Below, one piece after another: positions 1-64,000 of a DNA stretch of 64,000 bases. The stretch comes from Bifidobacterium asteroides (lineage in GTDB: Bacteria > Actinomycetota > Actinomycetes > Actinomycetales > Bifidobacteriaceae). Made by a program: the position numbers and the translations under genes. The stretch covers positions 1,798,001-1,862,000 of the forward strand of contig NZ_CP048272.1 of assembly GCF_019469425.1 (NCBI RefSeq). The letters run 5' to 3'. Each line of letters opens with the position of its first letter. Positions within the stretch are counted from its first letter, which is position 1. The notes under the pieces are model-generated. The model saw only the letters and a list, made by a program, of their open reading frames with translations. It was not told the DNA's origin and did no database searches.

Positions 1-421
<421 letters not shown>

Positions 422-497
422 TCAGTCTACCGCATGGACGGACCTGACCCGTGGACGTGGCGACCGGTGACTGCATATGACTCTTAGGACAGGTGCC

Positions 498-2693
498 TTA
501 AAGCATGCAGCTGACGCAGCCCTCGACCTCGGTGCCCTCCAGGGCCTGTTGGCGGATCCTGATGTAGTAAAGGGTCTTGATCCCCTTGCGCCAGGCGTAA
601 ATCTGAGCCTTGTTGAGGTCGCGAGTGGTGGCCGTGTCAGGGAAGAAGAGGGTCAGCGAGAGCCCCTGATCCACATGCTGAGTGGCCTCGGCGTAGGTGT
701 CCACGATCTTCTTCCAGCCGATCTCGTAGGCGTCCTCAAAGTAATCCAGGTTCTCGTTGGTCATGTAGGGAGCCGGGTAGTAGACGCGCCCGATCTTGCC
801 CTCCTTGCGGATCTCGATCTTGGAGGCAATCGGATGGATGGAGCTGGTGGAGTGGTTGATGTAGGAGATGGACCCGGTCGGTGGGACAGCCTGAAGGTTC
901 TGGTTGTAGATGCCCTCCTTGAGGATGGCCGCCTGGAGTTCCTTCCAATCCTCCACAGTGGGGATATGGACCCGGTACTGGTCGAAGAGGTCCTTGATCC
1001 GCTGGGTCCTAGGCTCCAAGGAACGGCTGCCCTCGGTGTACTTGTCGAAGTAGTTCCCCTGCCCTGCCGGCTTGGCATAATCGGACTTGGCGAAGGAGGC
1101 GAAGGCCTTCCCTCGCTCCACGGCCAGGGCATGAGAGGCCCTGTAGGCGTGGTAGGCCACGGTCATGAAGTACATGTCGGTGAAGTCCAGCCCCTCCTCG
1201 GATCCGTAGTGGATGCCCTCGCGGGCCAGGAAACCGTGGAGGTTCATCTGACCCAGGCCGATGGCATGGCCCTCGTCGTTGCCCCGCTTGATGGAGGGGA
1301 CGGCCTCGATGTTGGTATGGTCAGAGACGGAGGTCAGGGCCCGCACCGAGGTTTCGACCGTGTCGGCCAGGCCGCCGTCCATGGCCTTGGCGATGTTGAG
1401 GGACCCCAGGTTGCATGAGATGTCACGGCCGATATGGTCGTAGTTCAGGTTCTCGGAGTAGGTGCTGGGCTCCTGGACCTGCAGGATCTCCGAGCAGAGG
1501 TTGGACATGGTGATCCGGCCGTCGATGGGGTTGGCCTTGTTGACCGTGTCCTCGAAGAGGATGTAGGGGTAGCCGGACTCGAACTGAATCTCGGCCAGGG
1601 TCATGAAGAAGTCACGGGCATCGATGTACTTCTTGTGAATCCGCTTGTCCTTGACCATCTCCTCGTAGTGCTCAGTGATGGGAATGTCAGCGAAGGGCTT
1701 GCCGTAGACCCGCTCCACATCATAAGGCGAGAAGAGGGCCATGGGCTCCTTGCGTTTGGCCAGCTCGAAGGTGATGTCAGGGATGACCACGCCCAGGGCC
1801 AGGGACTTGATGCGGATCTTCTCATCCGCGTTCTCCCGCTTGGTGTCCAGGAAGCGCATGATGTCAGGGTGGTGGGCCGACAGGTAGACGGCGCCGGCAC
1901 CCTGGCGGGCGCCCAGCTGGTTGGCGTAGGAGAAGGAATCCTCCAGGAGCTTCATGACCGGGACCACGCCGCTGGACTGGTTCTCGATGTGCTTGATGGG
2001 TGCGCCCATTTCGCGCAGATTGCTGAGCAGCAGGGCCACGCCGCCGCCCCTCTTGGACAGCTGCAGGGCCGCGTTGACCCCTCGGGAGATGGACTCCATG
2101 TTGTCTTCTATACGCACCAGGAAGCAGGAGACCGGCTCGCCGCGCTGGGCCTTGCCCAAGTTCAGGAAGGTGGGGGTGGCGGGCTGGAAGCGGCCGGAGA
2201 TGATCTCATCCGCGTACTTCATGGCGGCCTGCTCGTCCCCGTCGGCCAGCTCCAAGGCCACGGCTACACAACGCTGGGGGAAGTCCTCCAGGTAGCGCTT
2301 GCCGTCGAAGGTTTTCAGCGCATAAGAGGTGTAGAACTTGAAGGCACCCAGGAAGGTCTCGAATTCGAAGCCGCTTTCGGCCGCATGCTTATAGATCTTG
2401 TCCAGAAACTCCGGGGCGTAGCGTTCAAAGACTTTCCGATCGTAGTACTCGTGATCCAGGAGGTAGGCGATCCGCTCGGCCGTGGAGGGGAAGGTCATGG
2501 TGTTGGGCCCTACGTGCCGGTCCATGTACTGGCGCTCGGCCTCGTGGTCCTTGTCGAATTGAATCCTTCCGTCCTTGTCGTACAGGTTCAGCATGGCATT
2601 CAGGGCATGGTAGTCGTGAGCCGGATCGAAGGTCTCCTCATCCTCGGATGCGGTCCTGTCCAGGCCCAGGGATGTATCCTCGTTTGCTCCCAT
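498..2693 (-). CDS. nrdE: Class Ib ribonucleoside-diphosphate reductase alpha subunit
   Basis: NrdE is the catalytic alpha subunit that reduces ribonucleoside diphosphates to deoxyribonucleotides. The protein is about 731 residues, the usual NrdE length. It shows the active-site cysteine in [16 protein letters not shown], the NLCSEI catalytic motif, and a C-terminal redox Cys pair (CVSCML) that is re-reduced by NrdH/thioredoxin-type partners. I place the start at ATG 2693, because AAAGGA sits six bases upstream; an in-frame ATG at 2708 lies further upstream without such a site. It follows nrdI by about 50 bp and precedes nrdF. No nrdH is visible in the window. It is the only NrdE in view, so it may serve both the canonical NrdF and NrdF2. 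Confidence 0.96.
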
Positions 2694-2744
2694 CGGGTGT
2701 CCTTTCATGAGTATGGCGGTGATGATATGCGTAATGAAATTGGC

Positions 2745-3242
2745 TCAGGGCTCGGGGTTGTTGCGGAAGAAATCCACGACCCCGCGGCGGACCTTGTTTT
2801 GGTCCTCTTTGGTGCCCATGAGCTCGAAATAGTAGAGGAATGGCACATTGCACTTGCGGGAGATGATGTCTCCCGCCATGCAGAAGGCCTCCCCGAAGTT
2901 GGTGTTGCCCGAGGCGATGACCCCGCGGATGCCGGCCCGGTTGGCTGGGTCGTTCAGGAAGCGCTTGATCTGCGGCATGACCGCCTTCTTGGCTGATCCG
3001 CCCCCATAGGTGGGGACGATCAGGATGTAGGGCTGGCGAATGTTGAGCGGCGGGTCCTTGGGCCTCAAGGGGATGCGGAAGACGTCGATCCCCTCGTCAT
3101 CCAAATGGCAGTTGGCGATGAACCGGGCGGTATTGCGCGAGGCCGACGAGAAGTAGACCACGGCCCCCAGACGCTGACCCTGGGCGGCGAACTCGGGAGC
3201 GCTGAGCTCCGAATCAATTCCGGCGGTCTGCTGTTGCTCCAT
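2745..3242 (-). CDS. nrdI: NrdI flavodoxin-like RNR maturation protein
   Basis: NrdI is a small flavodoxin-like FMN protein that supplies the oxidant for activating the class Ib radical subunit. The 165-residue protein has the VVYFSSASRNTARF phosphate-binding loop region and the later [16 protein letters not shown] and VIASGNTNFGEAFCMAGD motifs typical of NrdI. The start at ATG 3242 has AGGAGG five bases upstream. The N-terminus is about 25 residues longer than in many NrdI proteins. It is the first gene of the nrdI-nrdE-nrdF transcript, and the upstream gap holds two NrdR-type boxes. Confidence 0.94.
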   Translation of the reverse strand: MEQQQTAGIDSELSAPEFAAQGQRLGAVVYFSSASRNTARFIANCHLDDEGIDVFRIPLRPKDPPLNIRQPYILIVPTYGGGSAKKAVMPQIKRFLNDPANRAGIRGVIASGNTNFGEAFCMAGDIISRKCNVPFLYYFELMGTKEDQNKVRRGVVDFFRNNPEP

Positions 3243-3334
3243 GCTTCCTCCTGATCAGGCCACCAGAGCCTGTCTTGACGGTGATGCCCGCCCTGAGGAC
3301 GGACCGATCAGTACCCGCCCAGCGCGAGCCTGAA

Positions 3335-3381
3335 TTACTATATGTGCTATCGATATCGAAAACGGTGAGCATATATAGGGT
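3335..3381 (-). promoter_or_regulatory. Tandem NrdR boxes upstream of nrdIEF
   Basis: Two imperfect copies of the NrdR box (core CwAtATaTwG) lie in the gap before nrdI. The first core is CTATATGTGC at 3338-3347 and the second GCATATATAG at 3369-3378; each matches 8 of 10 core bases. The 31-bp offset is about three helical turns, the spacing expected of paired NrdR sites. NrdR represses RNR genes when dATP is plentiful. The repressor gene itself is not in the window. Confidence 0.75.
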
Positions 3382-3416
3382 TTTCTGTGCCCAATATCAC
3401 ACCGGTTCCGACTGGC

Positions 3417-4481
3417 CTAGAAGTCCCAGTCGTCGTCGTCCGTGGACTCGGAGTGCCCCATGACGTAGGAGGAGCCCGAGCCCGAGAAGAAATCATGGTT
3501 CTCGTTGGCAGAGGGTGACAGGGCCGCCAGGATCTCCGAGCTGACATCGGTCTGGCCGGCTGCGAACCGGGCCGGGTAGCCCAGGTTCATCAGCGCCTTG
3601 TTGGCATTGTAGCGAACGAAGGCGAAGACATCCTCGACAAAGGGGAATCCCTCATAGATCTGCCCTGAATAGACCATCTCCAGGTCGTAGAGCTTATCCA
3701 GCAAATCATTGGTGAACTTCTCCAGCATGGCCTGGTCAGCCTGGGTCCTCTCCTCCAGACCCCGCTGATACTTGTAGCCCGAGTAATAGCCGTGGATGGC
3801 CTTGTCGCGCAGGATCAGCCGAATCATGTCAGCCGTGTTCATCAGCCTGGCATGGCTGGAGAAGTAGAGGGGCAGGTAGAAGCCAGCATAGAGCATGAGA
3901 GAGGAGAGCATGGTGGAGGCCACCTTGCGCTTGAGGGGATCCTCGCTGACATACTCATGCAGGACCGTGTGGACGCGCTCCTGGAGGATGTCGTTGGCCA
4001 CAGCCCACCGGTAGGCCCTGTCGATCTCCTCGCTGGAGCAAAGGGTGGAGAAAACCGAAGAATAGGAGCGAGCGTGGACCGACTGCATGAAGGCGATGTT
4101 GGTATAGATGGCCTGCTCCTGCTCGGTACGGGCGTGATCGATCTGCACCAGCTCGCCGATGGTGGCCTGGGTGGTGTCCAGCATGGTCAGTCCGGTGAAG
4201 ACGCGGACCGTGGTCTGGCGCTCATGATCGGTCAGCGTGTTCCAGGATGGGATGTCGTTGGACAGGGGCACCTTCTCAGGCAGCCAGAAGTTGGAGACCA
4301 GGCGGTTCCAGACCTCCAGATCCTTCTCGTCGGTGACGTTGTTCCAGTTGACCGGGCGAATCCTGGCCTCAGGGGTGACTCGGTACTGGGGCGGGGTGAT
4401 GGATTGGCGCATCATCTCGTCGTCGGCGTAGACGCCGACCTCTGACTTGGCGCTTTCTTGCGTGCCTTCCTGCCGGCTCAT
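3417..4481 (-). CDS. Class Ie-type (metal-free, QSK) RNR radical subunit NrdF2
   Basis: This 354-residue NrdF paralogue keeps the fold-defining segments ([33 protein letters not shown]) but has lost three of the four carboxylate metal ligands. The usual Glu in MESVH is Gln133 ([10 protein letters not shown]), the Glu in FLES is Ser193 ([11 protein letters not shown]), and the Glu in RDEA.HGYY is Lys227 (RDKAIHGYY). Asp102, His136, His230 and Tyr140 remain. This Gln/Ser/Lys set is the known signature of class Ie R2 proteins, which carry a DOPA radical on the modified Tyr and bind no metal. Its ATG overlaps the nrdI2 stop (ATGA), so the two are translationally coupled. It probably sustains DNA synthesis when Mn and Fe are scarce. 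The class call is strong from residues; activity is inferred. Confidence 0.93.
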
Positions 4482-4966
4482 GACAAAACCGACTTTCGTG
4501 AATCAGTCGACTGCTGTTGGAGCCGCACTCCCATTCCGGCCAGAATGGCCCTTACCGCCCGGACGTCCGCCGCAGTGCCCAGGAGCTCGAAGCGATAGAG
4601 CTCAGGAACGCCGCACCGAAGGGCAATCTGCGGTCCGGCTGCACAATAGGCGCTGCCGAAGTTCCTGTTGCCCGAGGTGACCACCCCGCGGATTAGTCCG
4701 CGGTTGACCGGATTGTTCAGGAAGTGAATGACCTGCTTGGGCACGGCTCCCCTGGCTGACCCGCCGCCATAGGTGGGCACCAGCAGAAGGTAGGGCGTAT
4801 CCATGACGAGCATGGGCTGTCGCCGCTCGTACAGGGGGATACGGAGAGGCTCCTCCACGCCCAACCGCTGCACAAAGCGGTGGGTGTTGTTGGAGACACT
4901 GGAGAAATACACCAGCCTGGAGGCATCACCCAGAGGATCATGCCGATCTACATCTACTAAGGGCAT
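4478..4966 (-). CDS. Second NrdI, partner of class Ie NrdF2
   Basis: This is a 162-residue flavodoxin-like NrdI with [37 protein letters not shown] and [17 protein letters not shown] motifs. An in-frame ATG exists at 5026, but that start would lie inside an NrdR box. ATG 4966 has AAGGAG upstream and puts the flavodoxin strand near the N-terminus, so I use it. It overlaps nrdF2 by four bases. In class Ie systems NrdI is needed to generate the DOPA radical, so a dedicated NrdI beside NrdF2 fits. It differs clearly in sequence from the NrdI at 2745-3242. Confidence 0.92.
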
Positions 4967-4988
4967 AGGGACCGCTGCTCCTTGATAA

Positions 4989-5036
4989 ACACTATATATT
5001 GGATTAACTTGGCTAGCTGACCACAATATATAGGTT
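4989..5036 (-). promoter_or_regulatory. Tandem NrdR boxes upstream of nrdI2-nrdF2
   Basis: Two near-consensus NrdR boxes precede nrdI2. The cores are CTATATATTG at 4992-5001 and CAATATATAG at 5024-5033, and both match CwAtATaTwG fully. The 32-bp offset suits cooperative NrdR binding on one DNA face. These sites are stronger matches than those before nrdIEF, which suggests tighter repression of the class Ie pair. Confidence 0.85.
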
Positions 5037-5143
5037 CATCCAAGACGACACAAGTTCATAGGAGCATAATTGGCCCCGCTGTGACATTCCATACAAGAAC
5101 TGAGACGTCAAGCATTTACATTTACGCTCGCGTTACTGCGACC

Positions 5144-6241
5144 TTAGTCAGGAATCGGATCCTGCGGCAAACCCTGTCGACGCAGGTCGGCGCATACCTC
5201 CAGAACCCGGTCGTTGGCCTCCCGCTCCCCCACAGTGATGCGAACGCCCTCGCCAGGGAAGGTTCTGACCGACAGGCCTACGTCACGGAAACGCTGATCA
5301 GCCTGCGCGGCGGCCTGGCCCAGAGGCAGCCAGTAGTAGTTGGCGCGAGGTTCAGGGATCCTCCACCCTTGCTCTTGCAAACCAGCCAGGATTCTGGCCC
5401 GTTCCTGCTTGAGTGCCTGGACCCGTTCGGCCAGGCGATCCTGTGCGTCCAGGCTGGCCATTGCCGCCGTCTGGGCCACATCGGTGACGCCGAAGGGCAG
5501 GGCCACCTTGTTCATGCCGGCAATGATCGGCTCGGCAGCCACGGCGTATCCGATCCGCAGACCGGCCAGTCCATAGGCCTTGGAGAAAGTCCGGGCCGCT
5601 ATCACATTGGGATGCTCACGCATGAGCGACAAACCGTCGGCTCTATCAGGGTCGTCATTGAACTGTACATACGCCTCGTCAAAGAGCACCGGCAGATCGA
5701 CGCTGGTCGCAGTCGGATTGTTGGGGTTGTTGACAATGACCAATCTGGTGTGGTCGTTGACCGCGGCGATCATGGCCTCGATGTCATGGCGTCCCTGCCT
5801 ATCCAGAGGCACGGGCACCCCGGTGGCGCCGGCCATGGTGATGATGATGGGATAGGCCTCGAAACTGCGCCAGGGGTAGACCACCTGATCGCCATGACCA
5901 GCCACCAGGTCAACCAGCTGGGTGATGACCTCCGTGGACCCGCATCCCAGCTGAATGCATGCTGGCTCCACCCCGTGCAGCTTGGCCAGCCGCTCCACCA
6001 GACGGGTACCATGCATGTCCGGATAGCGGTTCAGGTGGCCCAGGGCCTGCTCGGAGATGGTCTGGAGCACGCCTGGCAGGGGCGGGTATGGGTTCTCATT
6101 GCTGGAGATCTTGTAGCTGGTCAACCCGGGAACGGCTGGTGCAGGGCTGCCCTGCCGGTATCCGGGCAGGGAATCAATGCTGACGCGATGACGATAGTAC
6201 ATGGGCACCATGCTAGTGGCCGCCATATGTCCCTGGGGCAT
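5144..6241 (-). CDS. HisC-like PLP aminotransferase with internal gap
   Basis: This is a fold-type I aminotransferase of the histidinol-phosphate/aromatic aminotransferase family. It has SNENPYPPLP near the N-terminus, GCGSTEVI, the NNPNNPT motif, DEAYVQF, and the PLP-lysine motif RTFSKAYGLAGLRIGY. Between NNPNNPT and VLFDEAY only seven residues (ATSVDLP) are found, where family members usually have a helix and about 25; roughly 20 residues seem to be missing in frame, and the Gly of NPTG is Ala. The substrate may be histidinol-phosphate or an aromatic keto acid; the sequence does not decide. The start is uncertain: ATG 6241 or 6226 are both possible. It stands alone between nrdI2 and groES. 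Confidence 0.8.
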   Translation of the reverse strand: MPQGHMAATSMVPMYYRHRVSIDSLPGYRQGSPAPAVPGLTSYKISSNENPYPPLPGVLQTISEQALGHLNRYPDMHGTRLVERLAKLHGVEPACIQLGCGSTEVITQLVDLVAGHGDQVVYPWRSFEAYPIIITMAGATGVPVPLDRQGRHDIEAMIAAVNDHTRLVIVNNPNNPTATSVDLPVLFDEAYVQFNDDPDRADGLSLMREHPNVIAARTFSKAYGLAGLRIGYAVAAEPIIAGMNKVALPFGVTDVAQTAAMASLDAQDRLAERVQALKQERARILAGLQEQGWRIPEPRANYYWLPLGQAAAQADQRFRDVGLSVRTFPGEGVRITVGEREANDRVLEVCADLRRQGLPQDPIPD

Positions 6242-6321
6242 CTGTTCCGCTGCACGGTCCCGACAAGACGCGAATGGCCCCTGGTCCTTGCGCAGGACCA
6301 GGGGCCACTATCACCGCCTCT

Positions 6322-6615
6322 TTACTTGAGGATGGCCAGAACGTCGCGCGCGGACACGATCAGGTAGTCCTCGCCGCCATAGTTGACCTCGGTGCCGCCG
6401 TACTTGGAGTACAGAACCTTGTCGCCAACCTTGACATCCATGGGGATGCGCTCGCCCTTGTCGTCGCGACGGCCGGGGCCTGCAGCCAGCACCTCGCCCT
6501 GCTGGGGCTTCTCCTTGGCGGTATCGGGGATGACCAACCCGGAAGCGGTCTTGGTCTCCGCCTCAGCCTGCTTGATGACGATCTTGTCTTCCAACGGTGT
6601 GAGTGAAATCGACAC
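6322..6615 (-). CDS. groES: Co-chaperonin GroES
   Basis: GroES is the 10-kDa lid of the GroEL folding chamber. The 97-residue protein begins at GTG 6615, six bases after a clear AGGAGG, and reads [16 protein letters not shown]. It has the mobile loop ([21 protein letters not shown]) region and the C-terminal strand [19 protein letters not shown]. GroEL is not adjacent; bifidobacteria often keep groEL elsewhere. A perfect CIRCE lies about 117 bp upstream. Confidence 0.97.
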
Positions 6616-6731
6616 TGTGGACCTCCTACATCTTGTGAGAACAGCCAATGAACCCACGCCGGAACGTCGATGAGAGGCTGACGAACACTCACCACGCATT
6701 CCTTTGCGCTACAAGTCATAGTAGCGCGAAA

Positions 6732-6758
6732 TTAGCACTCTGCCAACTTGAGTGCTAA
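6732..6758. promoter_or_regulatory. CIRCE element (HrcA operator) for groES
   Basis: TTAGCACTC, nine bases, then GAGTGCTAA: a perfect match to the CIRCE inverted repeat bound by the heat-shock repressor HrcA. It lies upstream of groES on the minus strand and just after the stop of the SepX-like gene. Confidence 0.97.
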
Positions 6759-6792
6759 CGCTAGTGGTGAAAGAAGGTTCGCCGATTTGTCC

Positions 6793-8244
6793 TCAGGACT
6801 TGGCTGTCGGACGACGCCGGGCCAATATAGCCTCCACGCCGATGGACAGGGAGTCCTCGCTGCGATCGGGCGCCTCGACCTGGGCCTGCATCTCCCGCTT
6901 GTGGAAGTCGTCGGGTCGGCCATCGGCCTTCTTATGAGCCTTCTTCTGACCTGGCTGCTTCTTTTCGGGAGGACGGGCCACGGAGACCTGACGGGTGGAC
7001 TTGATCTCCAGGCTGTGAGGAGCCTCGTCTTCGCTGTTCTTGCCGTCCTTGCCTGATCCCTCGTCACGGGCCGATCCCAAGGAGAAGGAGATCAGATCCT
7101 GTCCAGCCGCCGTGCCGAAGGCATCCAAGGCCGGAGAAGGGCTGATGCGCTCGAGCTCATTGGTGGCGTCGTCCTGGGCCTTAGCCAAAGACGACGAAGA
7201 TGGACGCTTTTTGCCAGCAGACGCAGAGGCCGATCCGGACTTGTCTGTATGGGCAATGGCGGATTGAGCAGGCGTCGACTGCGGGGAAGCCGAGTGGATT
7301 GCAGGCTTGGATGCCGAGGACTTGTCCACTGATGATTTAGGCGCTGCGGGCTTGGAGGCAGTCTTTTGGGCCTTTGAAGACTTGGTGGTTGCCGGTTTGG
7401 AAGCCGTCGGCCCAGAAGCTGCTTGTTTGGCCGGGGTCCGTTCAGAGGCCTTCTCGGCGACGGATGGCCTGTTCGACGTATGCCCGGTCTTGGCAGCGGC
7501 CTTCTCGGTCGACGTGAGGGACCCGGCCGAACCCTTGGCCTTGCTGCTGTCGGCAGCCGGCTTGACAGGCTTGGCAGCATTGTGCCGTCTGGCCTTGAGG
7601 GCTGCCTGTTGATCAGCCTTAGCCTGGGTCAACGTCCGACGAATCTCATCCTGGTCAAGTACATCCGTAGCAGTTTCCGTGCGACCCTCATTCTTGGTCT
7701 GCACGGGCTTGCTGGCGGTCTTGCTCTTAGTCAGACTGGCCACCTGCTGACGACGCTGCCGGGCACGCCGCTGGGCTAAATTTCGCTCCCAGGCACGAGC
7801 CTGGGCTGAAGCATGCGCGCCGGCGGCCAACACCACTATCACCAACGCCAGAGGAATCAAAGTGAACCATGGGCTGTAGCCCAAGGAGAAAGAGAGCCCA
7901 GCCACCAGCAGGGTGACAGCCAAGAGGACAAGGACCAGGATGCGACGACGGCGTATGGCCGCGCGGCGCAACTGTCTGATCTGCTTGATGCGCTGGGCCT
8001 GACTGCGCCGGTTGCCATCCTGCTGCCCTTGCTGCATGACCAACCCTTTCACCGTCCTCGACTGCCTGTCGCAGAACCTCATGCCGTCTTCCCGCCCCAC
8101 CATGTGCAGGGAGGTGGAAAGCCTGTCCTGGCGATGCTCCGAGGCCCGCTTCATACCCTTGACGGTGCGAAACGGCAGCCAACCCAGCACCAGAATCACC
8201 GCAATCACCAAAACCACGATGCTGCTGAGTGATTCATAAACCAT
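6793..8244 (-). CDS. SepX/GlpR-family divisome membrane protein
   Basis: The 483-residue protein has an N-terminal membrane segment (about residues 7-25), a short conserved stretch ending RLSTSLHMV (41-49), a basic region, and a membrane hairpin (about 102-120 and 126-146) flanked by arginine-rich segments. Residues from about 170 to 430 are low-complexity, rich in Ala, Lys, Ser, Thr and Pro. This architecture, and the neighbours RimJ-like GNAT, 5-FTHF cyclo-ligase, FmdB, SAF protein and MscL, match the actinobacterial SepX (Streptomyces) / GlpR (Corynebacterium) family, which links to FtsZ-ring factors. The MoeA-like Glp partner is not next to it here. Assignment is from architecture plus synteny. 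Confidence 0.7.
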   Translation of the reverse strand: MVYESLSSIVVLVIAVILVLGWLPFRTVKGMKRASEHRQDRLSTSLHMVGREDGMRFCDRQSRTVKGLVMQQGQQDGNRRSQAQRIKQIRQLRRAAIRRRRILVLVLLAVTLLVAGLSFSLGYSPWFTLIPLALVIVVLAAGAHASAQARAWERNLAQRRARQRRQQVASLTKSKTASKPVQTKNEGRTETATDVLDQDEIRRTLTQAKADQQAALKARRHNAAKPVKPAADSSKAKGSAGSLTSTEKAAAKTGHTSNRPSVAEKASERTPAKQAASGPTASKPATTKSSKAQKTASKPAAPKSSVDKSSASKPAIHSASPQSTPAQSAIAHTDKSGSASASAGKKRPSSSSLAKAQDDATNELERISPSPALDAFGTAAGQDLISFSLGSARDEGSGKDGKNSEDEAPHSLEIKSTRQVSVARPPEKKQPGQKKAHKKADGRPDDFHKREMQAQVEAPDRSEDSLSIGVEAILARRRPTAKS

Positions 8245-8320
8245 AAGTACTACGTTAGTTGACGGTATGCCCCAAACAGCAAGTCAAACCCAGCGTGTCG
8301 ACCATGTCCGCCCCAGAGTC

Positions 8321-8974
8321 TCATAGACGAGCCGGCAGATCGGGATCGAATTGGTCGCCAATCCAGGCAAAGGTCAGGTGGTCCCGCCACTGCCCGTTTA
8401 CGTACATGTAGCTGCGGCGCAGCCCCTCCGGCTCCATGCCCAGCTTTTGGACTACACGCAGGGATCGCTGGTTCTCAGGCAGAATTGCCACCTCCAGACG
8501 GTGCAGATGGGGTCCCCTCCCGTCTCTGAAAGCCCAGTTCGCCAGCATGGCCAGGGCCAGGGGCGCGAATCCGTGACCGATCCAATCCTGGTCCACCCAG
8601 TAGCCCACTGTCGCTGTGCGCATGGACCCATAGCGGATGGCGCCTAGAGAAATCTGCCCAACGATGCTCTGATGAAACTCCATAAGAAAGACCGCTGAAG
8701 TGCCCTCCTGCCGGGAACGATCCAACTCCTGCATCCACTGGGCATAGGTCATGCCGGGTCCGTGGCTGGGATCCCCTGATTCCCACGGGGCTAGCCAATC
8801 GCGATTCCTCCATCGGACCGCGTTCCAGGCTGCCTGGTCACCCTCGCGGATGGGCCTCAGCAGGAAGTCCCCATGTCCTGGGGGCGAAGTCAGACGATCA
8901 GGCAGATCCAGGGCATGGTCCGAACGGGCTCGGGAACCCTGCCAGACTTGGCGGAAGGTGTGCAGAACCGACAT
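8321..8974 (-). CDS. RimJ-like GNAT N-acetyltransferase
   Basis: This is a 217-residue GNAT of the RimJ/RimL type, likely to acetylate a protein alpha-amino group using acetyl-CoA. Visible family marks are LLRPIREGDQAAWNAVRWRN near the N-terminus, IVGQISLGAI, the VGYWVDQDWIGHGFAPLAL segment in the acetyl-CoA-binding region, and VAILPENQRSLRVVQKLGM with the EGLRRSYMYVNGQWRDH ending. It lies between the SepX-like gene and the divergent FTHF ligase, its normal position in actinobacteria. Confidence 0.85.
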   Translation of the reverse strand: MSVLHTFRQVWQGSRARSDHALDLPDRLTSPPGHGDFLLRPIREGDQAAWNAVRWRNRDWLAPWESGDPSHGPGMTYAQWMQELDRSRQEGTSAVFLMEFHQSIVGQISLGAIRYGSMRTATVGYWVDQDWIGHGFAPLALAMLANWAFRDGRGPHLHRLEVAILPENQRSLRVVQKLGMEPEGLRRSYMYVNGQWRDHLTFAWIGDQFDPDLPARL

Positions 8975-9053
8975 GACTCCATGTTCTCACCAAACGGCCA
9001 TGGAGGCAGGCATGCGTCCATTAGGGAGAGCCCATGCTGGTAGAACTGAGGGC

Positions 9054-9731
9054 ATGAACGAGCAGGAACGCATCGATAAGGACAAGCAGGATTGGCGTGG
9101 CCGGCTGCTTGAAGCCCGACGGCGCATCGACCCAGCCCAATGCCGTGACGCAGGCCACAAGCTGGCTGGTCTGCTGACCGGCCGACTGCTTGCCAAGGTC
9201 GAGCGCTCCCGCAGCGACCAGAGCCTGACCGTGGCTGCTTTTTCCTCCATTCGGGGGGAGATAGCCATGGACCCAAGCCTGAACCTCCTGCTGGGCCGGG
9301 GCTACCAAGTGCTCGTCCCCATGCTTGGCACGGGCACCCAAATAGGTTGGGGACGCCTGCAATCAGAGCAGGATCTGAATGACATGAAGCGGATTCCCGG
9401 CTGGCGGCCGGACGAACCCGATATGCCAGCCCTGCCAGCGCAGGCCTTGAATCAGGCCGATCTGATCCTGGTGCCTGCACTGGCCATCGACCATGCCGGC
9501 ATTCGTCTGGGTCGGGGCGGAGGCTGGTATGACAGGGCTTTGGAGCTGCGAGCAGAACAAACTCCAGTGGTGGGCATCTGCTGGCCCGGCGAATTCGTGG
9601 AAGTCCCTTTGCCCCATCTGAACCATGATCTTCCTGTGGATGCCGTCCTGACGCCCGAAGGTTTCACGCTCACAGCCGCAGGTCTGTCACGAAGGCCCAG
9701 AGGGGACCATAATGGTGACGAACAAGATTGA
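9054..9731 (+). CDS. 5-formyltetrahydrofolate cyclo-ligase
   Basis: This protein converts 5-formyl-THF to 5,10-methenyl-THF using ATP, recycling a storage folate. It is 225 residues starting at ATG 9054 (MNEQERIDKD). It shows the RLLEARRRI start, the mid-domain segment SSIRGEIAMDP, and the GIRLGRGGGWYDRAL signature with the LVPALAID strand before it. The same open frame continues upstream to 8751, but that extension overlaps the rimJ-like gene on the other strand and lacks family similarity. FmdB follows about 100 bp downstream on the same strand. Confidence 0.92.
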   Translation: MNEQERIDKDKQDWRGRLLEARRRIDPAQCRDAGHKLAGLLTGRLLAKVERSRSDQSLTVAAFSSIRGEIAMDPSLNLLLGRGYQVLVPMLGTGTQIGWGRLQSEQDLNDMKRIPGWRPDEPDMPALPAQALNQADLILVPALAIDHAGIRLGRGGGWYDRALELRAEQTPVVGICWPGEFVEVPLPHLNHDLPVDAVLTPEGFTLTAAGLSRRPRGDHNGDEQD

Positions 9732-9832
9732 CGAGAGGCCCGGTGCCGATTCTTCTGGTCGAAGCCACCACTAGGATATTGGGTGTTGAACCAATCGTCG
9801 CGCGAACCGACCATCAGCGGAGGGAAAGAACG

Positions 9833-10048
9833 GTGCCCACCTATCATTATCGTTGCAAGAACTGCGGATACGACTTTACCAAGGAGCAGTCTTTCGACGA
9901 CGAGCCAATCACCATCTGCCCCAAGTGCGGGCAGCAGCAGGTCCGCAAGGTCTTCTCCGCAGTGCCCATCGAGTTCAAGGGCCATGGTTTCTACCGGACC
10001 GACGGAGTCTCATCTTCCTCCTCTACAAGCTCCACAAGCGGCAAGTAA
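9833..10048 (+). CDS. FmdB/CxxC zinc-ribbon family small protein
   Basis: This 71-residue protein begins at GTG 9833 (VPTYHYRCKNCGYDF), preceded by a GGAGGG site. It has two CxxC pairs (CKNC and CPKC) that should bind zinc, then a serine/threonine-rich tail. FmdB-family zinc ribbons are often annotated as putative regulators; no precise function is known. Its place after the FTHF cyclo-ligase and before the SAF protein is conserved in actinobacteria. Confidence 0.9.
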   Translation: MPTYHYRCKNCGYDFTKEQSFDDEPITICPKCGQQQVRKVFSAVPIEFKGHGFYRTDGVSSSSSTSSTSGK

Positions 10049-10124
10049 GTAGACCGAAAGGCACATTCGACCACATCGACCATGTGGACCCATGGGTCAG
10101 CCAAGATCCTGGCAGGCTGGGGGC

Positions 10125-11291
10125 ATGGTCGATTTTTCTATCTTTACCAATAAGGACAAGCCCTCGGCTGCCGCTGGTCCCCTGACCCGCCGACGGCGGC
10201 TTTTTAAGCTGCGACGTGTGGGAGCTGCCTTGGCATTGGGGCTGGCAGTCTTCTGCGCCCTGCAGATCCTGGTCCAGGCCCAGGGCCGCCTGTCTATACT
10301 GGTCGCCTCGCGGCCTATTGCACGGGGATCAGCCATCGAGCCTGGCATGGTTGAAACGCGAATCCTGCATGGCAGGGAACGGCTCCCCGGCCTGATGTCC
10401 TCATTTGGGCAAGTACGTGGGCGGCGGCTGATGATCAGCCTCCACACGGGGCAACCGCTGACCACGGCAATGATCAGCGTCAGACCGTCACAGCCACCCG
10501 GGACCACTCCGGTGACCATCCGCCTGGCCGACGATCCAGGGGACCTGCAGGCTGGCGACAAGGTGAATTTGCTGGCCTCGGGAGACTGCCCAGCCGGTGC
10601 CGGCACGCATTCTGCGCAGCCGAGTTCTCTGCCGCCCTCCTCCGCGCGAGATCAGCCTGGCGCTGACGGGGAATCTGAGTTTCCCCATGTCCAGCAAGTC
10701 AACGGCCTGCAGACACCGGCTCCCGGGCAGGCCCCAGGCGGCGGACGCTGCATGATAGCCGAGCAAGCACTGGCTCTACAACCGGCACAGACCATCGCCA
10801 GGGATCGATCCGATCTTGAAGGACGGGAGGGCAGCCAGGTCCGGCAAGGGTCCCAGGCCGTCTTCGCCCTGGATGCCAGTCAGGCTCTGCTCTTGTTATC
10901 TCTGGATCCATCCACCCCGGTCATTGCCATCCGACCCGACAGAACTTCTGCATCGACACCCTCCAGCCATGTCGGAAAACCGAAACAATCCTGGGCCCGC
11001 GATAATGGAGGTGGAAGCAGCAGGCATGGGCGCTCTATGCCTCATATCAACCACGGAAGGATGCAGAATGGCCTCGATCAACCAGGTGGCGGCCAAGGAT
11101 ACCGCCGAAGCAGTCCACAAAATCTCGCAGATCAGCAACAAGGGCGTGCTGGGCGAATTCAAGCAGTTCATCTCGCGTGGATCCATGGTGGATATGGCCG
11201 TGGGCGTGGTTATGGGTTCAGCGGTGACCAGCGTGGTCAACGCCATCGTCAACAATCTGATCAGCCCCCTGATCGCCATGATCTTCGGTAA
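10125..11291 (+). CDS. SAF-domain (CpaB/FlgA-like) membrane-anchored protein, C-terminus doubtful
   Basis: After a basic N-terminus (TRRRRLFKLRRVG) comes one membrane segment (GAALALGLAVFCALQILVQA region), then a SAF domain beginning ILVASRPIARGSAIEPGMVE. This is the usual layout of the SAF protein in the fmdB-mscL cluster. Family proteins end soon after a segment like ALLLLSLDPSTPVIAI, reached near 10936. Here the frame stays open and runs 224 bases into mscL, with low-complexity Gly/Arg/Gln sequence unlike the family. A small frameshift in this stretch would instead give a stop near 11005. ATG 10092 is an alternative start. The core is well supported; the last 100 residues probably are not real protein. 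Confidence 0.6.
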   Translation: MVDFSIFTNKDKPSAAAGPLTRRRRLFKLRRVGAALALGLAVFCALQILVQAQGRLSILVASRPIARGSAIEPGMVETRILHGRERLPGLMSSFGQVRGRRLMISLHTGQPLTTAMISVRPSQPPGTTPVTIRLADDPGDLQAGDKVNLLASGDCPAGAGTHSAQPSSLPPSSARDQPGADGESEFPHVQQVNGLQTPAPGQAPGGGRCMIAEQALALQPAQTIARDRSDLEGREGSQVRQGSQAVFALDASQALLLLSLDPSTPVIAIRPDRTSASTPSSHVGKPKQSWARDNGGGSSRHGRSMPHINHGRMQNGLDQPGGGQGYRRSSPQNLADQQQGRAGRIQAVHLAWIHGGYGRGRGYGFSGDQRGQRHRQQSDQPPDRHDLR

Positions 11292-11595
11292 ACCAGACCT
11301 GTCCGGACTCCTGACCATCACCTATCGGAACGCTACCATCTCCTTCGGCGCCATTCTGACGGCACTGCTCAACTTCCTCTTGATCGCCATCGCCGTCTAC
11401 TTCTGCATCATCATGCCCATCAACAAGCTGCGGCAGCTGAGCCGGGCGGCCTCGGGCATCAAGGACCAGCCCAACGCTCCCAGTCCCCAGGACCAGAGCC
11501 TGCAGCTGCTACGCCAGATCGCCGATGACATCCACCAGTCAACGAACGCAGACAACCAACAGGCTGGAACCGGACTGCCCAAGAGTCAGGACTAG
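11068..11595 (+). CDS. mscL: Large-conductance mechanosensitive channel
   Basis: MscL opens under membrane tension to release solutes during hypo-osmotic shock. The protein is 175 residues, longer than the E. coli protein at both ends. From about residue 30 it reads GEFKQFISRGSMVDMAVGVVMG, the canonical TM1 start, and TM2 lies in LLNFLLIAIAVYFCIIMPINKL. The start at ATG 11068 (MASINQVAAKD) follows AAGGA. The upstream SAF frame overlaps its 5' part. Confidence 0.93.
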   Translation: MASINQVAAKDTAEAVHKISQISNKGVLGEFKQFISRGSMVDMAVGVVMGSAVTSVVNAIVNNLISPLIAMIFGKPDLSGLLTITYRNATISFGAILTALLNFLLIAIAVYFCIIMPINKLRQLSRAASGIKDQPNAPSPQDQSLQLLRQIADDIHQSTNADNQQAGTGLPKSQD

Positions 11596-11604
11596 GACCG
11601 ACAG

Positions 11605-11838
11605 TCAGTCGCCGCGCTCATTAGGGAAGAGCCCCCAGTGAGGCGGCAGCTCGCCCAGAATCCTTCGATCTTCCTCGTCAAGGCGATCCTGCTTGCAGAC
11701 CCGGTCCTGGGGATCCTCCTCTGTGCCATCAACATCGAACCGTTCCTTGCCCGGACGAACCACCCGCCGATGGCGACGCCGACGCGGAGCTGCAGGCCCA
11801 CCGGACTGATTTCCGCAGTCCAGCTGATCGTCTTCCAT
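11605..11838 (-). CDS. Small hydrophilic protein, unknown function
   Basis: This 77-residue protein starts MEDDQLDCG and ends LGELPPHWGLFPNERGD. The middle is basic (RRRRHRR), and the second half is charged. The start ATG 11838 shares a base with the stop of the large helicase-like gene (TGATG), so translation is probably coupled. I do not recognise a family. The coupling, not homology, is the reason for calling it a gene. Confidence 0.6.
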   Translation of the reverse strand: MEDDQLDCGNQSGGPAAPRRRRHRRVVRPGKERFDVDGTEEDPQDRVCKQDRLDEEDRRILGELPPHWGLFPNERGD

Positions 11839-14800
11839 CAACGCGCCTGCTGGTAGATATCGGCAAGACGGGCGACTATCCTGTCGGCTTCCTTGTCGGG
11901 GTTGACAAAGGCCGAAACGCTCCAGACGGTCATGACCGACCAGCCCAGATACTGCAAGTCCTCGGTGGTGAACCGGTGGCGCTCCCGGGTGGACTGGGTG
12001 TGCATGAACTCGGCATCGTCGGTCAGCACGGCCAGAGCATAGGGCTTGTTCTTGAGCCCCACCACCAGAGGAATTCGGGGCGCCTGGTCGTACCCATAAT
12101 CCAAGGCCACATCCAGTCCCCGTGTCCGCAGCCGCTGGGCCAGATCCCTGAAGAGCACATTGGCAGACTGTTCGGCTTGCTCGGGCCGGGCAGATTCAGC
12201 GTCGGGATGCTCAACCCAGGTCAACAGATCCTTGAGCAGACGCGGCCCGGGCTGGTGAATGCGATCGTCCTCCAGGTCATCAGCCGAGAATGCCGCGACG
12301 ATATCCAGATTCCGATCCGGCAGGACCAGAGCATCCAACAGCATGCCCTTGCCCCCTTCGCCCTCCAGATCACCGAACTGCTGAAGAAGACGGCCGTGGG
12401 TGGTCTTGGCAAAGCCAAGAGTAAGGATCACGTCTGTAGCCCGGGCGCCGCAGACTTCGTCAATGCCGACTATCCGTACATGCCGCAGGAACCTGGCGAA
12501 AACCCTGTCCTTGGCCGCTGCCGACTTGAGCTCGGCGCCCAGCCTGGAGCGGTGGGCTGCCGACAGGGTGACTACAGTCAGCAGATAACTGTTCGGCACC
12601 AGGGAGAAGGATCCGGCCTTGCGTTTGAGCATATCGACAACGGCAGCCACCTCCTGTTGACTGGACTCGACCAGCCCAGTGGCCATGACAGGGACGCCAG
12701 CGCCCTCTACCCTGGTCAGGGTTACCCTGCCAGGCTCCAGGCAATCGGGGACAGGCGCCGACAGATCCCCATAGCCATGATCCTTCAGGAAGGCATCCAA
12801 CCGAATCGAACGGCGCGAGGGCCGGGCTTTGACGGTGACCGGGACCAGGTGGTCCACCAGCTGCAAGAGGCCATCCGAGGTGATGGTAGGCCGGTGGGCG
12901 ATGACTGCCACCTGCCGGGCACGAGCCAGCACGGTCAGCACCTGGATGGAAGGCATGTGGGCTCCAGCATCAATGATGACCGTGTCGGCCAGCTGTGTCG
13001 GATTAGTCCTGGTCGCCAGCGTGGCCGGAGTCGCGATGATGATGGGCTTGGCCGCCGACAGGATGCCGGGGTGGGCCTGCTGGAAGACCGCAAGGGAGGC
13101 ACCAGGGTTGCCGGCCAGCATGGTGTGCAGCTGATTGGCCTCCTGGGTGCGGGAGAAGAGCAGCTCAGACAGGCGCTTTTCGCTCTCCTGGGCAACCATG
13201 GGCCCAACGCTGGCCACGTGCTGGGCATCCACTTGACTGAAGCGGTCGGCCGCGTTGGACAGGGCGGAACCGTCCTGGTTGGAGATGATCTGCGAGGAGC
13301 GCATGATGTCGTCGAAGACCGTGGTCCACCAGGCCAGCTGCAGCTCGGCCCGCACCGCCTTGCCCTCGACCTGGCGGTTGCGCAGGTCCTGGACCAGGTC
13401 CTGCAGCCCTGCCTTGTTGAATTCGCCCTCTAGGGCGCAGCGCTCAGGCAGGGTATCCAGGGCTGTATGGTCGTCAAAGAGCGCCTTGAGCCGCTCCTCT
13501 ACCTTGTTCAAGTCCATGGTCTCCAGATCGCCTCCAGCCGGAGTCGAAGCCAGGACGGTGTCCAGAGCCGTCATGTCGCGGATCAGGGATTCCTGAGTGT
13601 CGATGATGACGTCCAGCTTCGGTGGCAGGACCGGCCAGCCGCCGTGGGGGACGAAGGTCCGCCATTGCTCAGCCTGCTTGGAGACCACCACCAGCGACTC
13701 ATGCAGATCCTCGACCTGGGCACCGGGCCTGAGCAGGCTCTTGGCCTCCTTGACCAGACGTCGGCGTTCCCAGAATCCCAGATTGGTGCCATTGGCCTTG
13801 CGATCGGCCTTGGACTTGGTGGCCTCGATCATGGCAGGAATGTCACGCTCGAAGATGGAAGGCTGGAAGACGTCCAGAACCCGGCGCAGGTTCTTGAGGA
13901 CCACCACCTGCCGTCCCCAATCCTTGACGGTGGCCGGCACGGGGAATCCGCAGGTCTCCACAGTGGATTTGACTTGTTCGCGGGTGTCCGGCAGAAGCCG
14001 CTGCAGGAGGCGAACCACACGGGAGTATGCGTCCACGGCTTCGTTCTCGTTGACCAGGGTGGCCCCGAACCAAGGCGTGTCCTGGGGGCCAATGACGAAT
14101 TCGCCCAGCTCGGCAGCCCTCTCCAGCTTGTCTGCCCAGGCATCCAGCTCGGGCTGCAGGTTGTGGGCCGTGGCCGCGCCCAGACGGACACGGGTGGCAG
14201 GGTGCGTAGGCATATTGGCAATGTTGGCCAGATTCTGAATGGTCTGGTAGGCCGAAACCCCCCAGCTGGAATCCACCCCATGCAGATCACCCAGGTAACG
14301 GGTCAGCCGGGAGCGGACGCCTACAAGCTCGTCAGCCACCTGATCGAAGTGTTCGCTGGCCTTGCCTGGTTTGAACCCCACTGCATCGATCAGCCGCTGG
14401 TCCAGGATCCGGCCAAGCTGATCGTCAGTCAGGTCAAGAGCCATGTCCGCCATCCCGGCGGCATCCAGACGATGCTGGAAGCGTCGCTTCTCCTCCACCA
14501 CGCAGGGCACATAGAGCACGGTTCTTCCAGCAGTGACACAGCGCGAGGCAACGGCCAAGGCATCGTCGGCGCTGTGGCGGCCGGTCTGTTCATCCACAAG
14601 CACACTGTGCCCGGTCGCCACCAGCTGGGCGGCATAACGGACCCGGTTGTCCACATCCCCGGCCTCGAACTCGCTGTGAGGGTCTGCATCGAAGGGGCTG
14701 TAGTCGGGCACAGGTCCGCCCTTGAGCCGCTCAGAAGCTGCCTGGTCGCCAGCCAAGGCATCCAGCAGATCGTTGCCGGTGGACCCGGCGGTCATCCGGT

Positions 14801-15560
14801 CCAGAATCCGAAGGCTTTCGCCCAGCAGCTGGGCCGATGGCTCGATGAAGCATCCCAGAACGATTTTCCGTTCAATAGCGAAGTCGCTGATATGCGGCGT
14901 GATCAGGGCCGTCATGTCCTTGAACAGGGACGAAGTTTCGGGGGTGCCGCCCTGATAGTGGGAGGCAGAAAACAGACGGTCCGGATCCAGGGTGATGCCC
15001 CGCTCACGCATGGCCGAGATCAAGGCGGGATTAAGATCCACTTTGCCTGTGAATCTGATGGATGCCCTGGAAGCCCCCTGCGTGCTCTCGTCGATACGCA
15101 CGGGATAGAGCAGTACGGGCATGTCACGCCCCTGCCAGGCAGCCACCCCCACCACCATGGAGAGCTGGGCGAAACCGCTGGCACGCTCCTTGGCAGCCTG
15201 ATCGTCCAGAACCCGCTCCATTCGCCGGTGGGCCGCACGCAGCATGCCGCGGTCGCGGAAGAGCGCATCCAGATGGACCTGGCCGCTGGCGAAGAGCTGG
15301 GCGATGCCTGAAGGATGCGCATGCGTCAGATCCATCTGCGCCGCCAGTTGCGACACATTCTCCAAGGGGGTCAGACCCACCTGGTTCTGATAGTCCTGGC
15401 GCCATCCCCGGATTCGCTCCAGTGGAGTCAACGGGGCCTTGACCTCTTCTGCCGTGCGGTCGGAGGAAGAGCCAGCCGTTGACGCCTGTGCATCTTCAGC
15501 CCGTTTGTCCTCTTCCGATCCCCCGGTGCTCATTACCGTCTCGCTCATCCGTCCACTCAC
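11838..15560 (-). CDS. Giant degenerate SF1-helicase-like protein with C-terminal nuclease-like fold
   Basis: The 1240-residue protein has the layout of UPF1/RecD-like SF1 helicases. The site expected to be a P-loop reads VATGHSVLVDEQTGRHSAD (residues 315-333), with no GxxGxGK[ST]; later the expected DEA(S/D) Walker B reads VIIDAGAHM. Motifs after the P-loop (GRTVLYVPCVVEEKRR) and in ATPATLATRT are still recognisable. The last 100 residues (LVVGLKNKPYALAVLTDD, then RERHRF, LGWSVMTVWSVSAF) look like the MTES_1575/DUF559-type endonuclease-like domain found at the end of such helicases. ATP hydrolysis is doubtful. It overlaps the FHA gene by four bases and a small gene downstream by one. Its role is unknown. 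Confidence 0.7.
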   Translation of the reverse strand: MSGRMSETVMSTGGSEEDKRAEDAQASTAGSSSDRTAEEVKAPLTPLERIRGWRQDYQNQVGLTPLENVSQLAAQMDLTHAHPSGIAQLFASGQVHLDALFRDRGMLRAAHRRMERVLDDQAAKERASGFAQLSMVVGVAAWQGRDMPVLLYPVRIDESTQGASRASIRFTGKVDLNPALISAMRERGITLDPDRLFSASHYQGGTPETSSLFKDMTALITPHISDFAIERKIVLGCFIEPSAQLLGESLRILDRMTAGSTGNDLLDALAGDQAASERLKGGPVPDYSPFDADPHSEFEAGDVDNRVRYAAQLVATGHSVLVDEQTGRHSADDALAVASRCVTAGRTVLYVPCVVEEKRRFQHRLDAAGMADMALDLTDDQLGRILDQRLIDAVGFKPGKASEHFDQVADELVGVRSRLTRYLGDLHGVDSSWGVSAYQTIQNLANIANMPTHPATRVRLGAATAHNLQPELDAWADKLERAAELGEFVIGPQDTPWFGATLVNENEAVDAYSRVVRLLQRLLPDTREQVKSTVETCGFPVPATVKDWGRQVVVLKNLRRVLDVFQPSIFERDIPAMIEATKSKADRKANGTNLGFWERRRLVKEAKSLLRPGAQVEDLHESLVVVSKQAEQWRTFVPHGGWPVLPPKLDVIIDTQESLIRDMTALDTVLASTPAGGDLETMDLNKVEERLKALFDDHTALDTLPERCALEGEFNKAGLQDLVQDLRNRQVEGKAVRAELQLAWWTTVFDDIMRSSQIISNQDGSALSNAADRFSQVDAQHVASVGPMVAQESEKRLSELLFSRTQEANQLHTMLAGNPGASLAVFQQAHPGILSAAKPIIIATPATLATRTNPTQLADTVIIDAGAHMPSIQVLTVLARARQVAVIAHRPTITSDGLLQLVDHLVPVTVKARPSRRSIRLDAFLKDHGYGDLSAPVPDCLEPGRVTLTRVEGAGVPVMATGLVESSQQEVAAVVDMLKRKAGSFSLVPNSYLLTVVTLSAAHRSRLGAELKSAAAKDRVFARFLRHVRIVGIDEVCGARATDVILTLGFAKTTHGRLLQQFGDLEGEGGKGMLLDALVLPDRNLDIVAAFSADDLEDDRIHQPGPRLLKDLLTWVEHPDAESARPEQAEQSANVLFRDLAQRLRTRGLDVALDYGYDQAPRIPLVVGLKNKPYALAVLTDDAEFMHTQSTRERHRFTTEDLQYLGWSVMTVWSVSAFVNPDKEADRIVARLADIYQQAR

Positions 15561-17092
15561 TTCCGCACGGCGTTCAGATATTCGTGATACCCGTCATTGT
15601 TGCGCAGGGCCGCATCGATGTCCTGGTCGCCCTGAGCCTCCAACCAGGCGTACAGATCATCATAGAGGGCCGGGTTCATCGCCAGAAAAGGCAGCAGCTG
15701 CCGATGCTTGGCCATGGCGAACTGCAGGGCGAAATCCGCGGTACGCTTGGCATCGTCGGAGCTCATCCCATCCACCACAATGGCCTCCTGACCACGGTCA
15801 TAGTCGCCCTTGGAGACCCGCTCAAAGACGGATCCGGGCTCGAAGGCCGGCTGATAACGCTGGCCATCACCCTGCTCATCTGCTGGCTGGGGACGCCGGG
15901 CTTGATCCGATTCCTTCTTAGACAGGCGGGCCAGCTCTACAGCTCCCAGCGGAGTGAACCCCTGGGCCGAGTCCGCTTCGCCCCTGCGGACGGAAGCTGG
16001 GCGATCGTCACGATGACCACGGGCGTCACGGGCATCGCCAGCATCCTGGTCGTAACGATTCTGATCAGAAGCGGATTCAGCGAAACGGGAACGGCGAGCA
16101 TCTGCGAAAAGGTCGCGGTCGACAGGCTGACTGTCCTCCTCCTGGGTGCCGACCAGCGGCAGACCCTGCTCAGATTCGTGCTCCTGCCATGGCAGAGGCC
16201 GACGTGCTTCGCCACGAGCGCTCTGGGCCTGGAAGCCACCTGCGCGCCGGTCACCCTGGTCGGCATAAAACCTGCGACGGTCCGATTCCTGACCATCTGC
16301 TGAGCCTGCGTCGGCCGGCCCCCTGTTAGCCTGGCCACGCTCGGCTGAACCAGAATCGTCGGAGTACCGAGCTCGTGAGCCTCGCGAATCTGCGGACGCG
16401 GCTCCATCGGAGAAAGGCTGCGACGGATTGTCCTGCGAGTCACGAGCTACTGGGGCAGACCTGGGACGATCTTGTGAAACGCTGTCGGCCTCTTGGGAGG
16501 AATCGGCTGTTTTGGCGGCGCCCAGGGCCATATCGTGAAGGGCAGTGACTCGGTTGCGGACCCCGTCGGCCTTGAATATGCCAGTGGGCTCGCCGGCGCG
16601 CATGTCCAGAATGTCATCGACGGACATCTCAGCTGCATCAGGCTCCACCATGCCTCGGGGCTGTGTGGAGTATGAGAAGAGGTCGGGCACACGGGTCGAA
16701 GGTTCAGTCTTATCTTCTTCAGGATTGCTGATGCGCACAAAGTCGACGGGGACATCACCGAATTGGAAACGAGCTGAGCTGCTGGACAGGGGGAAGGCGG
16801 CATCCACAGGCAGCCTGACCAGCGATCCGTCGGACTGGATCAGATAGGACCCGTTGGTGGAGCCCATGTCGCGCAGGGTTGCCAGACCGTCCTGGTCGAC
16901 GGCGAAAATGGCATGTCGTTTGGACATGGATTTAGTTTGATCGGGCACCTCCAGACGACGCCGACCGTCATCGGCCAACGGACGCAGAGGCTTGCGGCCG
17001 ATCTCGACGGTCTCGCCAGGCTTGAGCCGGGTCTCTTCCGCCCCATTGAACTTGATTATCCACACCTGCCCCGGTCGCCGATCGTCACTCAC
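15557..17092 (-). CDS. FHA-domain protein with long disordered linker
   Basis: Residues 25-110 form a forkhead-associated domain: GRK at 32-34, SKRH at 57-60 and GSTNG at 77-81 are the phosphothreonine-binding marks. A linker of about 300 residues follows, rich in Arg, Asp, Ser, Gln and Gly and probably disordered. The last 90 residues are compact (DRGQEAIVVDGMSSDDAKR, then FLAMNPALYDDLYAWLEAQG) and resemble the leucine-rich variant tail seen in some actinobacterial proteins. FHA proteins usually read Ser/Thr-kinase output. Its stop overlaps the start of the helicase-like gene, which suggests both act together. Confidence 0.85.
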   Translation of the reverse strand: MSDDRRPGQVWIIKFNGAEETRLKPGETVEIGRKPLRPLADDGRRRLEVPDQTKSMSKRHAIFAVDQDGLATLRDMGSTNGSYLIQSDGSLVRLPVDAAFPLSSSSARFQFGDVPVDFVRISNPEEDKTEPSTRVPDLFSYSTQPRGMVEPDAAEMSVDDILDMRAGEPTGIFKADGVRNRVTALHDMALGAAKTADSSQEADSVSQDRPRSAPVARDSQDNPSQPFSDGAASADSRGSRARYSDDSGSAERGQANRGPADAGSADGQESDRRRFYADQGDRRAGGFQAQSARGEARRPLPWQEHESEQGLPLVGTQEEDSQPVDRDLFADARRSRFAESASDQNRYDQDAGDARDARGHRDDRPASVRRGEADSAQGFTPLGAVELARLSKKESDQARRPQPADEQGDGQRYQPAFEPGSVFERVSKGDYDRGQEAIVVDGMSSDDAKRTADFALQFAMAKHRQLLPFLAMNPALYDDLYAWLEAQGDQDIDAALRNNDGYHEYLNAVRK

Positions 17093-17351
17093 GTTTTCGA
17101 CCTCCCAAATCTGCAGCCGCCTTCACTCGGTACTACCGCCTATTCTGTCATGAAACCCAGAGATAGGATTGATTGCGTGCCGAATTACCTGATAAAGGAC
17201 ACATGAAAGACTGACAGGCATGCCAGTGCAGCGAACCTCCCCTGCAGACAGGGCTTTGACAACGAAACGATTGACCCGATCGACACGAAACGGCTGTCGC
17301 TCTTGCTCTGGATGCAACCGTCAGAGTCAATCAGCGGCCGCCGTCATCGGA

Positions 17352-18887
17352 TCAGTCCTGGCCGTCCTCTCGCTCGTCGTGGTCGTCGGCGGGATGTGGA
17401 GTCATATGGACGATGAATCGGTCATCCTCGGGCACCATGCTGCGGTTGAGGCGGTCGAAGTCTGACATGTGGCAGGAGACCGTCCCGAAAGCCGGTACGC
17501 TCACCGGTCGCCAGCAGGCGCCCCAACCGTTGACAGTCATGGCCGCCCGGATGGGCTCTCCTGTCGGATTATAGAGGATGGCGCTGAGCTCACCGTCGTC
17601 GCGAACGAAGGCGACCGAGCCCATACCGCCGGTCCGGCCGTCACATGTATGGCTAGTGGAGGCCACCCTGCGAGCGCCTACCGGCACGTCCTGCCCGAAA
17701 TTGCGGAGCATGAAATATTCCAGATTGCGTTTGACCCCGCCAGTTCGGGAATCGACGGTGATGACCCCACGCCGGCCCATGGTTCGTGCCCAGCTGGGCA
17801 GACCCTGCTCATCCAGGGCCAGATTCCACAGATCGATCATGCCCACGCCCTGGCGGACCAGTCCGATGCCGATCTCTCCGAACATGACATGGCTGGCCTC
17901 GTCCACCCGCTCGTCCAGCATGCAGCGGCGCTCACTCATGACCGAACGCCATCCGGGGAACTGCCTGGTGGCGTTCACGATCCACTTGGGCAGGCCGGAA
18001 TATGTGTGCATGGCCGTCCCGGCGAAGCTCAGGGCCTCGACAGGGGTCATGTAATCGCTGACTGGGCGACTGAAGAACCTCAGGCCGTCATCGCCGAAGA
18101 AGATCTCCACCTCGGGAAAGCTGCGGTCCAGCGCCGGACGCAAATAGTCTACGCCCCAGCGCGCCAGCTCCTCGGGGGTCCAGGTCGTCATGGGCCAGGG
18201 CGGAGTGTTGGAGGGTTCGTTCTGCATGGTCACTGCTGCAATGGGAATCCCCAGCTTCTGGTAGGCCTCGATGAACCGCACGAAATAGCGGGCATAGGCG
18301 GCATCGACCGTGTCACGTGAACGGTAGCCGTTGCCGCAGTATTGCCCCAGCCGCAGACGCCCAGCCCCGTCCAGCCGACCGCTGTCCTTCATCCAGGCGG
18401 GCGCGCTCCAAGGCGAGGCCAGAATCCGCACGCCCGGGTTGACGGCCATGATCTCCTGAAGGACGGGGACCACGTACTTCATGTCCCTGGTGGCTTCGGG
18501 CGAGCCCGGCTTCCCCTGCCCAATGGAGAAGTAGGCCATATCCGGATCAGACAGCACCCCCTCGGGAAGATCATCATAAGAGTAGTAGCGCTGACTGGAG
18601 AAGTCGCAGGACCCCATGGAGATCCTCAAGGCGGAAAAGCCCGCCTGGGCCGGATCGAAGAGCTCGCTCAGAATCCGATGACGTTGGTCGGCATCCATGG
18701 CTGTCATGAACAGGTAGGCGCTGGAGTCCGTCAGGGCAGCTCCGGCCCCCTCCCAGTACTGGTAGCGTCTGGTTGGATCAATGACGATGGGGACGGCTGC
18801 GCCGGGGCCATTCGTCGTCTCCGGAATTGTTATCGGCTCTCGCCGCTGGGACAGATCCCCTGCCGTCGCGGTCCAGATCTCCTTCAT
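17352..18887 (-). CDS. Glycoside hydrolase family 30 protein (copy 1)
   Basis: This is a 511-residue GH30 enzyme without a signal peptide, so probably cytoplasmic. The start is ATG 18887 (MKEIWTATAGDL), with AAGGAG ten bases upstream; the longer frame overlaps its neighbour and is not used. The acid/base Glu is in TMQNEPSN and the nucleophile Glu in VMSERRCML. ASPWSAPAWMKDSG and the C-terminal beta domain (LEYFMLRNFGQDVP onward) are typical. GH30 members cleave beta-glucosides, beta-1,6-glucans or xylans; the substrate is not decided by sequence. It follows its paralogue by 52 bp and lacks a close regulator. Confidence 0.88.
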   Translation of the reverse strand: MKEIWTATAGDLSQRREPITIPETTNGPGAAVPIVIDPTRRYQYWEGAGAALTDSSAYLFMTAMDADQRHRILSELFDPAQAGFSALRISMGSCDFSSQRYYSYDDLPEGVLSDPDMAYFSIGQGKPGSPEATRDMKYVVPVLQEIMAVNPGVRILASPWSAPAWMKDSGRLDGAGRLRLGQYCGNGYRSRDTVDAAYARYFVRFIEAYQKLGIPIAAVTMQNEPSNTPPWPMTTWTPEELARWGVDYLRPALDRSFPEVEIFFGDDGLRFFSRPVSDYMTPVEALSFAGTAMHTYSGLPKWIVNATRQFPGWRSVMSERRCMLDERVDEASHVMFGEIGIGLVRQGVGMIDLWNLALDEQGLPSWARTMGRRGVITVDSRTGGVKRNLEYFMLRNFGQDVPVGARRVASTSHTCDGRTGGMGSVAFVRDDGELSAILYNPTGEPIRAAMTVNGWGACWRPVSVPAFGTVSCHMSDFDRLNRSMVPEDDRFIVHMTPHPADDHDEREDGQD

Positions 18888-18939
18888 GTCCGTGCGTCTC
18901 CTTCCGCCGGCTTCCTTCCCGGCATCACCAATCCGGCCT

Positions 18940-20481
18940 TCAGTCCTGCCCCGGAGCCTTGTCATCCACAGTGTGCTCGGGCAGCTGCAGGGCGAAGTCC
19001 TCATCATCGGGCACGGCAGAATCGTTGATCCGCTCGCCCGTCGTCGCGTGCATGGTCACGGTCCCCCAGGCGGGCACGGTCACACACTGCCAGCGGTCCC
19101 CCCAGCCGTTGATGGTGACAGCCGCCTTGACTGGCTTGCCCGTGGGGTTGTAGATATGAGCAGCGATGGATCCGTCCGGCGCCAGGAAGGCCACGGATCC
19201 CAGAGAGCCGCTCCAGCCGTCCGGGGTGTAGTTGCTGGAGTCGATCACCACCGAACCGGGCTCCACATCCTGGCCGAAGCTGCGGAGCATGAAATACTCC
19301 AGATTCCTGCGGACCTTGCCGCTGCCATGATCGATGGTGACCACCCCGCGTCTGCCGTCGGCGCCGATCTGGTTGGGCAGTCCCCGCTCGTCCAGGGCCA
19401 TGTTCCACAGGGCGATAAAGGAAGAGCCATGGCGGACCAGCCAGTTGCCGATGACACCGGACATGATGTGAGCAGCATCCTCAGGGGTCTGGTCCAGCAT
19501 GCAGCGGCGCTCGGTCATGCCGTAGATCCACTGTGGATAGACCCGGTTGGCATAGTCCAGATTCGGATAGTCGTTGTCATAGGTATGCAGGGTCAGACCG
19601 TCGATGGAGCGGGCCTGCTCGGCGGTGACATCCTTGTCGACCGGTCCGGTCAGGCAGTGCCCCGAGTCATCGTTGATGAAAATGCGCACCTGGGAGTGCC
19701 GCCGATCAAGCGCAGGCCGCAGGAAGCGGTGCGCAAAGTCGGCCTGCTGGGCCAGAGTCCAGGTCATGGCTGGCCAGGGGGCGGCGTTTGAGGGTTCGTT
19801 CTGCACAGTGACCGCCCAGATAGGGATGCCTATGGCTTCCATCTCGTCGATGTAGCGGGCGAAGTAACGGGCATAGACCCCCTCTATGGAGTCCTCGAGC
19901 GGATCATAGCCGTTGCCGGTCCAATCCCCGAAACGCAGGTGACCACCCATGCACAGGTGGCCGGTGTTCTTCATCCAGGCCGGGGCGCTCCAGGGCGAAG
20001 CGATGATCTTCACCGCAGGATTGATGGACAGGATTTCCTGGACGACAGGGATGATGTACTTGTAGTCCTTGGTGGCGCCCGGAGCACCCGGCTCGCCCTC
20101 GCCCAGGGAGAACCTGACAAGGTCCCTGTCATGCTCGCCGTAGGGAATGTCGTCGTAGGTGTAGTAGGTCTGGGAAGACGGCTCGCAGGAGCCCAGCGGG
20201 ATGCGGATGACCGAAAAACCGCCCTTGCCGGGGTTGAACATATCGTCCAGAAGGGCATGTCTTTGCTGCGCGGATTGGCTGCCCCAGATCAATGAGGCCG
20301 CGGCATCGGTGATGGCGGCTCCAGCCCCGATCCAGGGCTGATGGCGCTGGCAGGGATCAATGACGATGGGCTTGGCGTCCCTAGGCTTCTCCCCTATTGG
20401 AGGGGCTTGCAGAGGCCTGCGTCGATCGGTCAGATCTCCGGAGGTCACGGTCCAGAACTGGTTGGTGAAGGTGGTGGTCAT
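18940..20481 (-). CDS. Glycoside hydrolase family 30 protein (copy 2)
   Basis: This 513-residue GH30 enzyme is a clear paralogue of the next gene, colinear over its full length. I start it at ATG 20481 (MTTTFTNQFW), the point matching the start of copy 1; no strong ribosome-binding site is seen. Glu229 in TVQNEPSN should be the acid/base and Glu324 in GMTERRCML the nucleophile. No signal peptide is present, so it probably acts on imported oligosaccharides. It is the first gene of a two-gene unit. Confidence 0.87.
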   Translation of the reverse strand: MTTTFTNQFWTVTSGDLTDRRRPLQAPPIGEKPRDAKPIVIDPCQRHQPWIGAGAAITDAAASLIWGSQSAQQRHALLDDMFNPGKGGFSVIRIPLGSCEPSSQTYYTYDDIPYGEHDRDLVRFSLGEGEPGAPGATKDYKYIIPVVQEILSINPAVKIIASPWSAPAWMKNTGHLCMGGHLRFGDWTGNGYDPLEDSIEGVYARYFARYIDEMEAIGIPIWAVTVQNEPSNAAPWPAMTWTLAQQADFAHRFLRPALDRRHSQVRIFINDDSGHCLTGPVDKDVTAEQARSIDGLTLHTYDNDYPNLDYANRVYPQWIYGMTERRCMLDQTPEDAAHIMSGVIGNWLVRHGSSFIALWNMALDERGLPNQIGADGRRGVVTIDHGSGKVRRNLEYFMLRSFGQDVEPGSVVIDSSNYTPDGWSGSLGSVAFLAPDGSIAAHIYNPTGKPVKAAVTINGWGDRWQCVTVPAWGTVTMHATTGERINDSAVPDDEDFALQLPEHTVDDKAPGQD

Positions 20482-20688
20482 GATTGCTCTCTCATTGTCA
20501 TATCTGGGCATCGGCGTCACGGTCGATAGGACAGGGTTCAGTCTAGCAGCGAATCCAATCATGAACAAACCATTTCGATCAACTTCGATCATTGCGATTG
20601 CGAGTTCATACTAGGGCCACGACTGCAGAGCGCATGTACCGACACATAGCGCAATCACCCCGCGCACACGGTCGACAAGATGCATAAG

Positions 20689-20727
20689 GAAAAGCCCCGC
20701 ACCGTAATTAACGGTTTGGGGCTTTTC
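20689..20727 (-). terminator. Rho-independent terminator of rplJ-rplL
   Basis: A perfect 10-bp stem (GAAAAGCCCC at 20689-20698 with GGGGCTTTTC at 20718-20727) lies about 30 bp after the rplL stop. The stem ends in a T-run in the minus-strand sense. Confidence 0.88.
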
Positions 20728-20756
20728 AGCATACAAAGGCTCAGAAGAGCCGATGA

Positions 20757-21137
20757 CTACTTGAGCTCGACGGTCGCGCCGGCCTCTTCCAGCTGGGCCT
20801 TGGCCTTGTCGGCATCCTCCTTCTTGGCACCTTCCAGAACGGTCTTGGGGGCGCCGTCGACCAGAGCCTTGGCGTCGGCCAGGCCCAGGTTGGTGATGGC
20901 CTTGACAGCCTTGATGACCTGGATCTTCTTGTCGCCGATGGCGGAGAGCACGACGTCGAACTCGGTCTTCTCCTCCTCGGCCGGAGCAGCAGCACCGGGG
21001 GCGGCAGCGGCCACAGCCACAGGGGCGGAGGCCTCGACGTCGAACTCGTCCTCGAACTTCTTGACGAAGTCGGACAGCTCGACCAGAGTCATTTCCTTGA
21101 ACGCGTCGATGAGCTCGTCAGCGGAGAGCTTGGCCAT
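20757..21137 (-). CDS. rplL: 50S ribosomal protein L7/L12
   Basis: This 126-residue stalk protein recruits translation factors to the ribosome. It has the N-terminal dimer domain ([17 protein letters not shown]), an Ala/Pro/Gly hinge ([15 protein letters not shown]), and a C-terminal domain with [20 protein letters not shown]. It lies 100 bp after rplJ in the usual order and ends before a strong terminator. Confidence 0.98.
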
Positions 21138-21236
21138 AATGGCTTCCTTTCATTTGTGGCGACCGGCATTCTGGTAGACCGATCACCGAACATCTTTTTA
21201 TGCTTACCGTATGAATCCGGGCCAATGGCCGTGGAC

Positions 21237-21758
21237 TCAGGCGGCCTTTTCCTGCTTCTCGCGCAGGGCGTCGAACGTGCGCACGGCCTTGGTAGGCACA
21301 GCGACGAACAGGTTGGCGGCCTTGGACATGGTGCCCTTGAGCGCGCCGGCCATCCGGGAGAGCAGAACATCGCGGGATTCCAGATCCGCGATTTTCTCCA
21401 TGGCATCCGCGTCAGCGACAGCTCCATCAATGAAGCCGCCCTTGACAATCAGTGCCGGGTTGTCCTTGGCGAAATCACGCAACGTCTTGGCGGCATCGAC
21501 GTAATCACCTTTGACGAAGGTGATGGCGCAGGGGCCGGCAAGCATCTCATCGAGACCCTTGATTCCAGCCTCTTTGGCCGCAATCCGGGCTAGCGTGTTC
21601 TTCGCCACGTTGTAGGAAGTATCGCGGCCTAGCTTGTTTCGCAGATCGGCGACCTGCGGAACACTGAGCCCGCGGTACTCGGTGAGGATGATGGCATCGG
21701 CGTCACGGAACTTGTCCGTCAGCCTGGCGACAGCCTCTTCCTTTTCGGGCCTTTTCAT
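21237..21758 (-). CDS. rplJ: 50S ribosomal protein L10
   Basis: L10 anchors the L7/L12 stalk to 23S rRNA. The protein is 173 residues from ATG 21758 (MKRPEKEEAVARLTDKF), with AGGAAGG just upstream. The frame is open further upstream, but that lies in the leader and is not coding. TEYRGLSVPQVADLR and the VAKNTLARIAA segment are typical. Confidence 0.97.
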   Translation of the reverse strand: MKRPEKEEAVARLTDKFRDADAIILTEYRGLSVPQVADLRNKLGRDTSYNVAKNTLARIAAKEAGIKGLDEMLAGPCAITFVKGDYVDAAKTLRDFAKDNPALIVKGGFIDGAVADADAMEKIADLESRDVLLSRMAGALKGTMSKAANLFVAVPTKAVRTFDALREKQEKAA

Positions 21759-21814
21759 GGCGTTCCTTCCTAGACAGACCTCTGGAGGGAGCCGGACGAC
21801 TGAGCATGACAGGC

Positions 21815-21950
21815 AAAAAGAAAGCCCTGCCGACAGGCAGAGCAGAAAACAAGTCGCAAGGACCGATTTGAAACTCAACCTGTGCTGGCTCGATCAACCG
21901 AACTTAGGAGACCCAAGGGTCCCGACCAACGGTCTTTGGTATGCAACGGC
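21815..21950 (-). ncRNA. Ribosomal L10 leader with attenuator hairpin
   Basis: The roughly 190-nt untranslated leader of rplJ contains paired GACC/GGTC blocks near its 5' end, as expected of the L10-binding autoregulatory leader. Further down it has a hairpin CTGCC-tgtc-GGCAG (21827-21840) followed by a U-rich tract, which looks like a transcription attenuator. I did not fold the whole leader. Confidence 0.65.
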
Positions 21951-21952
21951 TA

Positions 21953-21981
21953 ACACTACACAGATCAGAAAAGACTGTCAA
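21953..21981 (-). promoter_or_regulatory. rplJ-rplL promoter overlapping the GH78 stop codon
   Basis: On the minus strand, TTGACA (21976-21981) is followed after 17 bases by TAGTGT (21953-21958). The -35 hexamer contains the TGA stop of the upstream rhamnosidase gene. The -35 is consensus and the -10 is weak. Confidence 0.65.
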
Positions 21982-24689
21982 GCTTGCGCTCGCGGCAGCA
22001 CCAGATGGTGATGGCCGCAGGGCAGCGCATCCGCATGCAACGATCCTGCTCTGCAACGAATGCCGGCCACCCGACTGTCGGCATCCAGGGCCTTCAGCAT
22101 GGTTGGCGACCCGTCCAGTAAGGCCTCGACCTGGCCCCCTGGTCTGACACCACCCATAGGCGGAAGGACCAAATGACCCCGACAGCCCTGTGGCACCACC
22201 AAGTCCAGATCGATATCCGGCAGGAGGACAAACCCTGGCCTGCTATCCGCTTTTCCTGTGATCTTATAGGAGATATGGATGTCCCCAGTGGGCACGGGCA
22301 CGGTCAGCTCAGCCCTGCCCATACCTCCAGGCTGAAGCGCGGCAACGAATTCTCGGTACCCGGGCTTCAAAGGCCGCAGCCCCATCAGCCCGCTGGAAAT
22401 CAGCCAGACAGGCGAGGCCCCCCAGGGGTGCGAATAAGTGGTGTTGGATTTGATCGATGGGTCCCAAGCCTCCATGGTGCCTCCAGCGCCCTGGTCCAGC
22501 ATGTGCTTCCAGGTGCGCATGCCCTCCCCTGCCGACAGAAGAGCCAGAGCATCAGCCCCTAGACCTGATCGATAAAGTCCATCCAGAAGCACGGCGGCCG
22601 AGTAGGCGCTGCAGGCCATCCCCTTGCGACGCAGATAGGTACCGATTACTTCCAGACGTGCAGGATCCGAAGGAGGCGCAAAAGCCAGCACGAAGGCCGA
22701 GGCATGTATGGCGCAGTGATTGATGGCCGGGCCGTCAGGACCGTCTAGCAGACCATCCCGGTAGGCGCCGACCTCTGGATTGTAGAGCCGCTCATCCAAG
22801 GCCTCTTGCATTTTTCGGGACACCCCTGCCAGACGGGCAGCTCTGCTACGACGGCCCAACGCCCGTGACAGACGAGCCATGGCTTTATAGGCGGCACTGG
22901 CCAGTGCGTTGATAACCGTGTTGACACGACCGAAGACATACCCATCGCGTTCAACAGGCGGCCAGTCGACCAGGTCGCCATCCATCTGGCTGGAAGTGCC
23001 GGGGTCCTTGACGATCAACCCGCTGTCCTGGTCCAGATATCTGTCCGGCAGCAGTCCCATCAGCCGGTCGTACTGGGCCGCCGCCTGAGTCAGATCTCCG
23101 GTGTGCATCCAGGCATCGTGCACAGCCAAAATGCTGTAGAGGGGCCACTCAGTGGGCCAGGTCCTGTTGGCGATCAGATAGTCCACACTATAACGGCCCA
23201 GGGCAGGCGCATCATCCAGCACCATATGAGCCCGCTGCTGGATCCAGGCATCAGCCTCATAGGGGGCTCGCTCCCTGGTCCAGGAATCGACGTAGATGTC
23301 AGCGTTGAGCCCTCTGATAGTGTTCCGCCCCAGCTGCCAGATCCACTCCAGCAGAGGCTTGTCGCAATGAAACCTGGCGTGGTCGTCATATATGGGAGCC
23401 TCAAGGCACTCCGCCCACAGGCCCCCGTCAGACAGGCTCGCCAGCAGCCCTTCAGGGCCAGATTCCGCAGACCATGTCAGCTCCAGATATCGAAAGACCC
23501 GGATCCCCCAAGTCTGGGCCCGGTTGCTGCCAGCCTGCAGCTGCCAGCGATCCTGATAGACGTTGGAGGTGGCCAGACGGTAGCGAACGCCTCCTTGGCC
23601 GTCCAGGACCTCCCCGTAGCGGACGGTCAAGTCCAAATGTTGCGACAGATTCACCCGCAGCCCGATGCCGCCCAACCGCACGGAGCCGAAGTCCAGCAGA
23701 AGATGGCCAGGAGCAGCCTCCAAAACCCGATGAATATCCACCCGGCTCAGTCTGGTGCCGTCTGCCGGAGCCGCCAGACACTTGGAGAATGAGGGCCGAA
23801 TCCGAACTTTGGGCCAGGCAGAGTCGTCAAAGCCCAGGCTGGGAAACCCCCAAGGATATCGGGACAGGTCGATGTCCTCAGCTGGAGCCTGATAGTAGGT
23901 TGTACCGATGGATGCGCTGTCAGGAAAGATCTCAGCACCATTGATGGCTCTCCATTCGGCATCCGTGCCGTAGTGCTCCACACTGCCATCAGGCCGGCCA
24001 ACATCCATCTGAGCCTGGAATCGTCGGCCTTCCATGGCATAGGCCACCACACCCAGAACATTATCCGCCCCTGGACGCAAGAGGCCGGTGACCTCGTAGC
24101 CCCTGTAACGATCCTCTCCGTCCAAGGGGAATACCGGTCCGCAGCCCAAAAAGCGCCCATTGAGCCATAGTCGGTAAACAAACTGCCGCGCAGGTACAGT
24201 GCTGTCAGCAGTTGCGTACAGACTAGCCCAGAGAATCGGACCCGGGGGCAACCGGACCACACCACGCATCAGCGCCCATCCCTGGGCATTGCCCTGGGAT
24301 CCTGAGGAGTTTTTTCCCTCCTCTGCGGACCAAATGGCTTGAACGTGCCAGACCAGACCAGGCCCCGTACCAAAGGTGATGGGTTCAGACCCTATCAGCC
24401 GACGGCCCTGTGCATCCAGCAGAACAACGGTCAGCCAATACCGTTGTGAAGGATCCATGTCAGGTCCAGGCAGACGGCTGCCATTGAGTTCGTCCGCAGG
24501 TTGGATGCCGGTGTCTGCAAGTATCCGCCCCTTAGGCTGTTCCCAAACTCGCACCCTGGCCAAACGGACCCTACCCGCCCAAGATGGCAAAGGGTCCAGC
24601 CTCCACCTGACCGCGGGTCTGGTTCCTGGTTCGATATCCACAGGACGATCCCGGTCCTCGATCAACACCTGCAAAGGCCCACAGCCCAT
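21978..24689 (-). CDS. Alpha-L-rhamnosidase, GH78
   Basis: This 903-residue enzyme should release L-rhamnose from plant glycosides or polysaccharides. It has the N-terminal beta domains of bacterial rhamnosidases (for example RYWLTVVLLDAQGRRLIGS and WASLYATADSTVPARQFVYRLWLNGRFLGCGP regions), then the alpha-barrel with VDSWTRERAPYEADAW near residues 465-482, carrying the acidic catalytic residues, and SHPWGASPVWLISSGLMG near the end. No signal peptide is present, so it is likely intracellular. ATG 24689 has AAGGAGG upstream. It is the last gene of the transporter operon. Confidence 0.9.
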   Translation of the reverse strand: MGCGPLQVLIEDRDRPVDIEPGTRPAVRWRLDPLPSWAGRVRLARVRVWEQPKGRILADTGIQPADELNGSRLPGPDMDPSQRYWLTVVLLDAQGRRLIGSEPITFGTGPGLVWHVQAIWSAEEGKNSSGSQGNAQGWALMRGVVRLPPGPILWASLYATADSTVPARQFVYRLWLNGRFLGCGPVFPLDGEDRYRGYEVTGLLRPGADNVLGVVAYAMEGRRFQAQMDVGRPDGSVEHYGTDAEWRAINGAEIFPDSASIGTTYYQAPAEDIDLSRYPWGFPSLGFDDSAWPKVRIRPSFSKCLAAPADGTRLSRVDIHRVLEAAPGHLLLDFGSVRLGGIGLRVNLSQHLDLTVRYGEVLDGQGGVRYRLATSNVYQDRWQLQAGSNRAQTWGIRVFRYLELTWSAESGPEGLLASLSDGGLWAECLEAPIYDDHARFHCDKPLLEWIWQLGRNTIRGLNADIYVDSWTRERAPYEADAWIQQRAHMVLDDAPALGRYSVDYLIANRTWPTEWPLYSILAVHDAWMHTGDLTQAAAQYDRLMGLLPDRYLDQDSGLIVKDPGTSSQMDGDLVDWPPVERDGYVFGRVNTVINALASAAYKAMARLSRALGRRSRAARLAGVSRKMQEALDERLYNPEVGAYRDGLLDGPDGPAINHCAIHASAFVLAFAPPSDPARLEVIGTYLRRKGMACSAYSAAVLLDGLYRSGLGADALALLSAGEGMRTWKHMLDQGAGGTMEAWDPSIKSNTTYSHPWGASPVWLISSGLMGLRPLKPGYREFVAALQPGGMGRAELTVPVPTGDIHISYKITGKADSRPGFVLLPDIDLDLVVPQGCRGHLVLPPMGGVRPGGQVEALLDGSPTMLKALDADSRVAGIRCRAGSLHADALPCGHHHLVLPRAQA

Positions 24690-24743
24690 TCCAGCAAATC
24701 CTCCTTGAGTCTGCTCTTAAATACGGCTCCTCTTTATGAACCG

Positions 24744-25637
24744 CTACTGCCGGTAGTCCCGCAGGGCGGTGAAGGAGGAGCCTTTGGCTCCAGTATCAGG
24801 CAGTCCATACATGGCCTGGACACCTGGGTCCCTGCTTTCACGGGCCATCTGCCGGAAGAAGGGATCGGCCTGCCACCGCACAGCTGCCCAGACCAGATAC
24901 CAAATCAGACCAGTGGCCAGAAGGGCCACCAGGATGGGCGAGCGCATCAGCCCCCAGGCATACCCAGCCAGGACCGCCAGTGACAGAACCAGCATGTACC
25001 AACGGCGCACCGACAGGAGGAGGCCATTGACCAGCACCTTGCGGATGCGCGCCCGAGGGTATTCCACCAGTAGCACCAGGGAAGCCAAGGCGGTCTGCGC
25101 CAGAAGCAGCAGACATACCAGGATGGGAAAGAACATGATCCAGCCCCATGAGAGCTGTGATGCAATCTGCAGGTCATAAATCAGCGCGAAGGCGACGATC
25201 CCCAGGGGCAGCAAAGTCGCCCATGACCTCAGGGCCAGAACCTTGTAGGCCCGCCAGTATGCGCAGAAGAATCCATAGACCGTCCCCGAATCCACATAGG
25301 ATTTCGCTATCCAATCCGGCAGAGACTGCCCACGCTCTGTCATGGAATCCACAGCTTGCCGCCTGGCACGGGCAGAAGCCGAGGACAGGCCTGGATGATC
25401 CCGATAGATAGCGAAGAGGGCCGCCAGACCAGGTGCAGACAGCACAGCTGCCAGCAGATAGGTTGGGAAGTACTGCGGATCCCGCAGAAAGATAAGTACA
25501 GCAACCAAAGGCAGCATCCCTAACAGGGAGCAACATCCAGCCCCCAGCACCACAGCAATGGAGTTGGCAATCCCCAAGAGGGCCCGCATGGCGTAGCCCT
25601 TGGCGGGATGCCCCTGGTCGTCCTCGCTTCCAGCCAC
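24744..25637 (-). CDS. DUF624/YesL-family membrane protein
   Basis: This 297-residue protein probably has six membrane segments. It starts at GTG 25637, only a few bases after the permease stop, with AAGGGC upstream. Its size, hydrophobic pattern and position in a sugar ABC operon resemble the YesL/DUF624 family, which accompanies transporters for plant cell-wall saccharides. No catalytic motif is visible. Family assignment is by context and topology. Confidence 0.6.
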   Translation of the reverse strand: MAGSEDDQGHPAKGYAMRALLGIANSIAVVLGAGCCSLLGMLPLVAVLIFLRDPQYFPTYLLAAVLSAPGLAALFAIYRDHPGLSSASARARRQAVDSMTERGQSLPDWIAKSYVDSGTVYGFFCAYWRAYKVLALRSWATLLPLGIVAFALIYDLQIASQLSWGWIMFFPILVCLLLLAQTALASLVLLVEYPRARIRKVLVNGLLLSVRRWYMLVLSLAVLAGYAWGLMRSPILVALLATGLIWYLVWAAVRWQADPFFRQMARESRDPGVQAMYGLPDTGAKGSSFTALRDYRQ

Positions 25638-25640
25638 GAT

Positions 25641-26516
25641 TCAGCCCTTCATGCCGGATGTCGCAATGCCAGCGATGAACTGCTTCTGACCGATGAGGAA
25701 GACAATCAGAATGGGCAGGACCGAAAGAACAGAGCCGGTCATGATCATGGCAAAATCAGCATTGTACTGGGAAATAAATAGCTTGAGGCCCAGCTGAATC
25801 GTGTAGAGCTTCTGGGAACGCAGATAGATCAGCGGACCCATGTAGTCGTTCCACGTATTAGTGAAGGTGATGATGGCCAAGGCCGCCAAAGATGGCCCAG
25901 ACAGGGGTAGCATGATGCGCCAGTAGATGCCGAACTCGCTCAGGCCATCCAATCGGCCCGCCTCAGACAGATCCTCAGGTATGGTGTCGTAGAACTGTTT
26001 CATCATGAAAACACCGAAGGCCCCAAAAGCCTGCAGGAGGATGATGGACCACCTGGTATCGGAGAGGCCGACGGCGGAGACCAGCTTGAACTGCGGAATC
26101 ATGTAGGCCTGCCAGGGAACGGCCATGGTGGCGATGTAGATCAGGAAGAGGGTGGTACGCCCCCTGAAGGGGATCTTCGAGAAGCCATAGGCGGCGAAGG
26201 ACCCGGTGAAGACCTGCAGGAGGGTCACAATCACAGCGAAGAAAATGGTGTTGAGCAGCCAGGTCGTCATATCCGACTTGGTCCAGATGGCAATGTAGTT
26301 CTCCCAGTGCCAAACCGATGGGAGCCACTTGATAGGGATGGCGTAGACCTCGTTGTTGGGTTTCAGAGAAGAGAGAAACATCCAGAAGAAGGGCAGGAGC
26401 ACGAAGGCGGAGACGGCAATCATGGCCAGATACCCGATGACAGTACCGGCGATCTTGGCCGGGGAGACCTGCTTCTTGTTCCAGGGGATGTCTGCAGAGA
26501 CTGTATTGGTGGACAT
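25641..26516 (-). CDS. Carbohydrate ABC transporter permease (MalG-type, CUT1)
   Basis: This is a 291-residue inner-membrane permease with six membrane segments. The EAA loop reads EAGRLDGLSEFGIYWRIMLPLSGPSLAAL, which contacts the ATPase. FLSSLKPNNEVYA after the first segment and the WNDYMGPLIYL ending are typical MalG features. It starts five bases after the other permease ends. No ATPase is in the operon, so a shared MsmK-type ATPase is likely. Confidence 0.93.
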   Translation of the reverse strand: MSTNTVSADIPWNKKQVSPAKIAGTVIGYLAMIAVSAFVLLPFFWMFLSSLKPNNEVYAIPIKWLPSVWHWENYIAIWTKSDMTTWLLNTIFFAVIVTLLQVFTGSFAAYGFSKIPFRGRTTLFLIYIATMAVPWQAYMIPQFKLVSAVGLSDTRWSIILLQAFGAFGVFMMKQFYDTIPEDLSEAGRLDGLSEFGIYWRIMLPLSGPSLAALAIITFTNTWNDYMGPLIYLRSQKLYTIQLGLKLFISQYNADFAMIMTGSVLSVLPILIVFLIGQKQFIAGIATSGMKG

Positions 26517-26520
26517 GGTC

Positions 26521-27510
26521 TCAGTCCTCCTTCAGGTTGTTGTACCAGAACTGGAAGAGCGTGACTACCATGCATATGGCCAGAAGAACCAGGGAGACGG
26601 TCGAAGCATAGCCGAAGTCACCACGCTCGAAAGCCACACGGTAGATGTACTGCGCCAGAACCAAGGTGCTGGTGCCGGGTCCGCCATCGGTCATGACCAG
26701 TGTCAGATCAAGAACCTTGAAGGATCCGATGGTCAGGGTGACCATGACGAAGAAAAGCGTGGGGCGCATCATGGGAACGGTCACATGCCAGAAGCGCTGC
26801 CATCCGTTTGTGCCATCGAGCTCAGCGGCCTCATAGAGCTCGGAGGGGATGGTCTGCAGACCTGCCAAGAGCAGGATCATATAGTAGCCGACCTCACGCC
26901 AGGTACCCACGACGATGACCGCAGGCATGGCCCAGGCCGTCGAGCCCAGCCACCCGGGGGGATTACTGATAAAAAGCCGCAGGAAAGAGTTTATAGGGCC
27001 GGACTTGGGGTCGAAGAGCATGCCCCAAACCTGGGCTGCAGCCACTATGGATGTGATGTAAGGGAAGAAGGCCACCGTCCTGAAGAAAGCGCGTCCGCGC
27101 AGCTTGGAATTGAGCAGGACAGCCAGGGCGAAGGCCAGGACCAGGGTCAGGGGGATGTGGACTATCGAGTAGTATATGGTGTTCCACACCGAGGTCATGA
27201 AGATCCTGTCGTGGGATAGTCTGACCCAGTTCTTCACGCCGTTCAAGACGGGGTTGCCAAAGGCCGACCACTTGGTAAAAGCTATATAAAAGAGCGTCAG
27301 CGTGGGCAGAAGAGTCAGGCAGATAAAACCTATGAAATTCGGCGATATGAATATCAAACCATTGCGCAGGTTCCTTCGCGAAATCGCCTTGGCATTGAAC
27401 TTGCCCTGCTTAGTCCTCGGAGCTCGCCGCCCGCCGCCGGGCCCATGAGACCCCGTTTTGCGATCAGCGGCCGGCTGTAGGTCGTCGATCACGCCGATTT
27501 CTTCTGACAT
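26521..27510 (-). CDS. Carbohydrate ABC transporter permease (MalF-type, CUT1)
   Basis: This 329-residue permease has an N-terminal hydrophilic tail, then membrane segments beginning LIFISPNFIGFICLTLLPTL. The EAA motif is EAAELDGTNGWQRFWHVTVP. It forms a heterodimer channel with the MalG-type protein encoded next. It follows the binding protein after a 131-bp gap that contains a strong hairpin. Confidence 0.93.
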   Translation of the reverse strand: MSEEIGVIDDLQPAADRKTGSHGPGGGRRAPRTKQGKFNAKAISRRNLRNGLIFISPNFIGFICLTLLPTLTLFYIAFTKWSAFGNPVLNGVKNWVRLSHDRIFMTSVWNTIYYSIVHIPLTLVLAFALAVLLNSKLRGRAFFRTVAFFPYITSIVAAAQVWGMLFDPKSGPINSFLRLFISNPPGWLGSTAWAMPAVIVVGTWREVGYYMILLLAGLQTIPSELYEAAELDGTNGWQRFWHVTVPMMRPTLFFVMVTLTIGSFKVLDLTLVMTDGGPGTSTLVLAQYIYRVAFERGDFGYASTVSLVLLAICMVVTLFQFWYNNLKED

Positions 27511-27590
27511 CTGTGCCTCTCCTTACTTCCATCGCGTGTCATGGGTTTGGGAAGTCCCCTGTCGCCCTTGTCCCGACTAGCTCAGCGGGA

Positions 27591-27620
27591 GGTTTCAGGA
27601 CATATATGCGTCCTGAAACC
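27591..27620. other. Intercistronic hairpin after the binding-protein gene
   Basis: A perfect 11-bp inverted repeat (GGTTTCAGGAC and GTCCTGAAACC around an 8-base loop) sits between the binding-protein gene and the first permease gene. It has no long U-tract. Such hairpins commonly stabilise the upstream mRNA or reduce readthrough, giving more binding protein than permease. Confidence 0.7.
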
Positions 27621-27641
27621 TTCCGTCATAGCCGAGAACTG

Positions 27642-28991
27642 CTACTCGTCCAGCACACCCTGGTCTTTGACGTTCTGGGTCGCTTCCTTGAGCGCATCGG
27701 ATGGAGACTTGGCGCCGGTCATGATCGAAGAGTGAGCGTCCTTAAGAATGGAATTAATGGTATCCGTAGCTTTGGCCACAGGAGCTTCCATCTTCATGTC
27801 GTGCTTGCTCCAGGCATCCTTGGAGGCCTGGTCGGAGGCCATGCCTTCCGGGGAGAAGAAAGTCTCGGTCACCTTGTCGTCGATGTAGGCGGGAGTGGTG
27901 GAGAGCTTGGCCAGCTCGATGGCGCCGCCTTGGCCGACGGCCCACTTGACGAACTCCTTGGCTGCGGCCAGCTTCTGGCCTGAGGACTTGGAGGAGATTG
28001 CCAGGCTGGTGGGGCTGCCGAAGGTGATCGGGGTCTTAGGCAGCTTCTTGTCGGGATTCTGTGGAGCCGGAGCCATGCCCCAGCTGAACTTCTGGGCCTC
28101 GCCTGTTTGCTGCTGGTTCAGAAGGGCCGCAGCAAACCAAGTGCCCATGGGCATCATTGCGGTCTTCTGGGTGCCGAACTGCGCCTGGTACTGAACCTTG
28201 TTGGTGAATGAGGTATTCCAGTCAATTGTATACTTGTCTTTCTGCCACTCCAAGGCCCTCTTGTAGAAGGGCTCCATGTATGAGAAGTCGGCCTTGAGGA
28301 AGGTGCTGTCGGCCGGCTTGCCGGACTGCGCCAGAGCGAAGGACTGCACCACGGACTGCCAGTTGTGCATGTACATGGGGTAGACGCTGTTGGCATCGTA
28401 ACCCGCTGCCGGCAGCTTCTCTTTGAGTTCCTTGGCGGCCTTGGTGTAGTCATCCCATGTCCACTTGGCGTTTGGCTCTTCAACACCGGCCTTCTTGAAC
28501 ATGTCCTTGTTGTAGAAAAGCACCCAGGTATCGCTGCGATAGGGCAAAGCGAAATACTTGCCGTCGTGTTCATAGCCGTTCAGATCAATGTGCTTGTTGC
28601 CCTGGAAACCCTTGGCGATGTCGGAGATATCCGCCAGCCCCTGCGAGTCCGCATAGGTGATGTACTTGATCATGTTCTTGACGGGAAAGACATCGGGCTG
28701 GGCGCCAGAGGAGATGTCCGCCGTCAGCTGCTTGTCATAGTCATCGGCGGAATACTGCTTGACGCTGACAGTCACATTGGGGTGGGTTTTATGGAAGCCG
28801 TCAGCCAGAGTCTTGAACTCGGGGGTCATGTCCAAAGACCACCCTGCCAAGGTGATGGTTGTTTTGGCTTTGCTGTCAAAGCCGTCACTGCCTGAGGAGG
28901 CCTGCTTGCTTGAGCCACCGCCGCAGCCAGCCAGCAGCAAGATGCCCGCAGTAGTCACCGCCAGAGCCTTGGTTACAGTTTTCACGTTCAT
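27642..28991 (-). CDS. Sugar-binding lipoprotein of ABC transporter
   Basis: This is an extracellular solute-binding protein, family 1, of about 449 residues. It has a lipoprotein signal with lipobox LLAGC near residue 23, followed by GGGSSKQASSGSDG linker sequence. The mature protein has typical family-1 features (TITLAGWSLDMTPEFKTLAD, WVLFYNKDMFKKAGVEEPN, WKDAWSKH-like C-terminal helices). The start ATG 28991 fits AAAGGG upstream better than the ATG at 28997. It delivers an oligosaccharide, probably a rhamnose-containing one given GH78, to the permeases. Confidence 0.92.
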   Translation of the reverse strand: MNVKTVTKALAVTTAGILLLAGCGGGSSKQASSGSDGFDSKAKTTITLAGWSLDMTPEFKTLADGFHKTHPNVTVSVKQYSADDYDKQLTADISSGAQPDVFPVKNMIKYITYADSQGLADISDIAKGFQGNKHIDLNGYEHDGKYFALPYRSDTWVLFYNKDMFKKAGVEEPNAKWTWDDYTKAAKELKEKLPAAGYDANSVYPMYMHNWQSVVQSFALAQSGKPADSTFLKADFSYMEPFYKRALEWQKDKYTIDWNTSFTNKVQYQAQFGTQKTAMMPMGTWFAAALLNQQQTGEAQKFSWGMAPAPQNPDKKLPKTPITFGSPTSLAISSKSSGQKLAAAKEFVKWAVGQGGAIELAKLSTTPAYIDDKVTETFFSPEGMASDQASKDAWSKHDMKMEAPVAKATDTINSILKDAHSSIMTGAKSPSDALKEATQNVKDQGVLDE

Positions 28992-29285
28992 GATCATCCC
29001 TTTCCTTCGGCGACAATGCCAGGGAAGAGGCCGGATATAGCCGACCCCTCTCTCGCTCCAGATTCATCACAGTCCCTAGGCGAACCCCTGTTGGCTTACC
29101 TGCCCATGATGATTCCGAACGAACAAATCCAGACTAATTGGTCGGAAAATGACCTGAAGAGTTTGTTGCAGTCTGTTTCCATCGCTTTTAAGCTGTAACT
29201 CTGGTATACACTTTGAAAGCTAGGGATGTTGGCCGTCGTTACTGCCCTCATCAACATAGTTGTAGTAAAGCATCGAGGCCGGAGC
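28992..29285. promoter_or_regulatory. Divergent promoter region, ABC/GH78 operon versus regulator
   Basis: The 294-bp gap holds the two divergent promoters. On the plus strand TGGTATACA (29202-29210) is a plausible extended -10 element for the regulator gene. I see no convincing long palindrome, so the operator of the regulator is not assigned. Confidence 0.45.
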
Positions 29286-30623
29286 ATGAGTCAAAGAGCA
29301 TCGGGAACAAGAAGCAAAAGACAAGACCCCGCTGATGGGTCCTTCCCAAAGCCCCCAGCGGCAGGATGGCTCCCGGCTCAGAGACGAGAGCTGATCCTCA
29401 ACGCGCTTCTCAGAGAGAGCGTAGTCAGAGTGCCTTACCTGGCGCGGATGATGGGCACCACTGAAATAACAGTACGAAGAGATTTGAATAATTTGGCCAG
29501 AGCTGGTCTCGTCAGACGGGTACGTGGGGGTGCCCTGGCAGTCAAATCCTTGGATTCCCAAGGCCAATCTGTTGAATCGTCCTCAGTCTCTTCCCCCAAC
29601 AGCTCTGATCCAACCTTGGCTAAGATACCAAGGGCATCCGTGAGAACGAATGCTTCCTCGGAAAAGAAAGCCGGAAGAAAGGGCAGCCTGGATCGAGCCA
29701 GCAGCGGCGGAGACACCCACTCCAGAACTAGTTCTGGAGTGTCAAGCCTCGCCATGGTTGAAGCCTCCAGCCAGGATAGGGCAGCTGTCGTTCGTAGAAA
29801 CCGAATCGGGGTAGCTCTGCCCGAGCCCAGCTTCATCTGGCCCTCAGTGACCGATGCCATCAGACGCATGGCGGCCGAACAATTCGGCCTGGATATTGTG
29901 GCCGAGGAAACCTCCTATGAGACCTTTCCTGAGGTAGATATCCTTGAAGATCTGGCCACTGATCCACAGATGCTTGGACTGATCGTGGCCCCAAGCATTG
30001 AACCGGATGTCGCATCGGAAACCTGGCAATGGCTGACCGAGTGTCAACTGCCAGTAACCATTCTGGAACGTCATCCGCCACAGTGGCTGCCCGGATTCTT
30101 CGACTCGGTTCATACCGACCATCCAGCCGGAGTCCGCCGGGGACTGCAACACTTCCGTCAGCACGGCCACCATCGGGTGGGACTGGCTCTGGGAAGCACT
30201 CCCACCGCGGGCGATATCGAGCTGGGCTGGCAGCTGATGATGCGAGAGGGGGACGGGCTTGAACAGACCTTCCTGCTCAAGGACAAGCAGCCGTATGCGG
30301 CCGAGGATGTCGAGCAGGTCGTCCAGACGATTCTGGAGACGCACACCACTGCTGTCCTGGTCCATCCAGACTATCTGTCCATCGCTCTGGTCCAGGCCCT
30401 GGAAAAACGGGGGTGCCGCATTCCCAACGATCTATCCATGATCACCATCGACGGCTACACCAAGCGCCTGACCGTCATGCGATCCTCGGCCCAGGACCTG
30501 GCGTCCGCCGTCCTGCGCCTCCAGGTGCGGCGGATACAAGACCCGGACCAGCGCATCGAGCACGTCTGCATAGAGCCCGCACTCATTGACAGAGGTTCTG
30601 TTGCCGATATGGCTGAGAAGTAG
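29286..30623 (+). CDS. DeoR-type HTH / LacI-type sensor hybrid transcriptional regulator
   Basis: The 445-residue protein starts at ATG 29286 (MSQRASGTRSKRQ). About residues 30-85 form a DeoR-type winged HTH (RRELILNALLRESVVRVPYL, then TTEITVRRDLNNLARAGLV). A poorly conserved Ser-rich linker of about 80 residues follows. From about residue 165 it is a periplasmic-binding-protein fold of the LacI/GalR type (RIGVALPEPSFIWPSVTDAI; later DHPAGVRRGLQHFRQHGHHR and RIPNDLSMITIDGY). It is divergent from the rhamnosidase operon and probably senses its sugar. Hybrid regulators of this type are known but less common than plain LacI. Confidence 0.85.
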   Translation: MSQRASGTRSKRQDPADGSFPKPPAAGWLPAQRRELILNALLRESVVRVPYLARMMGTTEITVRRDLNNLARAGLVRRVRGGALAVKSLDSQGQSVESSSVSSPNSSDPTLAKIPRASVRTNASSEKKAGRKGSLDRASSGGDTHSRTSSGVSSLAMVEASSQDRAAVVRRNRIGVALPEPSFIWPSVTDAIRRMAAEQFGLDIVAEETSYETFPEVDILEDLATDPQMLGLIVAPSIEPDVASETWQWLTECQLPVTILERHPPQWLPGFFDSVHTDHPAGVRRGLQHFRQHGHHRVGLALGSTPTAGDIELGWQLMMREGDGLEQTFLLKDKQPYAAEDVEQVVQTILETHTTAVLVHPDYLSIALVQALEKRGCRIPNDLSMITIDGYTKRLTVMRSSAQDLASAVLRLQVRRIQDPDQRIEHVCIEPALIDRGSVADMAEK

Positions 30624-30800
30624 ACTGCGTCTACCTAGGGCCTGCATGGAGCAACTGACAACCAGCTGGTCCAGAAACCGGTCAAGGCCAGAGTGGCTGC
30701 AACAACTATTCAGTTGATGAATAATTAGCCAATGAATACGCAAGCGAAGGCTTCCAACCGGCAAAATGCACTCAAGCAGGAAATCCTTCCCGGTCAGCGG

Positions 30801-31535
30801 TCAGAGCTCGCGCACGATGCCCAGCACCAGCCTGGCGGCCGTGTCGGCATATTCGGAGATGTCGAACTCGCGGAAGACCTCATAGTCTGTATCGGCGTTG
30901 TCGCTCAGAGCACGGATGACCAGGGCCGGAACCTTGTTGCGGGCCGCCACGTGGCAGACGGCTGCCCCTTCCATCTCGACCGCATCGGCCCTGGTCTGCT
31001 CCTTGACCTGGGCGATCTTCTCCGGGCTGTCCACAAAGTAGTTGCCTGTGGCAATGGTGCCGACGATGTGCTTGATTCCCATGGAGTCCAAGGTCCGGCT
31101 TGCCAGATCCAGCAGGTGAGGGTCCGAATGGAACTCCTCGGTGCCGGGGGCCGACTGGGCCACCAATCGCATGTCGGTATCCAAATAACGCAGGGTGCCT
31201 CCAAGGACCACGTCGTTGATATGCAGATCCTTGTTCAGGTTGCCGGCAATGCCGGAGAAGATGACGGCCTTGGGATGGAAGGCATCGATCAGATACTGTG
31301 TGGTGGCGGCGATGTTGACAGTGCCCATGCCGCCCACGGTGGCGGCCAGCCGAACCGGGCCCTGCGACCCATCAAGAGTGCCGCATATGACTTTCAGCCC
31401 GGCATCACTGGCGCGGGGATCCTGATCCGCCTGCTTCAGACCTTGGCCGATCAGGGCCACCTCCTCGTCCATGGCTCCTATGACGACAACCGGCTGTCGA
31501 TCTTCGCCCTCCTGGGAACCGTCTGTTTCGCACAT
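30801..31535 (-). CDS. mtnN: 5'-methylthioadenosine/S-adenosylhomocysteine nucleosidase
   Basis: This enzyme cleaves adenine from MTA and SAH in methyl-cycle recycling and in the autoinducer-2 route. It is 244 residues. The catalytic residues are seen in GAMDEEVALI (Glu), VEMEGAAVCHVA (Glu) and IRALSDNAD (Asp), with FSGIAGNLN in the nucleoside site. It has an N-terminal extension of about 16 residues. It stands alone, convergent with the regulator gene. Confidence 0.95.
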   Translation of the reverse strand: MCETDGSQEGEDRQPVVVIGAMDEEVALIGQGLKQADQDPRASDAGLKVICGTLDGSQGPVRLAATVGGMGTVNIAATTQYLIDAFHPKAVIFSGIAGNLNKDLHINDVVLGGTLRYLDTDMRLVAQSAPGTEEFHSDPHLLDLASRTLDSMGIKHIVGTIATGNYFVDSPEKIAQVKEQTRADAVEMEGAAVCHVAARNKVPALVIRALSDNADTDYEVFREFDISEYADTAARLVLGIVREL

Positions 31536-31600
31536 GCCTGACTCCTTATCTATGATTTCACCCGCGACTGCGGCCCGACCAGCCTACTGCAAACCATATG

Positions 31601-32818
31601 TCAACGAGCCGTGCTGCGACGACGGTCCACTGCCTGTGCCAGCTCCTCCAGCAGATCCTGAGTATCGGGCCAGGAGATACAGCGGTCAGTAATCGAACAT
31701 CCATAAACCAGTTGGTCCAGCGGGGCCGGCTTCTGATTGCCGCCACGTATGAAACTCTCCATCATCAGTCCGGTAAAGCCCTCCTCGCCCTCGCCTATCC
31801 GCTGGGCCAACTCATGGACGACCTGGATCTGACGCCGCTCGTCCTTGCCGGAATTCCCGTGGGAGGCATCGATGAGCAGCCCGTGGGCAGCCGCGCTGTC
31901 CTTGTGCATGCGCTGGCGAAGCACGGCAAGGGCCGCCCGCACCGAGTCCTGATCGTAGTTGGGGCCGGACTTGGAGCCACGAAGCACCAGATGGCAGTCG
32001 GGATTGCCCATGGTAGCGACAGCTGCGGCCTGGCCCTCGTGGTCTATGCCGAAGAAGGTGTGACGTTGAGAGGCCGCGTAGCAGGAGTCAATGGCCACAT
32101 CCACGCTGCCGTCCGTGGCGTTCTTGAAGCCGATGGGCATGGACATGCCGCTGGCCAGCTGCCGATGGACCTGGCTCTCCGTGTTCCGAGCGCCAATGGC
32201 CCCCCAGCTGACCGCATCAGAAATGTACTGGGGCGATGTGGGCTCAAGGAATTCCGTGGCCGCTGGAAGCCCGGCCTCCAGCACACCCAGCAGAATGCGC
32301 CGTGCCAGGACCAGACCTTTCTGGATGTTGTGGCTGCCGTCCAGGTCGGGGTCGTTGATCAGGCCCTTCCAGCCGACCGTGGTCCTGGGCTTTTCGAAGT
32401 AGACCCGCATGACAATCAGCAGCCGATCCTTCAAGCGCTCATTGACGGCCGACAGACGACGGGCATAGTCCAGAGCAGCCTCCGGGTCATGGATGGAACA
32501 GGGGCCCACAATGACCAGCAGCCTGTCGTCCCGCCCATGCAGGCAGTCCACGATCTCCTGCCGGGAGCGGATGACCAGATCCTTGGCCGGTCCATCCAAG
32601 GGGTATCGGGTCAGCATCTGCGCAGGGGAAGGCAGGCGGTCAAGCTCAAAGACCCGCCTGTTGACGATCCGTCCTACGCCTACCTCGTCCTCCCACCTGG
32701 GCAGGTTCCCCGACTGCAGGGGGTTGACACCGGCAGCCAGCGCCTTGTGCACCAGTTCAACCTCGTAGGCCTTGCTGGGTCGGGGCAGGCGCTCCTGTGG
32801 CTCATCCATCCCACTCAT
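31601..32818 (-). CDS. 3-deoxy-7-phosphoheptulonate (DAHP) synthase, copy 1
   Basis: This is a class I (AroF/G/H-type) DAHP synthase of 405 residues. It condenses phosphoenolpyruvate with erythrose-4-phosphate in the first step of aromatic amino acid synthesis. Visible are IVGPCSIHDPEAALDYARRL, RVYFEKPRTTVGWKGLINDP and DASHGNSGKDERRQ. The start ATG 32818 overlaps the stop of copy 2 (ATGA). Two copies usually differ in feedback inhibition by Phe or Tyr; which is which cannot be told here. Confidence 0.95.
   Translation of the reverse strand: MSGMDEPQERLPRPSKAYEVELVHKALAAGVNPLQSGNLPRWEDEVGVGRIVNRRVFELDRLPSPAQMLTRYPLDGPAKDLVIRSRQEIVDCLHGRDDRLLVIVGPCSIHDPEAALDYARRLSAVNERLKDRLLIVMRVYFEKPRTTVGWKGLINDPDLDGSHNIQKGLVLARRILLGVLEAGLPAATEFLEPTSPQYISDAVSWGAIGARNTESQVHRQLASGMSMPIGFKNATDGSVDVAIDSCYAASQRHTFFGIDHEGQAAAVATMGNPDCHLVLRGSKSGPNYDQDSVRAALAVLRQRMHKDSAAAHGLLIDASHGNSGKDERRQIQVVHELAQRIGEGEEGFTGLMMESFIRGGNQKPAPLDQLVYGCSITDRCISWPDTQDLLEELAQAVDRRRSTAR
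32349..32464 (+). repeat. 116-bp tract identical to 33563-33678 (DAHP synthase paralogues)
   Basis: This coding tract in copy 1 is identical base for base, including synonymous sites, to the tract in copy 2, whereas the sequences around it differ at many third positions. It encodes the GLINDP to NERLKDRL active-site region. This points to recent gene conversion. Confidence 0.85.
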
Positions 32819-33960
32819 GCCTTCATCCTTTCCCGACGGGCTTGTACGGCTTCGGCCAGGATCTGCAGCAGCTCCTCGGTCCTGTCCCAGGCAATGCAGG
32901 CATCAGTGACGGACCGGCCGAAGACCAGCTGATCCAGTGGGGCCGGCTTCTGGTGACCGCCCTTAAGGAAACTCTCCATCATGATGCCCGACAGGCCCTG
33001 CTCGCCCTTGGCGAGACGGTCTGCCAACTCCTCGACCACCTGGGCCTCACGTACGGGGTCCTTGCCGCAGTTGCCATGGGCTGCGTCCACAATCAGACCT
33101 CGGCAGACACCAGGACCCAGCGGCGCCTGATGCATGAACTTCAGGGCGGACCGGACGGATTCCGGATCGTAATTGGGACCATGACTGGAACCGCGCAGAA
33201 TAATATGGCAATCAGGGTTGCCCCTGGTCTCGGCAGCGATGACATGGCCATCCAGGTTGATGGACAGGAAGTGATGCTCGGATGCTGCTGCCAAGCAGGA
33301 ATCGACTGCAGCCTCTACGCTGCCCTCGGTCGAGTTCTTGAAGCCAATGGGCATGGACATGCCGCTGGCCAGCTCTCTATGGACCTGGCTCTCCGTGTTC
33401 CGAGCGCCTATGGCCCCCCAGCTGACTTCATCAGAAAGATACTGCGGGGTGATGGGATCCAGCCATTCTGTGGCAGCCGGAATCCCCTGGCCCAAGACCT
33501 GCCAGAGAATCTGACGGGCCAAGCGAATCCCCTTGCGAATGTTGAATGTTCCATCCAGGTCAGGGTCGTTGATCAGGCCCTTCCAGCCGACCGTGGTCCT
33601 GGGCTTTTCGAAGTAGACCCGCATGACAATCAGCAGCCGATCCTTCAAGCGCTCATTGACGGCCGACAGACGACGGGCGTACTCCAGAGCAGCCTCCGGA
33701 TCGTGGATGGAGCAGGGGCCGGCGATGACCAGCAGCCTGTCGTCCCGCCCATGCAATACATCGCGAATGGCCTGGCGGGAGTCCCGAACCAGCTCCATAC
33801 GCTTCGAATCCAGGGGCCGCGAGCGCAGAAAGACCCTGGGTGCCGGGATGGGATCCAGCTGACGAATGTTGACGTCCACTGTTTCGGGAAAGACGGCCGT
33901 ATCGGCAAAATACTGCCGCTCCTCTTCCGGGAAGATATCCGGTTCCTTGACGAATGCCAC
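32815..33960 (-). CDS. 3-deoxy-7-phosphoheptulonate (DAHP) synthase, copy 2
   Basis: This is a class I DAHP synthase of 381 residues and a paralogue of copy 1. I start it at GTG 33960 (VAFVKEPDIFPEEE), because AGGAG sits about eight bases upstream; the frame stays open to an ATG at 34020. Active-site blocks are IAGPCSIHDPEAALEYARRL, the shared GWKGLINDPDLDG and VDAAHGNCGKDPVRE. It is the first gene of the pair. The N-terminus differs from copy 1, fitting a different allosteric effector. Confidence 0.94.
   Translation of the reverse strand: MAFVKEPDIFPEEERQYFADTAVFPETVDVNIRQLDPIPAPRVFLRSRPLDSKRMELVRDSRQAIRDVLHGRDDRLLVIAGPCSIHDPEAALEYARRLSAVNERLKDRLLIVMRVYFEKPRTTVGWKGLINDPDLDGTFNIRKGIRLARQILWQVLGQGIPAATEWLDPITPQYLSDEVSWGAIGARNTESQVHRELASGMSMPIGFKNSTEGSVEAAVDSCLAAASEHHFLSINLDGHVIAAETRGNPDCHIILRGSSHGPNYDPESVRSALKFMHQAPLGPGVCRGLIVDAAHGNCGKDPVREAQVVEELADRLAKGEQGLSGIMMESFLKGGHQKPAPLDQLVFGRSVTDACIAWDRTEELLQILAEAVQARRERMKA
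33563..33678 (+). repeat. 116-bp tract identical to 32349-32464
   Basis: Second copy of the identical tract within the upstream DAHP synthase gene, in the same orientation and 1214 bp away. Confidence 0.85.
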
Positions 33961-34042
33961 GGTCGCTCTCCTCTCTGTCGCGCTACGACGATCATGCCCG
34001 AATTGCTTATGACCGCCCACACCCGGGCCAATGTGGACAGTC

Positions 34043-34074
34043 CGTTCCCGAGACCCTCATAGACCACGGGAACG
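34043..34074. terminator. Hairpin between pepC and the DAHP synthase genes
   Basis: An 8-bp perfect stem (CGTTCCCG and CGGGAACG, 16-base loop) lies 20 bp after the pepC stop and upstream of the DAHP synthase genes. It has no strong T-run. It may end pepC transcription or act in the leader of the DAHP genes. Confidence 0.45.
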
Positions 34075-34093
34075 AACAGTTAGATAGGTAAGC

Positions 34094-35458
34094 TCAGGCC
34101 AAGGCGCCCATGGGGTCCCAAGCGGGCAGCATGACGGCCTCCTGATCGAAGGCCTGGCGATACTCCTCGGACAGCATGGACTTGGGCACGGCCACCTCAT
34201 AGACATACTGGCTGAACCAGTCGTCGCTCATGGTGAAGTAGCCCTTGTTGGCAATGTCCCCGCCCCAGGAGTTCTCCACCCGCCAGCGGTTGGTGGTCCG
34301 GCCGTCATCGGCCACATCCACACCCACGAATGCCATGGCATGGTTCTGGGCGGAATCGCCGAAGCGCACCCGCTGCTCCTTGTCCATGTCAAAGTCCACA
34401 CCGTAAACCCGGCCATACTCGAACAGGTCGGTGGCCCACTGACCGGCCTTGCGGTCCATCATGGGGTGGCAGTCGGCGCCGAACCAGACCGGCAGACCCT
34501 GCTCGCTCATCAGACGACGAGCACAGTCCTTCATGACCTCCACCGGGACGTTCAGATACTCGGTGGGATCGCCGCCAGCCACGTTGCCCAGGTGCTCGAT
34601 GCCGATCTTGCGGCCCTTGGGGTGCTCGGGGCGCGGATCGTCGACCAGGCAGACATAGTCCTCAAGCCCGGCATTCACGTAGCGCTTCCAGAACTCCTGC
34701 GGGGTGATCCGCCCATCCCGGTGGAAGACGCCGTCCTTGTCGGTCCACTCCCAGTCAAAGCTGGTGGGCGGAGTGCCCAGATGAATGGTCAGGATACGGT
34801 GACCGGCCTCCAGGGTCCGATCGATGATCTCGTCGATCCCCTCCGGGTTGGCCACCATGTGAGCCGTGGCCTGATGGAGCAGGCGACGCAGCTGATCGTT
34901 CATCTGGCTTGTGTTCTGGGAGGAGGCTGTCTCGGGATAGAACTGCTTGGGCACTGCGCCATACTTCTTATAGATGTTCATGGCCATGATCCACTGGCCG
35001 CCATCGCCCATGACATCGCCCATCAGGAAGCGCATGAGCTGGGAGTCGACAGGCTCGCCGGCACGCACCAGAGCTGCCACGTCGCGCAGGAAGTAGTTGA
35101 CGCGCTCAAGCTTGTCATAGTACATGGCGTAGTTCTGGGACAGCTCGAAGTCGCCCATGGGGTTGGCGGTGCTTTCGCCATCAATGTTCAGAGCCTTGCG
35201 GGCCACGAACCGGGCTACATTCAGCGAGCTGAAAAGCCAGCAACGGCCGGAGTGCGCCTGCGAGGTGACCGTGCCATTGTCGATGCTGACCGAAAATCGG
35301 TGCTGGAGCAGGCGGGAGCGATTATAGTTGTGGGCCACCTCGTCAATGCCTACCTGAGTGACGGCGTTCATGGCGACGTGGTTGGCCTCGCGCTCATCGA
35401 AGGCGTTGCGCAGACCCTCCAAGCGGGTCTGATCCAATGGTGTCAGTGCTGATGTCAT
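34094..35458 (-). CDS. pepC: Aminopeptidase C (bleomycin hydrolase family, C1B)
   Basis: This is a 454-residue cytoplasmic cysteine aminopeptidase that trims peptides from the N-terminus. The catalytic Cys73 is in SGRCWLFSSLN, His is in NHAMAFVGVDV and Asn in RVENSWGGD. Length is typical, as is the C-terminal tail that reaches the active site of the hexamer. It is a single gene between an intergenic hairpin and the CPBP gene. Confidence 0.95.
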   Translation of the reverse strand: MTSALTPLDQTRLEGLRNAFDEREANHVAMNAVTQVGIDEVAHNYNRSRLLQHRFSVSIDNGTVTSQAHSGRCWLFSSLNVARFVARKALNIDGESTANPMGDFELSQNYAMYYDKLERVNYFLRDVAALVRAGEPVDSQLMRFLMGDVMGDGGQWIMAMNIYKKYGAVPKQFYPETASSQNTSQMNDQLRRLLHQATAHMVANPEGIDEIIDRTLEAGHRILTIHLGTPPTSFDWEWTDKDGVFHRDGRITPQEFWKRYVNAGLEDYVCLVDDPRPEHPKGRKIGIEHLGNVAGGDPTEYLNVPVEVMKDCARRLMSEQGLPVWFGADCHPMMDRKAGQWATDLFEYGRVYGVDFDMDKEQRVRFGDSAQNHAMAFVGVDVADDGRTTNRWRVENSWGGDIANKGYFTMSDDWFSQYVYEVAVPKSMLSEEYRQAFDQEAVMLPAWDPMGALA

Positions 35459-35569
35459 ACGGTCTGTCCTTGTTTCCTTTCATGCGGATGTATCTGCATC
35501 CCTGCATCCAGCATAGCGGGAATCGGTCATCGAGGGTTCGTCCGGGGGAGGATGTGGGCAACGGCACTG

Positions 35570-36586
35570 TCAAGCCAAGGAGAAGCGCTGGGCTGCATTG
35601 ACCACTGCCAGGACTACCAGGACAGCCAGCCCCAGGGAGATCCAGCCCTTGTAGGTTCCGGGGCGTGAACGATTGGCGCGCAGACGGTCCGCCAGCTGTC
35701 CACGAATCAGCCAGAGGACGACCAGCCCCCCAACCAGGCCCAGAAGAACCATACCCTGGTTGATCATCATGCCGGTGCGGGCCGGCACCTTCTGGGTCAG
35801 CCACATCATGGCGTCAGCCAGGACCAAGTTGTTGAAAATATGCAGAGCCATGGACCAGATGATGGAGTATTTCATGGCGATGAAACCCAAGACCAGACCC
35901 AGCAGGAAGGTGAACAGGCTTTGGGTGATGTCTCCGTGCAGGCAGGCGAAGATAAAGGAGGAGGTGACGATGGCGAAGGTCCGTCCATAGGGTCTGAGCC
36001 TGCCCATGACCACGCCGCGCAGCAGGAACTCCTCGACGACGGGGACCAGGATAGCCGTGTCCAGGGGCGACAGGAACCCGTGCTGGCCCGCCGCAATCTG
36101 GGATGTGGTGGAATGGTAGACCAGTCCCAGGGCCTGGGATCCCTGGTTGACCACCCAGGTGAAGCCCGTCTCGATGCTGCTGGCCAGCATGATCAGCAGG
36201 ATGGCCCCAATCAGCACGGCCGGGCCGGGATTGGTCCGAGCCTTGTACTGTACAGGGTTGGATCCGCGGCCGAGCAGATCCTGGCCGCGGGTGCCGAAAA
36301 GGAAGACCAGCATGACCAGATCGCCCAGCAGATCGGCCAGCCCTGGCTGGCGTGCGATGCCCAAGGTTGTGGCCACCGAGGGCAGATTCAGAACTCCCGC
36401 AATCAGGTTGGCCACCACCAAATACACCAGGGCGTAGAGGGATTGCAGGTCCACTCCACGACGAACCTGGGCGCTCCATGAGCGTGCAGGTCCTGGAGAT
36501 GCGCCCGGTTCTCCATGTCTGCCCGCATCCGCCTTGATCGAATCCGTCGCGGACGAATCTGATGATGAATGATTCGGTAGCTGCAT
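35570..36586 (-). CDS. CPBP-family intramembrane metalloprotease (CAAX/Abi type)
   Basis: This is a 338-residue multi-spanning membrane protein. Its motifs are those of the family: PVVEEFLLRGVV (EExxxR), FACLHGD (FxxxH) and ALHIFNNL (HxxxN/B). The Glu and His residues should form the metal site. Bacterial members process prenylated-like or bacteriocin peptides or give self-immunity. Here no bacteriocin gene is near, so the substrate is unknown. Confidence 0.88.
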   Translation of the reverse strand: MQLPNHSSSDSSATDSIKADAGRHGEPGASPGPARSWSAQVRRGVDLQSLYALVYLVVANLIAGVLNLPSVATTLGIARQPGLADLLGDLVMLVFLFGTRGQDLLGRGSNPVQYKARTNPGPAVLIGAILLIMLASSIETGFTWVVNQGSQALGLVYHSTTSQIAAGQHGFLSPLDTAILVPVVEEFLLRGVVMGRLRPYGRTFAIVTSSFIFACLHGDITQSLFTFLLGLVLGFIAMKYSIIWSMALHIFNNLVLADAMMWLTQKVPARTGMMINQGMVLLGLVGGLVVLWLIRGQLADRLRANRSRPGTYKGWISLGLAVLVVLAVVNAAQRFSLA

Positions 36587-36777
36587 GATGCTCTCCCAAC
36601 CCTGTGACCCTCGACATGCACCTCTTCACCATCGACTCTAGGCCAGAGCAAGGGTTGGAATCGAGATTGACGCCCACGCCGGTTTCGGCATGCGGCCAGG
36701 CAACCTCCAGGCAGAATAGAGGCCGGATTGCAGACCATGCCTGCAATCCGCCCCTGATGAATACTGACCTTCCCTGA

Positions 36778-38478
36778 TCAGTCCCGATCAGTCGGGGTCA
36801 TGTCATCGTTGATGGGTGGAATGACCGTAGTCTCCTGGTCAGCGACCGCCTTCTCCGCCTGTCCATCCTCGGCCTGGGCTGGCGCATCATCGGACTGGAC
36901 GGAAGCACCGGGCAGGACCTGAGTCGGCATATTGGCCGAGGACCGGACAGTCACGGCCGCGCTGGCATCGTCCCCTGAATCGTTGGCGGAATCAGCTGCC
37001 GCGTCATCAGCTACCAGATCACCGGCCGGCTGGCTCGCTGCGACCGGATCGATCGAAGTCTGAGCGGCTTCCTCCTGGGTGTCGGTGACGGGTTGGCCGA
37101 CACCTTCATCCTCGTCTTCGGCCTTCTGCGCTGGAGCCGGCAGCGGGTCTGCGGCAGGCACGGCGTTGACCACGGGCACGCTGGGAGCCTGCCCCTCGTC
37201 CTGGTCATTGACCACAGCCTCATCGTGGAAACCATCGAAGTTGCCGAAGGACTTGGAGAAGATGTTCCGCAACTCGTCGACCCGGGAGGTGATGGTGGCT
37301 TCCCGGTGCTGCAGCTTGGTGATGTGGTCCTTGAGCCCGTCAAGCTCAGCCTGGGCGGCCTTGCGATGGGCCTCGACTTCGTCCTTGGCGCGCTGCTTGG
37401 CCTCCTCCAGCAGCTGGCTGGCCTTGCGCTCGGACTCCTCACGCTTGAAGGAGGCGAACGAGTCGGCATCCTTGCGGGTGGCCTTGGCCTGATCAATCAG
37501 TTCCTGGGTCTCCTTTTCGGTCTTGACCCGCCGTTCCTCCAGGCTCTTGAGCAGCTCGCTCACCTTCTTGGTGGCATCCTCCTGCTGGGCTGCGATATCG
37601 GAGCGGACCTGCTCGGCCTCAGCATTGACCTTGGCCATGGTCTCGGCGCTGGTGACCTTGGACTCGTCCACAATCTGCTGGGCCTCGGACTTGGCCTTGT
37701 CGGTGATCTCCGAAGCCTGCCTGCGGGCGTCATTCAGGCTCTTGGAGACCTGCTCGCGCACGTCGGCCAGCTTCTTGTTGGCCTCAGCCAGGGCCTTCTG
37801 AATCTGATCGTTGGCATCCTTCTTGAGCTTGGCGATCTCCTCGTCGCTCTTGCGCCGCTTGTCGGCGATCTCCTTGGCGGCCTTGGCCTTCTGCTCGGAC
37901 AGCTCCTTGTCCTGGGTGGCCTTGCTGGTGGCCAGCCGCTTCTCGTGCTCCTCGCGGGAGTTCTGAAGCTCCAGGTCCAGGGCCTGGCGACGTTCGGCCA
38001 CAACCTTGTCGGCTGCGGACTTGCTCTGCTCGCTCTGCTGCTTGGCGGTGGTGGTGACGGTCCTGGCTTCGTCGTTGGCGGCCTCGACGATGGACTTGGC
38101 CTTGGCGTTGGCCTCGTCCACGATGTGCTTGGCTTCAAGCTGGGCCTCGTTGACCAGGGTCGTCGCCTTCTCCTGGGCGGAAGTCTTAGTGGATGCCGCA
38201 TCCTGCTTGGCGCGGTTGAGCAGCTCGGTGCTGGTCTGCTCGGCCGAGGCCAGCAGCTGCTGCGCGTTGGCTCCCAGGGAGGCAAATGAGTTGCGCGGCT
38301 GTTCGACCTTGCGTGACTTGGCCTCCTGGAGTTCCGCCTCCAGCTTCAGAATGCGATCGTCATCGGCCTTGATCTGCTGACGCAACCGGGCCAGATTGCT
38401 CCGCGAGGCCGCCAGGGCCTGGTCGACCCGCTCCTTGTCATAGCCTCGAAGGACAACGGGAAACTGATCTTCGGCCAT
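36778..38478 (-). CDS. DivIVA/FilP-like coiled-coil protein
   Basis: This 566-residue protein starts at ATG 38478 (MAEDQFPVVLRGYDKERVDQAL), with AGGAG upstream. The first 40 residues resemble the DivIVA membrane-binding N-terminus (F..V.RGYD...VD.AL). Residues about 40-400 form an almost unbroken coiled coil rich in Ala, Glu, Lys and Gln. The last 150 residues are acidic, disordered and Pro/Ala rich. Such proteins mark poles or scaffold growth zones in actinobacteria. It has the low sequence complexity usual for the class. Confidence 0.8.
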   Translation of the reverse strand: MAEDQFPVVLRGYDKERVDQALAASRSNLARLRQQIKADDDRILKLEAELQEAKSRKVEQPRNSFASLGANAQQLLASAEQTSTELLNRAKQDAASTKTSAQEKATTLVNEAQLEAKHIVDEANAKAKSIVEAANDEARTVTTTAKQQSEQSKSAADKVVAERRQALDLELQNSREEHEKRLATSKATQDKELSEQKAKAAKEIADKRRKSDEEIAKLKKDANDQIQKALAEANKKLADVREQVSKSLNDARRQASEITDKAKSEAQQIVDESKVTSAETMAKVNAEAEQVRSDIAAQQEDATKKVSELLKSLEERRVKTEKETQELIDQAKATRKDADSFASFKREESERKASQLLEEAKQRAKDEVEAHRKAAQAELDGLKDHITKLQHREATITSRVDELRNIFSKSFGNFDGFHDEAVVNDQDEGQAPSVPVVNAVPAADPLPAPAQKAEDEDEGVGQPVTDTQEEAAQTSIDPVAASQPAGDLVADDAAADSANDSGDDASAAVTVRSSANMPTQVLPGASVQSDDAPAQAEDGQAEKAVADQETTVIPPINDDMTPTDRD

Positions 38479-38622
38479 GGAAACACTCCTCTTCGCCACC
38501 AGGACATGCCGGCCCGTGACAAAGATGTCTTCGGTCCGGTGGATTTACCTCGACTCTACCCCATGACAGGCCGAAATTTGCCGTCTGACAAGCTGCCGAC
38601 ACATTGACCTTACATACGGGGC

Positions 38623-39342
38623 TCAGGCAATGAGAATGGGGCTGGAGGAGGGCCTCCGATAGTAGCGAATGGTCTCATTGACCACCTCGCGTACAGCCTG
38701 TATCTGCTGATCCAGGGGCAGGCCGCACTCCTGTCCGCCGCTTTCGTTGACCAGGGGAAGGCTGACGAACCCGGCCAGGACATCCTTGTGTCCTGCAGCC
38801 CATGCCAAGAGGTTGTAGAAAAGCGCGTTGCAGACATAGGTGCCCGCGTCCGAGCTGAGTGTGGCCGGAATGCCGCAGGTGCCAAAATCGTGCAGGATGG
38901 CTCTCAGCGGCAGTCGGGTCCAGTAGGCAGCCGGACCTTGGGGATCTATGGGCTGGCTACTGGTCTTGCGGACGGGATTGCGAGGCTCCTGCTCCCCTGA
39001 GTTTTCATGGTCGTCAGCGTCGTCCTCCTTGAGGTTGACGGCGCAACGCTCCATGGCGATGCCACGAGCCCGACGCTTGAGCCCCGTGGCGATGATGATA
39101 TCGGGGTGCACCCGCTCTATGGCCTCATGCAGCATAGGCCAGGCCTTGGCGAAGCTGACAGGCATGGTGACGGATGAAATAGCCAGATCCACGCCCTCCA
39201 AAGGATCCTCCTCAGTGGGACCGGCAGGGCGCATGCCCTCCATGCCATGCTCGGCCAGGGCCTGGGAAACCTGGCTTGAGGGGTTGACGTCAACACCCTT
39301 GTAATGGTCGTATCCGGCGACGATGACCTTGATCTGCTCCAT
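38623..39342 (-). CDS. Pyrrolidone-carboxylate peptidase-like protein lacking the catalytic His
   Basis: This is a Pcp-family (C15) protein of 239 residues. The active-site Glu98 is in GIAMERCAVNL and Cys171 in DAGTYVCNALFYN. The third member of the triad, His in the family motif F(I/V)HVP, is replaced by Ser194 (AGFVSLP). An acidic insert (EDDADDHENSGEQEP) lies before the Cys. The enzyme would remove N-terminal pyroglutamate, but with the His missing it may be inactive or act differently. The start may also be ATG 39351. Confidence 0.8.
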   Translation of the reverse strand: MEQIKVIVAGYDHYKGVDVNPSSQVSQALAEHGMEGMRPAGPTEEDPLEGVDLAISSVTMPVSFAKAWPMLHEAIERVHPDIIIATGLKRRARGIAMERCAVNLKEDDADDHENSGEQEPRNPVRKTSSQPIDPQGPAAYWTRLPLRAILHDFGTCGIPATLSSDAGTYVCNALFYNLLAWAAGHKDVLAGFVSLPLVNESGGQECGLPLDQQIQAVREVVNETIRYYRRPSSSPILIA

Positions 39343-39364
39343 GTGCCCCATGGTACACAGGACT

Positions 39365-40174
39365 TCACCCGGCCAGGGAGCGCGCTATCCATTCAGCCAT
39401 GGGCACGTCCGATGGCAGGGTGATCTTCATGTTGGTCACGCTGCCGGCCACAATGGCCACCGGCTCCTCAGGCAGACGGTCCACCACGACCCTGGTGTCA
39501 TCAGTGGGATGGAAATCGGGGTCCGCAGCGGCCAGGTCGTAGGCCTTGCGGAGGGTGCCGAAGCGGAAGGCCTGCGGGGTCTGAGCCCGGAACATGTTGT
39601 CACGATTGGGCACCTGGCGCACCACCTTGCGCTCGCCCAGGTCGCCGGCCATCAGCATGGTGTCGGTCGAGGCCACGGCCACAGTTGCGGCGTTGAATGC
39701 ATCCAAGGCATCGATGCAGCCATCGATCGATTCCTGGCTGACGAAAGGGCGTACCGCATCGTGGATGAGCAGCTTGGCATCCTGGGGGATCTCCGCATCA
39801 GCCAGAGTCTGCAGGGCAGCCTCGGTGCTGTCCATGCGCTCGATGCCGCCCTGGATGACCGTGCGGACCTTGTCATAGGTGTCATCGCCCACGATAGCCT
39901 CGACAGCCTCCCGCACACGATCATTGACCACGACCAGGATGTCGGTGACGCGGGCATTGAGCTGGAAGGCGTCAATTGACCAGGTGATAATGGGTTTGCC
40001 GCCCACCTGCACCAGCTGCTTAGGGTTGTTCTCGTCGAATCGAACGCCCAGCCCGGCCGCCAGAATCACCGCCACAACTGGCTGAATCTGCTCCTCCGGC
40101 TCTGCGCTATCCTGACTGGCCTCGGACGGGGCTGCTGATGCTCTGCTCTCACTCATAGATTCAACGGTACTCAT
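39365..40174 (-). CDS. ispD: 2-C-methyl-D-erythritol 4-phosphate cytidylyltransferase
   Basis: IspD attaches CMP to MEP in the non-mevalonate isoprenoid pathway. The 269-residue protein has AVILAAGLGVRF near residue 35 for nucleotide binding, LIHDAVRPFVS, and TPQAFRFGTL. An extra N-terminal segment of about 30 residues is rich in Ser, Ala and Glu. An alternative is a TarI-like ribitol-phosphate cytidylyltransferase, but no teichoic-acid genes are near. Confidence 0.87.
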   Translation of the reverse strand: MSTVESMSESRASAAPSEASQDSAEPEEQIQPVVAVILAAGLGVRFDENNPKQLVQVGGKPIITWSIDAFQLNARVTDILVVVNDRVREAVEAIVGDDTYDKVRTVIQGGIERMDSTEAALQTLADAEIPQDAKLLIHDAVRPFVSQESIDGCIDALDAFNAATVAVASTDTMLMAGDLGERKVVRQVPNRDNMFRAQTPQAFRFGTLRKAYDLAAADPDFHPTDDTRVVVDRLPEEPVAIVAGSVTNMKITLPSDVPMAEWIARSLAG

Positions 40175-40275
40175 ACGAAAACAGAGAAAGATACAGACCC
40201 GGCGCTATCTGCACCGAACATCTGCACCCGAGGCCTGCTCCAGCTGCTGGAAGCAGGGTCAATCAACCTACAGCT

Positions 40276-41256
40276 TCAGTCATCAGCCAGAATAAGGGCC
40301 AGCATGCGCCCCTCCCCAGCCTTGTTGGAGAGCGAAGCCCGGCGGTGGGAATACCAGAGCGGATTCTCCAGCGTGCACAGCGGTCGGCGCAGATTTTCAA
40401 GACGCTTCAATAGGGAAGGACCTTCACTGTCCTGACTGCACAGCTCTTCCAGGTCTGGGTCCTGACGCAGGTAGCTGGTGGCGGCACCGACCCGGGGAGC
40501 GGAGTCTACGATATTGGTCACTCCTGCCGCCTTCAGTTCCATTCTGGCTGCAGCGGCGATGTCGATGGCGGTTCCGCCGAATCGGCATGGTCCGGATGCG
40601 CCGGGGAAACGCTTCTCGAAGTCATCGGCCAGGTCCGAACCCACCTGATAGCAGTCTGCGCAGATACGAGGTCCCAGGGTTGCCACGATCCTGGACGGGT
40701 TGGCGCTCTTGTCGACCATGGCCTGAACTGTGGCCGGAATGACTCCGGCAACCAGACCACGGCGGCCGCAGTGGGCCGCCCCCGTCACGCCGGCCTGAGG
40801 GTCGGCCAGAAGCACGGGAAGGCAATCCGCGGCGAAAATGCCTAAGGCCAAGTCACGACGGGTGGTCACCTGAGCATCAGCCTCGCAACGTCCCTGGGGC
40901 TGGCCCTGGTCGGCATCCCAGACCTGGGCTGAGTGAACCTGGTCGACTAGGATCACAGGACGGTTCAGCTGGCGACCCAGAGCCTGACGGTTGGCAGCAA
41001 CTGCCTGCGGGTCATCGCCTCCCTTGCCGCCTAGATTCAGCTGGGCATAATCACCTGAGGAGACCCCGCCCAGCCTGGTGGTGTAGGCCACCCTGATCCC
41101 TGGCACCAAGGCTATGGGAATAGTGACTGGAATCGGCCGACCTTGATTGTCCACCGACGACAGGGGACTGCTGTCTAGCAGGGTCCGTTCCCGATCCCAG
41201 GCTTCTCTTTGAATGCTCTGGGCATCCTGCTCGTTTGGTTGAGGCTTGAGACTCAT
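40276..41256 (-). CDS. YfiH/LACC1-family purine nucleoside phosphorylase (multicopper-oxidase fold name historical)
   Basis: This is a 326-residue member of the YfiH family, which acts as adenosine/inosine phosphorylase and deaminase. Metal-site motifs are LVDQVHSAQVW (His), FAADCLPVLLAD (Cys) and GAAHCGRRGLV (His). GPRICADCYQVG is the later conserved block. Its start overlaps the stop of the aldo/keto reductase gene by four bases, so the two are coupled. It has an extra N-terminal stretch of about 45 residues. Confidence 0.88.
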   Translation of the reverse strand: MSLKPQPNEQDAQSIQREAWDRERTLLDSSPLSSVDNQGRPIPVTIPIALVPGIRVAYTTRLGGVSSGDYAQLNLGGKGGDDPQAVAANRQALGRQLNRPVILVDQVHSAQVWDADQGQPQGRCEADAQVTTRRDLALGIFAADCLPVLLADPQAGVTGAAHCGRRGLVAGVIPATVQAMVDKSANPSRIVATLGPRICADCYQVGSDLADDFEKRFPGASGPCRFGGTAIDIAAAARMELKAAGVTNIVDSAPRVGAATSYLRQDPDLEELCSQDSEGPSLLKRLENLRRPLCTLENPLWYSHRRASLSNKAGEGRMLALILADD

Positions 41257-42134
41257 GCAGTCGCCGCCCGGTTCAGGCGGTCCATCTCCTCTTCGCTCAG
41301 CTCCATGTCGGCCGCCTGCAAGGAGTCCAGAATGGTGGCCGCCCTGTGAGCCCCGGGAACCACGAAGACATTGCGGTTCTGGGACAGTTCCCAGGCCAGG
41401 ACCACGCGCTGGTGGGAAACACCGCGCTCCTGGGCCACCTGCCGGAAGGGGTCATAACGGGTTTCGTCCTTGGGCTGACGGAAACCTCCCAAGGGGCTCC
41501 AGCAGACGAAGGCCAGACCCAGTTCGGCCGCATGATCCAACTCCTGGCGGGAACTGGTGAAAGTGGGCGAGAACTGGTTCTGCACGGCCACGAGGTTATC
41601 ACCCAGAATCTGACGAGCCAGGTCCATCCGCTCAATATCTACATTGGAGACGCCTAAGGTCCGGGCCACGCCCTGCTTGGCCAACTCGGCCATGGCCTCC
41701 AGGGACTCCTGGTAGGGCACCTGCGGATCAGGCCGGTGCATGTAGAGCAGATCGATGGTGTCCACGCCCAAGGCCTGAGCGGACTCCTTGGCATGCCGGA
41801 TCAGGCTCTCCGGCCGACCGTCCACAGCCCAGGTGGGCCGCCCGTCGGTGAAGTTACGATAGTGCCCAACCTTTGTGGCCACCAGCACATCCTGACGGGG
41901 TCCCTGCCAGGAGTCCAAAGCCTGGCGGACCAGCCGCTCGTTGGTCTGTTCGGGACCGCCCGATTCGTAGTATGACCAGGCGGTATCCAGATGCCGGCAG
42001 CCGGCATCCAAGGCCTGGTGGATGACGTCGAGGGCCCTTGCCTGGTCCGGCTTGCCCTCAATGGACAATCCCATACAGCCCAGTCCGACCGCTGTCGTAG
42101 TAAAGGGCCCCAAAGCCCGCATCGACGATGTCAT
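41253..42134 (-). CDS. Aldo/keto reductase
   Basis: This 293-residue NADPH-dependent oxidoreductase has the AKR catalytic tetrad in HLDTAWSYYE (Asp, Tyr), VATKVGHY (Lys) and YMHRPDP (His). LGVSNVDIERM is typical of the yeast YakC-like AKR13 group. The substrate cannot be told from the sequence. It is coupled to the downstream YfiH-family gene. Confidence 0.9.
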   Translation of the reverse strand: MTSSMRALGPFTTTAVGLGCMGLSIEGKPDQARALDVIHQALDAGCRHLDTAWSYYESGGPEQTNERLVRQALDSWQGPRQDVLVATKVGHYRNFTDGRPTWAVDGRPESLIRHAKESAQALGVDTIDLLYMHRPDPQVPYQESLEAMAELAKQGVARTLGVSNVDIERMDLARQILGDNLVAVQNQFSPTFTSSRQELDHAAELGLAFVCWSPLGGFRQPKDETRYDPFRQVAQERGVSHQRVVLAWELSQNRNVFVVPGAHRAATILDSLQAADMELSEEEMDRLNRAATA

Positions 42135-42212
42135 GCATGTACTCCCGTCTTGTAGATTGAGGCCGGCTTCGACACTGCCGGCCTCCCATCGAGCTTAACT
42201 GGCGGCCCGGTC

Positions 42213-44465
42213 TCAGCGGCCGCCGAAGGAACCACCACCGGAACCACCACCGGAACCGCCGAAGGAACCGCCACCGCTGCCAAACCCACCAACGCTACTG
42301 CCAGGACCATTACCGCTGACCTGGCCGATCATGCTGCCGATCTGTTCGAGTCCCTGGGTCAACTGAGTACCCAGATCAATCACCCCGCCTTGGCCAAACA
42401 TTGCATTGGCGGCGAACTGTCCCGTGCCGTCCAGGGAGGAAGCCGCCGGAACATTCTGGCTGTAAGGCAAGAAGGTCCAGTAGAGCAGGCTGCCGCGCGC
42501 ATTGTCATTCAGCCAGCCGGAGTCGGTCAGTTCAGGGCTGGCCTGTGCCAGCTGAGCGACGACCCGGTCACTTATGCCGAAGGCCGTGGCGTAAACCAGG
42601 TAGCGGTCCCAGAGCACCAGATCCTCCACGCCCCGGTGGCTAAAATCGCTGAAGTCCAGCAGATAGCGCCGAAGCCCTGACACCTGGCCAGCCATGATTT
42701 GTCCATTGCTGCTGAGCACTTGCGAACTACCATAGCGCATGGAGAATGCTGCCACAGCCACCAGAAGAACGGCCAAGGGCGCACGTACCAGCACGGTGCC
42801 CGGCAGGAATCCAGCCAGTAGGATGAAAGCGGCCAAGAGCAGGGCCAAGAAGGCCAATACCCCTAGACCATGGCGATAGGCGCGGAGGTCGGCATTGTTG
42901 GTCTCATACTTGACGGCCTTGTCGAAAGCCTCCAGATAGACCTTGCCATGATTGGCTTCGGTGCTGGAAAAGAGAGCAATCATCTCATTCAGGTCGAAAC
43001 GTTTATCCTCAGAGCCCATCATAGCGGTGGCACCTTCCAGCATGGCCAGGCAGGCTTCCTCGCTGAAGGACAGGGCCAGGGAGGCTCGATCCTGACTGCA
43101 GACCGGATTGATGACCACCTCCATGGACTGCTGTCTGCCTCTATGGAGCAACGAGCGCATCACCTTGGTCGCTGATCCTCCGCCGGAATTCGCCCGGCCC
43201 TCATACTTGACCGGAATCAGAGCGATGGCCCGCTTGGAGGCCAAGGAGAGAATGGTGGCTGACAATTGTCTGCCAATGGAGGATCCCCGGGTCAGCATCA
43301 GATCGTTGATAACGGCGGCCACGGCAGGTGACAGATCAGGAGGCTCACGGTAGTAGATAATATCGCCCCGGTACTGGGAGTCCCCATAGGTGCGGAAGGC
43401 CTGCCAGAGCATCACTGCAATTAGCGCGATAGCAGCAAAGACGGCCAGTACGCCAGCTAAAAGTCCGATCCGCGCCCATCTGGTCTGCTCGGCGTGCCAG
43501 TGCTCATACTGCTGGCGTTCCTGCTCGACGATACGGACACGCGCCGGTCGGGAATCGGTCCTGACCACCGAGGAAACCCTCCCCACATCGAAGAGAACCA
43601 CCAAATCCAGATGCTGGCCCGGCTCAATACGGTCAGCAGAGAATCGGATACGGCTGTCATCCCCCACCTGGTAGGAACCTCTGCCAGCGAAGTGCAGCCA
43701 GGCCTTGGCATCCTTGTCCTTCTCTGTTCCTACCCGCTTGGGAAGCTTAACTTCAGCGCTCATATGCTCAACGGGAATCTGGTTGGTGTCGCCCACGGGC
43801 TCCCATTGGAATTCGGCCACATCGGGATGGGCAGTGGTCACCCCGTGGAAGGTCATGTCAATGCGGAAGCGCCGTCCTGAATCCTTGGCAGTCTGCGGAA
43901 TGTTCCAGCCCAGTTCCACCTGGCACTGGTTCCCTTGATCGCCGCAGGCGAACCCCTGATTCGAGCCGCCCGGCTTGTAGAATTGCAGTCCTGAGTCCGA
44001 GACCGTGCCCATATACCAGGTGCCAGCCATGGTCTTGTCCCAGTCGGGAATCTGATCGAGGTTATCAGGATCCTTCGGCGGGTCGGCTTGCCTATATCTG
44101 GAGCCATTAGTCAGGTCAGTCACGCTTATGTCGCTTATGCCGGTCAGCCGGTCAGGCTTGATCTGATAGCGCTGGTAGAGCTCCCGCCAAGGGCGTTTGT
44201 TGCCGTTGTCGTCCTCGCGGGAATTCATAGTGATGGTCAGGTTCTGACTGATATGCAAATCGCCATTATCCAGGACCTGGACATCGTAATCGACTGAATC
44301 GTATACCAGGTCAGGCCGATTCCTATTGAAGACAAGCAGTGCAGTGACTAAGCACGTCACCAAGGCTGCCACCAGGGCCAGCGCCAGTGCTCGGAAAAAG
44401 CGGGAGGTGCTCCAGGAGGAATGGCCTGAGACCGACTTTCCGGAGGATGCCGCTGGGGCGTTCAC
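42213..44465 (-). CDS. DUF2207 membrane protein with Gly/Ser-rich tail
   Basis: This 750-residue protein has an N-terminal membrane segment, a large extracytoplasmic DUF2207 domain (LVYDSVDYDVQVLDNGDLHI onward), then a membrane segment near residue 345 and a pair near 540-580. The last 30 residues are almost all Gly, Ser and Phe (GGSFGGSGGG). DUF2207 proteins commonly sit beside LemA, as here, and are of unknown function at the envelope. The four-base overlap with lemA indicates an operon. Confidence 0.88.
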   Translation of the reverse strand: MNAPAASSGKSVSGHSSWSTSRFFRALALALVAALVTCLVTALLVFNRNRPDLVYDSVDYDVQVLDNGDLHISQNLTITMNSREDDNGNKRPWRELYQRYQIKPDRLTGISDISVTDLTNGSRYRQADPPKDPDNLDQIPDWDKTMAGTWYMGTVSDSGLQFYKPGGSNQGFACGDQGNQCQVELGWNIPQTAKDSGRRFRIDMTFHGVTTAHPDVAEFQWEPVGDTNQIPVEHMSAEVKLPKRVGTEKDKDAKAWLHFAGRGSYQVGDDSRIRFSADRIEPGQHLDLVVLFDVGRVSSVVRTDSRPARVRIVEQERQQYEHWHAEQTRWARIGLLAGVLAVFAAIALIAVMLWQAFRTYGDSQYRGDIIYYREPPDLSPAVAAVINDLMLTRGSSIGRQLSATILSLASKRAIALIPVKYEGRANSGGGSATKVMRSLLHRGRQQSMEVVINPVCSQDRASLALSFSEEACLAMLEGATAMMGSEDKRFDLNEMIALFSSTEANHGKVYLEAFDKAVKYETNNADLRAYRHGLGVLAFLALLLAAFILLAGFLPGTVLVRAPLAVLLVAVAAFSMRYGSSQVLSSNGQIMAGQVSGLRRYLLDFSDFSHRGVEDLVLWDRYLVYATAFGISDRVVAQLAQASPELTDSGWLNDNARGSLLYWTFLPYSQNVPAASSLDGTGQFAANAMFGQGGVIDLGTQLTQGLEQIGSMIGQVSGNGPGSSVGGFGSGGGSFGGSGGGSGGGSFGGR

Positions 44466-45055
44466 TGTCCGAAGTCCACTACGGGCGCCTGTCGGCTGCC
44501 CTCGTCAGCCTGGAAATACTGGGCCTGACGGAAGTGGAAGAGGGATGCGATGATGTTGGAGGGAACCGTCTCGATGCGGGTGTTGAACCTCTGGACCACG
44601 TCGTTGTAGAACTGCCTGGCGTAGGCAATCTTGTCCTCCAGGTCCTTGAGCTGACGCTGCAAGTCCAAGAAGTTCTGGTTGGCCTTGAGCTCGGGGTAGG
44701 CCTCCGCCCGAGCCATCAGGGTGACCAGGGATTGGCCCAGCCGCTGCTCGGCATCGGCACGGGCCTGCATCTGATCCCCTCCAGCCGTCTGGACCTGGGC
44801 CACATCGGCGCGGGCTTTGGTGACCTCCTCCAGGACGGTGGACTCGTGTGAGGCGTAGCCCTTAACCGTCTGGACCAGGTTGGGCACCAGGTCGGCACGC
44901 TGCTTGAGCTGAACGTCGATCTGCGCCCAGCCATTGGCCACTCGGTTACGCAGACCGACCAGGCCGTTATAAGCCCTGATGCCCCAGATGACCAGCAACA
45001 CGACCAGCAGGACGATGACGATAAGCACGATCAGTGATACGGACATGTTTCCCAT
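44462..45055 (-). CDS. LemA family protein
   Basis: This 197-residue protein has an N-terminal membrane segment (residues about 6-25), then a long helical bundle with the family marks NRVANGWAQIDVQLKQRADLV and FNTRIETVPSN. LemA proteins are membrane-anchored, with role unknown. It precedes the DUF2207 gene, as is common in bacteria. Confidence 0.93.
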   Translation of the reverse strand: MGNMSVSLIVLIVIVLLVVLLVIWGIRAYNGLVGLRNRVANGWAQIDVQLKQRADLVPNLVQTVKGYASHESTVLEEVTKARADVAQVQTAGGDQMQARADAEQRLGQSLVTLMARAEAYPELKANQNFLDLQRQLKDLEDKIAYARQFYNDVVQRFNTRIETVPSNIIASLFHFRQAQYFQADEGSRQAPVVDFGQ

Positions 45056-45083
45056 TCTCTCACGGGAGGGTCTGCAGACAAAA

Positions 45084-45112
45084 CAGGACCCCGTCCAATA
45101 GACGGGGTCCTG
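45084..45112 (-). terminator. Terminator of pnp
   Basis: A perfect 12-bp stem (CAGGACCCCGTC at 45084-45095, GACGGGGTCCTG at 45101-45112, 5-base loop) is followed on the minus strand by TTTTGT. It lies just after the pnp stop. Confidence 0.92.
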
Positions 45113-45125
45113 TCATCAGCGGGAA

Positions 45126-47885
45126 TCAGTCCTCACTGTCGAAGGGATCGAAGTCCCTGCGCACGCGGCGACGGGGGCGCTCGGAACGCTCCTCCCGGTC
45201 GGCACGGTACTCGTCGTAGTGCTCGTCGGCCGCATAGCGCGGGTTCTCCCTGCGGCCACGATAGCCGCCACGTCCGGAGGAGCGACGCTCATGACGACCG
45301 CCACGATCATTGCGGCCATCACGCTCGGAACGGCTGCTGCGGCCGCGACGCTCGCCACGGCCCCGGCCGCCACGATCCTCGTCATCATCGCGGGAGACTC
45401 GACGGCGAGCACGACGGGAGCCACGGTCCTCATCCTCGAACCAGTCACCGTCATCCTCATAGTCGCGGTCGCGGCTCTGACGATGGTGCCGGGGACGGTC
45501 CTCCTGGTCCTCGTCATCGTAGTAGCGATCATCACGCTCGGAACGGGAGCGACGCGGGGCCTCATACCGATCCTCGCGCTCGGAGGAACGGCTGCGGCGA
45601 TCACGACGATCGCGGTCACCACGGCCGCCGCGCTCGTGACGGTCTCCACGGCCGCCACGGTCACGGCCTCCTGCAGACTCCTGGTCCTCGAAGCCTGGGA
45701 TTGCCAAGGAGATTTTGCCTCGGTCATCCACACCCTGGACGATGACCTCGACGGTGTCGCCCTCCTTGAGAACATCCTCCACGGAGTCAATGCGCTCGCC
45801 GTTGGCCAGGTTGCGAATCTGCGAGATGTGCAGAAGTCCGTCGGTGCCCGGTGTCAGGTTGACGAAGGCGCCAAAGCTGGTGATCTTGACCACCTTGCCG
45901 TTGAAGGTCTCCCCCGCCTCGGGCACGTGCGGGTTGGCGATCTGGTCGATGACCTCCTTGGCCTTGGCCGCTGCCTCGCCGCCCTCGGAGGCGATGTAGA
46001 CCGTGCCGTCGTCCTCGATGGAGACGTCGGCGCCGGTGTCCTCCTGGATCTGGTTGATCATCTTGCCCTTGGGACCGATGACCTCGCCGATCTTGTCAAC
46101 CGGGACCTGGGTGGTGATGATGCGCGGCGCATAGGGGCTCATCTCGGCAGGCCCGTCGATGCACTCGTTGATCACGTCGAGGATGGTGGCCCGGGCCTCC
46201 TTGGCCTGCTGCAGGGCGGCGGCCAGGATGTCGGCGGGGATGCCGTCCAGCTTGGTGTCCAGCTGCAGGGAAGTGATGAACTCGGAGGTGCCAGCCACTT
46301 TGAAGTCCATGTCGCCGAAGGCATCCTCGGCGCCCAGAATGTCGGTCAGGGTCTTGTAGGTGGGCCGACCGTCGACCTCGCCTGTGACCAGGCCCATGGC
46401 GATGCCCGCCACAGGAGCCCTCAGGGGCACGCCGGCAGCCAGCAGGGACAGGGTGGAGGCGCAGACGGAGCCCATGGAGGTGGACCCGTTGGAGCCGATG
46501 GCCTCAGAGACCTGTCGGATAGCGTAGGGGAACTCTTCGCGGCTGGGCAGAACCGGGATCAGGGCGCGCTCGGCCAGGTTGCCATGACCCACCTCGCGAC
46601 GCTTGGGCGAACCCACACGGCCGGTCTCGCCGGTCGAATAGGGCGGCATCTCGTAGTTGTGCATGTAGCGCTTGGTGGTGGGGCCAGACAGGGCGTCGAT
46701 GGTCTGCTCCATCTTCAGCATATTCAGGGTCGTGATGCCCAGCACCTGGGTCTCGCCACGCTGGAAGAGGGCGGAACCGTGCACTCGGGGCACCACGTCC
46801 ACCTCAGCGGACAGGGTGCGGATGTCGCGCAGGCCACGGCCATCGATGCGGTAGTCCTGGGTCAGGATGCGGCGGCGGACGATCTGGCGCTGGAGCTCCT
46901 TGAAGGCGTTGCCCAGCTCCTTGTCCTTCTCGGCCTCGTCCATGTCGGTGAACTCGTCAGCCAGAGCCTCGCGGACCTTCTCTTTGATCTCGTGAATGCG
47001 ATCCTGGCGGGGCAGCTTCTCCGCGATGGACAGGGCCTGGTCCAGGTCGGCATGAGCCACCTGGTCGATGCGAGCATAAAGCTCGTCGGTGTACTCAGGG
47101 AAGAGCTGGAAGTCCTTGGTGGGCTTGGCGGCCTTGGCCTTGAGCTCGCTCTGGGCCTCGCACAGCACCTTGATGAAGGGCTTGGCAGCCTCAAGGCCCT
47201 GGGCGACCACCTCTTCGTCGGGCTTGATCTGGCCCTCGTCATAGATCAAGCTCCAGGCGTTCTTGCCGGCGCCTGCCTCGATCATGGCGATGGCGACATC
47301 CCCGCCCTCGACCACACGACCGGCTACGACCAGCTCGAAGACGGCACGCTCGCGCTCGCTCCAGCGCGGGAAGGCCACCCACTGACCATCGATCAGGGCA
47401 AGGCGCAGACCCGAAACCGGACCCTCGAAGGGCAGACCTGAAATCAGGGTAGAGGCGGATGCCGCGTTCAGAGCTAGCACGTCGTAGGCATCCTCGGGGT
47501 TGACAGCCAGGATGGTCTCCACGACCTGAACCTCGTTGCGCAGAGTGTGCGGGAAGAGGGGGCGCAGGGGGCGGTCAATCAGCCGGCAGGCCAGAATGGC
47601 CTCGTTTGAGGGTCGGCCCTCGCGGCGGAAGAAGGACCCGGGGATCTTGCCCGCGGCGTACATCTTCTCTTCCACATCGACGGTCAGCGGGAAGAAGTCG
47701 TAGTTCTCCTTGGGGCTGGACCCGGCGGTGGTGGTGGACAGCACCATGGAATCGTCATCAAGATAGGCGGCTACTGCCCCATCCGCCTGCTGGGCGAGAC
47801 GACCCGTCTCGAAGCGCACCGTGCGCTTGCCATATGATCCGTTATCGATCGTGGCTTCTACAGCCGTGATTTCGGGACCCTCCAT
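45126..47885 (-). CDS. pnp: Polynucleotide phosphorylase
   Basis: PNPase degrades RNA 3' to 5' with phosphate. It is 919 residues from ATG 47885 ([16 protein letters not shown]), with a strong AAGGAGG upstream. It has two RNase PH-like domains, a KH domain ([17 protein letters not shown]) and an S1 domain ([18 protein letters not shown]). A further C-terminal tail of about 170 residues is rich in Arg, Gly, Asp and Ser, with RGG-like repeats, and ends DFDPFDSED. Such tails occur in actinobacterial PNPases and probably bind RNA. It is downstream of rpsO. Confidence 0.97.
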
Positions 47886-48095
47886 AGGGTTCCTCCTTTT
47901 GTTTACTGCTTGTTTACTACCTGATGTCAGGATGCTCGGCATCACTTAACTGCCGGAGATCCGTGTACTTCGGCCTGGCCCTGCCGAACCCCGTGTCCGG
48001 CTATCTTCATGCCTTGCGAACCAGCCTTGCATTTCAATTCGGCACCATCTTCTGTAACCCCATCCCGGGGTCGACGGCGCCTGGTTCAGTCATGC

Positions 48096-48123
48096 AAAAG
48101 CGCCCGAGCGCTAGGCCCGGGCG
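48096..48123 (-). terminator. Terminator after rpsO
   Basis: On the minus strand a GC-rich stem (CGCCCG at 48118-48123 paired with CGGGCG at 48101-48106) is followed by CTTTT. It lies about 13 bp after the rpsO stop. Confidence 0.7.
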
Positions 48124-48135
48124 TAAGCATGCATA

Positions 48136-48405
48136 TTAGTGGCGCAGTCCAAGACGCTCCACCAAGGAACGGTAGCGGTTGATATCCACCTTCTTAAGGT
48201 AGTCCAGCAACCGGCGACGATGGCCGACCATGAGCAGGAGGCCGCGGCGCGAATGATGGTCGTGCTGGTGCTCCTTGAGGTGCTCAGTCAGGTCGGAGAT
48301 GCGCTTGCTCAGCAAGGCCACCTGGACCTCGGGGGAACCCGTATCGCCCTCGTGCGTCGCGTATTCCTTGACGATTGCCTGCTTCTGCTCAGTCGTAAGA
48401 GCCAC
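48136..48405 (-). CDS. rpsO: 30S ribosomal protein S15
   Basis: S15 is an early-assembling protein that binds the 16S rRNA central domain. The protein is 89 residues from GTG 48405 ([17 protein letters not shown]), preceded by [22 protein letters not shown] and [21 protein letters not shown] are family-typical. It is upstream of pnp, the usual order. Confidence 0.97.
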
Positions 48406-48493
48406 GGCTCCTCCTCTGTTTCTTTCCGTTACGCGGTGCACCGGCCCAATGCCGAAGCGCTCTGGTTCCGCGGGCGAAACACGCCAAACAACT

Positions 48494-48522
48494 ATTATAC
48501 ACATTTTGCGGACCAAGCAAAC
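48494..48522 (-). promoter_or_regulatory. rpsO promoter
   Basis: A consensus -10 TATAAT reads on the minus strand at 48494-48499, with a weak -35 (TTTGCT) about 16 bases upstream at 48516-48521. It lies about 90 bp upstream of the rpsO start. Confidence 0.6.
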
Positions 48523-48665
48523 AGTGACGGAATCAGCAAAATGGAAGAAGTCGGTACTGCATGAATACACATGTGCAACTCCGCCAATTTCCCCGCTCGA
48601 CCATGACGAATCAACACAATCGGTTCCTTTCCCCAACTATGGCACCGCTGCCTTGAACGTGGTTA

Positions 48666-48694
48666 TTGCTTACACCGTAGCGAAGATGTTGTAT
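48666..48694 (+). promoter_or_regulatory. Possible promoter of the LXG-like island
   Basis: TTGCTT (48666-48671), 17 bases, TTGTAT (48689-48694). Both hexamers are weak, but no better candidate exists in the roughly 400-bp gap between divergent rpsO and the DUF4176 gene. Confidence 0.35.
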
Positions 48695-48807
48695 TGTGTT
48701 ACATGAGACGACCGTGATGTACTGCGTAGTACCGCCATAGGTTGTTAGAGAAGTTGAAAGAATGTGACTTCATCCATCCATCAAAATCCATCAAAGAGGA
48801 GCACCTA

Positions 48808-49137
48808 ATGAAACAATCCGATCAGAACTCCATCAAATCAGAAGATACCATTCTTCCTTTGGGATCCGTGGTGAGGACCAAAAGAGACCCGGGTACCCTG
48901 CTGGTTATCATCGCCCGCGCTCCGTTGACAGTCATGAATGGAACAACGGGTTACTTTGATTATGGTGCCGTACAATTTCCGTATGGCATGACCGATCCGG
49001 CCAAGACCATTTTCTTCAACCGTCCAGACGTGACGGAAATAGTGTTCATGGGATACATCAACGCCGAGGAACAATCCTATGAACGAACATTTGATGAAGT
49101 CACCAAATCAACCGACTACCCCCACCTTCATCTCTGA
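48808..49137 (+). CDS. DUF4176 protein (Lap2-like LXG-toxin targeting factor)
   Basis: This 109-residue protein starts at ATG 48808, with GAGGAG upstream. From residue 17 it reads LPLGSVVRTKRDPGTLLVII, then GYFDYGAVQFPYGM, FFNRPDVTEIVFMGYINAEEQ. That is the pattern of DUF4176, a small alpha/beta family encoded in type VII secretion loci. In streptococci a DUF4176 protein (Lap2) binds the N-terminus of LXG toxins and is needed for their export. Here it is directly upstream of a second small protein and an LXG-like protein. Confidence 0.72.
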   Translation: MKQSDQNSIKSEDTILPLGSVVRTKRDPGTLLVIIARAPLTVMNGTTGYFDYGAVQFPYGMTDPAKTIFFNRPDVTEIVFMGYINAEEQSYERTFDEVTKSTDYPHLHL

Positions 49138-49193
49138 TTTGGTTACCGGCCGCATAGGACATACTTGATAAAAGGGAGAGACGGGAGAAGACC

Positions 49194-49493
49194 ATGGCGG
49201 ACTTTTCCGTGGATTACGGTCAGCTTGGCGACATGAGCAGAACCTTGAACCAAGCCGACAAAAATTGGGAGTACGAAGTAAACAACATTAACGTCGATAG
49301 CGTTCAGGGTGAAGACGGATTAGGGGACGACTCAGTAGCCGACAGCACGAATCGGGTCAATGACAACCTAAAACAGCGTATGTTGAACCTTCAGCAATCT
49401 GTTCACGTTCTTAATCAGTTCATTGAATCGGTAACCATGCAGACAAGCAATGTCGATGACAAGCTGAGCGTTGAAGTCAAAAAGCGCAAATAA
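49194..49493 (+). CDS. Small helical protein (Lap1/WXG100-like partner)
   Basis: This 99-residue, mostly helical protein starts MADFSVDYGQLGDMSRTL and has no transmembrane segment and no clear WXG motif. Its size, helix-turn-helix pattern and position between DUF4176 and the LXG-like gene match DUF3130/SACOL2603-type Lap1 proteins, which pair with LXG N-termini. Direct sequence similarity is weak. AAAGGGAGAGA sequence precedes the start. Function is inferred from context. Confidence 0.55.
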   Translation: MADFSVDYGQLGDMSRTLNQADKNWEYEVNNINVDSVQGEDGLGDDSVADSTNRVNDNLKQRMLNLQQSVHVLNQFIESVTMQTSNVDDKLSVEVKKRK

Positions 49494-49554
49494 AAAAATC
49501 ACAACTTTTGATATTTGCATTGAACGGGATGACACTACTTAAGGATACGACATC

Positions 49555-50817
49555 ATGGGCGCTTCAGATTTGGATTGGTCGGCTCTAGACCTATCAAAAA
49601 ACCCTGTACCAGGAGGAAAGAGCACAATCGACGCACTAGCCTCGCAGTTTTCCGAGAACGGTAAACGTTGCCAGGAAGTGAGTAACTCCATAACCAGCGC
49701 TTGCGGAAAGGCACCTGATTTCAAAGGCGATTCAGCAAAACAGCTCCAACAGTCCCTTTCTCAAGTGGCACAGTTTGCCGGACGCCTTTCAGAGGTCTAC
49801 GAGAACATCGACCAAGCATTAAGAAGCTGGGGGTCTGCAGTCGACACGAGCCAAGATACCGCATACAGAGATTGCCGAAAGGCAATGAACCTTCGCGACT
49901 CAACCGCGAAGAATCGGAAGAAAATCGACCAGGCGAAGCAGTCACTGAAAAGAACCAGCGATAATCTGGAGAGGGTCAGGCAAACCAATGGGGACAGCAT
50001 GTCGCGGGAGACCAATCGTCTGCTTGGTATCATTGATTCGACAAACGAGAGCATAACTCGTTACCAAGGGCAAATTGCCGACGACAATGCCGAAATCAAT
50101 CGGTTGAAGCTTGAAGTCAGCCAGGCCAGGGAACAATACAAGGACGCTGCCAGGAAAACCACAAACGACCTTGACGGATGCGTTGATGAAGCAACCGCCA
50201 AGGCCATGCAGCTGAGTACATTGAACCACTCTTTCACGGTCGGCAGTGGTCTCTCAGCCGGTTTTGAAGCACTGAGCGGAATAGCTGAACTCATGAAAGC
50301 TGATCCAGCCCTTATTGAGGGGCTGAAGACCGCAGGACTCATTGGAGAAGGATTATCAGGGAATTGGTTTGCTCCTATTGTCAGCGGGCTCATTGAGGGC
50401 GGTGATCTAGTTGCGTCAACTTCCACGACAGCTGGAGATGTTTTTATAGTTGCAGCCAAAGCTGCAACTAAAATTGTGGGCAACGCTGTAGCGATAAGCG
50501 GTTTTGGCAGCTTGGTTGGTGGAGTGGCTGAGGGTTTCGACACTTACTATGGACGGCGCGAAGCCTATGGGGAGCAAGCCGCGATTCAAGATGCTCTGGT
50601 CCATGGAGTAATCACCACATTGGGAGGCGTAAACGGAGCAGCTGTTGGCGCTATAGTAGGCTCAATTATCCCCGGACCCGGCACAGTAGCTGGTGCGATA
50701 GTTGGATTAATAGGCGGCGTTGCACTGCCAGCAATGATTAACGGCTTTTATGACAATACTGTCAAGCGCGGTCAAGGTGATGACTTATCGGACCATATTT
50801 GGAATAACGTTTGGTAA
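49555..50817 (+). CDS. LXG-like protein with glycine-zipper C-terminus, candidate T7SSb toxin
   Basis: This 420-residue protein has no signal peptide. Residues 1-215 are almost all helical, with coiled-coil stretches (residues about 110-215) and an LxG-like N-terminal bundle (LDWSALDLSKNP, then SQFSENGKRCQEVSNSI). Residues 225-400 are hydrophobic and rich in Gly and Ala; residues 351-395 (GGVNGAAVGAIVGSI, GTVAGAIVGLIGG) form a glycine zipper as in membrane-inserting toxins. No enzymatic motif is seen. The layout resembles LXG toxins such as TelE. Gene composition is more A+T-rich than the chromosome. It is followed by a large membrane protein. Toxicity is inferred. Confidence 0.6.
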   Translation: MGASDLDWSALDLSKNPVPGGKSTIDALASQFSENGKRCQEVSNSITSACGKAPDFKGDSAKQLQQSLSQVAQFAGRLSEVYENIDQALRSWGSAVDTSQDTAYRDCRKAMNLRDSTAKNRKKIDQAKQSLKRTSDNLERVRQTNGDSMSRETNRLLGIIDSTNESITRYQGQIADDNAEINRLKLEVSQAREQYKDAARKTTNDLDGCVDEATAKAMQLSTLNHSFTVGSGLSAGFEALSGIAELMKADPALIEGLKTAGLIGEGLSGNWFAPIVSGLIEGGDLVASTSTTAGDVFIVAAKAATKIVGNAVAISGFGSLVGGVAEGFDTYYGRREAYGEQAAIQDALVHGVITTLGGVNGAAVGAIVGSIIPGPGTVAGAIVGLIGGVALPAMINGFYDNTVKRGQGDDLSDHIWNNVW

Positions 50818-50863
50818 ATGACGGAAAGCGGTTTTTAGTATATAGGCTTACGGAGAGGTTTCA

Positions 50864-52180
50864 ATGTTATATCTGTTGGTCGGTTTGTTGCTCTTCGGGG
50901 CGGTGCTGGTCTGGTTGCTTGTGGTGGCGTCGTTCAATGCGTGGAGGTCGAGGCGGCTGATGGACCGTGTCCTGGCCCCCTACCTCCTGGCGCGGGGCCT
51001 GTGCCTGCAGACCTTCCAGGGGCACGTGTGGCGGCGGCGCGGCAGGATCGGCCGGCCCCGGCCAGGACAGGTCCTGCCCCTGGGATCGCTGGTTGTCCTG
51101 GCCGACGGGCCCGCCACCGTATCCGGGGCCTGCAGGGGCGCCGGATGGTTCGACGGGCTGGGAGAGGACGGGCTTGTGGTCCGCCTGGTCGGCCAATACG
51201 TGCAGCCACCCGAACAGGCCACCGGCCCATGGTACGCGGGCAGGATCTGCTCCGTGGGCGGCGCCGCCTGCAGCCCCGGCGTGGTCCCCGGCGGCGACAT
51301 CCCCCTGCCCGAGGTCGGCGTCGGCCACACTCCCGACCCTGACCTGGTCACCTTCACCCAGGACCAGGTCAGCCTCCTGGCCTGGAAGGGACCAGACAAC
51401 CCCGTCACCAGGCTCCTGCGCGCCCGCCGGGTCCGCGCCCTCGCCCACGACCACCAGTGGGAGGACCCGGTCCGCCGCCGGACACGGTCGACACCGCACT
51501 GGCAGGCCAGCCGCCCCGCATGGTGGCGCTACGAAGCCATCGGCTACCTGCCCGACCGGTTTACCCGCGTCTACTGGGACCGCGTCTGCAACCAGCCCGT
51601 CAAGGCCCCCATGCGCTACCGGACCCCGGAAGCCGGGAAATACAACAGACGACACTACACTGCCTCCGCATACACCACCGCGCTAATCGTCACCATCCTC
51701 CTGGTCGCCTTCAGAATAGCTCGCGCATGGCATCGCTCCAGACCGCACCGTCCCCTCCGTGGCGGCGAGGCCCTCCTGGGCATGCCCTCACTGACCTCGG
51801 AGATCGTCTGCTGCGTCCTGGGCCTCGCCCTCGGCATCGGCACATGGATCTGGGCCACCCACCGGCAATTCCCGCCACACCTCATGACCCCAGCCAGCAG
51901 CCGCGAACTCCAAACCGCCCTCGACAACTTCTACATCGTCATGCGGTACATCACCGGGACCACCATCCCCTACACCATCCACGCCCTCGCCTACACTGCA
52001 CTCGTCCTGATACTGGCCTACCCTTTCATGGACGACTTCTTCACCCTACCTGAATGGATCAAGACCTACCTGACCTGGCCCATCCTTATTCTCGCAATAA
52101 TCGGCATGGGCATATCCACCATAGACATCTTCTGCGGTTGGTGGATAGCCAACCGTCTGGATCGGGAATTAGCAGAATAG
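50864..52180 (+). CDS. Multi-spanning membrane protein, possible immunity protein
   Basis: This 438-residue protein has one N-terminal membrane segment, a cytoplasmic or outer domain of about 230 residues, then four or five membrane segments (from about residue 268). It starts at ATG 50864 after GGAGAGG. No family was recognised. Its third codon positions are strongly G+C rich, unlike the LXG-like gene 46 bp upstream, so the two may have different origins. As the last gene next to a candidate membrane toxin it could give immunity, or it could be unrelated. It has no counterpart in the window. Confidence 0.6.
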   Translation: MLYLLVGLLLFGAVLVWLLVVASFNAWRSRRLMDRVLAPYLLARGLCLQTFQGHVWRRRGRIGRPRPGQVLPLGSLVVLADGPATVSGACRGAGWFDGLGEDGLVVRLVGQYVQPPEQATGPWYAGRICSVGGAACSPGVVPGGDIPLPEVGVGHTPDPDLVTFTQDQVSLLAWKGPDNPVTRLLRARRVRALAHDHQWEDPVRRRTRSTPHWQASRPAWWRYEAIGYLPDRFTRVYWDRVCNQPVKAPMRYRTPEAGKYNRRHYTASAYTTALIVTILLVAFRIARAWHRSRPHRPLRGGEALLGMPSLTSEIVCCVLGLALGIGTWIWATHRQFPPHLMTPASSRELQTALDNFYIVMRYITGTTIPYTIHALAYTALVLILAYPFMDDFFTLPEWIKTYLTWPILILAIIGMGISTIDIFCGWWIANRLDRELAE

Positions 52181-52360
52181 AATCACATATAATAGCCCAT
52201 CCCCGACGGTCAAATGCTCTGCAGCAATCAATGGGACAAAGCATCATGGTCTTACAACCACGTCTATTGCCGTGCGCAGACGAAAACCAACCTGAAACCC
52301 CAACTCGTCTGTTACAGCATATCGGGCGACCTATTTCTCGCGAATTAGCTACCCTACGAA

Positions 52361-53077
52361 TCAAACTGCGGTGATGAGGCCACCGAAGAGGACAATGGCT
52401 ATGGCAATCAGCTCAATGATGAAGAACATGGACAGGGCCGACCAGCTGTGGGTCAATGCGTTCCAGGGGGAATCCTTCTTGACACAGACCAGGATGGCCA
52501 CAAAGAGGATGGCGAAGACCGCCACTCCCAGTCCGGCCGCGATGATGCCCAAGTTGGCCGCGTTAGCCAGGATGGCCTGATGCTGGTAGACCACGAAGGT
52601 GCTGTACCAGAAATTCATCTTGAGCAGGCAGAGGCCGGCGATCAGCTGCTCTGCGGCTAGTCCCAGCACGAAGACCACCCGCCAGAACCAGGAGGACGAC
52701 TCAATGATGGACATGGCGATACCCATAAAGGTCAGCACGGTCACCGTCCAGGCAATCAGGGCTATGCCTCGCGGATCCAGGACCGAGGCATAGTGGAGTA
52801 CGCCCTGGGTATGGTTGATGGCCAGCGAGCGACCGTATCCGTAAGGAATGACAATGGCCACGAGGACTGCCAGCGCGAAGACGACCCAGCGGACCGGACG
52901 GGCACGGCGCTGCTCGATCTCAGCCAGTGAGTATTCCGAATCTGGAATAGTGGCCTCAGGATGGGCTGAAACCCTGTTCACAGCAGTCGCTTCATCCGTG
53001 TGCGTCGGCACGGCTACGGAACCAGCTGCATCGCCTCTGGCGGATTCCGTACCATTCGTATCGTCGAATTGTTCCAT
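52361..53077 (-). CDS. Membrane protein, unknown function
   Basis: This 238-residue protein starts at ATG 53077 (MEQFDDTNGTES), after a GGAGG some 12 bases upstream. About 70 hydrophilic residues precede five or so membrane segments (VVFALAVLVAIVIPYGYG, IALIAWTVTVLTFMGIAMSI, VVFVLGLAAEQLIAGLCLL and later). No family was recognised. It is convergent with the preceding membrane-protein gene. Confidence 0.7.
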   Translation of the reverse strand: MEQFDDTNGTESARGDAAGSVAVPTHTDEATAVNRVSAHPEATIPDSEYSLAEIEQRRARPVRWVVFALAVLVAIVIPYGYGRSLAINHTQGVLHYASVLDPRGIALIAWTVTVLTFMGIAMSIIESSSWFWRVVFVLGLAAEQLIAGLCLLKMNFWYSTFVVYQHQAILANAANLGIIAAGLGVAVFAILFVAILVCVKKDSPWNALTHSWSALSMFFIIELIAIAIVLFGGLITAV

Positions 53078-54226
53078 CGGCGACCACACCTCCAAGTCCG
53101 CCACTCATGAACACATCGCCTACAGCTTATACCGGGCAGCGCACTCGTGCCCAGAACCGCAAAAGTCATCGCATAGACCTGATGCAGCTGACCATCCACT
53201 TCAGTTGCCATATTCCCCTGCCGCTCGTTTTTCATCACTAGACGACTAAGACACACATGCACATGCATCGAAAAGTCAAATCCTGTTCAGAAAGCCCCAA
53301 AACTAAGAACAGACAAACCATCGACCACTGAGGTTTGGGAACGGATCCACGAATTATCAATTTGCCATGGATGTCCGTTCTCATTCCTTCTTTATTCTTG
53401 TTTACAATCGCATCATCCTGTTCTTGCTCCCTGCTGTTAATCTGCCTGCCTCCACAAAATTTTGCCAGCAAACACAGCAGTCGCATCTTCCTTCAGGGCG
53501 AGTGCTCTGCCTATATCGCGCGCTTCACCTGGATCCCAGCTTGAATGATCTGTTAGCAGAACACATCGATATCCAAAGATCCTGCCTACTCGATCAGGAG
53601 CATCAGTTTTTCTGTGGTCGGATCCCCGTCAATGGTATTCATATAATCATCTAAAATTATGAGCGCTCGGGAGGCTCTCCCCCTTAGCGTATTGTGCATA
53701 CCTGCAGCACGTAAGGTTCTGGCCCAGCTAATCGTTTATGCAGTATTTTTAGCCCTATTATGATTACAAAGCATGAATCTCTTCGATTATTCGAATTTCT
53801 GATATTGACCTGTACAGGCGATACAACACAAACCGGGAAGGCTGGACATTAATTCCGGTCTACTGAATATGCCGTGCTGCTGCAAGGATGCCAGCTTGTC
53901 GGAAGAAAGAGGTTGCAGTCAACTGTGTATTTCCGCCAGCAAGTTAAGCTCAATGGATGCGAAGGCTCTCAAACATTTGAAGGCGCTACTCGAGAGCCCG
54001 ATGCTAAAAACAAGTCATCCGAACTCACTGCTCTCCACCTTAAAGAACCCAGCTAGAAGTTCACGCCTTCACATATTTGAGCTATGGCCACGAACAGCAT
54101 ATAAAGGACAAGACCGAAGGATCTTGGTCTGCGTTCCGAACCACAGCGAAACGCAGACAACGAGTCACCACGTTCGGATGCGGGAGGCATAGCCTAGCAG
54201 GCAAGAACACTGAAAGGAGGACATGG
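53078..54226. other. Gene-poor, probably decayed region
   Basis: About 1.15 kb without a credible gene. Short frames on both strands lack ribosome-binding sites and family features. Composition is more A+T rich than the flanking chromosome. The region separates the membrane-protein gene from the CRISPR trailer end. Confidence 0.6.
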
Positions 54227-54377
54227 ATGACTGACATCAGCTTTGATGCCATGATGGCAGTTGCCCGACAAAGCCTGGACATACATCGAGGACGACGCGG
54301 AGGATGCTCTCACAGCAGGTAAGTCGCCGGCAGCCATCGAGAGCGTGCTCGACGCCGTATGCGGTCACCCAAGCTGA
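54227..54377 (+). pseudogene. Frameshifted small protein gene
   Basis: A strong AAGGAGG precedes ATG 54227 (MTDISFDAMMAVARQ). The frame then fails, but the next frame continues sensibly (AWTYIEDDAEDALTAGKSPA, then AIESVLDAVCGHPS, stop 54375-54377). The 151-base length fits one extra base near the run at CAAAG. The intact product would be about 49 residues. No family is recognised. Confidence 0.5.
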
Positions 54378-54466
54378 TGCGGCTTTCCCCAGCCCAAGTA
54401 AGGAAGATGGCCAACGACCATGAGTTTATTGATCTTGAACCCTTCAGAGAGTATCTGAACACATGA
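54377..54466 (+). CDS. Short coupled ORF, unknown
   Basis: A 29-residue frame (MRLSPAQVRKMANDHEF start) begins at the TGATG junction with the frameshifted gene, so the two once formed a coupled pair. It may be an accessory-element remnant. Function unknown. Confidence 0.35.
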   Translation: MRLSPAQVRKMANDHEFIDLEPFREYLNT

Positions 54467-54654
54467 GCATCAACCAACCTACCTGTACCTAATAAACATC
54501 GGGAATTCCCCATCGGTCTTTTCACGTTCACAGCGCTGGCATAAAGAAACAACCACGGCAACCGCAAAGCCGATCGCACACAAGCAGCATCCAGCAGAAC
54601 GCGTGCAGAATGCCAATAAGAAGGAACAATGGAAGCACGGTGAAAATCAAGAAT

Positions 54655-54863
54655 TATTTATCATCACAAATGCGAGAAGCACTTATATCTCCCGTGAGTG
54701 CTGGGGCTTAGAATTATCTCTGCCAATGCATGGAGCATGGAAAGTTGGCGGCGCGGTCCAGACCCTAGTACACTGGATCATCCCCGCGGATGCGAGGAGC
54801 ACTGCAGTGCGGTGCACTGTCAGGTAGCGGCGCTGAGATCATCGCTGCGGATGTGAAGAGCAC
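54655..54863 (-). repeat. Four decayed CRISPR repeats (trailer end)
   Basis: Degenerate copies of the array repeat lie at about 54655-54682 (17 of 28 matches), 54711-54738 (19), 54775-54802 (26) and 54836-54863 (21), spaced 56, 64 and 61 bp apart and in phase with the intact array. They are the oldest, trailer-distal repeats. Confidence 0.8.
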
Positions 54864-54896
54864 GATATGCAGTAGACGCACGTAAGCCTGACTCTG

Positions 54897-59072
<4,176 letters not shown>

Positions 59073-59278
59073 ACTTAAAGATCCTTGCAATCCCAACAAT
59101 ATGATAGACAAGATCTCTGATTTTTAATCAGTTTACATTTCAACCCCCCTCTTTTTTCCGTCTCAGCCACTGCAATTTAGACCATCTGCACTCAGCTCCT
59201 TAGCCATGCACCTACACAGTAGCCAGTGCTTGGCCCTCATCGGCAAAGCTCATTTGAAAAGTACAGGCGCGGTTGCAT
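59073..59278 (-). promoter_or_regulatory. CRISPR leader
   Basis: The 206-bp A+T-rich gap between the first repeat and the cas2 stop should hold the array promoter and integration signals. It includes a perfect palindrome CTGATT-ttt-AATCAG at 59117-59131 and pyrimidine runs. No further elements can be assigned. Confidence 0.75.
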
Positions 59279-59662
59279 TCAGCCAGAACGAGAACGTCTG
59301 AACTTTGCCGCGCGTCTGTACTTGCTGGCATTGCTCCAACCAGTCCGACGGTATCGGTTTCCCCCACCTGCAAATCTGCCGTCGCCGCCATCAGCAGGCT
59401 TCTCCATAAGAGCCAATCCTTCACAGTCAACTGAGTCCCAATCCGAGCGATGCACCTTGAAGCCCAGATGCTGCTCATTGCGGGCGGAATAGACCATAAT
59501 TGCCTTGCCAGTTCGGATCTGCCCCGTGATGCGTTCCCAAAGTCGATCCCGAACTCTAGCGGTGACGTGGCCCACGAAAACCCCGGATGCTATTTCTAAG
59601 AGCCATCGAGTCAAATCCCCGCGCAGACCCACTGGGCATGCTGTCAAAACGACGACTACCAT
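59279..59662 (-). CDS. cas2: Cas2e adaptation protein with C-terminal extension
   Basis: Cas2 forms the adaptation complex with Cas1 that inserts new spacers. It is 127 residues; the first 85 (MVVVVLTACPVGLRGDLTRW, GVFVGHVTARVRDRLWERI) are typical type I-E Cas2. The last 35 residues are rich in Gly and Arg and extend beyond the usual 90-100-residue length. Its ATG shares a base with the cas1 stop (TGATG). Confidence 0.93.
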   Translation of the reverse strand: MVVVVLTACPVGLRGDLTRWLLEIASGVFVGHVTARVRDRLWERITGQIRTGKAIMVYSARNEQHLGFKVHRSDWDSVDCEGLALMEKPADGGDGRFAGGGNRYRRTGWSNASKYRRAAKFRRSRSG

Positions 59663-60648
59663 CAGCTCATCCCCTTCTCTTCATCTGCATAGGATCTCCC
59701 AGCTGGGACTCCGCCGACCCTCTCATCCCAGAGCTCCAAGGTCCCGTCATCTTCATCAGAAGACAAAGAGACAGGCGCTCCAAGCAGTCTTGGAATGTCA
59801 CGAGCCATCCGTCGCATGAGCGAAAGGTCATAGACAGCATCACGCATGGCATGCCGCGTCGCTGACCCGATGTCGTCGGGTTGCTTTGCAGCGGTTTTAA
59901 AGGCTACGGGAATCGAGATCTCAGCCTTGTACAGATCAGCCACGTCATAAACAAAGGAGCGCTCATGGCCTACATGAACGAATCCCAGGCCTGGCGAACA
60001 CCCAAGGGCCACAATCACCGAATGAGCGATTCCGTACAAGCAGGTATGAGCAGCCGACAAGGCCTTGTTGATCTCGTTGCCGGCATCGAAATCCTCATGA
60101 TCATAGGTTCGCTTGTCCCACGGGACACCAGTCAGCTCCGACCAGTGACGGTAGACCTGTCGAACTCGGGCACCTTCACGTCCACGCAGCTGCTGCATGG
60201 TACAAGAACTGACATCTTCGTTGAGGAAGCGCATCTGGTACATAGCCCTCGCCACAGCCAAACGCTTGCGGGTGTTGGAGACCAGAGCCGCCTGCCTTTG
60301 CAGAAGAGCCGCCGAATGCGTCAGAGGACGGCCGAACGCGTACATCCTCACACCGCGCTCCCCCACCCATACCACACTGGCACCGTTGTCACCAATAACC
60401 ACCATGGCCTGATGACTGACGGTGGTGCCGGGACCCAGCATGAGCACACCTAGATTGGCAGCAGGCAGCCGTATAGTCCCGGTATCTCTGGTGACCGCGA
60501 TGGCATTGGCCTCGCGGCTGATAACGCAGTGCTCGAAATAGGCAAAGGAGAGTCTATCCTCGGCCCGCACCAATTCACCCAATTCAGGAGGGGGACTGCC
60601 GGGAACCTCGGTTCTCACGGCAGACCCCATGGACTGATCCCTAGTCAT
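59662..60648 (-). CDS. cas1: Cas1e CRISPR integrase
   Basis: Cas1 is the integrase that adds spacers at the leader end. I start it at ATG 60648, which overlaps the cas6e stop (ATGA); the open frame to 60717 lies inside cas6e. The protein is about 328 residues. Active-site positions are visible as Glu in GNEINKALSAAH, His in FVHVGHERSF and Asp in VYDVADLYK. Length and GVRMYAFGRPLTHSAALLQRQ are typical of type I-E. Confidence 0.96.
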   Translation of the reverse strand: MTRDQSMGSAVRTEVPGSPPPELGELVRAEDRLSFAYFEHCVISREANAIAVTRDTGTIRLPAANLGVLMLGPGTTVSHQAMVVIGDNGASVVWVGERGVRMYAFGRPLTHSAALLQRQAALVSNTRKRLAVARAMYQMRFLNEDVSSCTMQQLRGREGARVRQVYRHWSELTGVPWDKRTYDHEDFDAGNEINKALSAAHTCLYGIAHSVIVALGCSPGLGFVHVGHERSFVYDVADLYKAEISIPVAFKTAAKQPDDIGSATRHAMRDAVYDLSLMRRMARDIPRLLGAPVSLSSDEDDGTLELWDERVGGVPAGRSYADEEKGMS

Positions 60649-61334
60649 CGGATCGGAGCCACCGTCAGCAATCCGCAGCCGAAGCTCTTGGCCCTGCCGA
60701 TGCCCTGCCGTAGGCAACGTTGGAAAGCTTGCGCATCGGTTACCCGGAGCTGTCCATCGAACTGGGCTGTAATCAAGGTGACCTTGCTACCTCCGTGGTC
60801 GAACTGCTCCTTGCGGCGCTCTGAAACAACGCAGGCCGGCCCATGACTCTCATCCGAGCTGCCCAGAAGGACAAACCCGTTGCGTTCACTACGCTTCTCC
60901 AGCCAAGACAGCTGATAATCCGCAGTGACATGGCCCATCACCTTGCCGACTACTGCATGATCGGACCGTCGCCCCTTGTCCATATAGACCTGTCTGGCAG
61001 GATTCGCCCGAAGCCTGAAGGCCCACTCCTGTCCCTTGGCTATATGAGTGATCAAGGGTTCGTAATCCTTCACCTCCCACTCGGCGCGGGTCGGCCAACC
61101 GGCCTGCTCGACGATATGTGTGAAGTCAGGACGCTCGGGACTAACCACATACAGCCAGGTCGAATCTCCATCACGAGAGAAATCCAATCGCCACAAGATG
61201 CGTCCCCCATCGCCACTGCGTACTGCATCCGGCGGAAAGGACTTCTCGACGGCGGCATGAAGACGGTAAGGCGAGGCTATCAGTTGCTTAGCCGCATACC
61301 GCACAGCATTCAACGGCATTCTGGATATATACAT
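60645..61334 (-). CDS. cas6e: Cas6e crRNA endonuclease
   Basis: Cas6e cuts the precursor CRISPR RNA in the repeat and stays on the crRNA 3' hairpin in Cascade. The 229-residue protein has the likely catalytic His26 in SPYRLHAAVEKSF and the C-terminal Gly-rich loop GIGRAKSFGCGLLTVAP. Its stop overlaps cas1, and cas5e ends nine bases upstream. Confidence 0.95.
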   Translation of the reverse strand: MYISRMPLNAVRYAAKQLIASPYRLHAAVEKSFPPDAVRSGDGGRILWRLDFSRDGDSTWLYVVSPERPDFTHIVEQAGWPTRAEWEVKDYEPLITHIAKGQEWAFRLRANPARQVYMDKGRRSDHAVVGKVMGHVTADYQLSWLEKRSERNGFVLLGSSDESHGPACVVSERRKEQFDHGGSKVTLITAQFDGQLRVTDAQAFQRCLRQGIGRAKSFGCGLLTVAPIR

Positions 61335-61343
61335 GCCTGCCTC

Positions 61344-62057
61344 CTAAAAGAACGACATCGGATCATGGTCCGGAACGGCTTTAGCCCGCTGCTTGTCAGG
61401 GCCAGGACCATCCGGATTAGGAATTCTGTATCGGCTAACCGTTCTGACCGCATATCTGCGAGCTGCACCGAAACTCAGCGGAACGTCTGCCTGAGAAGAG
61501 ACAATCCGTTTGTCTTCGTCCTTGGCGCAGTCCACATCACAGACCACCTCGAGTCGGCAGCCCTGATGGCGCCTCTTATACCAAGAAGCAGCCATCCATG
61601 GATGGGTGCGCAGAGCCTGATCCACACAGTCCTGCTGAGCCAAACCAAGCGAGACAGGGTAATCCGGCGGGCAAGCCCGGCGACCCAAATATAATGGCCA
61701 CCGGGGATGACGCAGAGCCTGGTCCAGACCTTCCAGAAGCCCAGAATCAGCGCCTAAAGCCACCAGGAACTTGGCATCGGATAAGTAGTACCGTGTGGTC
61801 AATGGCATGGCTTTGACATTGGCGCCATGCTCTGTTTGCATGTCATTGACCAAGATGCCCGGTTGATCGATGCGGACACCAAAGCCTAGATGCAGCAGGT
61901 CCTCGATGTCGTCATCGCGTTGACGCCCTTGCGCCGAAGCAAGCAGACCAATCACCGCGCTCTTGGTGGGCTCCCGTTGTGTGGTGCGAATTGTAAAACG
62001 CGAGGAGCTCCCCCAGGACTGCAAAGGCCCAGACAATCGCAACAGCAATACGCTCAT
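61344..62057 (-). CDS. cas5e: Cas5e Cascade subunit
   Basis: Cas5e caps the crRNA 5' handle in Cascade. The 237-residue protein begins MSVLLLRLSGPLQSWGSSSR, the typical start, followed by TTQREPTKSAVIGLLASA. Its start overlaps the cas7e stop by four bases. Confidence 0.95.
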   Translation of the reverse strand: MSVLLLRLSGPLQSWGSSSRFTIRTTQREPTKSAVIGLLASAQGRQRDDDIEDLLHLGFGVRIDQPGILVNDMQTEHGANVKAMPLTTRYYLSDAKFLVALGADSGLLEGLDQALRHPRWPLYLGRRACPPDYPVSLGLAQQDCVDQALRTHPWMAASWYKRRHQGCRLEVVCDVDCAKDEDKRIVSSQADVPLSFGAARRYAVRTVSRYRIPNPDGPGPDKQRAKAVPDHDPMSFF

Positions 62058-63196
62058 GACTGCTCCTGCTGACCCAGCACATGCATAGTCTCAGCATCTA
62101 CCTTGCTGGTCAAATCCTTGAGACCGACGGACTCAGCCACCGGTGCCAAGTCCTGCTCCGACAAATCCGTGCTGATCGCCCAAGCACGCACGGGCCGCTC
62201 ATCATAGGCATCCTGAATTCTGCGCAACTCCTCAACCAGCTTACGGCCAGCGACCTGCGAGATAGGCTGTTCATGCTCAGCCACAACCGGACGTTCGAAG
62301 GCCTCCACAGCATTAATGGGCTGGCTGCCACGGAAGGCCACGATGCAGGTTTCGGGAAGAGTCCGGTTGGCGTAGGAATTCTGTTTGCCGGTCGGCATGG
62401 ATCTGATGAAGGCTTCCACGAAGACCGAAGCTACTCTCGCGGTGGCCTCCGCATTGCCGATCTGCTCCTGCAGAGCATCCAAGTTCACGGTTGCGTAGCG
62501 ATACAGTGTGGATGAGTTGAAGCCGACAGAATCGATCATAGCGGCACCGGCGTTGTCTGCTTCCGTGAAGTCATCAGCAGCGGTGAAATAGTCGTACTCA
62601 GGCTTAATGGCATCCACGGAGATAGCGTGAGCCACCTGAGCGCTGGCATCCGTATTCAGGTCAGGGGCATCTGCCAGCATACGGCCAAACAGGGCGATGT
62701 CTACCGCCTGCTCGTTGTGAAAGACCGCCGACACCTCCTTCTTCATAGCCAAATCCGGAGCCTTCGCCAGATCCTTTCCCTGATCCATCCATTCCAGAGC
62801 GATAGTAGCCAGCTTCCCGATCTCGGCGTTGCCGATAAAGATCAGATACTGAGTGACTGGCTTGCCACTGGCAGCCCCTGCACGAGTAGAAGCGACGACC
62901 TTGACGCCTGTAGACTGCAAAACCAAGGAGGCGTAGCTTTCAGCCTGATCTGCTGACTCGGGTCGTTGATCGGCCATAGCCTTCACGATCAGCTCGACTG
63001 CATTCTTCGTCCGTACCCCCAACTGCTTCTCGTCCAACAAAGATTTGAAGGTCTCGCGCATGGCCCGCTTCCAGGCCTGGCTGGAGACACGCGAGCGCAA
63101 GACACCGCCATACTGAGCGGTCTTGGGATTGCCTGTCTCGTCACGATTGATGTTGCTCGGAGGGACGTTCTGAACTGCGTAAATATCCATAAACAT
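62054..63196 (-). CDS. cas7e: Cas7e Cascade backbone subunit
   Basis: Cas7e forms the six-copy backbone that holds the spacer RNA. The 380-residue protein begins MFMDIYAVQNVPPSNINRDE and continues with VLRSRVSSQAWKRAMRETF, the family hallmark. AGGAGA is seven bases before ATG 63196. It follows cse2 after a 107-bp gap, larger than the other spacings in the cluster. Confidence 0.96.
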   Translation of the reverse strand: MFMDIYAVQNVPPSNINRDETGNPKTAQYGGVLRSRVSSQAWKRAMRETFKSLLDEKQLGVRTKNAVELIVKAMADQRPESADQAESYASLVLQSTGVKVVASTRAGAASGKPVTQYLIFIGNAEIGKLATIALEWMDQGKDLAKAPDLAMKKEVSAVFHNEQAVDIALFGRMLADAPDLNTDASAQVAHAISVDAIKPEYDYFTAADDFTEADNAGAAMIDSVGFNSSTLYRYATVNLDALQEQIGNAEATARVASVFVEAFIRSMPTGKQNSYANRTLPETCIVAFRGSQPINAVEAFERPVVAEHEQPISQVAGRKLVEELRRIQDAYDERPVRAWAISTDLSEQDLAPVAESVGLKDLTSKVDAETMHVLGQQEQS

Positions 63197-63303
63197 GGCT
63201 ATTCTCCTTAATATTTATTTTTTAAAACAATTGGTGATCTTGTGTATGTGTATCTGCTAGATGACGAACCATTCGAGATGACCTGTCATCATCGACCGTT
63301 CTG

Positions 63304-64000
63304 CTAGACCTTAGCTGTTCTATTGGCCTTCTCACCCTCCTTCGCCTCCACGGCCTTGTGTACGGCGTAATACTGCCGAGCCCAACGGTGAAAGACAGAG
63401 GCCTTCCTACCAGGTAGCTGCAGCAGATAAAGATCCTGGGCGAAAGCCTGATAGTCCAGCTTCACATCCTGATTCCTCATCATCTTTATCAGCGAATACA
63501 GCTGATGTCGGATGCCGTCGAAATCAGGAACATCCTCCATGATTTGTAGCCTTCGAAGAACCGGGGTGGCCTTGGAACCGTCCTGATCGGCGTCAATCAC
63601 GCGGCATGCATGACCGAAACTGTAGCGGAAGCGCTCGGATCGCGCCCGCTGCTTAGCCTCGGCGCCATTCCCTGTGCCCTTATGATCAGGCATCCAAGCC
63701 ATGCTCTGAGATTTCGACTGCTGATGAAGCGCATACATCTGCAAGGCAGTGGCAATAGCCCGTGTTTCAGTCACGATATTGGGGTCGTTGTCGAGGGCTG
63801 GGTTTCCCAGGGTATCCTGTGGCCAATCCTCGTATAGATCAAACCCGACATTCATCCACCGCACCCTGCCATCGTCAATGCCTCGGCGCAGCAGAGCCAG
63901 ATGAGCCCTGGCCACGCTGCTGGCCTGAACCGTGTAGGCGTACTGCAATTCCCCGATCCGGTAGTTGGCATACCGCCCGACGGCCTGTTCGCGGTCGTCG
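63304..64000 (-). CDS. cse2: Cse2 (CasB) Cascade small subunit, N-terminus beyond right edge
   Basis: Cse2 dimers line the Cascade belly and hold the displaced DNA strand. The frame is open to the window end, reading VGRYANYRIGELQYAYTVQA in the direction of translation before SVARAHLALLRRGI, both typical of Cse2. At least 231 residues are present. The N-terminus, cse1 and cas3 should lie to the right of the window. Confidence 0.93.
   Translation of the reverse strand, partial: DDREQAVGRYANYRIGELQYAYTVQASSVARAHLALLRRGIDDGRVRWMNVGFDLYEDWPQDTLGNPALDNDPNIVTETRAIATALQMYALHQQSKSQSMAWMPDHKGTGNGAEAKQRARSERFRYSFGHACRVIDADQDGSKATPVLRRLQIMEDVPDFDGIRHQLYSLIKMMRNQDVKLDYQAFAQDLYLLQLPGRKASVFHRWARQYYAVHKAVEAKEGEKANRTAKV

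What the first reader, a model, noticed from the sequence alone, without database searches (positions are those of the whole stretch)
48666..52180. LXG-like toxin module with DUF4176 and Lap1-like partners in a bifidobacterial chromosome
Seen: DUF4176-pattern protein, small helical protein, 420-residue coiled-coil protein ending in a glycine zipper, then a membrane protein, all on one strand with tight spacing and A+T-richer composition in the first three. Known: LXG toxins of Firmicutes are exported by the T7SSb with Lap1 (DUF3130) and Lap2 (DUF4176) targeting factors, and glycine-zipper LXG toxins insert in membranes. Inference: this is a horizontally acquired contact-dependent toxin unit, possibly undescribed in this genus.
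Basis: partly seen in the sequence, partly recalled or inferred. Interest (0 to 1): 0.8.

Follow-up and report, generated by a model that had tools for sequence, protein, structure and literature searches.

The report
Bee-gut Bifidobacterium type VII effector module
A four-gene unit in a bee-gut Bifidobacterium looks like a weapon cassette (chaperone, targeting partner, membrane-attacking toxin and probable immunity protein) served by a type VII secretion machine elsewhere in the same chromosome, which would extend a mechanism known mainly from Firmicutes to a gut actinobacterium.

Summary
On one strand, with gaps of 56, 61 and 46 nt, lie DUF4176 (Pfam E 8e-18), a 99-aa WXG-like protein, a 420-aa coiled-coil/glycine-zipper protein and a 438-aa membrane protein. 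About 1 Mb away the genome carries a type VII core (EssC/EccC-type ATPase, WXG100, kinase, FHA proteins) with a paralogue of the 420-aa protein (BLASTP 1e-9). The effector N-terminus is not Pfam LXG; its family matches T7SS_signal/WXG100, with F56-x-G58 on the WxG site of EsxA. Two other Bifidobacteriaceae genera keep the four-gene order. Of 189 Bifidobacteriaceae genomes, the six with the intact module all have the ATPase, against 19 of 183 others. In the window's clade four of nine modules are intact, all with the core. Four others share a deletion of partner and effector start but keep DUF4176 (altered in one) and the membrane gene; one is frameshifted. One genome has an orphan toxin C-terminus with a second membrane gene: polymorphic toxin-immunity behaviour. 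DUF4176 is the Ltc chaperone, not Lap2. Structure prediction never ran; secretion, toxicity and immunity are inferred. Verdict: a real, new actinobacterial variant of LXG-like effector modules.

The parts
48808..49137 (+). DUF4176 / Ltc-type chaperone gene (open frame extends to a TTG at 48742)
   Evidence: PF13780 E 7.9e-18; PDB 9dcs E 7e-15; start chosen by the Shine-Dalgarno-like GAGGAG
49194..49493 (+). 99-aa WXG-like targeting partner; aspartate D88 falls on the acid of the FxxxD motif of the core-locus relative
   Evidence: hhalign to core-locus WXG-like proteins 93% probability, E 3e-7, D88 aligned to the D and T84 to the F; alignment A4; missing together with the effector start in four genomes
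49555..50817 (+). 420-aa effector: WXG/T7SS_signal-type N-terminal domain, coiled coil, glycine-zipper C-terminus
   Evidence: paralogue beside EssC, BLASTP 1e-9; full-length homologues in G063 (6e-33) and G170 (3e-32)
49570..49614 (+). signature LDWS(x)6NPVPG of the effector N-terminus (residues 6-20)
   Evidence: W8 and P17-V18-P19-G20 invariant in 10 of 10; W8 and G20 in 18 of 18
49720..49728 (+). F56-K-G58, the WxG-equivalent loop
   Evidence: F and G of the family profile aligned to W-E-G of S. aureus EsxA, E 2e-8
50623..50715 (+). glycine-zipper segment (about residues 357-387)
   Evidence: GxxxGxxxG-type pattern and hydrophobic segments; PF13488 weak
50746..50814 (+). effector C-terminus with the conserved tail YDxxVxRGxGD
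   Evidence: these residues invariant in 7 of 7 C-terminal domains from three genera
50864..52180 (+). 438-aa polytopic membrane protein, candidate immunity protein
   Evidence: C-terminal half related to membrane genes beside the G063/G170 effectors (hhalign 96%, 1.5e-9; BLASTP 5e-4 for G170); intact in 8 of 9 loci; duplicated together with the orphan toxin end in G009

Best explanation
This is a type VII secretion effector module. Proposed working: the DUF4176 (Ltc-type) chaperone holds the 420-aa effector in a secretion-competent form in the cytoplasm. The 99-aa WXG-like protein pairs with the effector's helical N-terminal domain, so that the effector's F-x-G loop and the partner's C-terminal aspartate together form the bipartite export signal read by the EssC/EccC-type ATPase encoded elsewhere on the chromosome. 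After export, the C-terminal glycine-zipper domain inserts in the membrane of a neighbouring bacterium and permeabilises it. The 438-aa membrane protein protects the producer and its kin. Shown here: the gene set, homologies, the core in the genome, the paralogue at the core, co-occurrence, the orphan cassette and retention of the membrane gene after effector loss. Inferred: binding, export, toxicity, target and immunity.
For: DUF4176 E 8e-18. EssC/EccC-type ATPase 1.6e-179 in the same genome, with WXG100, kinase, FHA proteins and a paralogous effector followed by a duplicated polytopic membrane gene. Family profile matches EsxA structures with F-x-G on WxG. Same gene order DUF4176, small protein, effector, membrane protein in G063 (about 7 kb from its EssC) and G170. 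Of 189 Bifidobacteriaceae genomes 20 have DUF4176 and 25 the ATPase, 14 both (Fisher 2.3e-10). The six genomes with an intact four-gene module all have the ATPase (3e-6); any intact effector-family gene: 11 of 11 (2.2e-11), or 11 of 17 counting every match (1.7e-7). Effector N-terminus 87% and C-terminus 50-57% identical, in 60-aa bins, to three orthologues: polymorphic pattern. Orphan C-terminus plus second membrane gene in G009, the two membrane copies differing with dN/dS 1.17. Membrane gene open in four effector-less genomes, dN/dS 0.22-0.53 among them. Published parallels: Ltc chaperones (passage), glycine-zipper LXG toxin TelE with N-terminally truncated orphan copies (passages).
Against: No experiment. 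The window's own N-terminal domain scores only E 0.034 for WXG100 and PF21725 is not among its 25 listed families; membership comes through relatives. The hydrophobic partner of D88 is T, not F/Y, in the 99-aa protein, and its profile matches true WXG100 proteins only at 20%. Glycine-zipper Pfam scores are below cut-off. DUF4176 stays open in three effector-less genomes and is altered in a fourth, which a pure chaperone would not need. The core is about 1 Mb off, so its service of this module is inferred. Co-occurrence counts are not corrected for shared ancestry, and the 11-of-11 count includes core-locus paralogues that lie next to EssC anyway. Six of the 20 DUF4176 genomes lack the ATPase. 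In group B Streptococcus the membrane gene after an LXG toxin did not protect (passage of PMC11481500).
Confidence: 0.72

Rival explanations
1. The effector is a type VII substrate that works on the producer's own envelope or in adhesion, not a toxin; the membrane protein is its receptor or anchor.
For: No catalytic toxin domain is recognised; type VII systems of actinobacteria also secrete non-toxic substrates (recalled).
Against: Polymorphic C-terminus, orphan C-terminus with a second membrane gene in G009, and retention of the membrane gene where the effector is lost fit toxin-immunity better.
Confidence: 0.13
2. It is a toxin module as in the best explanation, but the 438-aa protein is not the immunity factor: it helps delivery, or protection comes from another gene. 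(Overlaps with the best explanation in all other steps.)
For: In group B Streptococcus the membrane gene next to BltA gave no protection, and in S. gallolyticus the immunity gene of TelE is the third gene downstream (passages of PMC11481500 and PMC10434224). Its long hydrophilic middle is nearly invariant, unusual for a specificity factor.
Against: It is the only other gene of the unit, is kept after effector loss, and its membrane-spanning C-terminal end varies as the toxin C-terminus does.
Confidence: 0.25
3. An abortive-infection or toxin-antitoxin unit acting inside the cell, perhaps with the nearby CRISPR array.
For: An array with 69 exact copies of a 28-base repeat core starts 2.7 kb downstream.
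Against: The export-type N-terminus, the WXG-like partner and the tie to the EssC-type ATPase have no role in such a unit. The other eight syntenic loci were not examined for CRISPR.
Confidence: 0.04
4. A decaying relic without present function.
For: Five of nine modules in the clade are damaged.
Against: The window copy has four intact frames with ribosome-binding-like sites and its genome keeps the core.
Confidence: 0.05

Closest known systems
LXG effector modules of T7SSb (Streptococcus, Staphylococcus; Lap1/Lap2 partners, Ltc = DUF4176 chaperone)
   Same: WXG-superfamily N-terminus, small helical partner, DUF4176 protein, polymorphic C-terminus, downstream membrane protein, type VII ATPase
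   Different: N-terminus not Pfam LXG; a single small partner, which does not match DUF3130 (or any other Pfam family convincingly); actinobacterial host; core without EssB/EsaA families among the proteins scanned; DUF4176 encoded first
TelE of Streptococcus gallolyticus (glycine-zipper LXG toxin)
   Same: several hundred aa, mostly helical, C-terminal glycine zipper, N-terminally truncated orphan copies in some isolates (passages)
   Different: no sequence comparison was made here; its immunity protein is a 151-aa DUF5085 protein, not a 438-aa polytopic one; conserved YDxxVxRGxGD tail here
PF21725 T7SS_signal proteins (actinobacterial distribution recalled)
   Same: relatives of the effector match it: 14 of 18 at E<=1, best 2.7e-10
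   Different: the window protein itself is not among the listed matches; a link with DUF4176 was not seen in the papers searched
Predicted type VII loci of Bifidobacterium (B. longum, B. choerinum, B. dentium)
   Same: presence of a WXG100/type VII locus in the genus is in print (passages of PMC5758520 and PMC4965825)
   Different: the passages seen describe no effector, chaperone or immunity module

Membership tests
DUF4176 / Ltc chaperone | match to PF13780 over cut-off | tested here: met
   64.7 bits against 25; PDB 9dcs E 7e-15
DUF4176 / Ltc chaperone | encoded beside a type VII effector | tested here: met
   three genera with the same order; G021 has DUF4176 right after EssC with a Pfam-LXG protein two genes on
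DUF4176 / Ltc chaperone | binds and stabilises the effector, stays in the cytoplasm | not testable with these tools
   needs biochemistry
LXG toxins (PF04740) | match of the N-terminus to PF04740 | tested here: not met
   no PF04740 match in the genome at E<=1e-3; 3 of 18 family members match at E<=1, best 2e-5
WXG100 superfamily / PF21725 T7SS_signal N-terminus | profile similarity and WxG-equivalent loop | tested here: met
   family profile to EsxA 2e-8 with F-x-G on W-E-G; 14 of 18 members match PF21725 and 10 of 18 WXG100 at E<=1. The window member alone is weak (WXG100 E 0.034)
Lap1 (DUF3130) | match to DUF3130 | tested here: not met
   the only Pfam match at E<=10 for the 99-aa protein is MIS13 at 0.026
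Lap1-like export arm | C-terminal FxxxD / hydrophobic-xxxD | tested here: inconclusive
   aspartate conserved in 6 of 6, hydrophobic residue replaced by T or S; 6 of 9 core-type relatives have it (five F, one V)
T7SSb secretion core | EssC over the TIGR03928 cut-off | tested here: not met
   597 bits against 778
Type VII secretion core (general) | EssC/EccC-type ATPase beside WXG100 | tested here: met
Polymorphic toxin system | conserved N-terminus, variable C-terminus, orphan C-terminal cassettes with partner genes | tested here: met
   one orphan cassette, in G009. That the partner gene gives immunity was not testable
Glycine-zipper toxin | glycine-zipper motif and membrane permeabilisation | tested here: inconclusive
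   motif weak in Pfam, conserved in alignment; activity not testable

The most novel reading that the evidence does not exclude
A bifidobacterial contact-dependent killing system in which the Ltc/DUF4176 chaperone, known from Firmicutes, serves a non-LXG actinobacterial effector family (LDWS...PVPG start, glycine zipper, YDxxVxRGxGD tail) through a non-T7SSb type VII machine, with a new polytopic immunity family that is a fusion of two proteins encoded separately in relatives; lineages that lose the toxin keep the immunity gene.
Probability: 0.5. Interest if true: 0.72.

Novelty: new variant of a known kind. Interest (0 to 1): 0.6.

Why it matters
Type VII loci have been noted in bifidobacteria with an unknown role (passages). 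This gives one of them a concrete candidate substrate, chaperone and immunity gene, and a natural experiment: nine genomes with intact, truncated or frameshifted modules at one site. If true, the simple bee gut would be a place to test type VII antagonism between closely related commensal actinobacteria, and DUF4176 chaperones would not be tied to Pfam-LXG domains or to Firmicutes machines.

Tried and rejected
Rejected: Pfam LXG membership; DUF3130 for the 99-aa protein; DUF4176 as Lap2; recent plasmid transfer (effector: no plasmid match; DUF4176: nine plasmid records, seven Staphylococcus and two Enterococcus, all under 60% identity). BLASTP of the 99-aa protein against its core-locus relative found nothing (E 1.1); profile comparison did, but against the WXG100 proteins it gave only 20%. 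BLASTP of the 438-aa protein against the G063 membrane protein found nothing (0.28); profiles did. Promoter-like and terminator-like sites were at the shuffled level (2 found, 2.1 expected; 5 found, 4.8 expected). A search of 396 Actinomycetota genomes, a sample of the phylum, for the C-terminal domain found the window's own genome and three weak matches; one (L123) is in a frame that also matches the N-terminal profile (4.8e-6), the other two do not. NCBIfam gave nothing useful for the C-terminus. Phmmer of the single proteins against PDB sequences gave only coiled-coil-type or chance matches for the effector and the 99-aa protein, and profiles of the small proteins gave nothing decisive.

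Structure prediction was never run, so no predicted fold is claimed, and no fold search was made.

Dropped rows: (17 genomes with a match) six were left out of the 11-of-11 count: G025 (broken gene) and G062, G110, G113, G114, G160 (E 8.6e-5 to 8.3e-4, partial matches in frames over 1100 aa); the count with all 17 is given beside it. G003 is among the 11 through its core-locus paralogue only. G025's broken copies were left out of the alignments. The empty-site check covered 7 of the 18 clade genomes without the module; six are empty, and in G008 the fetched stretch lacks pnp and rpsO.

Mended on checking: distance to the core (1.24 Mb in contig coordinates, 0.99 Mb the other way if the chromosome is circular); a stricter co-occurrence count for the four-gene module alone; 6 of 9 instead of 'most' for the export motif; the list caps of the paper searches.
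Full report
What is there. Between rpsO (frame 48136-48636, minus) and a 247-aa membrane protein gene (52361-53104, minus) lie four plus-strand genes. The first three are A+T-rich (GC 0.46-0.51) and the fourth is G+C-rich (0.664; window 0.597). The first is a DUF4176 protein (PF13780 E 7.9e-18; PDB 9dcs E 7e-15). Its likely start is ATG 48808. The window is part of a single-contig genome of 2.23 Mb. Named relatives of the effector found in one scan are in Bifidobacterium choladohabitans, B. mellis and Bifidobacterium sp. B4142. In B4142 polynucleotide phosphorylase is 99.6% and the 247-aa protein 99.2% identical, but the effector is 93% in its first 41 residues, 83% over 40-348 and 58% over 345-420, and the 438-aa protein 85-87%. 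The module thus changes faster than its neighbours, although the B4142 copy is frameshifted. That these are bee-gut species is recalled.

The secretion machine. The genome has an EssC/EccC-type ATPase at 602.5-606.3 kb (TIGR03928 E 1.6e-179, 597 bits, below the T7SSb cut-off of 778), 1.24 Mb from the module in contig coordinates and 0.99 Mb the other way if the chromosome is circular. Next to it are a WXG100 protein, a protein kinase, a 1758-aa protein with Ig-like domains, an FHA protein, a 109-aa WXG-like protein, a 206-aa protein and a 491-aa protein. The 491-aa protein is a paralogue of the window's effector (22% over 223 residues, E 1e-9; both begin LDWS...PVPG). It is followed by a 284-aa polytopic protein that is present a second time nearby (300-nt exact repeat), and by a 436-aa FHA protein. 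No EssB, EsaA or EccB/D/E family appeared among the nine locus proteins scanned or the two further ones; the genome as a whole was not searched for them. So this is a type VII core that does not look like canonical T7SSb. The label T7SSd for bifidobacteria is recalled; a search for it together with bifidobacteri found no paper.

The effector's family. The window's effector alone has no convincing Pfam match. An 18-member alignment of N-terminal domains shows W8 and G20 invariant and P19, W92 and Q100 nearly so. Scanned one by one at E<=1, 14 of 18 match PF21725 T7SS_signal (best 2.7e-10), 10 of 18 WXG100 and 3 of 18 LXG. Against PDB sequences the profile finds S. aureus EsxA at 2e-8, with F-x-G placed on the W-E-G loop. 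Many other PDB matches are coiled coils and mean little. The C-terminal 121 aa hold a glycine zipper and a tail YDxxVxRGxGD that is invariant in 7 of 7 aligned C-termini from three genera.

The partner. The 99-aa protein matches no family convincingly. A profile of it and its relatives matches the WXG-like proteins of the core loci (hhalign 93%, 3e-7) but the WXG100 proteins only weakly (20%). D88 is conserved in 6 of 6. Six of nine core-type relatives have F-x-x-x-D (five) or V-x-x-x-D (one) there, as in the published FxxxD and hydrophobic-xxxD export motifs (passages); the window's protein has T instead of the hydrophobic residue.

The membrane protein. The 438-aa protein has a hydrophobic segment at its N-terminus, a long conserved hydrophilic middle, and several hydrophobic segments in its C-terminal part. 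Its C-terminal half is related to membrane proteins beside the G063 and G170 effectors (hhalign 96%, 1.5e-9; BLASTP 5e-4 for G170). Its N-terminal 46 residues weakly resemble a second, separate small membrane protein in G063 (0.003), and in G170 a small frame with a hydrophobic start follows the membrane gene (not compared). This suggests a fusion of two partner genes, which is inference.

Comparative evidence. In the 27-genome clade (the tool's genus) the module occurs at the same rpsO site in nine genomes. The effector is intact in four (G000, G009, G011, G019). In G025 it lies in pieces in different frames, and so do the 99-aa and 438-aa genes; sequencing error is not excluded. In G003, G010, G018 and G020 the stretch between DUF4176 and the membrane gene is 538-544 bp against 1726 bp in the window, holds only remnants of the effector, and is 94.5-96.5% identical between them, which points to one shared deletion of the partner and effector start. 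The four intact genomes all have the ATPase; of the five damaged only G003 does (Fisher 0.048). The 438-aa gene is open in eight of nine; among the four effector-less genomes its dN/dS is 0.22-0.53. DUF4176 is open in three of these four and altered in its first half in G003. Six of seven neighbours checked have rpsO next to the 247-aa gene without the module; eleven further genomes were not checked. G009 carries a second unit of an effector C-terminus (from about residue 279) and another 438-aa gene; its two membrane genes differ with dN/dS 1.17 over few changes.

Outside the clade, G063 and G170 keep the order DUF4176, small protein, effector, membrane protein; in G063 about 7 kb from the EssC gene. 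Over 189 Bifidobacteriaceae genomes DUF4176 is in 20, the ATPase (E<=1e-100) in 25, both in 14 (p 2.3e-10). The six genomes with an intact four-gene module (four in the clade, G063, G170) all have the ATPase, against 19 of the other 183 (p 3e-6). Effector-family genes of any kind judged intact are in 11, all with the ATPase (p 2.2e-11), but this includes core-locus paralogues that lie next to it; with all 17 matching genomes it is 11 of 17 (p 1.7e-7). These counts ignore shared ancestry. Another clade member, G021, has DUF4176 directly after an EssC that passes the T7SSb cut-off, followed two genes on by a protein that does match Pfam LXG (3.7e-11) and then a YwqH-like protein, so two kinds of type VII effector module occur in this clade.

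How it most likely works. DUF4176 proteins are now called Ltc chaperones and bind a disordered region of some LXG toxins (passage of PMC13355648; the two primary papers it cites were not held). By analogy the window's DUF4176 protein keeps the effector export-competent, the 99-aa protein completes the export signal, the core exports the pair, the glycine-zipper end damages membranes as TelE does (abstract and passages of PMC10434224), and the 438-aa protein gives immunity. Every step after the homologies is inference.

Against this reading. The window's partner lacks the hydrophobic residue of the export motif, glycine-zipper scores are below cut-off, DUF4176 persists in genomes without an effector, six of 20 DUF4176 genomes lack the ATPase, and in group B Streptococcus the analogous membrane gene did not protect (passage). 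Acquisition by recent transfer is not supported: fixed site, no plasmid match for the effector, and low effector GC also in relatives.

Novelty. Type VII loci in bifidobacteria are in print (passages). In the held library ten papers mention DUF4176 and ten hold both bifidobacteri and LXG; by titles and abstract starts none describes such a module in bifidobacteria. Other searches listed none either: 25 of 56 papers listed; 4 of 4; 19 of 19; 25 of 301; none found; 15 of 19. Only passages of seven papers were seen; no paper was read whole. Most subscription papers are not held.

Noticed in passing
window 54897-59072: CRISPR array with 69 exact copies of a 28-base repeat core, about 61 bases apart; downstream minus-strand genes from 59279 look like cas2, cas1 and further type I-E genes (names by eye, recalled).
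   Followed up: partly
L011:3295-4149 and 7380-8216: The core locus carries two similar polytopic membrane genes with a 300-nt exact repeat, one right after the paralogous effector: a second candidate immunity gene, recently duplicated.
   Followed up: partly
L055:2993-11477 (G021): Another species of the clade has an EssC over the T7SSb cut-off followed by DUF4176, a 307-aa protein, a 634-aa protein with a true Pfam LXG domain and a YwqH-like protein.
   Followed up: partly
L102:1523-3052 (G009): A further effector-family gene (509 aa) with a 212-aa neighbour on a 3.2-kb contig, a third such gene in that genome.
   Followed up: no
L010:19261-19881: A 206-aa protein without family match lies between partner and effector at the core; relatives (phmmer 7e-17 to 2.5e-11) lie in effector loci of other genera (L104, L105, L107, L109, L111). 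Perhaps a chaperone that takes the place of DUF4176.
   Followed up: partly
L106, L107 (G063): A dense type VII island with three effector-family genes (one short) and several tandem membrane genes.
   Followed up: partly
window 50941-51700: The middle of the 438-aa gene is very G+C-rich (to 0.74) and nearly invariant between species, unlike its ends; reason unknown.
   Followed up: no
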